In this document: positions 1 through 28,841 of the stretch, one piece after another
Numbering within the stretch: position 1 is the first letter of the stretch
Layout: every line of letters begins with the position of its first letter
Source of the DNA: a virus
Length of the DNA stretch: 28,841 bases
Strand: one strand, 5' to 3'
Virus record (IMG/VR): IMGVR_UViG_3300031673_000354
Coordinates: 1 to 28,841 of that record
Translations under genes and position numbers: made by a program
The notes under the pieces: generated by a model
What the model saw: only the letters and a program-made list of their open reading frames with translations
Databases searched by the model: none
Told to the model about the DNA's origin: nothing

Positions 1-637
1 CGATTGGAATATTTGTTGCTGTTTTAATAGCAACCTTATTTTTATATAGTGTTGTCAAATCAGATGCCGTACGACTAATTGCATACATCCCTCTACCATC
101 AGTATTTGCATAATAAAGAAGAGTTGCATTATTACATTTCCCCCAAGCATTATTAGAAGAACTTCTTGGATTTATTTCGAGATTTTTATTATCAGTATTA
201 TAATTCGTTCCATGTGATCCATCAGATGTAACATTTGTTCTTGTGTACAAAAGCATACTCGCACTATTAAGCTGATAATTCACCCCATTAACAGAAGGTA
301 TCCAGTTCAGATCTATATAAGCATTTGAGCCATTGCCGGTATATCCTTCCCAAATTCCATGTACCGGAGAATTGTATGCTGTGGCAAGCGTTCCTGATGG
401 CGATTTCCAATTCCGCAAACTGTCTGCCCCGGCAACGTGATTGGCAAATACCCAAAGACCGTCTTTTTTTACCCAAACACCGTCATTTACCCAGCCAAGT
501 ACCATAGCATTGTCGACCTCCGCATCCGGATCGCTTGGCTTTGTTATATAAGAGTTATACACCGCTTCATATTCAGGGCAGAGAGTCCACCCCGAACTCT
601 TTTTTAACAGGCCTATTATGTGATGCGGAAAGGTCAT
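1..637 (-). CDS. Tail fibre / receptor-binding protein, C-terminus missing
   Basis: An open frame of 212 codons starts at an ATG overlapping the TGA of the preceding fibre gene (ATGA) and runs off the left edge without a stop. The N-terminal ~100 residues contain the sequence EYEAVYNSYITKPSD, then VNDGVWVKKDGLWVFAN and SLRNWKSPSGT. I associate this pattern with fibre-type proteins of Bacteroidota phages. The following part is rich in N, S, T, Y and G (NGSNAYIDLNW, NLEINPRSSSNNAW, GMYAISRT), as expected of a beta-rich, possibly concanavalin/LamG-like, adhesin. The likely role is host-surface recognition at the tail tip. The downstream two thirds is visibly more AT-rich than the start, suggesting an exchanged receptor-binding part. 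The reading frame is certain; the receptor role is inference. Confidence 0.75.
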   Translation of the reverse strand, partial: MTFPHHIIGLLKKSSGWTLCPEYEAVYNSYITKPSDPDAEVDNAMVLGWVNDGVWVKKDGLWVFANHVAGADSLRNWKSPSGTLATAYNSPVHGIWEGYTGNGSNAYIDLNWIPSVNGVNYQLNSASMLLYTRTNVTSDGSHGTNYNTDNKNLEINPRSSSNNAWGKCNNATLLYYANTDGRGMYAISRTASDLTTLYKNKVAIKTATNIPI

Positions 638-1179
638 GCCTCGTTACATATCGTATAAAATACATTGGTCCCGTCGTAATACCAGCTGATCAGGTTATAC
701 TTATCAGCGGTATCATCGTAAGTATCCGAGCCGTTAAGCTCCTTTGTAAAGGCTGCTCCAAGTGTTAATGAGTGACTGCCAACTCCATCGTTCAAAAGTG
801 CAATCACCCCGCTCATCCCAGCAGAAAGGTTTGTGAGATTAATGGTAGTATCCCCGGTGAGCGTTGCCGTATGATTGTTCGATTTCGTACAATCACAATT
901 CAGGGGATCAGCAAAAGTGACAGCTTCAGGATCCACATAAGCTTTACCTGTAATTCTTTCAACAGCATCCTGTGAGTCTGTACCCAGGCGATGAGTATGC
1001 GTAGACTTATCCCAGGTATTAGCGTCGTCACCAGCAAAGGATCCACCGTCATTATATTGAATCTCCGTATCGCTGCCCCCTGCAAGGCTTGAATTATGAG
1101 TACCCCTTATGATCTCAAAGTTTACTTCATTCACAGTCAATTCAATTGCCCGGCTTTCTATGGTTAATACAACACTCAT
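634..1179 (-). CDS. Putative tail fibre / appendage structural protein
   Basis: This 181-residue protein is beta-rich and low in charge. The C-terminal half reads like a common fibre module: TATLTGDTTINLTNLSAG, then GVIALLNDGVGSHSLTLG, then YNLISWYYDGTNVFYTI at the end. Repeated short strands ending in a 'dG..vfy' turn are typical of trimeric phage fibres and appendages. A Cys-Asp-Cys pair lies at about residue 95. It overlaps both neighbours by ATGA (start shared with the stop of the 123-residue gene, stop shared with the start of the next fibre gene), so it belongs to the fibre operon at the distal end of the late genes. It may connect the long fibre to the tail tip. No catalytic motif is seen. 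Confidence 0.65.
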   Translation of the reverse strand: MSVVLTIESRAIELTVNEVNFEIIRGTHNSSLAGGSDTEIQYNDGGSFAGDDANTWDKSTHTHRLGTDSQDAVERITGKAYVDPEAVTFADPLNCDCTKSNNHTATLTGDTTINLTNLSAGMSGVIALLNDGVGSHSLTLGAAFTKELNGSDTYDDTADKYNLISWYYDGTNVFYTICNEA

Positions 1180-1547
1180 GATGCGCCTCCCATATTTGAT
1201 TCACCAACAATCAGAACCTGGCTACCCAGCAGGTGTTCTTCATCATCTTCCAGTCCACGTGAGGCAACCGTCTCTACGGTCTTTATTTCCAGCCTTACTT
1301 TCTTTGCCTGATAGTCATCAAGATCTCCCCTTTCAATATAAAATTCCAAGGTATAAACATCCGGGGCGTAAAGTGTTTCATAACCGGATTGAGTTTCACG
1401 GCTCCATTTTTTTATAATAGTATTTGCCAAATCATAAAGATAGGCTACAACGTTAGCGTAGGTTATGGCCAGGTTAACGTAAGTAGAAGACGTTAGCTGT
1501 TCCTTTATGGTCAGTTTATTATCGCTTGAAGGGTCAAGGTGTGCCAT
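1176..1547 (-). CDS. Hypothetical protein between methyltransferase and fibres
   Basis: I do not recognise this 123-residue protein. The N-terminus contains hydrophobic helical stretches (YVNLAITYANVVAYLYDLA), then a mixed segment with NTIIKKWSRETQSGYETLY, and an acidic region (GLEDDEEHLL) near the C-terminus. There is no signal peptide or clear membrane anchor. Its start overlaps the methyltransferase stop by one base (TAATG) and its stop overlaps the next start by ATGA, so it is translated within the late operon. The position just before the fibre genes suggests a tail adaptor or virion accessory protein, but the sequence alone does not show this. Confidence 0.7.
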   Translation of the reverse strand: MAHLDPSSDNKLTIKEQLTSSTYVNLAITYANVVAYLYDLANTIIKKWSRETQSGYETLYAPDVYTLEFYIERGDLDDYQAKKVRLEIKTVETVASRGLEDDEEHLLGSQVLIVGESNMGGAS

Positions 1548-2047
1548 TATTTTTTCCTTTCTAAAATTATTACCTCAATTCCTTTTGACTCAAACAAGTT
1601 TTCCCACCAGGAACATTTCTTAACGGTAAGGTGCTCGTTTCCCATTTCGAAGGTGGCTACCTGGTGAATGGTTACCTTACGGGTTACCCGGATAATCTCA
1701 TTCACGGTGGCCAGAACTTTTTCCGGGGGTATATGCTCCAGGGTATCAGTGGAGAATGTACAGTTAAATTCCTTATCTCCATACAGTAGATCCCAGGCAG
1801 GACACTCCATAACATACCCGCTACCCTTATACCCGGCCAGAGTTATATCACAGCCATGAACGTCAATACCATGATTTTTCAGGATCTCCATTGTGGCCCC
1901 GTCCCCGCATCCTATTTCAAGAGCCGGTCCCTGGATGTGCATTACCTCCATAAGCCAGTACGCGAATGGTACGGCTGAGCGGGATCTGTAACTGCGACCC
2001 TTCCATATCCGTTCATACTTCAGTTTTTCTGACTGCTCTATATTCAT
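1547..2047 (-). CDS. Class I SAM-dependent methyltransferase
   Basis: This 166-residue protein is a short Rossmann-fold methyltransferase of the Methyltransf_11 type. Motif I, ALEIGCGDGATMEIL, sits at about residues 42-56 and should bind S-adenosylmethionine. Motif II/III follows as GIDVHGCDITLAG, and the motif IV/post-I segment is CTFSTDTLEHIPPEKV. This last pattern is common in small-molecule, sugar or lipid methyltransferases, and there is no DNA-methylase NPPY/DPPY box. The start overlaps the preceding DUF115-like gene by 35 bases, showing tight coupling. Placed between a connector and the fibre genes, the pair could decorate a virion or host-surface glycan. The substrate is unknown. Fold confidence is high; role confidence is low. 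Confidence 0.85.
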   Translation of the reverse strand: MNIEQSEKLKYERIWKGRSYRSRSAVPFAYWLMEVMHIQGPALEIGCGDGATMEILKNHGIDVHGCDITLAGYKGSGYVMECPAWDLLYGDKEFNCTFSTDTLEHIPPEKVLATVNEIIRVTRKVTIHQVATFEMGNEHLTVKKCSWWENLFESKGIEVIILERKK

Positions 2048-2615
2048 AAAAGTTCGAGTTTAACGGGAGCCGTGTAAAACATTTTATCTTTGAGTCCAGG
2101 CCTACATTTACCACCGGCTTGCCATGAAAGAAATCATAATACCGGTTTACATTATAGTAATCGCCCGTTTTTAAGCCTTTATAAGCATGCCCATGAAATC
2201 TTGGGGCCTGGGTATCATATCCGCCGTCAAAGCCCAGGAGAAAGACCCGGAAGGCCCTCAGCTGGAGTGCAAGGGCCAGGGCAAAATACCCGCTGAGGTT
2301 AACCTTCATTACATGCCAGTCCAGGTTGCGGTTATGGTAGTCCGGATCCAGGGTGGCCTTAATGAAACTCCGGTCCTCTGTTTCATTACAGGTGACCTTA
2401 TAACCCATGTAACTATCTACCAGGGATCGCTCCTTCTTATGAAACATCCTATCAATGGCCACCAGCATAACGCTGTCATGGTATTCCACGGAATAGTTGA
2501 TACCTATGGCCGGTTGCTGAATACGGGAGAAATCAAATCCCTTTAGGCTCGGGCCACCCCCGACGATGGTTACGGTCTGTCCCTGGAATAGATTATATGG
2601 AAGATCGATAGTCAT
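2013..2615 (-). CDS. DUF115/MAF-like or glycosyltransferase-like protein
   Basis: The 200-residue protein begins with a nucleotide-binding-like strand-loop, VTIVGGGPSLKGFDFSRI (residues ~15-32), followed by AIGINYSVEY and VAIDRMFHKK. A second block, FRVFLLGFDGGYD, and a histidine-bearing segment RFHGHAYKG lie near the C-terminus. The 'GxGPSL' opening with a later 'LLGfDg' block is what I expect in DUF115/MAF-flagellin-modification-like and GT29-like proteins that phages sometimes carry. It lies between the head-tail connector (ATGA overlap) and the methyltransferase (35-base overlap). Together they may form a two-enzyme surface-modification pair. Whether it transfers a sugar or is a pterin-kinase-like relative cannot be decided from the sequence. 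Confidence 0.6.
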   Translation of the reverse strand: MTIDLPYNLFQGQTVTIVGGGPSLKGFDFSRIQQPAIGINYSVEYHDSVMLVAIDRMFHKKERSLVDSYMGYKVTCNETEDRSFIKATLDPDYHNRNLDWHVMKVNLSGYFALALALQLRAFRVFLLGFDGGYDTQAPRFHGHAYKGLKTGDYYNVNRYYDFFHGKPVVNVGLDSKIKCFTRLPLNSNFYEYRAVRKTEV

Positions 2616-3127
2616 ATTAAAAACTGTGTATAATCATCATCCTCAGTGAGGCGGGAGTCATCTTCAAAGATTATACCCCCGGCAATAGTTATTCGATTGT
2701 CAGCATTCCCAGCCAGAAAATAATTCGGATAGTCATCTGAATTATCATTGAGGTATTGAGTGAGCCGGTTAATATGTAGCCTTACTGTTTCCAGGGCATG
2801 ATCCTGCGCCCTGCTCACTTGAGTGCCGGTTGCATTGGTCCTTCCCCGTCCCTGGATCTGAGACACACCGGTTGAGGATATATCCAGGTACACGTCCGGG
2901 AGGATATAATACCTCACATACCATGCAATCACATTCTTGAGGTATGTCAGTAGGGTGGAGTAATCCCCAGGGGTGGCAAGTACAGCCTCAAAGAAGTCAT
3001 TCCCCAGGATGGGCCTTATATGCTTTTCCTGTATGGACTCAATCAGCCCGTCCTCGATCTTCTTTGTGTCCACCCCTCGGGTGAAGGCCAGGGTGACCAC
3101 TTCTGTTTTAGTCAAAAAGGCTGCCAT
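2612..3127 (-). CDS. Putative head-tail connector (gp6-like / DUF6712-like)
   Basis: This 171-residue protein starts at an ATG that overlaps the portal gene by 20 bases. It is predicted to be largely helical. The segment IEDGLIESIQEKHIRPILGNDFFEAV resembles the opening of head-completion/connector proteins, in which incoming helices end in 'piLG..f'. An alpha-helical stretch (LLTYLKNVIAWYVRYYIL) and a long C-terminal tail (NADNRITIAGGIIFEDDSRL) follow. In siphoviruses a protein of this size directly downstream of portal or capsid usually forms the ring under the portal. I rely on position and local pattern, so the functional name is moderately supported. Confidence 0.6.
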   Translation of the reverse strand: MAAFLTKTEVVTLAFTRGVDTKKIEDGLIESIQEKHIRPILGNDFFEAVLATPGDYSTLLTYLKNVIAWYVRYYILPDVYLDISSTGVSQIQGRGRTNATGTQVSRAQDHALETVRLHINRLTQYLNDNSDDYPNYFLAGNADNRITIAGGIIFEDDSRLTEDDDYTQFLI

Positions 3128-4343
3128 TATAAATGATCTTTTGTTGTTTCACATCATTCTCATTGTAGTCAAGGCCCTTCTGTTTACGTAGTTCCCATAG
3201 GAACATCCCGTCATCGGTATCTACCGGGGGTGAGTTATTAACAGTTAACTCAATATCCCTGTTTATAACCTCACGGAATAGTTTTACATAAAGCTTTGTC
3301 CATTCTTCCTGCTTGGGCTGAATGTAGGTGCTTAGTGCAACATTATACTCATTAAGGATCCGCTGTGTGTCAAAGCCTGAGTTATCAACAATCCCGGATA
3401 AGGCCCTATACCAGGAGTGAGCCACAATGATATCACTCACTGACATCTCATGCAGTTTCAGCCAGGAGCCTTCATCCTCAGTCTTATTGTTTACAAGCTG
3501 TACCTGGTCAGCCTTTTCTGATTGACTGGCCCGGGATTTGGTTACCACCAGAAGTTTATCCTGGTTGCCCTCACCGGTGTAGTCATCCCGTAGTTTCTTG
3601 ATAACAGTTTTACTTTCCTCAGCATCCTTTACAGGAACAAACATTATTCCGGAAAGACGGAAGGCGTTTATCAGCCTGGCCAGGTTCCATTTCCCGGTCT
3701 TAAGGTCAATCTGCACAGAGTCTTTTCCTGCCAACCACCAGGGGATCCCGTAATTGGTGAATTCCGGTTCATAATTGAACTTATGGTACACGCACCTCAG
3801 GGCTGAAAAGCCGTCCTCAGAGTCAGGCTTAAAATTAGGGTAGAGGGGTAGCCTCCTGCGGTGCTTATCGCTTATCCCGGTATCCCGGTACCAGTCCGGA
3901 TGAAGGATGATCTCATCGGTATCTTTGGACTTACGTGCCTTTGTGCTGTCCAGGTGGTTCACCCAAAGGAAGGATCGGTTGCGGTCAGTGATCAATTCTA
4001 TCCAGACATTCCCGGTGGAATTCTCATCGAGGAAGAATTTACGCTGAACCTCATCAAGGCTTTCCCCTTCATAGTTACACTTTTCAATGAAGTTATCAAT
4101 TAACCAGGTGTCTTTTTTTGGAGAGGCAAAGCCTTTCCCTCCCAGGTAAACATTCTTGGAGTTGATAACTCCCCGGTGGTTAGGGCTGGTGCGGGAAAAC
4201 AGGGCCAGGGCCTGAGGGAAAAGGTTATCTGACCCGAAGGGTATATAATCCTTGGTGGTTAAGTTAACCGGTGACCAGGGCTTAACATCTGTTCCAGGCC
4301 CGAGAAGGGCTGAGTTTACCAGTATTGGTTGTGTATCTTCCAT
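3108..4343 (-). CDS. Portal protein
   Basis: A 411-residue portal of the HK97/PBSX-like type. I chose the ATG at 4343 (MEDTQPILVNS). The longer frame begins with TTG inside a strong hairpin and would put the start in a terminator-like structure. Diagnostic features are the early YIPFGSDNLFPQAL segment followed by SPNHRGVINSKNVYLGGKGF (clip/wing entry), VWIELITDRN in the wing, and the C-terminal half with DIIVAHSWYRALSGIVDNSG and then ILNEYNVALSTYIQPKQEEW, which matches the crown/stem helices where portals carry 'N....y...i.p.q'. The protein should form the dodecameric vertex through which DNA enters and to which the tail attaches. It sits downstream of the capsid gene instead of next to terminase, which is unusual. 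Confidence 0.88.
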   Translation of the reverse strand: MEDTQPILVNSALLGPGTDVKPWSPVNLTTKDYIPFGSDNLFPQALALFSRTSPNHRGVINSKNVYLGGKGFASPKKDTWLIDNFIEKCNYEGESLDEVQRKFFLDENSTGNVWIELITDRNRSFLWVNHLDSTKARKSKDTDEIILHPDWYRDTGISDKHRRRLPLYPNFKPDSEDGFSALRCVYHKFNYEPEFTNYGIPWWLAGKDSVQIDLKTGKWNLARLINAFRLSGIMFVPVKDAEESKTVIKKLRDDYTGEGNQDKLLVVTKSRASQSEKADQVQLVNNKTEDEGSWLKLHEMSVSDIIVAHSWYRALSGIVDNSGFDTQRILNEYNVALSTYIQPKQEEWTKLYVKLFREVINRDIELTVNNSPPVDTDDGMFLWELRKQKGLDYNENDVKQQKIIYNGSLFD

Positions 4344-4360
4344 GTTGTTTGATATTAAAA

Positions 4361-4392
4361 GAGGGGGAGAGGACATCAAACCTCACCCCCTC
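4361..4392 (-). terminator. Strong hairpin before portal, probable intrinsic terminator or attenuator
   Basis: On the minus strand GAGGGGGTGAGG (4392-4381) pairs with CCTCTCCCCCTC (4372-4361) around an 8-base loop. That is 12 base pairs with one mismatch, followed by TTTTAATAT. This fits a Rho-independent terminator. It lies between the small gene at 4425-4604 and the portal start at 4343, inside an otherwise continuous head operon. It may therefore act as a partial terminator that lowers portal expression relative to capsid. Confidence 0.7.
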
Positions 4393-4424
4393 ATTCACTA
4401 AACCTAACTACTATGAAAAGAACC

Positions 4425-4604
4425 TTACTGGCTTGCCGGTTTCTTACCAATGGAGTCCTCGACACCCTCATAGCCGGCATCCTTGAGGGCCTTCAATTGA
4501 ACCTTATCAGCTGAGTCCAGTTCAATCTTCATCACCCCTCCTGAGGACCGCCTGAGGTGGACAACAACACCCTTATTCCTGTATTCGCTTTTAACGACTA
4601 TCAT
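4425..4604 (-). CDS. Small hypothetical protein of the head module
   Basis: A 59-residue frame whose ATG overlaps the TAA of the upstream structural gene (TAATG), which strongly suggests translational coupling. The product begins MIVVKSEYRNKGVVVHLRR and ends GYEGVEDSIGKKPASQ, mixing a basic beta-like N-terminus with a short acidic helix (DKVQLKALKDAGYEGVED). I recognise no family. Its position between the capsid/tube-like genes and the portal is one where small head or scaffolding accessory proteins occur. It is followed by the hairpin at 4361-4392. Confidence 0.7.
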   Translation of the reverse strand: MIVVKSEYRNKGVVVHLRRSSGGVMKIELDSADKVQLKALKDAGYEGVEDSIGKKPASQ

Positions 4605-5266
4605 TATGCGTAGGTTATAAAGGGTGCGGTTCCTGCAGTTATTGTACCCCCGAGAGTTGAGTCAAATGGCAGGTCAATATACCCGGTGTCCACACCGAGG
4701 ATTATCCCTACCACCTGGCCATCCTCATCGACGGGGCTACCCCCTGAATTAAAGGTGTCCTGAACAAGCCTCAGGGGCCGTTCAAAACCATCAGTTTCAT
4801 TGTAACCAACGAGCCATGAAGTTCCATTACCATCAGTGACTATGGCCAGCATTCCGCAGGGTGAGGCTCCTGCTATGGCATCCCGGAGGGTGCTAAGAGC
4901 GACTGCCGGCTTAGAAAATTTCGCCTCTACACGGTGGCTGTACTTCATATTAGCACCCACACCTTCACCTTCCTCTACCCGGATGATAGTGTCAATATCA
5001 GCCTGTAACTGATGGAAGGTTTTTCCGGATCCCATTGTTAAGGTTGAAATCTCTCCTGCAGTAACGGCTATGGTTGCGGGGTTAGCAGCCTCAGTGATAT
5101 AAATCGCTGAGTTCCCGCCAACGTTTTTGGTACAAGCCTTGGAGTACACGGCCAGGGCAAAACCCAGGGTTACCCCGGCAGGGATGATCTGCTCAAACAT
5201 GGCCATAACAAAGGCCAGTATCGCGAGTACCCCTATAAATAAAAATATTGCCTTAATATTTTTCAT
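4604..5266 (-). CDS. Structural protein with hydrophobic leader (possible tail tube or capsid-associated)
   Basis: This 220-residue protein follows the major capsid gene. A rare good Shine-Dalgarno (AGGAGG, 4 bases before the ATG) fixes the start at 5266, so the N-terminal hydrophobic leader is translated. Residues ~5-22 (KAIFLFIGVLAILAFVMA) would span a membrane, and residues 26-42 are again hydrophobic. The rest is beta-rich: GGNSAIYITEAANPATIAVTAG, then AIVTDGNGTSWLVGYNETDGFERPLRLVQDTFNSGG, ending AGTAPFITYA. The 'iv.DgnG...l.Gy..' and 'G..~~D~~G' pattern resembles tail-tube-like proteins of Bacteroidota phages, but capsid decoration is also possible. The leader resembles that of the major capsid protein. 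Confidence 0.6.
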   Translation of the reverse strand: MKNIKAIFLFIGVLAILAFVMAMFEQIIPAGVTLGFALAVYSKACTKNVGGNSAIYITEAANPATIAVTAGEISTLTMGSGKTFHQLQADIDTIIRVEEGEGVGANMKYSHRVEAKFSKPAVALSTLRDAIAGASPCGMLAIVTDGNGTSWLVGYNETDGFERPLRLVQDTFNSGGSPVDEDGQVVGIILGVDTGYIDLPFDSTLGGTITAGTAPFITYA

Positions 5267-5278
5267 GATCCCTCCTTA

Positions 5279-6712
5279 TTAATAAGCAACTGCAGTGTAA
5301 TCCGGGTGGACGTAGTTACAGCCCATCACCAGCTTACTCCGGAAACGGTTTTCTTCCTCATCCGGGTTGTACCACATTTTTGTTTCATTAAACTGGCTCA
5401 TGGCATCAAGTCCCAGCACCAGGTTATCCACTGTAGTATAAATAACCCTGTGAGGGTAGGCATGAAGGGTGCCACTGGCTTGAGGGAAGTCTGCCTCCAG
5501 GTGTACATCCCATCCCGGGGCTATGATACGGATACCCCTGTATGTGTACCACTGCTTACCGTCTTCAAGTAGGATATGTGACCGCTCCGTTGCCAGGGAC
5601 TCAAGGTAGGTTATATAGTTTTCCAGCACTAAGTCAGCAACTAAAAGAACTTTCTTTCCTGGCTCTATGGCCTTAAGCACCTTATTGGCTCCAACATACA
5701 GGGCCAGGAAGATATCTTCACTTTCCCCGGAAGCCAGGGCTGTAGGTGCAGTGTTTGCTGTGGTAGCAGCATTCGTGCCGGTAAGGTCACCCGAAACGGT
5801 TGCAACAGTTGGCGTAGGGATGGGCTGGCCAGGGACTTCTGAAGTAAATATCAGGGTGGTAGTACCGGTCAATGTTATCTCCCTGAGAGCAAGGGCAGCA
5901 GCATGAAGGGCCACAAAGGCAGCTGAGGTAACGGCTATACTGGTAACAAAAGTCGCCAGGTAAGCCACCCCTCCAACAGTAACATTTGCTGTTCCTCCGG
6001 TACCCGTTAGGGTTACGGTATTCACCTGGGCTACTGCAGCATCACTTACAGTGTGCCTGAAAATATGGGTGCCGGCTGTTGGGGTGGTGCTGGCATTGTC
6101 CATGAGTAGTCTCCACATACCGTCAAAGACGTTATAATCAACGTCTGCAGTACCGGTAATGACTCCACTGGATACTGTCTCCTTATAAGCGTCATTGAGC
6201 CAGAACTGCCTGAACACGTCACTCCTTACGGCATTTTGGTATAGGGTTATGATGATCTGCTTGAGCATCGTCCCGTCAAGGTTATTCCAGTCATCGGTGC
6301 GGAGGCCTGTTTCAAATACAGTTTGATAGAAGTCCAGGGCATCATCAGCAGCTTCAGCCTTCATCCTATGGACGGTAAGGGTACGCTGGGTATATGTAGT
6401 TCCGCTGGCAGCGGAGAATCCCTTAGCATAGGCTTTGAGGATCTTCTGTACCGTACCGAAATAGTTCAGCTTTTGTGAACTCTGTACATTAGGTATTACC
6501 CGTACTCCTTGAGTCTCCCAGGGAGATTGACCGATAAACATCGGTTTCAAGAAGTAGTCCAGGTTTTCTTTCCCTCCCCAGGTTATTGAGGTAGTGATGA
6601 ATGTTGACCCGAAAATGATACCTGGGTCAGCCATAATGTCAGGGGATGCAATCCAGAGTATCAGAATTACTACCCCGATAAGTTTGAATAAAATAGAAAG
6701 TAAACGTTTCAT
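5279..6712 (-). CDS. Major capsid protein with an inserted beta domain and hydrophobic leader
   Basis: This 477-residue protein follows the protease/scaffold gene and has the size and organisation of an HK97-fold major capsid protein. It has an N-arm, a helical part (KAEAADDALDFYQTVFETG ... MLKQIIITLYQNAV) and a C-terminal axial part (KKVLLVADLVLENYI, then YTYRGIRIIAPGWD and VDNLVLGLDAMSQFNETKMWY). Residues ~230-325 form an insert rich in T, V, A and G that reads like an Ig-like or decoration domain. Residues 1-28 are strongly hydrophobic (LIGVVILILWIASP), which is odd for a capsid protein. The A-rich leader before the ATG at 6712 supports this start; an alternative ATG at 6631 would begin MADPGIIFG. 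The leader could be removed by the upstream protease. Confidence 0.85.
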   Translation of the reverse strand: MKRLLSILFKLIGVVILILWIASPDIMADPGIIFGSTFITTSITWGGKENLDYFLKPMFIGQSPWETQGVRVIPNVQSSQKLNYFGTVQKILKAYAKGFSAASGTTYTQRTLTVHRMKAEAADDALDFYQTVFETGLRTDDWNNLDGTMLKQIIITLYQNAVRSDVFRQFWLNDAYKETVSSGVITGTADVDYNVFDGMWRLLMDNASTTPTAGTHIFRHTVSDAAVAQVNTVTLTGTGGTANVTVGGVAYLATFVTSIAVTSAAFVALHAAALALREITLTGTTTLIFTSEVPGQPIPTPTVATVSGDLTGTNAATTANTAPTALASGESEDIFLALYVGANKVLKAIEPGKKVLLVADLVLENYITYLESLATERSHILLEDGKQWYTYRGIRIIAPGWDVHLEADFPQASGTLHAYPHRVIYTTVDNLVLGLDAMSQFNETKMWYNPDEEENRFRSKLVMGCNYVHPDYTAVAY

Positions 6713-6745
6713 TGTTTTGATTTTTGGTTTTACAAATCGGGTTAA

Positions 6746-7189
6746 TTATGGATGAACCACTGCCATTTGTGATCTCAATGAGGCCAGATCATTCTCCAGT
6801 GACTTTGACTCCTCACCCACTTTGAGGTCATCCTTATCCTCCTGGCCGTCCACTCCAGGGATCTTTGTTGAACCGGCCTTGCCCTGGGTAAGTTTCGTCT
6901 CAAGTTCTTTCACGGTAATACGGGAGGCATCAAGTTCTTCTGTCCTCGTTTTTAGGTCAGCGGTGAGGGTTTCAACCTGTGAGGTAAGGTCTGTATTGGT
7001 CTGCTCGAGGCCGGTAAGCCTTTCCTCAAATCCTTTCAATTGGTCAGCCAGGTCAGTAGGGATCTCCGGGGCCTTTTCTTCCCCTTTATCATCCTTTGCA
7101 GGGATGACTTTAGAGATCAGGTCCTTGATCTGATCAAGTAACGTTTTGTTACTGTCATCAGTGGTTTCATCTTTTTTCTTTGTTTCCAT
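6746..7189 (-). CDS. Possible nested scaffold protein (internal start)
   Basis: An in-frame ATG at codon 233 of the protease gene is preceded by an AT-rich segment with TTTTATAAAC and would produce METKKKDETTDDSNKT... to the common stop, 147 residues. The segment is exactly the highly charged, coiled-coil part and excludes the protease domain. Nested scaffold genes of this kind are known in lambda-like phages. Independent translation here is inference. Confidence 0.35.
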   Translation of the reverse strand: METKKKDETTDDSNKTLLDQIKDLISKVIPAKDDKGEEKAPEIPTDLADQLKGFEERLTGLEQTNTDLTSQVETLTADLKTRTEELDASRITVKELETKLTQGKAGSTKIPGVDGQEDKDDLKVGEESKSLENDLASLRSQMAVVHP

Positions 7190-7885
7190 GTTTATAAAAT
7201 TTGATGGGATTTCAGGTAAGTGTAATGCTTTCAGGGTGTCCGGATCTACCATAGCTACGGCCTTCATAGGCTCAAAGATGGAGTCCACAAAACCTATCTC
7301 CTTAGCTTCCTGGGCATTCATCCAGCGTCCATAGCCGGTTTGAGCATCCATTACCTCTAAGAGCGGGTCTTTCTCCACACCCCGTTTTTCAAAAATATTT
7401 ATGATCTTATTGTCAAAGACTGCCAGATCATCAATTAACTCCTTTAATTGTAGCTGGTTGAATCCTCCCATTATCCCGTACATGGCATGATGGGCCAGGA
7501 GTAATCCATTGTCAGATATCTCCCTGGTGTCCCCGGCCTGGACAATAACGGTTGCTATGGAGGCTGTCATGCCTGTAACACGGGTTACTATCTCAGCCTG
7601 GTGCTGAGCCAGTAGATCATGAATGGATATGCCGTGAGCCACGGACCCGCCTGGTGAATTAATGTTTACGATGATCTTTTCAGCCTTCAATTCCGCAAGG
7701 GCCTTAAGTTCCTTGCGCATTGTTTCTTTGGTGAGTATGGCCTTAGCTTCTTCTTCATCCCAACGGTCTCCGATAACACCGTCAATATTAATCTCCACAA
7801 CCTTTGTAGCCTTATTCTCAATGTCACGAATAACCTCATTCGCGGTCATCCAGGGTGATTCAAAAAGGAGTTTCTTTTTCATCAT
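6746..7885 (-). CDS. ClpP-like prohead protease fused to a scaffold-like C-terminus
   Basis: A 379-residue two-part protein. Residues ~25-215 are an S14 ClpP-type serine protease: INSPGGSVAHG (76-85) forms the oxyanion/substrate strand, GMTASIAT carries the probable nucleophile Ser109, and LLLAHHAMYG supplies the catalytic His at 132 or 133. Residues ~235-379 are charged, coiled-coil-like and low in hydrophobics (EERLTGLEQTNTDLTSQVETL), as in scaffolding domains. Gene order protease then capsid supports head maturation: assembly around the scaffold followed by its cleavage. An in-frame ATG at codon 233 (position 7189), preceded by an A/T-rich stretch, could give a separate 147-residue scaffold, as in the lambda C/Nu3 arrangement. 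Two adjacent ATG codons begin the gene. Confidence 0.88.
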   Translation of the reverse strand: MMKKKLLFESPWMTANEVIRDIENKATKVVEINIDGVIGDRWDEEEAKAILTKETMRKELKALAELKAEKIIVNINSPGGSVAHGISIHDLLAQHQAEIVTRVTGMTASIATVIVQAGDTREISDNGLLLAHHAMYGIMGGFNQLQLKELIDDLAVFDNKIINIFEKRGVEKDPLLEVMDAQTGYGRWMNAQEAKEIGFVDSIFEPMKAVAMVDPDTLKALHLPEIPSNFINMETKKKDETTDDSNKTLLDQIKDLISKVIPAKDDKGEEKAPEIPTDLADQLKGFEERLTGLEQTNTDLTSQVETLTADLKTRTEELDASRITVKELETKLTQGKAGSTKIPGVDGQEDKDDLKVGEESKSLENDLASLRSQMAVVHP

Positions 7886-7927
7886 TACAAGTTTAAGGAT
7901 TTAACAAATATGTTTTGCGCACATTTT

Positions 7928-8170
7928 TTACGTTCCGGAAATGTACTTTTCAACGGTTGAAAAACTGACACAGTACTTCTCTGCCAGTGCTATTTTTAAT
8001 TCAGTTTTTCGAAGAGTCTGGTTCTTTGAAAGAAATTCCTCCCTTACCAGCACCCTTCTGCAGGTGCCTTCATCCAGCACCCCTATATCGAACAGGGCCT
8101 GGGTAGTGTCCTCACTGATACCGATGTTTTCTTTTAACAGTGAGGCCGTACGTACCTTTATGTCTATCAT
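7928..8170 (-). CDS. Small helix-turn-helix-like protein
   Basis: This 80-residue protein starts inside the stop of the tape measure (ATGA). The N-terminal half contains ISEDTTQALFDIGVLDEGTCRRVLVREEFL; the C-terminal half, ELKIALAEKYCVSFSTVEKYI, fits a helix-turn-helix in which 'LAEKYCVSFSTVEKYI' supplies the turn and recognition helix. A DNA-binding-like protein between tape measure and protease is unexpected for a purely structural operon. It might be a late regulator, or a structural adaptor that reuses the fold. No membrane segment or enzyme motif is seen. Confidence 0.65.
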   Translation of the reverse strand: MIDIKVRTASLLKENIGISEDTTQALFDIGVLDEGTCRRVLVREEFLSKNQTLRKTELKIALAEKYCVSFSTVEKYISGT

Positions 8171-11100
8171 AGCGTTTCAGTTATAATGGCAAGTTCATCT
8201 TCTGCTGAGTGCAGTTCATTAACATTAAGTACCACCCGGAGATCCCCAAGGACGGCTGAGATCCCGCGAGTGAAAGACTCAATACTGATATTACCGGCAT
8301 CCTGTACCGGGGGTAATGCCCCCCCTACCAGTCCACTACCGGCAAAGCCCGGTACTCCTATACGTTTGAAGGCCATAGGGCCACCAAGTAAGGCCTGGTG
8401 CCTCTCATTAAGGATTACTTCCCCAGGCTTAACAAGGGCCAGGGTGTTATCCTCACCCTTGGAGGATCCCGGGAGTTCATACCCAGGCTTAACCTTTCCA
8501 CTGGTGGCAAATTTTTGGGCTGCAATAATGGCTGTCTGTGCCAGGGTGGTAGCCCCGATCAGCCCAACCTCTATCCATTTCCATATTGGTAGTCCATGAG
8601 CCAGGGCCTTAGTTACTGCAAGCGCTCCATTCATTATTGCCTGGCCTATATTTATTATCTTCATTTTTCTGGCATACTTGCGCTCAATTTCCTCCCGTCT
8701 TTTTTCATTATCCCCGGCCTGCTCAAGTTCAATGGCCTTTTGTTGCATGTAGCTGTCATGCAGTACGGAGAAAAGTTCCGATATGGCCTGGTGTGCAAAC
8801 TCAGCAATACGTACCCGCTTATCCCAGGTGGCCTTTTGCTGTTCCTCAGCCTCCTTATCCTTTTCCATTCTAATTTTATGCTGTTCCTCCTGGCCCTCAA
8901 GTATAATCTCCTGCAGATTAATCTCATGTTCAATGGCCACAGCCTCGAGGACGGCATCTATTTCTTTTTGCAGTTCAGGGTATTCAACAGCCTTCGCTTT
9001 CATGTCCTCGACAAATCGCTGGTATGATTCAACTTCCTTATAAAATTCCCGGTCATACCGGTCCTGGATAATGGCTATCTCTGAGTCCGCTGTTTGACGC
9101 TGGATCTGTAACCTGAGTTCAGCAATTTTTACTAACCGCTTTTTTTCTTCCTCACTTAATCTTTTTTTCTTATCATCTGGATCCTCACCCCCGCCCCCAG
9201 GTTCGCCACCGGCTGACACGATATTCATTTCAGATATCAGCTGTATGGACTTTTCAATAGCCTCATTCATTTCTGCCTGCTTAGCCCTGTTACGCTCCAG
9301 GGCCTTAGGGATAGTTTGCTCCTGGATTATGGCCTTATTCCGTATGGCTGTGGATAGTAAATTAACTTCCTCATTGCTTACTTCCTTCTTGGCCTCAAGG
9401 GCATTCTCGTAAACCTTAATGAGATTTCCTTCCTCGATGATCAACTCAGCTATGGCTGTCTTCTGGATCTCATAAACCTCCTTGGCAATCTCATACTTTA
9501 TCCGCTTATCATATTCAGTATTAGCTTTTGCCAGGGCCGTTGCAAGCTGGTCATTTGATATTGTCTCAGCATCAATGTTCTTTAAAAAATCAGGGTACTG
9601 TTCCTGGATCTGTTTTATGGTTCGTATCCTTGACTCATCTGAGGCCAGTACTGAGGTGGCTGACTTCACCAGGGCGTTTAGTTCATATTTCTGCTCCCGG
9701 ATGCTATCACTGGCCCTTTTTATTGGAGCCACAATATCAACAAAACCCTTGAGTAAGGGGGCAAGGAAACTCCCCAAGGCAATACGTCCAGCCCTGAAAC
9801 TGGCCCCGAGCCGGTCCATGTAGTTCCTTACGCTATTTTGTTGCAGGGCAAAGGCTTTAGCCAGGCTCGATCCCTCCCCGTAGTCCTCATTCACAACCTT
9901 CAGGATCTCATCATATTCAGCCAGGGCTTCCGCTCCCAGGGTACCCGCCCCGGTGAGTGCCCGAATATTTGGGATCAATTCAATAAGTTCAGCATCACCG
10001 GCAGCTACGGCCTGCTGGATCTGTGACATAATATTAAAAAATCCCTCAGCCTTAACATTGGTGGCTCCATAAGAGATCCCCAGGCGATCAAAGGCGTCAC
10101 GCTGTTCCTTTGAGGTCTTCTGAAGGGCTACCATCATTGAGCGAATTGCCGTTCCTGCCTCCTCAGTAGCGATACCGTTTTTTGTAAGTATGGCATAGGT
10201 AGCAAGTAGCTCCTGGTAGGTTACATCAAGCTGCTTTGCTACCGGGGCTGCCCTACCAACTGACTTACTGAGTTCTTCAACTGTAGTCTTACCAAACTTT
10301 TGTGCAGAAAAGAAGGCGCTGGCAACCTGGTTAGCGTCATCGGTGGCCAGGTGATAAGAATTTATTATTGTGGTCATCCCATCCACCGCAGTTGACAGTG
10401 ATGTTACGCCACCAAGGGCCAATTTTGAGGCCTCAGCCATAAACATATTAGACTTCCCAGCTTCCACCCCGGCACTGACAGCATCAAATAGGGCTTTATT
10501 CGTATCCTGTGTTTCAAGGCCGTAAGACTTCATTATGTCTATGGTCTGCCCGGCAATAAGATTATTTTGCTCATCGAGCAACCCCTGGACAGCCATTTGC
10601 CCGGTCTCAAACTTAGCAAAGTCATTGGTAACTGACCGTACTGCATTTGATAGTAACCTCACACTGGCCAGCACCCCGACTAAGGCTATACCAATGCCCC
10701 TGAATCCATTAACGAGGCCTCTGGAATACTCACCCACCAGGGTAGAGGATCCAGAGATGGACCGGTCAAAATCACGGATCTTTTTTGTATTGGCTGTGAT
10801 CTCAAGTTTTTTTGCCCTGAGGGTGGCCAGGTTCTTCTTGTCAGAGATATCCAGTTGATTGATCTCAGCCCTGAGTTTCGCTGTTCTGGCCCTAAGCTGT
10901 TCCATTGAGCCACCGGTGGCCTTAAATTCCCTGGCCGATGCTCTCTCCACCCGGTTTAATTCAGCCTTCTTGACTTGCAGATCCTTGGTCTGTGAACTGA
11001 GTTGAGCGAGTTTCACCCTGGCCTTCTCCCCGGCCTCCCCTTCTTTCTTTGACAGGACTATGGCCTCACGCCTTTCCTCATTGAGTTTATTAAGTTCAAT

Positions 11101-11178
11101 GTCAATGCGGGATATGGCATCAGCCTCCTTACTGGTACCCTCAACATCAATCCGGAATGCTAATATTTTCTCAGCCAT
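8167..11178 (-). CDS. Tail tape measure protein
   Basis: At 1003 residues this is the longest gene of the window. Residues 1-130 are coiled coil (INKLNEERREAIVLSKKEGEAG and related), followed by a hydrophobic stretch (GFRGIGIALVGVLASVRLLSNAV, ~158-180). Residues ~200-420 match the TP901-type tape measure domain, including TTVEELSKSVGRAAPVAKQLDV and EEAGTAIRSMMVALQKTSKEQRDAFDRLGISYG. A long helical middle, a GGEPGGGGEDPDD linker and a second coiled coil with IERKYARKMKIINIGQAIMNGALAV follow. The C-terminus ends with the ALVKPGEVILNERHQALLGG type segment often seen in tape measures. At about 0.15 nm per residue the tail would be about 150 nm, consistent with a siphovirus. It overlaps the downstream gene by ATGA. 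Confidence 0.93.
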   Translation of the reverse strand: MAEKILAFRIDVEGTSKEADAISRIDIELNKLNEERREAIVLSKKEGEAGEKARVKLAQLSSQTKDLQVKKAELNRVERASAREFKATGGSMEQLRARTAKLRAEINQLDISDKKNLATLRAKKLEITANTKKIRDFDRSISGSSTLVGEYSRGLVNGFRGIGIALVGVLASVRLLSNAVRSVTNDFAKFETGQMAVQGLLDEQNNLIAGQTIDIMKSYGLETQDTNKALFDAVSAGVEAGKSNMFMAEASKLALGGVTSLSTAVDGMTTIINSYHLATDDANQVASAFFSAQKFGKTTVEELSKSVGRAAPVAKQLDVTYQELLATYAILTKNGIATEEAGTAIRSMMVALQKTSKEQRDAFDRLGISYGATNVKAEGFFNIMSQIQQAVAAGDAELIELIPNIRALTGAGTLGAEALAEYDEILKVVNEDYGEGSSLAKAFALQQNSVRNYMDRLGASFRAGRIALGSFLAPLLKGFVDIVAPIKRASDSIREQKYELNALVKSATSVLASDESRIRTIKQIQEQYPDFLKNIDAETISNDQLATALAKANTEYDKRIKYEIAKEVYEIQKTAIAELIIEEGNLIKVYENALEAKKEVSNEEVNLLSTAIRNKAIIQEQTIPKALERNRAKQAEMNEAIEKSIQLISEMNIVSAGGEPGGGGEDPDDKKKRLSEEEKKRLVKIAELRLQIQRQTADSEIAIIQDRYDREFYKEVESYQRFVEDMKAKAVEYPELQKEIDAVLEAVAIEHEINLQEIILEGQEEQHKIRMEKDKEAEEQQKATWDKRVRIAEFAHQAISELFSVLHDSYMQQKAIELEQAGDNEKRREEIERKYARKMKIINIGQAIMNGALAVTKALAHGLPIWKWIEVGLIGATTLAQTAIIAAQKFATSGKVKPGYELPGSSKGEDNTLALVKPGEVILNERHQALLGGPMAFKRIGVPGFAGSGLVGGALPPVQDAGNISIESFTRGISAVLGDLRVVLNVNELHSAEDELAIITETL

Positions 11179-11181
11179 AGT

Positions 11182-13278
11182 TTAATGTTTTATCAAGAAT
11201 TCACACTGCGCCCTGACACCGTCAAAGATAATCCTATTGAGGAACATCTGAACATACACCCCTTCAATCTTTGCCTGGTAGATAGCCCTGAAAGCCTCCT
11301 TTTCACTGGCATCGGTTACACTTGACTCACCCTCGGTATTCACTACGCCCAGGAACTGTGACATAAATTCAGGAGGGGGTAACATTACCAGGGTCAAGAT
11401 CTTCCCATATTGAAGATATCTGATAGTGTCCATGTAGTATGTAAAATACGGGTTAGGTGATGTACTCCAATCCGGACAGTGTACCTTGGGGTAAGTGGTT
11501 TTTGTATCCCCGTCATAATACCAGGTGAACCCGGCTGTCAATCCATTCCAGTAAACAAGCCTGGGCATAAAACCTATTGGCCTGCGCAGGGGTACGCCAT
11601 GAGTCTCATCGAGTTTTTCATTACCGAATATCCGGGGTATGTTTACAGTGTATAGGGACATATCCTGTTTCTGCCCTTCAACGGTGGATGCGAACACTGG
11701 ATTATATATTACATTGGCCTCCTGTTTTGCATAGCTGCTCTCAAAATCAATGTCCTTCCTGTGCGGAATACCGTTAATATTTTTATAGCTGGTGTAAGCG
11801 TAGTCTCCCGTATCTTCCTTCCATTGTATTGCAAGGTTATTGGCGTAGTTTTTCATCACTGGATCCTGTTCAATAGGCTCAGTATAATCAATCCAGTTAG
11901 TTATATCAATTATCCTTTCAGCATTTGATACAGTGCCAAAGCCTTTTATGAAGGTGTCTCCATCCTCAAATACGGTAACTCGCCTCCGGTGGTCATGAAA
12001 TAACCTACCATTAACCAGGTGAATAACCCCCTTAACAAAATCCAGTTGATCTATATCCGGAAGAACCTCAGCAACCACTACCTGTTTATTCAAGCCGGTG
12101 TAAAGGTTATTCGATGACCAGTCATTTTTTAAATACGAGGTTGTGGCTTGAAGGTAATGAGTTACAGTCTTTGAACTGCCGGTATTATTTGTCAGTTCCT
12201 CCCAGGCATGGTACCGGATATGAATTGTATCCCCGGCCTCGAGGTGTACCCATCCAGAGTCCACGTCAACGACCCTTGCATCGAGATCCAGGGCAACACC
12301 GGTGTCAGTTGTTTCTGCCAGGGTTACGGTTGTGGCCCCGTCATAATGCCGTATCTTCAATTCATAATAGGCATCTGTCCTGGTGAGGCCCTGGAACTGT
12401 CCATCGATGCGGATCTGTACCCTGGCCAGAAACCGGTATGTCCCCTCCTCCGGGACAGTATAAACATCTGAGGCAAAGTCATTCCCTTCATCCTCAGTTT
12501 CAGTATTAAAACTAACGGGGTCTGCAAGTAGTACCGCAGGGGAGGTGTCTGTATCAGCTATTACCGTTTGCGATTGATTTTCTGTGTCCAAGGCTGGTAG
12601 AACATCAAGGTTCTTACCTTTGATAAAGGCCTCATCTGCCCTGGCCTCAGCCCCGGAGATATACATATTCTTATAATATGAAGTGTCATCGAGGTGGCTG
12701 GTAAAGGCTCCTGAAGTACCTATACCAAACTGACTGAATATTAATTCCATGATATCCTGTACCCTAAAAAATGGAATAAAATCATTCGGTAACCAGCTTG
12801 CCGTATAACCGGTTTCCCCGGACATCAACATGGCAAAATTTATCATAGGATATCTGTAAACATTATATGATCCAGACCATGAGGCCAGTACATTTGCCTT
12901 GGTGAAAGCGTGATCACTTGCTGAAAGATCAAGTTCCCGGATAGACTTACCCCGAAGTGATTCAAGAAAGTTATCCCCGGTAATTATTATCTTAATCTCA
13001 ATCCGATTTATAGACAGGACTTTTATTGCACCCCGTATTATTTCAAGGTTATTGACATACAAGCGTGCATCCCCGGCCTTTTCAGTAAGTACAGAGGGGG
13101 TATTTAGGAAATTAAATATCTTTTCATTACCAGAGGTCATGCGTATGCCTATGGTATAAGACCTGTTTCTCTGACTAAATTCAAAGATATTCTTATAATC
13201 TACGACTTGAAACATTACATTTATCTCCTGGGATCCCAGGTCGATAAGGTCAGTTCCTATGTAAAGCTTGGCATTCAT
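11182..13278 (-). CDS. Large tail-tip / distal tail protein
   Basis: I chose the ATG at 13278 (MNAKLYIGTDLIDLG), which forms an ATGA overlap with the stop of the upstream gene; a longer frame starts with TTG. The product is 698 residues. The N-terminal 130 residues (EFSQRNRSYTIGIRMTSGNEKIFNFLN, then ARLYVNNLEIIRGAIKVLSIN and IIITGDNFLESLRGKSIRELDL) follow a pattern I associate with distal-tail or baseplate-hub-type proteins of Bacteroidota phages. A beta-rich middle with a jelly-roll-like block (EEGTYRFLARVQIRIDGQF, DAYYELKIRHYDG) may be a carbohydrate-binding insert. Since tail-tip proteins usually follow the tape measure, its position upstream of it is noteworthy. Confidence 0.65.
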   Translation of the reverse strand: MNAKLYIGTDLIDLGSQEINVMFQVVDYKNIFEFSQRNRSYTIGIRMTSGNEKIFNFLNTPSVLTEKAGDARLYVNNLEIIRGAIKVLSINRIEIKIIITGDNFLESLRGKSIRELDLSASDHAFTKANVLASWSGSYNVYRYPMINFAMLMSGETGYTASWLPNDFIPFFRVQDIMELIFSQFGIGTSGAFTSHLDDTSYYKNMYISGAEARADEAFIKGKNLDVLPALDTENQSQTVIADTDTSPAVLLADPVSFNTETEDEGNDFASDVYTVPEEGTYRFLARVQIRIDGQFQGLTRTDAYYELKIRHYDGATTVTLAETTDTGVALDLDARVVDVDSGWVHLEAGDTIHIRYHAWEELTNNTGSSKTVTHYLQATTSYLKNDWSSNNLYTGLNKQVVVAEVLPDIDQLDFVKGVIHLVNGRLFHDHRRRVTVFEDGDTFIKGFGTVSNAERIIDITNWIDYTEPIEQDPVMKNYANNLAIQWKEDTGDYAYTSYKNINGIPHRKDIDFESSYAKQEANVIYNPVFASTVEGQKQDMSLYTVNIPRIFGNEKLDETHGVPLRRPIGFMPRLVYWNGLTAGFTWYYDGDTKTTYPKVHCPDWSTSPNPYFTYYMDTIRYLQYGKILTLVMLPPPEFMSQFLGVVNTEGESSVTDASEKEAFRAIYQAKIEGVYVQMFLNRIIFDGVRAQCEFLIKH

Positions 13279-14807
13279 GACCAATCTTCCGGGTGAATAA
13301 TTTCTATCTCAATGGATATAGATGAGAGATCCCCGTTTTTTACGGCCACCAGGCTATCCGGAACAATAAAAACTTCATTCCGTTCTGCATTGGTATCATC
13401 AACCAGGTATGCATCCTCACTGGCCACACACTCAGCAAGGGCTTTAGCCTGGGCATCACTGATATAATGGGAATGTAGTATTTGCCTCGTTCCCCTCACT
13501 GAACTGAACACCTTATTTCTACCCTCATTATCTTTATATAGATCCCTAACCCCGAACTTTGACTCATCAAATCCAGCCAGGAATGTCCATTGTTGAATAC
13601 CGCCAATGTAGTTATTCCAGCATAGGTGAAGGTGTTTGCTTGTGTCAACTATCCTTGAGACTGTGGGTATATAATATTCCCTGGTTATGGCATTACCCCC
13701 TAAGTACCCGTCCTCATCGTACATCCTTATATGAGCATAGGAAACTAAAGGGGTAGCTGCAAATGCCCCGTGCCCCCTATGTAGTATTACTGCAAAGTAC
13801 CCCAAGGCTGGGTATGCATAGTCCCCGTGAGCCCATACCCCGGGATTCCCACTGGTTTCATAGGCAAGTCCCTGGTAATACTTCTTTGTTATACCGATGA
13901 TATGTAATTCTGCATCAATAGTGATATCCCTGTTTCCTCCAAAGTATGGCCATTCATCATCAAGGGCAGATATAAGTAACTTCTTAGCTGTCCCGTCACA
14001 TACATAGTCATCTAATACCCCCCTGACATTAAAAAAACTGAATACCTCAGTATCCTCAGTAGCCCCCTCAGTGGTTACGTCTGAGACATCTTCATAAACC
14101 TCAGTAAATTGAACTGTATAGGGAGCGCTGAACCCGAAATAGTCATCAGTTTCCGGATCTATCTCAAGGCAATAGCAGCGTACCTCATTAATAACCACTG
14201 TATCACCGGCCTGGTTTTCCAGGTAAATCTTCCCGGTGGCTGTTGTGGTACGACACATGAATAAGTAAATACCATATTCAGCATTCAATACTATGACATT
14301 ATTATCCCACCCGCTTGCCGTCCCGTCATCGAATGTTACAGTAAGATGCTCTCCGGAGGTAAGATCATAGTCATAAATGCAAAAGGCATAATATCTGCCG
14401 GCAACTACTGAGATATTATTTGAGGCCGTCTTTGCAGCCCCGGCAGGAGTCTTTTCCAGTTGTGTAAATCTTGCCCCTACGGTAGTATGCACGCTGAAGG
14501 GGTCCACACCGTCATTTGTCCAGCCGGTTATCTTATTGGTGTAGCTGTTTATCTTTGGCAATAATGATACTGAAGTAGAATTTAAGGGTGGTCTCCAATG
14601 GGAACATAGCCTACGTAGAATACCACCGAAGTCCCAATCGTCGAGGCCTTTAGGTTGCTCTATTGTAGCCAGAACCACACCCTTATAATAAAGGTCAGCA
14701 CGGATCCGTAAGTTCTGGTAGCTGGCCCCCTCAGTAAGTGAGGTTGTTACATTGAACTTACCGCTGTTATCGAATACCTCTGGACTGGTGTTTCTGGTGA
14801 GTGCCAT
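13275..14807 (-). CDS. Large tail protein with carbohydrate-binding-like insert
   Basis: This 510-residue beta-rich protein begins MALTRNTSPEVFDNSGKF and continues LRIRADLYYKGVVLATIEQPKG. A block at ~130-215 (YAFCIYDYDLTSGEHLTVTFDDGTASGWDNN, then GIYLFMCRTTTATGKIYLENQAGDTVVINEVRCY) reads like a carbohydrate-binding-type beta sandwich ending in '..d.v.i.eV.cy'. The C-terminus has KALAECVASEDAYLVDDTNAERNEVFIVPDSL. It lies in the tail block between the neck-like gene and the 698-residue tail-tip candidate, whose start overlaps its stop. A tail-tip, baseplate-like or adhesion role is likely, but I do not recognise the exact family. Confidence 0.6.
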   Translation of the reverse strand: MALTRNTSPEVFDNSGKFNVTTSLTEGASYQNLRIRADLYYKGVVLATIEQPKGLDDWDFGGILRRLCSHWRPPLNSTSVSLLPKINSYTNKITGWTNDGVDPFSVHTTVGARFTQLEKTPAGAAKTASNNISVVAGRYYAFCIYDYDLTSGEHLTVTFDDGTASGWDNNVIVLNAEYGIYLFMCRTTTATGKIYLENQAGDTVVINEVRCYCLEIDPETDDYFGFSAPYTVQFTEVYEDVSDVTTEGATEDTEVFSFFNVRGVLDDYVCDGTAKKLLISALDDEWPYFGGNRDITIDAELHIIGITKKYYQGLAYETSGNPGVWAHGDYAYPALGYFAVILHRGHGAFAATPLVSYAHIRMYDEDGYLGGNAITREYYIPTVSRIVDTSKHLHLCWNNYIGGIQQWTFLAGFDESKFGVRDLYKDNEGRNKVFSSVRGTRQILHSHYISDAQAKALAECVASEDAYLVDDTNAERNEVFIVPDSLVAVKNGDLSSISIEIEIIHPEDWS

Positions 14808-14808
14808 A

Positions 14809-15354
14809 TCAAACAGATTTATAAAGTTGAATATACTTATTTAACATCTTATCCCAATTTTTCATTAAGACTAACTCCACCAGCCGGTAGATAGTCTGCC
14901 TGATCAGTGACTCCTTGCGCTCAGTGATGTTGGTGAACCACCTGGTCCGCTCCCCTGTTTTTGAGAAACGTTCAGATCCGATAGAGGGCATACCCTCGCG
15001 CTTATGAGTATGGGCTATGGCAAAGGCCACGCTCTTTGCCTCAGATAGTTCCTGAATTCCCATCCTCTTTTGTACATATCGAATAAGGCCCTGAATATAT
15101 GCCGACTTCCCTCCATGTCCAGAACGGCCTGAGAATGGTATTTGCTCTGCCTTCACGCCCTTATCCAGGAAGTAACCATAGTTAGGTAGCCAGACTTCCA
15201 GGGAGAATGTGTCAGCTGTAGCTTTTGACACAAAATCAATTTCCTCGATGGCCTTACCTCCCATACTGTGACCCTGGGCAACCCATTCCTTACGTAATTC
15301 ATCACGAAGTAGGATCTCCAGGGGTTCTAATATTTCTTCCTTGGTCAGCACCAT
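14809..15354 (-). CDS. Putative neck / tail completion protein (HK97 gp10-like)
   Basis: This 181-residue protein overlaps the upstream gene by 10 bases. Basic and helical, it contains FSLEVWLPNYGYFLDKGVKAEQIPFSGRSGHGG, where 'YGYFLDKGV' matches the 'Ya.~~e~Gt' core seen in HK97 gp10-like and minor tail/neck proteins. LSEAKSVAFAIAHTHKREGMPS, a helix rich in Ala and His, follows. The preceding 136-residue gene is terminator-like, and such pairs normally act in head-tail joining or tail length termination. The assignment depends on this short motif and on context. Confidence 0.6.
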   Translation of the reverse strand: MVLTKEEILEPLEILLRDELRKEWVAQGHSMGGKAIEEIDFVSKATADTFSLEVWLPNYGYFLDKGVKAEQIPFSGRSGHGGKSAYIQGLIRYVQKRMGIQELSEAKSVAFAIAHTHKREGMPSIGSERFSKTGERTRWFTNITERKESLIRQTIYRLVELVLMKNWDKMLNKYIQLYKSV

Positions 15355-15755
15355 AATTTCCAGGTTACTCGATAACGTACCCCTATCTCGTCATCCACCG
15401 AGAGTATCCCCGCAGGGTAAAGTTCCTTTTCCACGTTCAGGGATCCCAGGGAGATATCTGCAAGGTTTGAGACTACCACCAGGTAAGCCTCGAGGTCATC
15501 AATCAATTCATCCCACCTGGTGAACTTATCATCAGCGTCATGATCAAACGGCCCTACTATAAAGACGTTGGCCACAAAAGTTTCCTTTCCATCACTTATG
15601 TTCTTTGTGAATGCGGAATTATCAATATCCCAAAATACCATAGGATACTCTTTATCGAGATCCCGGTTCAGGGCATCCTCAAAATCAAAAGTTACTTTTT
15701 GAATATCTGTGCCGGTGACTACTTCCAGCCTCGCCTTAAGGGTTGTTAAATTCAT
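15345..15755 (-). CDS. Putative tail terminator-like protein
   Basis: This 136-residue protein opens MNLTTLKARLEVVTG and has alternating strands and helices with a charged helical region (DDKFTRWDELIDDLEAYLVVVSN). It ends with a strand pair DDEIGVRYRVTWKLWC. The compact alpha/beta layout ending in an aromatic strand, the size, and the place between the tail chaperone and a neck-like gene suggest a tail terminator. It overlaps its neighbours at both ends (10-20 bases). No motif makes this certain. Confidence 0.55.
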   Translation of the reverse strand: MNLTTLKARLEVVTGTDIQKVTFDFEDALNRDLDKEYPMVFWDIDNSAFTKNISDGKETFVANVFIVGPFDHDADDKFTRWDELIDDLEAYLVVVSNLADISLGSLNVEKELYPAGILSVDDEIGVRYRVTWKLWC

Positions 15756-15951
15756 TTTCCAGGGTTTTGTTAAATCTGTACTTAAGCCTGTTTACGAAGT
15801 CCCTGCCGTCCTGGTTTAATTCCTTGGAGCATAGGCCCCCAAGAATAAGATCCAGTAACTTAACCTTTTCTTTTAAGAGATCCGCTTCGGTATAGGTTTT
15901 CAACGCTTTGCTTTTGTGTCCGTTCATAAGCCAGGTAGTTAAAAAAATCAT
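15736..15951 (-). CDS. Small hypothetical protein overlapping the chaperone extension
   Basis: A 71-residue basic, helical product (KALKTYTEADLLKEKVKLLDLILGGLCSKEL, then DFVNRLKYRFNKTLENEF). Its 5' end overlaps, in another frame, the -1 frameshift extension of the tail chaperone, which ends at 15860. A later ATG at 15927 (MNGHKSKAL) would reduce the overlap and is a reasonable alternative start. I recognise no family. It may be a second small chaperone or an unrelated tail accessory protein. Confidence 0.55.
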   Translation of the reverse strand: MIFLTTWLMNGHKSKALKTYTEADLLKEKVKLLDLILGGLCSKELNQDGRDFVNRLKYRFNKTLENEFNNP

Positions 15952-16836
15952 ATAGCTTTACAGCCTCTACCTCAGGGATAGGACCATAGGCCCCCTCCTG
16001 GGCAACCTCATATATCAGCCCCCGGATCCCGAAGTTAATAAGTCCACTTGACCTCTTATTACTTGACGAACTGCCTCCCTTGAAAATAATGCTAAACTGC
16101 GAGATAAGGCGGTTATAAGTTTTCCTGTGTAAAAAAAAAGCGACCAGGCTATATCCATTGTCACATTGTTAAATAAAGGCTCACGTTCCAAAACCATTCC
16201 CTCACTGTATTGTTCATTTTTTTTCCTGCAATACACGGCCATGAATAGCGGGAACTTACTTACCCCCTCATCCATTAAATCTTGTATGGCCAGGTCAATT
16301 TCTGAGGCCTCTGAAAATGACAGGATGGATTCATGGGCCATAGGTACCAGGTCACCTCCTATCTTTAATGATTCAGGGAAAAAGAATTCCTCTCCACCTA
16401 TTTCAAAACTGGTAACCTCCGGAGGATTATACTCAATGATTTTACCTCCCAGGATATCCACCGGCGAATTATATACCAGGGACATTACAAAGCCTTTGAA
16501 ATAATTATCATACAGGGTAGCCCTCAATTCAGCATCCATTATGTCAATCACTTCTTTAGGGATATCTGACAATAGCCCTATAACCTTACCATAATATTCA
16601 GGGAAATGCTTACGCAGGTCTGCCGGAAGGATGGCCTCTGAGGCTATTTTATAGCCCTCCCTGGCCTTTTTTTTGTCCCTGGCATCAGGTGTATTCATCG
16701 AGGCGCTTGTAACGTACAAGGCCTTCAATTTCTCCGGCATTTCTATACGTGAGAGTTCGATGAATTTTCCCAGGGACAGATCCTCCCACCGGTACACTGC
16801 ATGGTAAGGCTTGCTGTCAATGGTAATTATAATCAT
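15860..16836 (-). CDS. Frameshift product of the tail assembly chaperone (gpGT-like)
   Basis: If ribosomes slip back one base on the T run at 16131-16139, the first 235 residues of the 273-residue protein join a 90-residue open -1 frame that stops at 15860, giving 325 residues. The extension begins LHRKTYNRLISQF and includes the well-structured segment GLIYEVAQEGAYGPIPEVEAV. Arithmetic is exact: codon 235 ends at 16132, which is reread, and 91 codons including the stop reach 15860. Known precedent: siphophages make tail assembly chaperone G and its G-T fusion by conserved -1 frameshifting upstream of the tape measure. The frame is certain; use in vivo is inferred. Confidence 0.7.
16015..16836 (-). 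CDS. Tail assembly chaperone, unshifted form (gpG-like)
   Basis: A 273-residue, largely helical protein that begins MIIITIDSKPYHAVYRWEDLSLG. The C-terminal half includes EIDLAIQDLMDEGVSKFPLFMAVYCRKKNEQYSEG and then PLFNNVTMDIAWSLFFYTGKLI. An RGQVDLLTSGSGG tail ends the unshifted product. Identification rests on the slippery run plus a long -1 frame and on location in the tail block before the tape measure, in line with siphophage tail chaperones. The protein should bind the tape measure and help tube polymerisation without entering the virion. It overlaps the upstream gene by 4 bases. Confidence 0.7.
   Translation of the reverse strand: MIIITIDSKPYHAVYRWEDLSLGKFIELSRIEMPEKLKALYVTSASMNTPDARDKKKAREGYKIASEAILPADLRKHFPEYYGKVIGLLSDIPKEVIDIMDAELRATLYDNYFKGFVMSLVYNSPVDILGGKIIEYNPPEVTSFEIGGEEFFFPESLKIGGDLVPMAHESILSFSEASEIDLAIQDLMDEGVSKFPLFMAVYCRKKNEQYSEGMVLEREPLFNNVTMDIAWSLFFYTGKLITALSRSLALFSREAVRQVIRGQVDLLTSGSGG
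16132..16138 (-). other. Slippery heptamer for -1 ribosomal frameshift
   Basis: On the coding strand the zero-frame codons are CTT TTT TTT TAC, giving a T_TTT_TTT heptamer inside a run of nine T residues (16139-16131). This satisfies the X_XXY_YYZ pattern. Slipping back one base enters a 90-codon open frame. I did not identify a clear downstream pseudoknot or hairpin. Confidence 0.65.
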
Positions 16837-17249
16837 CGGACTCGCCTCATTGTTGCCTTTTTGAAATTTAATGCGATAACCTCAAGCCTCCGTCGGGTGA
16901 AAAAAACATGACGGAAAGGTTTCTGAATATTCCTCTGCCTTGATTCCAGTACAGACAGATCAGCATCCAGCTTCTCAAAACTTTCAAGTATGGATTCATG
17001 GGTTACTGTCCTGGGAGCGGAGGCCTTGACCTTTTTCTTTTGGGGCTTTTCAATTTTCTTCGCCTTTGCCCTCTTTTCCGACCTGGCCTGGTGAATGAGA
17101 ACTTTCATCTTCTGAACTTCCTCTACATCCGGATCCAGATCCTTTATTAGCTTTTCAGCCTTAGCGAATGCTCCCTTATCAAGTAAGGCCTGGGCTGATT
17201 CCAGGGCTGTTAAAATCTTTTCCTCGGGGCTTGTTGATTCGTTTGTCAT
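16833..17249 (-). CDS. Hypothetical protein with TPR-like N-terminus
   Basis: This 138-residue protein is charged and helical. The N-terminus reads EKILTALESAQALLDKGAFAKAEKLIKDL, in which paired helices with a 'G.~~~A..l...l' pattern look like one tetratricopeptide-type repeat. A very basic linker (RSEKRAKAKKIEKPQKKKVKA) follows, then ESILESFEKLDADLSVLESRQRNIQ. It overlaps the chaperone start by 4 bases. The combination suggests a protein-binding adaptor near the tail chaperone; no enzyme motif is present and the function is unknown. Confidence 0.65.
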   Translation of the reverse strand: MTNESTSPEEKILTALESAQALLDKGAFAKAEKLIKDLDPDVEEVQKMKVLIHQARSEKRAKAKKIEKPQKKKVKASAPRTVTHESILESFEKLDADLSVLESRQRNIQKPFRHVFFTRRRLEVIALNFKKATMRRVR

Positions 17250-17314
17250 GATTTTGATTTATTAATAATGTGAACAATTTACGCAATAATGCTCAATATC
17301 CTTATGTAAATTTT

Positions 17315-17593
17315 TTACGTGTGAGGGGTAATATACACCTGGGACCTCATCAATTCAGCAAAATTCATCTTCTTCCCCTTGGGCATCTTCATGTCGATAT
17401 CCCGTTTCTCCCTCGAGGAAACGATCATGTATGAGTCAAATACGTCCAGTACATAATATCTCATCCCACCGTGAGCCTTACTTTCACTGAGGGCTATTCT
17501 CCGGGCCACCCAAAAGATTATGCGGTTGATACTGCTGGCAATCCAGTCAATCCATAGCCTTTCTGACCGGGGTATCTTGGAATAATATTTCAT
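17315..17593 (-). CDS. Hypothetical protein of the late region
   Basis: A 92-residue product whose start overlaps the previous stop (ATGA). It is basic. After an N-terminal hydrophobic helix (WIDWIASSINRIIFWVARRIAL), which is too charged to be a clear membrane anchor, comes GGMRYYVLDVFDSYMIVSSREKRDIDMKMPKG and a short C-terminal MRSQVYITPHT. The 'RYYVL....~~iv.~re' followed by '..~YiTp' pattern recurs in small phage proteins that I know only as uncharacterised. It is followed by 65 bases without a gene, AT-rich, in which I see no clear promoter. Confidence 0.65.
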   Translation of the reverse strand: MKYYSKIPRSERLWIDWIASSINRIIFWVARRIALSESKAHGGMRYYVLDVFDSYMIVSSREKRDIDMKMPKGKKMNFAELMRSQVYITPHT

Positions 17594-17844
17594 GCCTTGA
17601 GTATTACGTCCCTGTTATGCTTGGTTTTTACCAGGCCTAAGGCCCTCCTGCGCTGTTCAATATACATACGGGTACGCTTACTGACCATGATCTCCAGCCC
17701 CGGCATATACCATAGGGTTGTGAATTCCACGTCAGTTAAAACCTCGAAGTAATACCTCGAGAGGAATACCCGCTTGTCAATCAAGGCAGGTAATTTTTCC
17801 ATCACTTTACAGATCTGTTCAGGATCGAGTTCAAGTTTGCTCAT
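17590..17844 (-). CDS. Hypothetical protein of the late region
   Basis: An 84-residue protein linked by 4-base overlaps to both neighbours. It begins MSKLELDPEQICKVMEKL and has an aromatic stretch (FLSRYYFEVLTDVEFTTLWYMPGLEIM) followed by a basic C-terminal helix (KRTRMYIEQRRRALGL). No family is recognised. Coupled translation with the 209-residue and 92-residue proteins suggests that all three act together, shortly after terminase. Confidence 0.65.
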   Translation of the reverse strand: MSKLELDPEQICKVMEKLPALIDKRVFLSRYYFEVLTDVEFTTLWYMPGLEIMVSKRTRMYIEQRRRALGLVKTKHNRDVILKA

Positions 17845-18470
17845 ACAGTTATCTCCTTTCCATTAAGTTTTAATACCAGGTTGAGTTCCAGGTCTATCTT
17901 TACACTCTGTTTCATCTCAGGAACACGCACACATCCAGTGTCCAGGAGCCTTTCAATATCCTCCTTTGACACTCCATTGAGTTTATTATATAAATCCTCC
18001 AGCTGACGGTTGGTGAGCATGGCCTTATTAGGGTAGGCTATTGGGGCCAGTATCTTTATAATACCTTCAGCTTTATTCCCGTCCATTTTATTTTCCTTTA
18101 TAGCCCTTGTGACTGCCTCAAATGGTTTTAATTCTTCACCTGGTGGAGCCGGTTCCGGTTCCTTATCAGTTTCCTTTTTCTCTGGCCGTTTATATCCTAC
18201 GTCCATCCTGTTGTCTTTAGCCGGTGGCTTATCCTTGAGATATTCAGCCAGTGACATACCCGACCCGCATATTTCATCCAACAATTCCCAAAATCTCTGG
18301 GGTAGCTTAGCCCATTGCAGTTGATTCCGGGACATGGAAATGTACATAGGATGGAAGTTAAGCCTTTCGGCCACTTCCTTTTTAGCCTTGCCGTACTTTG
18401 AAACATACGTGTCCAGGAGTATATTGAAATGCCCCCCGAGTTCCTTCCTTTTTTGGTCATTTAAAATCAT
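17841..18470 (-). CDS. Hypothetical protein with HTH-like N-terminus
   Basis: This 209-residue protein is the first gene after the large terminase. The N-terminus looks like an XRE-type helix-turn-helix: LLDTYVSKYGKAKKEVAERLNFHPMYISMSRN, with AERLNFHPMYIS filling the turn-recognition helix. A hydrophilic proline-rich linker follows (KKETDKEPEPAPPGEEL), then helices and a short beta end (IDLELNLVLKLNGKEITV). It could be a DNA-binding late protein, a packaging accessory factor or a structural protein. The linker separates two compact parts. I cannot name a family. Confidence 0.65.
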   Translation of the reverse strand: MILNDQKRKELGGHFNILLDTYVSKYGKAKKEVAERLNFHPMYISMSRNQLQWAKLPQRFWELLDEICGSGMSLAEYLKDKPPAKDNRMDVGYKRPEKKETDKEPEPAPPGEELKPFEAVTRAIKENKMDGNKAEGIIKILAPIAYPNKAMLTNRQLEDLYNKLNGVSKEDIERLLDTGCVRVPEMKQSVKIDLELNLVLKLNGKEITV

Positions 18471-18494
18471 AATAGTTTAATTTAATGAGAGTTA

Positions 18495-19997
18495 TTAAAT
18501 AGTAGCCATGTCATATATTTCAGATGAAAAGTCAAAGTCCTTGTCAATGGCCATCGTGGTAACATCCACCTGGTCGTCGTGCTTGGTGTTGGAAAACATT
18601 TTTAATTCATAAAGATAGTCATTTACCCAGGATCCTCCCTCAAGCAGGAACACCCTACCCGATTCCATGTAAGGGGAACACTTCTCTACCCTGGCCTCCT
18701 TGCTTATCTCCGGGGCCTTATCAATTATAATATTTAATTTGGTATTTGCCTTTACCATCTGCGCCACTGATCTGCCGGAGGCATTAGGTTCAATCCATAT
18801 ACGGGAAGTTTCCTTATATCCATTTCGATATACAAATTCAGGTATGAAACGTAAAAGATCAGGCATTTCCATCCTTACCACAGCCACCTCCCGGACATAC
18901 ATGCAATTAAAGATCCTGCAGAAGGCCAGAATTGCAGTAGGATCATTAATATCCTTGTCAGTATATGCTCCATCTATTGTAAAATCCCAAATGATTTCCT
19001 TGTCATGATCATAGGCCCGGTGTTCCAGGTCACTAAGTAAAAACCTCCCGAACCATTTTTCCTTAATACGGTTCCCTTCCTTCGGGGCCGGGACCTGTTG
19101 ATACAGGGAATTGAATACCTTTTCTGAAATTTTCTTCACAGCCAGGATTCTCTTTGCTGAGTGTCGTTCTTCCCATAGGGCCTCACCCTCATAGCGAGGA
19201 TCATGTTGATTAGGGGGGCCTTCTTTTATAGCTGGGAAAATAATCGTTTCCCAGCGTTCTTCGCTTTCATCCTGAATCTTCTCTATTCTACCGGCCAGGT
19301 CATCATCATGCCACCTGGTCATTGTGAATGCAATTTTACTCTCATTGTGTAGCCTGGTTTTAAGGACGTGAGTGTACCACTCCCATACTTTATCCCGGTA
19401 AACTTCACTGTAGGCCTGATCAGCGTCCTTTACGGGGTCATCTATTATCCCGAAGTCCACTGGCCTACCTGTAAGGCCTGACCCCACACCTACACTCACA
19501 AGCCCTCCTAAGGCCTCATGCATTTCAAATGCACTGGCCGTCCTGGTCACTGACCGGAAACTGTCTGTATCAATAGTGTCCATGCCGGCAAGTATGCTCC
19601 TTGGAAATATGGCCCGGTAACGTTCACTGTCAATTATTCTTTGAGTTTCACGGTTAAATTGCCTGGCCAGGGATTGAGCATAGGAGGCCACCGTCATTTT
19701 GGTATCAGGATCCAGACCCAGGAGAAAGGCTGGGAGCATCCTGGATACAATTTCAGATTTTCCGTGTTGCGGGGGTGTAAAGATCATCAACCTGTAAAAA
19801 TCTCCACGGATCAATGCATCTATTTTCTCACAGATAACCTTATGAAACCATTGAGCGCGATATGCCAGCCCCGGTTTCATGTACTGGATAAACTCAATCA
19901 GATATTTCCTCGCGATCTTCCTCTCGTAAGCCTTCCAGTTTTCGACCAATTTCAACGATGGTTCTAATGTCCTCATCTGGTAAAATTTCAAGTTCAT
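18495..19997 (-). CDS. terL: Terminase large subunit
   Basis: A 500-residue packaging motor. The N-terminal ATPase has Walker A TPPQHGKS (74-81), Walker B FGIIDDP (182-188) and the coupling motif TMTRWHDDDL (225-234). The C-terminal RNase H-like nuclease has acidic residues in DGAYTDKD (D342), WIEPNASG (E403) and KHDDQVDVT (D474/D475). Motor, nuclease and linker are all intact. The annotated ATG at 19997 overlaps the small terminase gene by 104 bases, which is a lot; other ATG starts are at 19976 and 19880. The conserved-looking segment before Walker A (LIEFIQYMKPGLAYRAQWFHKVI) favours one of the upstream starts. It should cut concatemeric DNA and pump it into proheads through the portal. Confidence 0.95.
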   Translation of the reverse strand: MNLKFYQMRTLEPSLKLVENWKAYERKIARKYLIEFIQYMKPGLAYRAQWFHKVICEKIDALIRGDFYRLMIFTPPQHGKSEIVSRMLPAFLLGLDPDTKMTVASYAQSLARQFNRETQRIIDSERYRAIFPRSILAGMDTIDTDSFRSVTRTASAFEMHEALGGLVSVGVGSGLTGRPVDFGIIDDPVKDADQAYSEVYRDKVWEWYTHVLKTRLHNESKIAFTMTRWHDDDLAGRIEKIQDESEERWETIIFPAIKEGPPNQHDPRYEGEALWEERHSAKRILAVKKISEKVFNSLYQQVPAPKEGNRIKEKWFGRFLLSDLEHRAYDHDKEIIWDFTIDGAYTDKDINDPTAILAFCRIFNCMYVREVAVVRMEMPDLLRFIPEFVYRNGYKETSRIWIEPNASGRSVAQMVKANTKLNIIIDKAPEISKEARVEKCSPYMESGRVFLLEGGSWVNDYLYELKMFSNTKHDDQVDVTTMAIDKDFDFSSEIYDMATI

Positions 19998-20442
19998 CTA
20001 AATCATCATCCTCTACCGGTGGAGTATGCTCAATATAGAACCGGTCCTTCCATCCTGCCCGTGTCCGGAGCCAGAACTTTTGAGCCTCAATAGATCCCCG
20101 CTGTACTACCTGTTCATAGAACTTTGGTTCACCGGTTCCTGGATCTATAACTTGGTTGCCGTCAGCATCTATCAATGGTATTTGCTTGACCACCGGCTTG
20201 CAAGATTCAAACAGCCAATTACTGACAGCAACATTCGCAAGAAGGACACCCTGTCTATAAAGTGCATAAACCTCAGGATCTCTGCGGAGAATATTATAAA
20301 AGGCGGAACGCGAAATACCCAGTAACTCAGCGAGATGCTTTGTCGGAACTCCATTCCTGGCATAGTACAATACAAGTTGCTTCTGCCTCTCATCGAGTTC
20401 GACGGGGGGCCTGCCTCCTTTGCCTTTTTCACCTTTAGACAT
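19894..20442 (-). CDS. terS: Terminase small subunit
   Basis: This 182-residue protein lies directly before terL. Its opening is basic (GEKGKGGRPPVELDERQ). A helix-turn-helix follows, VPTKHLAELLGISRSAFYNILRRDPEV (residues ~32-58), which should recognise the packaging site. The middle is helical with RGSIEAQKFWLRTRAGWKD (~116-134), the oligomerisation/core part, and the C-terminus is strongly acidic (DDDLDELEILPDEDI), typical of the large-subunit-interacting end. The 'RGs.eAqkfwLr.r.gWkd' pattern is characteristic of phage small terminases. Confidence is high from motif plus neighbour. Confidence 0.88.
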   Translation of the reverse strand: MSKGEKGKGGRPPVELDERQKQLVLYYARNGVPTKHLAELLGISRSAFYNILRRDPEVYALYRQGVLLANVAVSNWLFESCKPVVKQIPLIDADGNQVIDPGTGEPKFYEQVVQRGSIEAQKFWLRTRAGWKDRFYIEHTPPVEDDDLDELEILPDEDIRTIVEIGRKLEGLREEDREEISD

Positions 20443-20445
20443 AAT

Positions 20446-21540
20446 TTATGGACGCTCCATTACTTCTTTAGCAAGGGAGTGTTTACCCGAGATATGCATC
20501 TGACATGACCTGGTAAGTCTGTTCTTTGGATCACCGGCCACCAGGATCTGATACATCATTTTATATGCAACGGGATCCTCCCATAGTATTGTTCTGAGTA
20601 AAAACTTAGCATTATAAAAACCAGGGAATGAGTCAGGGTGTTGAATTGCTCTCGAAAATTCCTTTTTGAACTTACCGATATAGTCATCCTCCTTTTTGAA
20701 TTTCTTATTTTGCTTAGTTGACCGGAACATATCAGTTTCAAAGTAGAGGGCTGCCAGTTCAACGTTAGGTTCACGCTTGAGAATAGATTCATACAGGCCT
20801 GGGTAGAATTCAAACACCTTGGGTAGGCTCCGTATTGTATCGATGCTGAAGAACTGGCTTATACGTAACGCCTCACCGGACACCCCTACCTTATACAGGT
20901 ACATATAAGCGTCAGGGATGGGCACTTGGTACTTCTTTATATACAACCACACGTCTTTTAACTTCCAATCATAAATAGGATAAAGCACCTTCGGGGTGTT
21001 CTTGACAATCTTACTGAATGCAGATAACCGCTGGACAGATTCATTGGCCCGTATTCCTATAATATTGTAATACTTTCCAAAGGCCCTGTCTGACCAGGTC
21101 TGGTAATTCATACCGAGTTTAAAGTCCCTGTGATAGTTTAATGCAAATTCCGGTTTGGGCCTACACCAGACTGATTTCTTCCTGGCATCCCAACAGATGA
21201 AGGTTTCATCACTGGTTAGCTGGTTGAGGCAATTGTAATGCTTGAATTCCAGGCACCACCAGTAAAACTTCACCCCCAATTTCAAATACTCATTTCTCTC
21301 CTGTAGGACCACTCTCTCAACGCAAGGGTAAATAGCTTCCTCGTCGAAGAAGTTCACAAGCAGTTTACTTCGATCAATAAGCCCCTCATTGATCAGGCCC
21401 CTGATCATGTGACTGACCACCGCTGAGTCCTTCCCTCCGGAGTATGAAAAGAAAAGTACGGGGTAGTCCTGGAAGAACTTTATAAGCCTTTTCCTGGCTG
21501 CTGTAAAAACATTTATTTTTAAGTAAACCTGACGTATCAT
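20446..21540 (-). CDS. PAPS-reductase-like PP-loop protein (IbrA-like)
   Basis: A 364-residue protein whose PP-loop SYSGGKDSAVVSHM starts at residue 32 and binds ATP as in the PAPS reductase/adenine nucleotide alpha-hydrolase family. Aromatic Cys motifs follow (FYWWCLEFKHYNCLN and CWDARKKSVWCRP), then GIRANESVQRLSAF, which corresponds to the 'G.Ra.ES..R' signature, and YPIYDWKLKDVW, the 'PI.dW...dvw' signature. The long C-terminal region after residue 230 resembles the DUF3440-type extension of IbrA. The gene follows a ParB-like gene with an ATGA overlap, the classical IbrB-IbrA order. It is not expected to make sulfite for assimilation; a DNA or nucleotide sulfur or adenylation chemistry is possible. 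The substrate is unknown. Confidence 0.85.
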   Translation of the reverse strand: MIRQVYLKINVFTAARKRLIKFFQDYPVLFFSYSGGKDSAVVSHMIRGLINEGLIDRSKLLVNFFDEEAIYPCVERVVLQERNEYLKLGVKFYWWCLEFKHYNCLNQLTSDETFICWDARKKSVWCRPKPEFALNYHRDFKLGMNYQTWSDRAFGKYYNIIGIRANESVQRLSAFSKIVKNTPKVLYPIYDWKLKDVWLYIKKYQVPIPDAYMYLYKVGVSGEALRISQFFSIDTIRSLPKVFEFYPGLYESILKREPNVELAALYFETDMFRSTKQNKKFKKEDDYIGKFKKEFSRAIQHPDSFPGFYNAKFLLRTILWEDPVAYKMMYQILVAGDPKNRLTRSCQMHISGKHSLAKEVMERP

Positions 21541-22067
21541 GACGTTTGCCTGGTGTTCGTTATCTTCCTCGCCCGGGAGGGGATCTTCTCACCCTTAAGC
21601 ATGATATTGAGAAATGCCTCCCTGTCCATTTTTGTAAGCCGGTACACTTCTTCAGGGCGCATCCCCAGGTGGTTGCTGATCTCTTTCACGGTCTTACCGT
21701 CCTTCAATAGCCCCTGGACTATCCGCTCCATAGGTTCCAGTAGGTGAGTGCCTCGGGCCCGGTTGAATGTTATGGTCCCATAAACATCCTTGGCCTTATC
21801 TTCATGCTGGACAATAACTATAGGTACCTTGTTCCCCAGGAGTGTTTTTAGGGGATCTCTCCCTGCTATCAGCCACCGGTGAAAACCATCAATGATTGTC
21901 ATGTCCTGTCTTACCACCAGGGGAAAACAAAAGCCGTTACTGAGGATGGACTTCTCAAGTAATTCAAGGTTTCTTTCCAGTACCTTATTAGGATTGTAAT
22001 CATTTGCTTTGAGGGTATCCCTATCAACAAATTGAATATTCTTTAAGGGGGTAAATAGATCCTTCAT
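21537..22067 (-). CDS. ParB/sulfiredoxin-fold protein (IbrB-like)
   Basis: This 176-residue protein has a ParB N-terminal-type domain: LKANDYNPNKVLERNLELLEKSILSNGFCFPLVV, the core IIDGFHRWLIAG (ParB box II-like) and PIVIV, then FNRARGTHLLEPM and a helical end with ILKDGKTVKEISNHLGMRPEEVYRL, a small HTH. The 'FNraRGtH..epM' element is typical of the IbrB/ParB-Srx group found next to PAPS-reductase-like proteins in phages. It is bracketed by ATGA overlaps with a second ParB-like gene and the PP-loop gene, so the three are almost certainly co-translated. The fold class can hydrolyse phosphodiester or ATP bonds; activity here is unknown. Confidence 0.85.
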   Translation of the reverse strand: MKDLFTPLKNIQFVDRDTLKANDYNPNKVLERNLELLEKSILSNGFCFPLVVRQDMTIIDGFHRWLIAGRDPLKTLLGNKVPIVIVQHEDKAKDVYGTITFNRARGTHLLEPMERIVQGLLKDGKTVKEISNHLGMRPEEVYRLTKMDREAFLNIMLKGEKIPSRARKITNTRQTS

Positions 22068-22639
22068 ATCTCAAATCGGTTTTTGCAGTATGGGCATTCA
22101 ATCTCTTTATATACTTTTCCCTTCTCAGGGTTAGTGTCCTGGTCAATCTGCCCGACCACTCCTGGACCCTGGCTGTTAAGCCCGAGGCCATTCATGTCAG
22201 CCTGGAGATCCACCCCGTAATTGTCCCTGGTGAGTTCATTTATTACAGAGTCAATATAATCCTGGGAAAAGCCTGGTATGTCCAGGGTGGCTGCCTGTTT
22301 TATTATCGCCTCAAGGTCAGGCATATGGATGGTACTCATTTCCTGGATACGGTTATCAGCAAGGAGCAATACCTTCTTTTCAATCTCAGACATACCGGAT
22401 ATCATATTGATCTTAGCCTCCTTCATACCGGCAAGTTCCAGGGATCTCTTTTTCCCATGACCTGAAAGGATTAGGTAATTTTCATCAGTAATAATACGTA
22501 GGTACTGGCCGAACCGTTTCATGTTCTCAGCCATAGCCCGGATCTGAGGCTCCGGATGTTTGTTTGGGTTACCGGGGAATTCCTTGAGTTCTGAGACAGG
22601 AACTATTATCTCCTTGTGGGAGAATTTCTTTTTTGCCAT
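22064..22639 (-). CDS. ParB-like protein with C-terminal CxxC
   Basis: I place the start at the ATG at 22639 (MAKKKFSHKEIIV), because the upstream ATG at 22660 lies within the loop of a perfect hairpin. The 191-residue product has a ParB N-terminal domain: IIVPVSELKEFPGNPNKHPEPQIRAMAENMKRFGQ, then LILSGHGKKRSLELAG (box II-like), MSEIEKKVLLLADNR. The extra C-terminal part ends with IECPYCKNRFEI, half of a zinc-ribbon-like CxxC motif. In other phages such ParB domains are fused to DNA methylases; here no methylase is visible and the protein stops soon after the Cys pair. The IbrB-like gene starts inside its stop codon. Confidence 0.85.
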   Translation of the reverse strand: MAKKKFSHKEIIVPVSELKEFPGNPNKHPEPQIRAMAENMKRFGQYLRIITDENYLILSGHGKKRSLELAGMKEAKINMISGMSEIEKKVLLLADNRIQEMSTIHMPDLEAIIKQAATLDIPGFSQDYIDSVINELTRDNYGVDLQADMNGLGLNSQGPGVVGQIDQDTNPEKGKVYKEIECPYCKNRFEI

Positions 22640-22648
22640 AGTAGTTAA

Positions 22649-22669
22649 GAGGGGGCGCATGGCCCCCTC
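22649..22669 (-). terminator. Perfect GC-rich hairpin after the transport cassette
   Basis: An 8-bp perfect inverted repeat, GAGGGGGC / GCCCCCTC, with a 5-base loop lies between the stop of the barrel gene (22676) and the ParB start (22639). On the transcribed strand it is followed by TTAACTACT, so there is no real U tract. It is either a weak terminator or a structure separating the transport cassette from the ParB operon. It shares its GAGGGGG stem with the hairpin at 4361-4392. Confidence 0.5.
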
Positions 22670-22675
22670 AGAATA

Positions 22676-23293
22676 TTAATTAAAATGAAATGCGACGTTC
22701 AATCCAAACACCCTGTTGGTAAAATCATATTTCATCTGCAACCAGTTGGTTACATCTTCACCCTTATTGAACATCAACCTGAAATTTGTTATAAACCCCT
22801 CCTGCCCATTACCTATCACCCGGTACCCGGCATTGAGTACAATAAGGCTTTTATACTTATATCCGGCAAGGAACTGAAGTTGATCCCCGTCCAGCCACCC
22901 GGCATCCTGTTTCCATATATTTGACCAGGTGAAATCTACCATAAAATTATTTGGTGCCTTCCATGTTCCGGAGTACGTCTGGTAGAATTTCTTGCTGAAT
23001 GTATTATAGCCTACCCGGTGAAGAAACCAGAACTGCTTTTTGTAGTTCAGATTAGTCCAGAGCATAGTGGAAAACTGCTTGTTGTGCCAAGTGTACCAAG
23101 TGACACCCGTAAGGGACAGCCAGGGGGTAGCGTTGGGTGCAACCTTATATCCAGCAAAACTGAAGGTCGTACCGTTAGAGTTTGCACCGGTCCAGAACCG
23201 GTACTTCATAGGTTGTGTTATCCCATCATAAACCTGGGCATTAACGGCCAGGCTCACCAAGAGGATAGTGGAGATAATGATTAGTTTTTTCAT
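22676..23293 (-). CDS. Secreted beta-barrel-like outer membrane protein
   Basis: This 205-residue protein begins with a clean Sec signal peptide, MKKLIIISTILLVSLAVNA, with likely cleavage before Q20. The rest is a succession of amphipathic aromatic strands with turns (WYTWHNKQFSTMLWTNLNY, KQFWFLHRVGYNTF, FMVDFTWSNIW, LQFLAGYKYKSLIVLNAGYRV) and ends in aromatic FGLNVAFHFN, fitting an eight- to ten-stranded outer membrane barrel. It overlaps the symporter gene by ATGA, so the two are one unit. In a phage it could serve uptake, receptor masking or exclusion. Signal peptide and barrel character are seen directly; function is unknown. Confidence 0.75.
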   Translation of the reverse strand: MKKLIIISTILLVSLAVNAQVYDGITQPMKYRFWTGANSNGTTFSFAGYKVAPNATPWLSLTGVTWYTWHNKQFSTMLWTNLNYKKQFWFLHRVGYNTFSKKFYQTYSGTWKAPNNFMVDFTWSNIWKQDAGWLDGDQLQFLAGYKYKSLIVLNAGYRVIGNGQEGFITNFRLMFNKGEDVTNWLQMKYDFTNRVFGLNVAFHFN

Positions 23294-24702
23294 GTTTTAA
23301 ATTTTAGTCGTGATATAATTCCTGAGGCCAACAGGGTTGTAAATGTACCGGCCAGTATCCAGGGAAGATGATTGCCAAATTTGCCAATGGCAAACATCGG
23401 TACCCCCAGGACTATTGAAATCAAAATGCCGTAAAATAAGCCCTTCTCACTCATCCTGATTTTTAAGATAGCGTAGATAGTCGGAAGGAGTACAGACGAT
23501 CTCAGAGTCCCGTAAAGTAGCCACAAGTACAAAATTTTGATACCTGGTATGTTGGCTATACATATTGCCAGGATAGTAACCAGTACCATTGCCATTCTGG
23601 CAATAACTACCGGCTTAACCTTCCTGTTAATATTTCTCTCCTGGATCCTCACGGCAATATCATGTCCAACCACTGAGGACACGGCACATATCACAGAATC
23701 ACAGGTTGATATCAGCCCGGAAAGGATCATAAACATGAAAAGCACAAGGATTAATCTACTTGGTGTGATCATCATAAGGCCTTGGACATTGGTTAACTGT
23801 GTATCCACATTCACAGCCCCGCTACCGGCATAAATAAATCCCAGGGTGGACAGAACTATGGGTACTATCCCAAAGATCCAGGAGGCATGAAGAAAACTTT
23901 TCTTGACATCCTTCTTCTTGATGGACCATACCCGCTGCCAGAACATTTGATCACCAAAGGGGCCGGAGAATAATCCCACCGTTGCCGGTATCCCAAAGGA
24001 AAGGAACACCAGCCACCCCGTTTTACCAAATAAATTATCAAAGGTTCCGCTCGATCCACCCAGGCCCTTAACCAGGTCACCGGAATGGCCCAATATCGGT
24101 GGAAGGATCAATACCAGTACTAAAATTATCCATGCCATTTGCCATAGGTCAGTCATTATACTGGCCTTTATACCCCTAAGGTATGTATAGACAAATGGGA
24201 TAACAGCCATTGCCAGGGTAGTCCAGAAAAACGGGATCCCTGTCAATTTATGCAGAATTGCTCCACCGGCTAACAATTGAACGGCAAAGGAGCAAATCTG
24301 TAAACCGAATGACTCCACCAGGTAGAGGTTATGAGTCCGGTTTGAGTAAGAAGTCCGGATATGATCCGAGAAGGTCCACCCCTCAGGAACCATGTTCCGC
24401 ATCCTGGTAGCAAAAAAACCGAATACTGCCAGGCAGAGAATGTTTGGAACCGTAAACCAGAACACCCCTGCAATCCCTTGCGTAAATGCCTTCTCAGACG
24501 CAATGAATAAAGCGGGTGCCCATATCCAGGTGGCTGCGATGGAGAAGGCTGCCGGCCATCCTGATACAGTGCGGTTCGCTACAAGAAAACTCAGCTTCGT
24601 GCGAATTTTGTCACGATAGCTGTACAGGTATGCTAAAACCATGACCATAGCAAAGTATGATACAATAATCAGCCATCCCTGCGAACTTGAAAAAACCTGC
24701 AT
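23290..24702 (-). CDS. Sodium:solute symporter family (SSS/SLC5-like) transporter
   Basis: This 470-residue, very hydrophobic protein has about 12-13 predicted membrane helices, starting with GWLIIVSYFAMVMVLAYLY. The helix-1/2 region TVSGWPAAFSIAATWIWAPALFIASEKAF and the segment GIAGVFWFTVPN resemble SSS-family transporters of the Dur3/PutP type. The helix-8-type block LSGLISTCDSVICAVSSVVGHDI carries Ser/Thr residues where sodium is bound in this family. It should act in the inner membrane as an Na+-coupled importer. The substrate cannot be read from the sequence. The full length and intact core argue against decay. It is preceded by a candidate promoter and coupled to a barrel-like gene, and is very unusual next to phage terminase genes. 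Confidence 0.82.
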   Translation of the reverse strand: MQVFSSSQGWLIIVSYFAMVMVLAYLYSYRDKIRTKLSFLVANRTVSGWPAAFSIAATWIWAPALFIASEKAFTQGIAGVFWFTVPNILCLAVFGFFATRMRNMVPEGWTFSDHIRTSYSNRTHNLYLVESFGLQICSFAVQLLAGGAILHKLTGIPFFWTTLAMAVIPFVYTYLRGIKASIMTDLWQMAWIILVLVLILPPILGHSGDLVKGLGGSSGTFDNLFGKTGWLVFLSFGIPATVGLFSGPFGDQMFWQRVWSIKKKDVKKSFLHASWIFGIVPIVLSTLGFIYAGSGAVNVDTQLTNVQGLMMITPSRLILVLFMFMILSGLISTCDSVICAVSSVVGHDIAVRIQERNINRKVKPVVIARMAMVLVTILAICIANIPGIKILYLWLLYGTLRSSVLLPTIYAILKIRMSEKGLFYGILISIVLGVPMFAIGKFGNHLPWILAGTFTTLLASGIISRLKFKT

Positions 24703-24766
24703 AATTAAAATGGATTAGGTGAATAAAAACCGAAATCGCTTTTTAACGATCCCGGCATTGAATAAA

Positions 24767-24795
24767 CAAATATAATGAATTACAGGAAATTCAAA
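24767..24795 (-). promoter_or_regulatory. Candidate Bacteroidota promoter for transport cassette
   Basis: On the minus strand TTTG (24795-24792) is followed after 17 bases by TATATTTG (24774-24767), an exact match to the Bacteroidota TAnnTTTG -7 box. It lies 65 bases before the symporter start, in the largest gap of this area (77 bases). The -33 element overlaps the end of the DUF1367-like gene. The match is by eye only. Confidence 0.45.
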
Positions 24796-25214
24796 ATCTC
24801 CTGTTCAAATTCCTCCTTGTCCATGTCCCGCAAAAAATATTTTAATCCAATGTCCAGGGTACGGGAATAAAATTCTTCGAATGCATAATCATCCATTGCC
24901 CCAAATGATATTGACTTCGGGATCTGTACCTCGGTGCCATCCGGAAGGAAACTTACATCGAAATGCCCGGCCAGGATCTTAATTGCCACCAGGAGGGAGT
25001 CCCTGGTAGGATACCTGTCAGCAAGTTCTTCGTGCAAACAGTGATGGAAACATCTAATCATGGCAAAATACTTCTTATGAAAGCCGTAATTCCGGGGCCT
25101 GGTGACGACAGCCTTGACAGTTTCCCCAACCTTTATGCGCTTGGCCAGGTCAAAGTCAGTACCATAAGCCGGGATGAACCGGCCAAAATCATCCTTTGTC
25201 AAGTAAAGATCCAT
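24780..25214 (-). CDS. DUF1367-like protein
   Basis: I choose the ATG at 25214 (MDLYLTKDDFGRFIPA), which aligns with the usual start of this family; a longer frame begins at 25241. The product is 144 residues. Its N-terminus (GRFIPAYGTDFDLAKRIKVGETVKAVVTRPRNYGFHKKYFAMI) matches the DUF1367 pattern, where a 'lkvGe.....~~RPRN..FHrKfFAl' core is typical, and an IPKSISFGAMDDYAFEEFY block near the C-terminus follows. DUF1367 genes are common in phage replication/recombination regions and often lie close to NinB-type genes; their activity is unknown to me. The start overlaps the preceding cysteine-rich gene by 16 bases. Confidence 0.75.
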   Translation of the reverse strand: MDLYLTKDDFGRFIPAYGTDFDLAKRIKVGETVKAVVTRPRNYGFHKKYFAMIRCFHHCLHEELADRYPTRDSLLVAIKILAGHFDVSFLPDGTEVQIPKSISFGAMDDYAFEEFYSRTLDIGLKYFLRDMDKEEFEQEILNFL

Positions 25215-25618
25215 ATCAAGACACAAAAAATTATTGAACATAAAACGATAGTACCGAGCATAAGGTTATGCCTACCCTCCTGGTTATTGAGCATCCTTTC
25301 TTCCAGCTTGATCTTTTCCTGGCATTCTGTATTAGGTATAAACTTTGAGCATGCCGGCCACTTCAGCCGGTGGTCCGTCTGACCTCCCCTGGTGCATCCC
25401 CTTAGGTGACACTTATAGTACACCCGGCCATGATAGCCGGTCTTAATCAAGTAATCACATTCCTTGCAGATCCTCCCGGGGGTGGAGCCTAATTTCAGCA
25501 TTGGGTTTATAAGCCATACACCCCACTTATTACGCTGGTGTGTGCCATACCTACCGAACTTTACCGGGTAATCAATCACCGGGTTTCCGAACAGGTACCT
25601 TTGTTGAGTTGAGTTCAT
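25199..25618 (-). CDS. Cysteine-rich zinc-type protein with C-terminal membrane helix
   Basis: The ATG at 25618 (MNSTQQRYLFGNP) is preferred over a TTG four codons upstream. The 139-residue protein contains GRICKECDYLIKTGYHGRVYYKCHLRGCTRGGQTDHRLKWPACSKF. The C-x2-C, later C and final C, with 'YyKC.lrg.t.G..TDhR..WPAC.kF', is a zinc-binding-like motif I know from many uncharacterised phage proteins. Unlike those, this one ends in a hydrophobic helix (LMLGTIVLCSIIFCVLIWIF) that should insert into a membrane. The 5' end overlaps the previous gene by 47 bases. The role is unknown; the membrane anchor is an unusual addition. Confidence 0.7.
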   Translation of the reverse strand: MNSTQQRYLFGNPVIDYPVKFGRYGTHQRNKWGVWLINPMLKLGSTPGRICKECDYLIKTGYHGRVYYKCHLRGCTRGGQTDHRLKWPACSKFIPNTECQEKIKLEERMLNNQEGRHNLMLGTIVLCSIIFCVLIWIFT

Positions 25619-25832
25619 TGAGTAATTCAATTACGGTTTCCAGACAAGTGTTATTCCAGATGATATTATCCCCTGAGGAAAAAACATACTGCCTCCACTT
25701 AGGGTAATATTCCAGCCACCCAATAACATCACTGGATGACTTATTGAATATAAGATGAGACTCCGAATCCTTATGCCTGGGTTCCGGAACCTCAATTATT
25801 CTTATGTACTTATTCTGCTTAACCACCTTCAT
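25572..25832 (-). CDS. Hypothetical protein with 'WRQYVF' motif
   Basis: An 86-residue protein. The segment DVIGWLEYYPKWRQYVFSSGDNIIWNNTCLETVIELLNELN fits a small domain widespread in phages and mobile elements ('lG.i.yyp.WrqY.f.p.....~n..CL.di..fi..LN'), whose biochemical function is not known to me. It starts inside the stop of the upstream membrane-protein gene (ATGA). No membrane segment or nucleotide-binding motif is present. Confidence 0.7.
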   Translation of the reverse strand: MKVVKQNKYIRIIEVPEPRHKDSESHLIFNKSSSDVIGWLEYYPKWRQYVFSSGDNIIWNNTCLETVIELLNELNSTKVPVRKPGD

Positions 25833-26062
25833 CGTACTTGAGTTTGAAGGAAGTCGATTTTATCCTGTAACTCTTGGTTCTTTTCCATATACCAGCCCTC
25901 CCACATAATCCCCCTGGCAATGAATAGCATCATTATCCCGAGGAACCCACTGACATTTACCGTTCCTTTAGAGATAATGTAATACGCTAATAAGCCTATT
26001 GTTACTATTAAAACTATCGTGGATACCGGTGACCACTTGAAGTAAATCATTCTCATTTTCAT
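25829..26062 (-). CDS. Small membrane protein
   Basis: This 77-residue protein has a basic N-terminus (MKMRMIYFKW), a first membrane helix (STIVLIVTIGLLAYYIIS) and a second helix (FLGIMMLFIARGIMWEGW) joined by a short GTVNVS turn, then a charged helical tail (MEKNQELQDKIDFLQTQVR). Two helices plus a soluble coiled tail is compatible with a holin-like or exclusion protein, but there is no endolysin near it and the neighbours are early-type genes, so I do not assign either. ATGA coupling links it to the next gene. Confidence 0.65.
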   Translation of the reverse strand: MKMRMIYFKWSPVSTIVLIVTIGLLAYYIISKGTVNVSGFLGIMMLFIARGIMWEGWYMEKNQELQDKIDFLQTQVR

Positions 26063-26073
26063 CTCAAAGTATT

Positions 26074-26601
26074 TTAATTAAATCTGGCAAGTTGTCTGCC
26101 GTTAATTACGTTGTTTATAGTAACATAGTGTACATCATATTCCTTCGCAAGCGCAACCTGTGTTGCTCCGGACTCATATCTTTTCTTTATCGTCAATATA
26201 TCATTCAGCGTCAACTTAGAATTCTTAAATCCTATTTTTCTTTTCGTTTCTTCGGGGTGCTTCTTTCCTAAATGGGGCTTAATACCCAAAACCTCAACCA
26301 TATGTTTACTGTTTTCAGAATGAGTACACCACTCCAAATTCTCAATCTTATTATTTAGTTTATTCCCATCTTTATGATTAATACATTGTTTATTATCTGG
26401 GTTAGGCACAAAAGCTAATGCAACAAGCCTGTGTACAGTTTTTAACTTCTTAATTCCATCTTTACTCAAGTTCACCACACAATAACCGATTCTTGTTGTT
26501 GCTATTTTTCTTATTCGTTGTCTTTTAAGGCTCTTTATTCTACCTAAATTTGACACAAGATAAAGTCCTTCATACCCCTTAATATTTTTCCAGGTTTCCA
26601 T
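26074..26601 (-). CDS. HNH homing endonuclease (NUMOD4-HNH)
   Basis: I start at the ATG at 26601, where the domain begins (METWKNIKGYEGLYLVSNLGRIKSL, NUMOD4-like). The in-frame upstream extension of 51 codons crosses a candidate promoter and does not look like this family. The 175-residue product has an HNH_3-like core at ~57-98 (VHRLVALAFVPNPDNKQCINHKDGNKLNN, then IENLEWCTHSEN) with the catalytic H and N residues intact. A C-terminal helix-turn-helix (LTIKKRYESGATQVALAKEYDVHYVTINNVING, ~137-169) follows. These are mobile, free-standing endonucleases common in phages. It should cut related genomes lacking it. It lies in the AT-rich island. Confidence 0.9.
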   Translation of the reverse strand: METWKNIKGYEGLYLVSNLGRIKSLKRQRIRKIATTRIGYCVVNLSKDGIKKLKTVHRLVALAFVPNPDNKQCINHKDGNKLNNKIENLEWCTHSENSKHMVEVLGIKPHLGKKHPEETKRKIGFKNSKLTLNDILTIKKRYESGATQVALAKEYDVHYVTINNVINGRQLARFN

Positions 26602-26729
26602 AATAAAAGAACCGGACTTAGGATGCTTAACGGTTGCAATGCAGAAACCGCTCCATACAGTTTCCTGCATGAAATCCATATCCGGTATTTTTTCAAATTG
26701 ATATTTGCATTGCATTTGATTAAGCACTG

Positions 26730-26760
26730 TAAATATAATAAAAATCACTGTCATTTCAAA
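26730..26760 (-). promoter_or_regulatory. Candidate promoter upstream of the HNH gene
   Basis: On the minus strand TTTG (26760-26757), 19 bases, then TATATTTA (26737-26730). The -7 element differs from TAnnTTTG only in the last base. It sits in a 171-base gap between two genes, inside the extension I reject as coding. The remainder of the gap (26602-26729) encodes an open but unrecognised stretch. Confidence 0.3.
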
Positions 26761-26772
26761 GCTGAATTTTGT

Positions 26773-26988
26773 CTATTCTGTTTTATCGGTTATTAATTTA
26801 TTTACTTTGAGTAATTCACAATTAGGGAAACTCGCATCATAATTTCTTTGTCCTTCTGCAATTTCTCTGGCGAATTGGAGGATTAAATCAGTATATCGTT
26901 TTAATGTAGCTTCTGCAAATGGATTTCTCGGTTGTACACCACTTATTTTTTCAGCGATTTCTGTTGCTTTCTTTTCTATTTCATTCAT
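26773..26988 (-). CDS. Hypothetical small protein (MNEI-start cassette)
   Basis: This 71-residue helical protein (EKKATEIAEKISGVQPRNPF, YTDLILQFAREIAEGQRNYDASFPNCELL) starts with the repeated AGCCATGAATGAAAT element shared by four gene starts here. It ends with ATAACCGATAAAACAGAATAG, nearly identical to a sequence at 27646-27665. It overlaps the MazG-like gene by 8 bases. No known family. Confidence 0.6.
   Translation of the reverse strand: MNEIEKKATEIAEKISGVQPRNPFAEATLKRYTDLILQFAREIAEGQRNYDASFPNCELLKVNKLITDKTE
26774..26793 (-). repeat. 3' boundary repeat, copy 1
   Basis: Coding-strand ATAACCGATAAAACAGAATA at the end of the 71-residue gene. It matches 27646-27665 with a single mismatch (G/A). 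Confidence 0.7.
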
Positions 26989-26992
26989 GGCT
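26978..26992 (-). repeat. 5' boundary repeat AGCCATGAATGAAAT, copy 1 of 4
   Basis: Exact 15-base match to the starts at 27255-27269, 27664-27678 and 27995-28009. It contains the ATG and the first codons (MNEI) of the 71-residue gene. Confidence 0.8.
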
Positions 26993-27265
26993 TTCGTTTA
27001 ATTTATCAAAAATCATCATGGCAAAATTTGCAACATCGGCACACTCTTCTTGAATCTCCCTATTTGATTTTTTTCTTTCTACGGCATCATTTAGTTCTAC
27101 TAACTCATCATATATCCTTGTAAGCAACCAATCCACCGAACACCGCTTCCAAGTTCTTCCTTTACCATCAGGATTCATTTCTTTGCTTTCCTTGAATTTA
27201 TTTTTATCAAGTTTATATTGCATAAGTTGTGCAAATTTCAATACAGATTTACTAATTTCATTCAT
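26981..27265 (-). CDS. MazG-like nucleotide pyrophosphohydrolase
   Basis: I use the ATG at 27265 (MNEISKSVLKFAQLMQ), which lies in the repeated start element; a longer frame would begin inside the upstream small gene. The 94-residue product has the all-alpha NTP-PPase signature: IYDELVELNDAVERKK supplies the E-x2-E helix and EIQEECADVANFAMMIFDKL supplies the E-x2-D helix, the metal-binding acidic residues. MazG-like enzymes hydrolyse (d)NTPs or alarmone-type nucleotides to monophosphates and are frequent in phage early regions. The protein is short but the core is complete. Substrate not determined. Confidence 0.75.
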   Translation of the reverse strand: MNEISKSVLKFAQLMQYKLDKNKFKESKEMNPDGKGRTWKRCSVDWLLTRIYDELVELNDAVERKKSNREIQEECADVANFAMMIFDKLNESHE

Positions 27266-27269
27266 GGCT
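27255..27269 (-). repeat. 5' boundary repeat, copy 2 of 4
   Basis: AGCCATGAATGAAAT at the start of the MazG-like gene; an exact match to the other three copies. Confidence 0.8.
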
Positions 27270-27275
27270 CTATTT

Positions 27276-27419
27276 TTACACGATTTTGTTGTCAATAGCT
27301 TCGGCAAGTAAAAGAATAGCATCCCTGAGCCTCTTATCTACATTGTAGGATGTTTCACTTGCAAGTATAAGCCTGTGGTCAGGATTGATGATTTTTTCAA
27401 TCGCCTTTTTAATTGTCAT
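27276..27419 (-). CDS. Small hypothetical protein
   Basis: A 47-residue frame between two better-supported genes. Product: MTIKKAIEKIINPDHRLIL..., ending in RDAILLLAEAIDNKIV. It is helical and amphipathic and fits the gap exactly, with 10 bases before the next start. I recognise no family. Evidence is placement and coding-like composition only. Confidence 0.5.
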   Translation of the reverse strand: MTIKKAIEKIINPDHRLILASETSYNVDKRLRDAILLLAEAIDNKIV

Positions 27420-27426
27420 TTCTTAT

Positions 27427-27642
27427 CTATTTTAAGTATTCAGTGTACCAATCTTCAAAGGATTTATTTATATTTAAAACGGTATAAGCATTTAATACAC
27501 CTGCTTTATATCCCGCTTTAGCATGTTCCTTTGCATAGGATTCTATCCAGTCAATAAGTTCTGACCTAAATGTAGGATAGGGTTCGGGCCAATTCGATTT
27601 ATCTCCCATTTTTTCATTTAAAAATTCTTCTGCTGTTTTCAT
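27427..27642 (-). CDS. Hypothetical small protein
   Basis: This 71-residue protein (MKTAEEFLNEKMGDKSNWPEPY, then ELIDWIESYAKEHAKAGYKAGVL, ending SFEDWYTEYLK) is acidic and helical, with a Trp-rich C-terminus. Similar short 'KTAEEFL..K' openings occur in uncharacterised proteins of Bacteroidota and their phages. Directly upstream lies the collapsed boundary sequence at 27645-27678. No function can be named. Confidence 0.6.
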   Translation of the reverse strand: MKTAEEFLNEKMGDKSNWPEPYPTFRSELIDWIESYAKEHAKAGYKAGVLNAYTVLNINKSFEDWYTEYLK

Positions 27643-27644
27643 CT

Positions 27645-27674
27645 TTATTCTGTTTTATTGGTTATTTCATTCAT
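27645..27674 (-). pseudogene. Collapsed 9-codon remnant made of both boundary repeats
   Basis: ATGAATGAAATAACCAATAA AACAGAATAA (split here for display) encodes MNEITNKTE and stop. Its 5' half is the repeated start element and its 3' half is the 20-base end element of the 26773-26988 gene. It therefore looks like a gene whose body was deleted between its ends. Alternatively it is only a junction with leader function. Confidence 0.45.
27646..27665 (-). repeat. 3' boundary repeat, copy 2
   Basis: ATAACCAATAAAACAGAATA, one mismatch from 26774-26793. It overlaps the adjoining 5' element by two bases. Confidence 0.7.
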
Positions 27675-27678
27675 GGCT
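27664..27678 (-). repeat. 5' boundary repeat, copy 3 of 4
   Basis: AGCCATGAATGAAAT at the end of the 112-residue gene and the start of the collapsed remnant; exact match to the other copies. Confidence 0.8.
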
Positions 27679-28005
27679 TATGGCTTTATAATATTCAGTC
27701 CAAGCTTTCATAAAGGCGATGCGGATATCTTTGTCCCACCCTTCACCTAATTCTGCCCAGGGCTTTATCTGTGCTATTTCTATTAATGTTCCATTACAAA
27801 CATTGCAATGAATATTACACACTTCTTTATTGTTTAATTTATTCCACATCATATGCATCTGTTCATAGGATTCATCTGGATGCCAATTAGGAGAGGAATT
27901 GTATGAAACTGATCCATCACTTTCGTAAAACGGAATTTTATCTATTCGATACTCATATCCCATCCACTTAGCAGAGTCTTGCCTGTATTGCTGTATTTCA
28001 TTCAT
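27667..28005 (-). CDS. Hypothetical protein with CxxHC-type motif
   Basis: This 112-residue protein starts with MNEIQQYRQDSAKWMGYEY in the fourth copy of the boundary repeat. It contains WHPDESYEQMHMMWNKLNNKEVCNIHCNVCNGTLIEI, in which C-x3-C-x2-C could bind a metal, and a C-terminal helix (IRIAFMKAWTEYYKAISHE). It starts inside the stop of the upstream cysteine-rich gene (ATGA). The opening 'Y..D...Wmgy.~' and later '...yh.~~~~lmpv'-like segment is seen in uncharacterised phage proteins. Unknown function. Confidence 0.6.
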   Translation of the reverse strand: MNEIQQYRQDSAKWMGYEYRIDKIPFYESDGSVSYNSSPNWHPDESYEQMHMMWNKLNNKEVCNIHCNVCNGTLIEIAQIKPWAELGEGWDKDIRIAFMKAWTEYYKAISHE

Positions 28006-28009
28006 GGCT
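27995..28009 (-). repeat. 5' boundary repeat, copy 4 of 4
   Basis: AGCCATGAATGAAAT at the start of the 112-residue gene; exact match to the other copies. Confidence 0.8.
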
Positions 28010-28166
28010 GTTCCTCTTTAACAATTTTCATCACTTCATCATAACTAATTCGACCCTGGTGATATTTACATCCTATTTCCTCACAAGAGCATCCTTCGCC
28101 ATGACACCTATGTTCCCACGGCTGATTAACATTACACCCATCACATAATTTTATTTTCGGTTTCAT
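28002..28166 (-). CDS. Small cysteine-rich protein
   Basis: A 54-residue frame with a Shine-Dalgarno-like AAGGAG before the ATG. It reads MKPKIKLCDGCNVNQPWEHRCHGEGCSC..., with C-x2-C followed by C-x4-C-x1-C and a further C. This is a probable zinc-binding knuckle. Its stop overlaps the next start by ATGA. No known family; it may be a small regulatory or DNA-associated protein. Confidence 0.65.
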   Translation of the reverse strand: MKPKIKLCDGCNVNQPWEHRCHGEGCSCEEIGCKYHQGRISYDEVMKIVKEEQP

Positions 28167-28216
28167 TGTTTCTCCTTAACTTTTGAATGCTATATAAATG
28201 TTCGTAATTATCCATA

Positions 28217-28444
28217 TTAATTACGTTTCATAAACCATCGTTCTAAAAAGACCTGTTTTTCTTTTTTCGTTAATAGCCAATCTATAATACTGCCTTTCCT
28301 AAAATCCAACTCAATACCGTAATCCCTAAAGATTGTAAAATGCCAAATTTCACCATTCCAAAACTTATGGAAACATGGTAGATAAAACCTTAAAGGCATC
28401 TTACCCATTTTGTATTTCCGATAGTTTAAAAACCTTAGTCTCAT
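28217..28444 (-). CDS. Hypothetical protein, basic and aromatic
   Basis: This 75-residue protein (MRLRFLNYRKYKMGKMPLRFYLPCFHKFWNGEIWHFTIF, then GIELDFRKGSIIDWLLTKKEKQVFLERW) is basic and rich in Phe, Trp and Tyr, with no signal peptide. I recognise no family. About 50 bases without a gene follow, ending in the Shine-Dalgarno of the cysteine-rich gene. It is the first gene of the AT-rich stretch. Confidence 0.55.
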   Translation of the reverse strand: MRLRFLNYRKYKMGKMPLRFYLPCFHKFWNGEIWHFTIFRDYGIELDFRKGSIIDWLLTKKEKQVFLERWFMKRN

Positions 28445-28454
28445 CTCATTGATT

Positions 28455-28670
28455 TTATTTGGATGGCTGTTTTTTGTTTTGTTTACGTATTTCCTCCAAT
28501 GAAGGTATGACTATTTTATGAGATTCCAGTAAGACTACAGCCAGGGCAACACGTAAATTATTACCTTCCTCCTTGCGTCCAGGCTTAGGCATGATGCTCC
28601 AATGTTTCCCCTTAGCCTTTATGATAACTATTACGGCCTCAATATCTTCAAGTTCAAATGGCTGTTCCAT
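28455..28670 (-). CDS. Hypothetical protein downstream of SSB
   Basis: This 71-residue protein starts two bases after the SSB stop, so it is co-transcribed with it. It contains DIEAVIVIIKAKGKHWSIMPKPGRKEEGNNLRVALAVVLLESHKIVI. This alternation of short strands with a hydrophobic helix suggests a compact alpha/beta fold. Composition is GC-richer than the genes after it. No family is recognised; an early DNA-metabolism role is only a guess from the neighbour. Confidence 0.6.
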   Translation of the reverse strand: MEQPFELEDIEAVIVIIKAKGKHWSIMPKPGRKEEGNNLRVALAVVLLESHKIVIPSLEEIRKQNKKQPSK

Positions 28671-28672
28671 GA

Positions 28673-28841
28673 TTAAAAAGGTAAATCGTCTGGTTCCTCC
28701 CCCGGGATAGATACTGAGGGTATTGGCTCTTGTCTTGGTGAGGGTCCACTGGCATGCTCCTGCAGGGGTTCTCTTTCATCAGTCTTTTTACTCAGCATTA
28801 ACATCCCATCTGCAACCACCTCAGTAGTATATCGCTTATTC
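28673..28841 (-). CDS. ssb: Single-stranded DNA-binding protein, C-terminal part
   Basis: The window edge cuts this gene; only the last 55 codons are present. The first visible residues, NKRYTTEVVADGMLMLSKK, correspond to the 'y.tEvvad.m.mL' strand at the end of the SSB OB fold. A disordered linker rich in Pro, Glu and Ser follows. The protein ends in the acidic tip EEPDDLPF, nearly identical to the DDIPF tail that binds partner proteins. The N-terminal part lies beyond the window. It protects single-stranded DNA during phage replication and recombination. Confidence 0.9.
   Translation of the reverse strand, partial: NKRYTTEVVADGMLMLSKKTDEREPLQEHASGPSPRQEPIPSVSIPGEEPDDLPF

Follow-up and report, generated by a model that had tools for sequence, protein, structure and literature searches.

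The window (the whole 28,841 nt stretch of viral DNA analyzed here) carries a gene for an SSF inner-membrane transporter and, overlapping it, a gene for a predicted outer-membrane β-barrel channel. Together they head a tight string of genes that runs through two ParB-like proteins and a PP-loop enzyme into the terminase (all features described below lie on the minus strand). Many phages, this Bacteroidales virus among them, have a transporter fixed beside ParB/PP-loop genes, which suggests the import of a building block for the chemistry of the latter. The pair probably forms a dedicated uptake route for a solute on which the ParB/PP-loop enzymes draw, the barrel being the outer-membrane gate in Bacteroidales hosts; we infer this activity from sequence comparisons and structural models.

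The transporter gene (23290..24702) specifies a protein of 470 aa that matches Pfam SSF (PF00474; E 8.3e-21, 74.8 bits against a cut-off of 22.8) over profile positions 1–405 of 406, in agreement with the original prediction of a full-length Na+:solute symporter. It also matches phrog_20720 (7e-103), a phage-specific family annotated as 'unknown function', and a crude hydropathy analysis gives 14 hydrophobic segments. Residues S332 and T333, part of a GLxSTxDS motif, are invariant across 20 relatives, and this Ser/Thr pair falls at what we take, from work on PutP and vSGLT, to be Na2, the sodium site of the core helices. Close pairs of relatives show dN/dS values of 0.03–0.055. None of the named SSF equivalogs PutP, PanF and VC_2705 (NCBIfam) reaches its curated cut-off, the scores being 53 against 515 bits, 34 against 328 and 30.5 against 321, respectively. 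The nearest solved structures are those of remote relatives, the DUR3 urea-proton symporters (PDB 9j7c, 9vim; profile E 3.5e-31), a likeness that carries no implication for the substrate. DUR3 proteins are about 700 aa long, compared with 470 aa for the window protein, and the invariant Ser-Thr of the latter aligns to Ser-Ala in DUR3, a difference at the sodium-site position that would favor sodium coupling of the phage protein.

The downstream gene (22676..23293) codes for a protein of 205 aa, and its start overlaps the end of the SSF gene by ATGA. Its N-terminus, read by eye, resembles a signal peptide (MKKLIIISTILLVSLAVNA/Q), and the mature N-terminus that would follow, QVYDGITQPTxxR, is a hallmark of the family. 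The sequence has no match in Pfam, PHROG, NCBIfam or PDB (in PDB, none even at E 1), and so does not fall within the KdgM/NanC sequence family in any of them. An AlphaFold2 model built from 16 relatives nevertheless predicts a 12-stranded barrel (pLDDT 84), consistent with the signal-peptide-bearing, barrel-like protein originally proposed. A Foldseek search with this model returned KdgM as the best match (4fqe; E 2e-6, TMq 0.60), with NanC (2wjq) also found at E 3.5e-4. All three are 12-stranded narrow barrels, that of the window by predicted fold, but sequence similarity is not detectable, and identity in the structural alignment is 8–9%. KdgM and NanC are outer-membrane channels belonging to a dedicated uptake route. 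The barrel gene is under purifying selection, with dN/dS of 0.05–0.08 in close pairs (terminase, 0.014–0.04). Twelve conserved polar positions face inward in the model and none outward, a count that is partly circular because the inward face was picked by hydrophobicity.

The two genes have a shared history. When 57 SSF proteins are placed on a tree, the 17 that are paired with a barrel all lie on one side of a single branch (support 100/99), which fits one gain of the barrel and no later loss within this sample; the barrel is a lineage-specific addition to the module. Protein distances of the SSF correlate with those of the barrel with a Mantel r of 0.90, compared with 0.68 for the SSF and the large terminase subunit. 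In one virus (L027) and one Prevotella MAG (L037), the SSF and barrel form a single ORF of 768–769 codons, in which the linker is divergent and a signal sequence lies internally; a natural fusion of this kind provides direct evidence for their working together. Inseparable in one clade, co-varying and fused in two viruses, they support the coupling of an inner-membrane importer to an outer-membrane channel that had been suggested from the window alone. Viral sequences were scanned with the SSF and, independently, with the barrel alignment; each scan recovered 28 loci, on almost the same contigs. The pair was also found in Bacteroidales MAG contigs, where the SSF gene lies upstream of the barrel gene in 9 of 10 barrel loci (one of them fused), with ParB/PP-loop/terminase genes downstream wherever the contig extends that far. 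Neither family was detected in 394 other Bacteroidia genomes, and a host-derived gene pair was rejected on that ground; two weak barrel matches in those genomes were, on inspection, an unrelated OmpA-like barrel and a YceI-like protein.

The SSF and barrel genes are followed by those for ParB1, ParB2, the PP-loop enzyme and the small terminase subunit (TerS), with successive gaps of −4, +36, −4, −4 and +3 nt. ParB1 (22064..22639; phrog_620, 2.9e-28) is ParB/Srx-like, with profile matches to ParB/Noc and sulfiredoxin structures, and carries a C-terminal, zinc-finger-like CPxC motif; in the alignment, CPxCG closes the protein in most relatives. Its start was placed at the ATG near 22639 by comparison with relatives, the listed ORF extending to 22660, and its dN/dS was left out because ParB2 contaminates some of the pairs. 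ParB2 (21537..22067; Pfam ParB_N, 2.1e-6; phrog_2159, 1.9e-57) is IbrB-like, and its alignment (mean identity 60%) shows invariant DGFHRW and NRARGxH motifs. The next gene (20446..21540; PAPS_reduct, 5.1e-9; phrog_2302, 4.5e-69) specifies PPL1, an IbrA-like protein of the PAPS-reductase family that resembles PP-loop ATP-pyrophosphatases. Its SGGKDS motif is intact, and across the alignment SGGKD and DEE are invariant and GDxKxR is conserved. By their phrog_2302 and phrog_2159 matches, PPL1 and ParB2 thus reproduce the IbrAB-type arrangement, a PAPS-reductase-family protein adjoining a ParB-like protein. TerS (19894..20442; phrog_309, 7.8e-14) lies 3 nt after the PP-loop gene, and the large subunit, TerL (18495..19997; Terminase_6C/6N; phrog_38, 7.4e-96), is the landmark for the module's conserved position. 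PADLOC matches (to BrxP, DndC and a type II methyltransferase profile) were weak, and membership of a defense system was rejected.

The pair had been described as a self-contained cassette, an isolated moron or auxiliary metabolic gene set with its own promoter and terminator. This description does not fit the weak signals at its flanks, the tight gene string or the conserved ParB/PP-loop linkage described below. A Bacteroidetes-type promoter-like string, TTTG-N17-TATATTTG, is indeed present in front of the SSF gene (24767..24795) and is the sole match in the window (0.08 expected), but 8 of 100 shuffles also contain one, so it is suggestive only. Between this string and the SSF start is a better hairpin with a T-run (24729..24756), terminator-like, with 12 pairs and TTTTTATTC, which may terminate the NinB-like transcript arriving from upstream or serve as a leader element; a terminator scan gave 11 such sites in the region against 7.2 expected. 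Behind the pair, in the gap between the barrel and ParB1 genes, the GC hairpin GAGGGGGC-CATGC-GCCCCCTC (22649..22669) has a perfect 8 bp stem as first noted. However, TTAACTACTATG comes next, and the hairpin is unconvincing as a terminator because it lacks a T-run; it is also missing from the terminator-scan list. With weak flanking signals and short gaps, the pair is best described as the head of a string that runs on into ParB1, ParB2, the PP-loop gene and TerS. An assembly error, or host DNA joined by error, was ruled out by a second contig (L002) that matches with 100% identity across 13,717 bp, and by the recurrence of this gene order in numerous other viruses as well as in Bacteroidales MAG contigs of up to 614 kb. 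Known RNA elements and tRNAs were not found in the window.

At least 202 viral stretches encode a phrog_20720-type SSF when the SSF alignment is used as the query. Gene neighborhoods were examined for the best 80 matches to window-derived profiles, a sample biased towards window-like modules; ORF calls were mechanical, and hosts are known for the MAG-borne and named cases. Among 54 SSF groups (<90% identical), with partners counted as best hits within 6 kb, PPL1 accompanies the SSF in 51/54, ParB1 in 50/54 and ParB2 in 48/54, while a further PP-loop protein absent from the window, PPL2, is present in 30/54 and the barrel in 17/54. Gene order varies around the SSF, and includes SSF-[PPL2]-ParB1-PPL1-ParB2, ParB1-SSF-PPL1-ParB2 and SSF-barrel-[PPL2]-ParB1-ParB2-PPL1. 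Three exceptions to the linkage reflect internal deletions, in which most of the module is lost and the 5' part of the barrel gene runs straight into the 3' part of PPL1; in a fourth (L145), the SSF gene is overlapped by that for a different, SGGxDS-bearing PP-loop protein.

Anchoring on ParB2 (at least 568 contigs) gave 64 distinct modules among the best 80 matches, and 55 of these include a transporter: an SSF in 25, a smaller membrane protein of 330 aa (mini-SSF) in 27, and a solute-binding protein of the SsuA/NMT1 family in three. Of the other nine, eight are truncated where the contig stops and the last is a module remnant. The mini-SSF is a divergent relative of the SSF, as judged by hhalign against the SSF profile (probability 96, E 4e-9) and by a model with an APC/LeuT-type fold, for which the SSF member CHT1 is among the best matches (TMq 0.67). 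The solute-binding proteins (TIGR01728; E 4e-34, 5e-33 and 2e-27) are unrelated to the SSF, and since they fill the same slot, the conserved trait would be solute uptake rather than one particular protein. The three transporter types may differ in their solute. Modules outside the Bacteroidales have no barrel, and some of their hosts may be Gram-negative.

We propose that the SSF and barrel would form the uptake arm of a widespread phage module, situated beside the terminase, in which a transporter is combined with two ParB/Srx-fold proteins and with one or two PP-loop enzymes of the PAPS-reductase family. In Bacteroidales viruses, the KdgM/NanC-like 12-stranded channel would admit a small polar solute across the outer membrane, and the SSF would move it into the cytoplasm on an ion gradient, probably of sodium. 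The PP-loop enzyme would activate a target with ATP, and the ParB-fold proteins would join in using the imported solute. Phage nucleic acid or a nucleotide would be a likely target, as the genes adjoin those for packaging. A nucleic-acid product is suggested only by this position and by analogy with PP-loop/ParB systems. Supply of a precursor to the neighboring PP-loop enzyme had been the last alternative listed in the original prediction, and it is the one favored by the comparative data; the comparisons show the gene identities, the conserved linkage, purifying selection, co-variation and fusion, with the folds predicted, while uptake itself, with its direction, the localization of the proteins and the consumption of the solute by the PP-loop and ParB proteins, is what we infer. 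No substrate is claimed: the likeness to DUR3, the KdgM-like fold and the replacement by an SsuA-type protein do not point to one and the same solute, and the naming of a substrate was dropped. Genes for PAPS-reductase-like and ParB-like proteins rank among the common 'auxiliary' genes of phages that lack an explanation, and an obligate-looking transporter with non-homologous replacements in one slot would mean that their chemistry consumes something from outside the cell; what has been a vague annotation would become a pathway open to testing. A phage symporter with its own outer-membrane channel would, if true, be a rare example of a complete uptake route borne by a virus.

A more specific version, offered tentatively, is that the module carries out an import-dependent modification of phage DNA or RNA unlike any described, in which the ParB/PP-loop enzymes, as a new class, would attach the imported precursor to nucleic acid. 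Such a modification would extend over several host groups, with a two-membrane route in Bacteroidales. In DNA phosphorothioation, the PP-loop ATPase DndC occurs with DndB, a member of the ParB superfamily (PMC10853773). The window module has this pairing in common with Dnd/Ssp systems, but adds a transporter, and the match of PPL1 to DndC is weak (E 0.002, over a short stretch). The partners DndA, DndD and DndE were absent from the proteins tested and from the neighborhood tables. By the features tested, the module is not a Dnd system, since PPL1 resembles DndC and BrxP only weakly, and membership of Dnd/Ssp was rejected as no DndC or SspD orthologue was found together with DndD/DndE.

SSF proteins are generally importers of nutrients, and the transporter could instead provide stand-alone auxiliary nutrition for a lysogen or infected cell, its adjacency to the ParB/PP-loop genes reflecting a shared cargo hotspot before the terminase. 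Several relatives do lie within long Bacteroidales MAG contigs, an integrase scores over its cut-off in 4 of 13 contigs tested, and three contig groups keep the SSF although the ParB/PP-loop genes are deleted. A hotspot would hold varied cargo, yet the same ParB/PP-loop families accompany the SSF in 48–51 of the 54 groups. This constancy persists through reshuffling of gene order, including arrangements with the SSF inside the module (ParB1-SSF-PPL1-ParB2), and ParB2 modules with readable flanks are almost never without a transporter, so that nutrition alone is an unlikely explanation.

The same core module is present in Faecalibacterium phage FP_Taranis (NC_047914.1), where the gp35–gp38 region reads mini-SSF, ParB1, IbrA, ParB2/IbrB, TerS and TerL. 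It differs from the window in having the 330 aa mini-SSF, annotated simply as 'transporter membrane protein', in place of the full SSF, and in lacking a barrel; Faecalibacterium is monoderm. The ParB2 and PPL1 of FP_Taranis are annotated as IbrB and IbrA, which co-activate the expression of prophage genes. On that basis, the ParB/PP-loop proteins might regulate prophage genes in the manner of IbrAB, with the transporter importing a cue rather than a substrate. We consider signal sensing of this kind improbable. Catalytic motifs (SGGKDS or SAGKDS) are retained in nearly all aligned PPL1 and PPL2 proteins, which argues for chemistry over sensing, and the two-gene IbrAB relatives manage without a transporter. 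These more distant pairs, in which a PAPS-reductase-family PP-loop protein likewise accompanies a ParB-like protein (ParB2 about 36–37% identical), comprise IbrAB of ECOR-9 and those of Streptococcus phage CHPC1148, Flavobacterium phage 23T and Escherichia phage PhiR5_2; in the three records examined they are not beside the terminase.

Remodeling of the envelope, with the SSF and barrel blocking superinfection or masking a receptor in a module that serves the prophage as a fitness island, is highly improbable. Both are predicted envelope proteins, the barrel is lineage-specific and exclusion proteins are known from phages, but the occupants of the transporter slot (SSF, mini-SSF and solute-binding protein) share transport and not surface shape, and the constrained sites include GLxSTxDS and the lumen-facing polar positions (the latter assignment partly circular), not just surface loops. 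No positive evidence emerged for superinfection exclusion or receptor masking, both raised in the original prediction, and the exchange of one transporter for another argues against either as the primary role.

Dedicated uptake for the ParB/PP-loop enzymes, the reading preferred here, has to accommodate lineages in which a transporter is lacking. No transporter accompanies the IbrAB-like pairs of Streptococcus, Flavobacterium, Escherichia and Arthrobacter phages, so that in those lineages at least the enzymes can work without one. In phage vB_RanS_PJN03, the ParB1-ParB2-PPL1-TerL module is intact, an SSF is absent from the entire record and transporter profiles find no match in the module region; a transporter is, therefore, not absolutely required.

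IbrAB-type pairs are already known, while a link to a transporter was not found described in open-access papers: a search of this literature turned up no account of an SSF, or of any other transporter, in association with phage ParB/PAPS-reductase modules, and a membrane-nuclease paper naming ParB uses it as a mere label and was set aside as not relevant. Earlier papers, for example PMC4490671 and PMC10434257, mention phage genes for IbrA/B or for PAPS-reductase and ParB, and genes of PHROG 424 and 2302 occur together in a Clostridium clostridioforme prophage (PMC11318856). The cultured FP_Taranis, with its mini-SSF version of the module, opens the question to direct experiment.

In two of the related loci, L027 (10001-12307) and L037 (6297-8603; a Prevotella MAG), the sodium:solute symporter (SSF) and the predicted outer-membrane beta-barrel protein are encoded by a single fused ORF; the linker that joins them is divergent and coiled-coil-like, and a signal sequence lies inside the ORF. 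L027 carries CTG in place of the barrel's usual ATG. One or two small conserved ORFs, coding for about 90 and 104 aa, separate the two genes downstream of SSF in a single clade (L003, L004, L005 and L012).

Three distinct internal deletions were seen in L008, L021 and L022, which have lost PPL2-ParB1-ParB2 (a second PP-loop protein and two ParB-like proteins) and have the barrel gene's 5' portion fused to, or abutting, the 3' end of PPL1 (PAPS-reductase family), with SSF still intact. The L008 sequence is identical in L009, L010, L013 and L015, one deletion genotype found in five metagenome contigs. A lone barrel-family gene (L040, 2586-3230) occurs in a Muribaculaceae contig near TPR and carbonic-anhydrase-like genes, with neither SSF nor a phage gene recognised in its neighbourhood, and is possibly a domesticated copy.

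The transporter position immediately 5' of ParB1 is occupied by an SsuA/NMT1-type solute-binding protein in L206 (900-1853), L222 (2797-3789) and L224 (3277-4308). No ABC permease or ATPase was seen near these genes, so a host permease would be needed as partner. In contig L145 (935-6716), the same SSF transporter has a different PP-loop partner, an overlapping PP-loop/amidotransferase-like protein with an SGGIDS motif; another protein, with SGGLDS, lies further downstream.

Within the window, a terminator-like hairpin and T-run (24729-24756, minus strand) lies shortly upstream of the SSF start, past the proposed transcription start. By-eye reading alone gave, at 1547-2615 (minus strand) among the head/tail genes, a SAM-methyltransferase-like ORF adjoining one that resembles DUF115-type glycosyltransferases, and elsewhere an ORF with the look of a NUMOD4/HNH homing endonuclease (26074-26754, minus strand).
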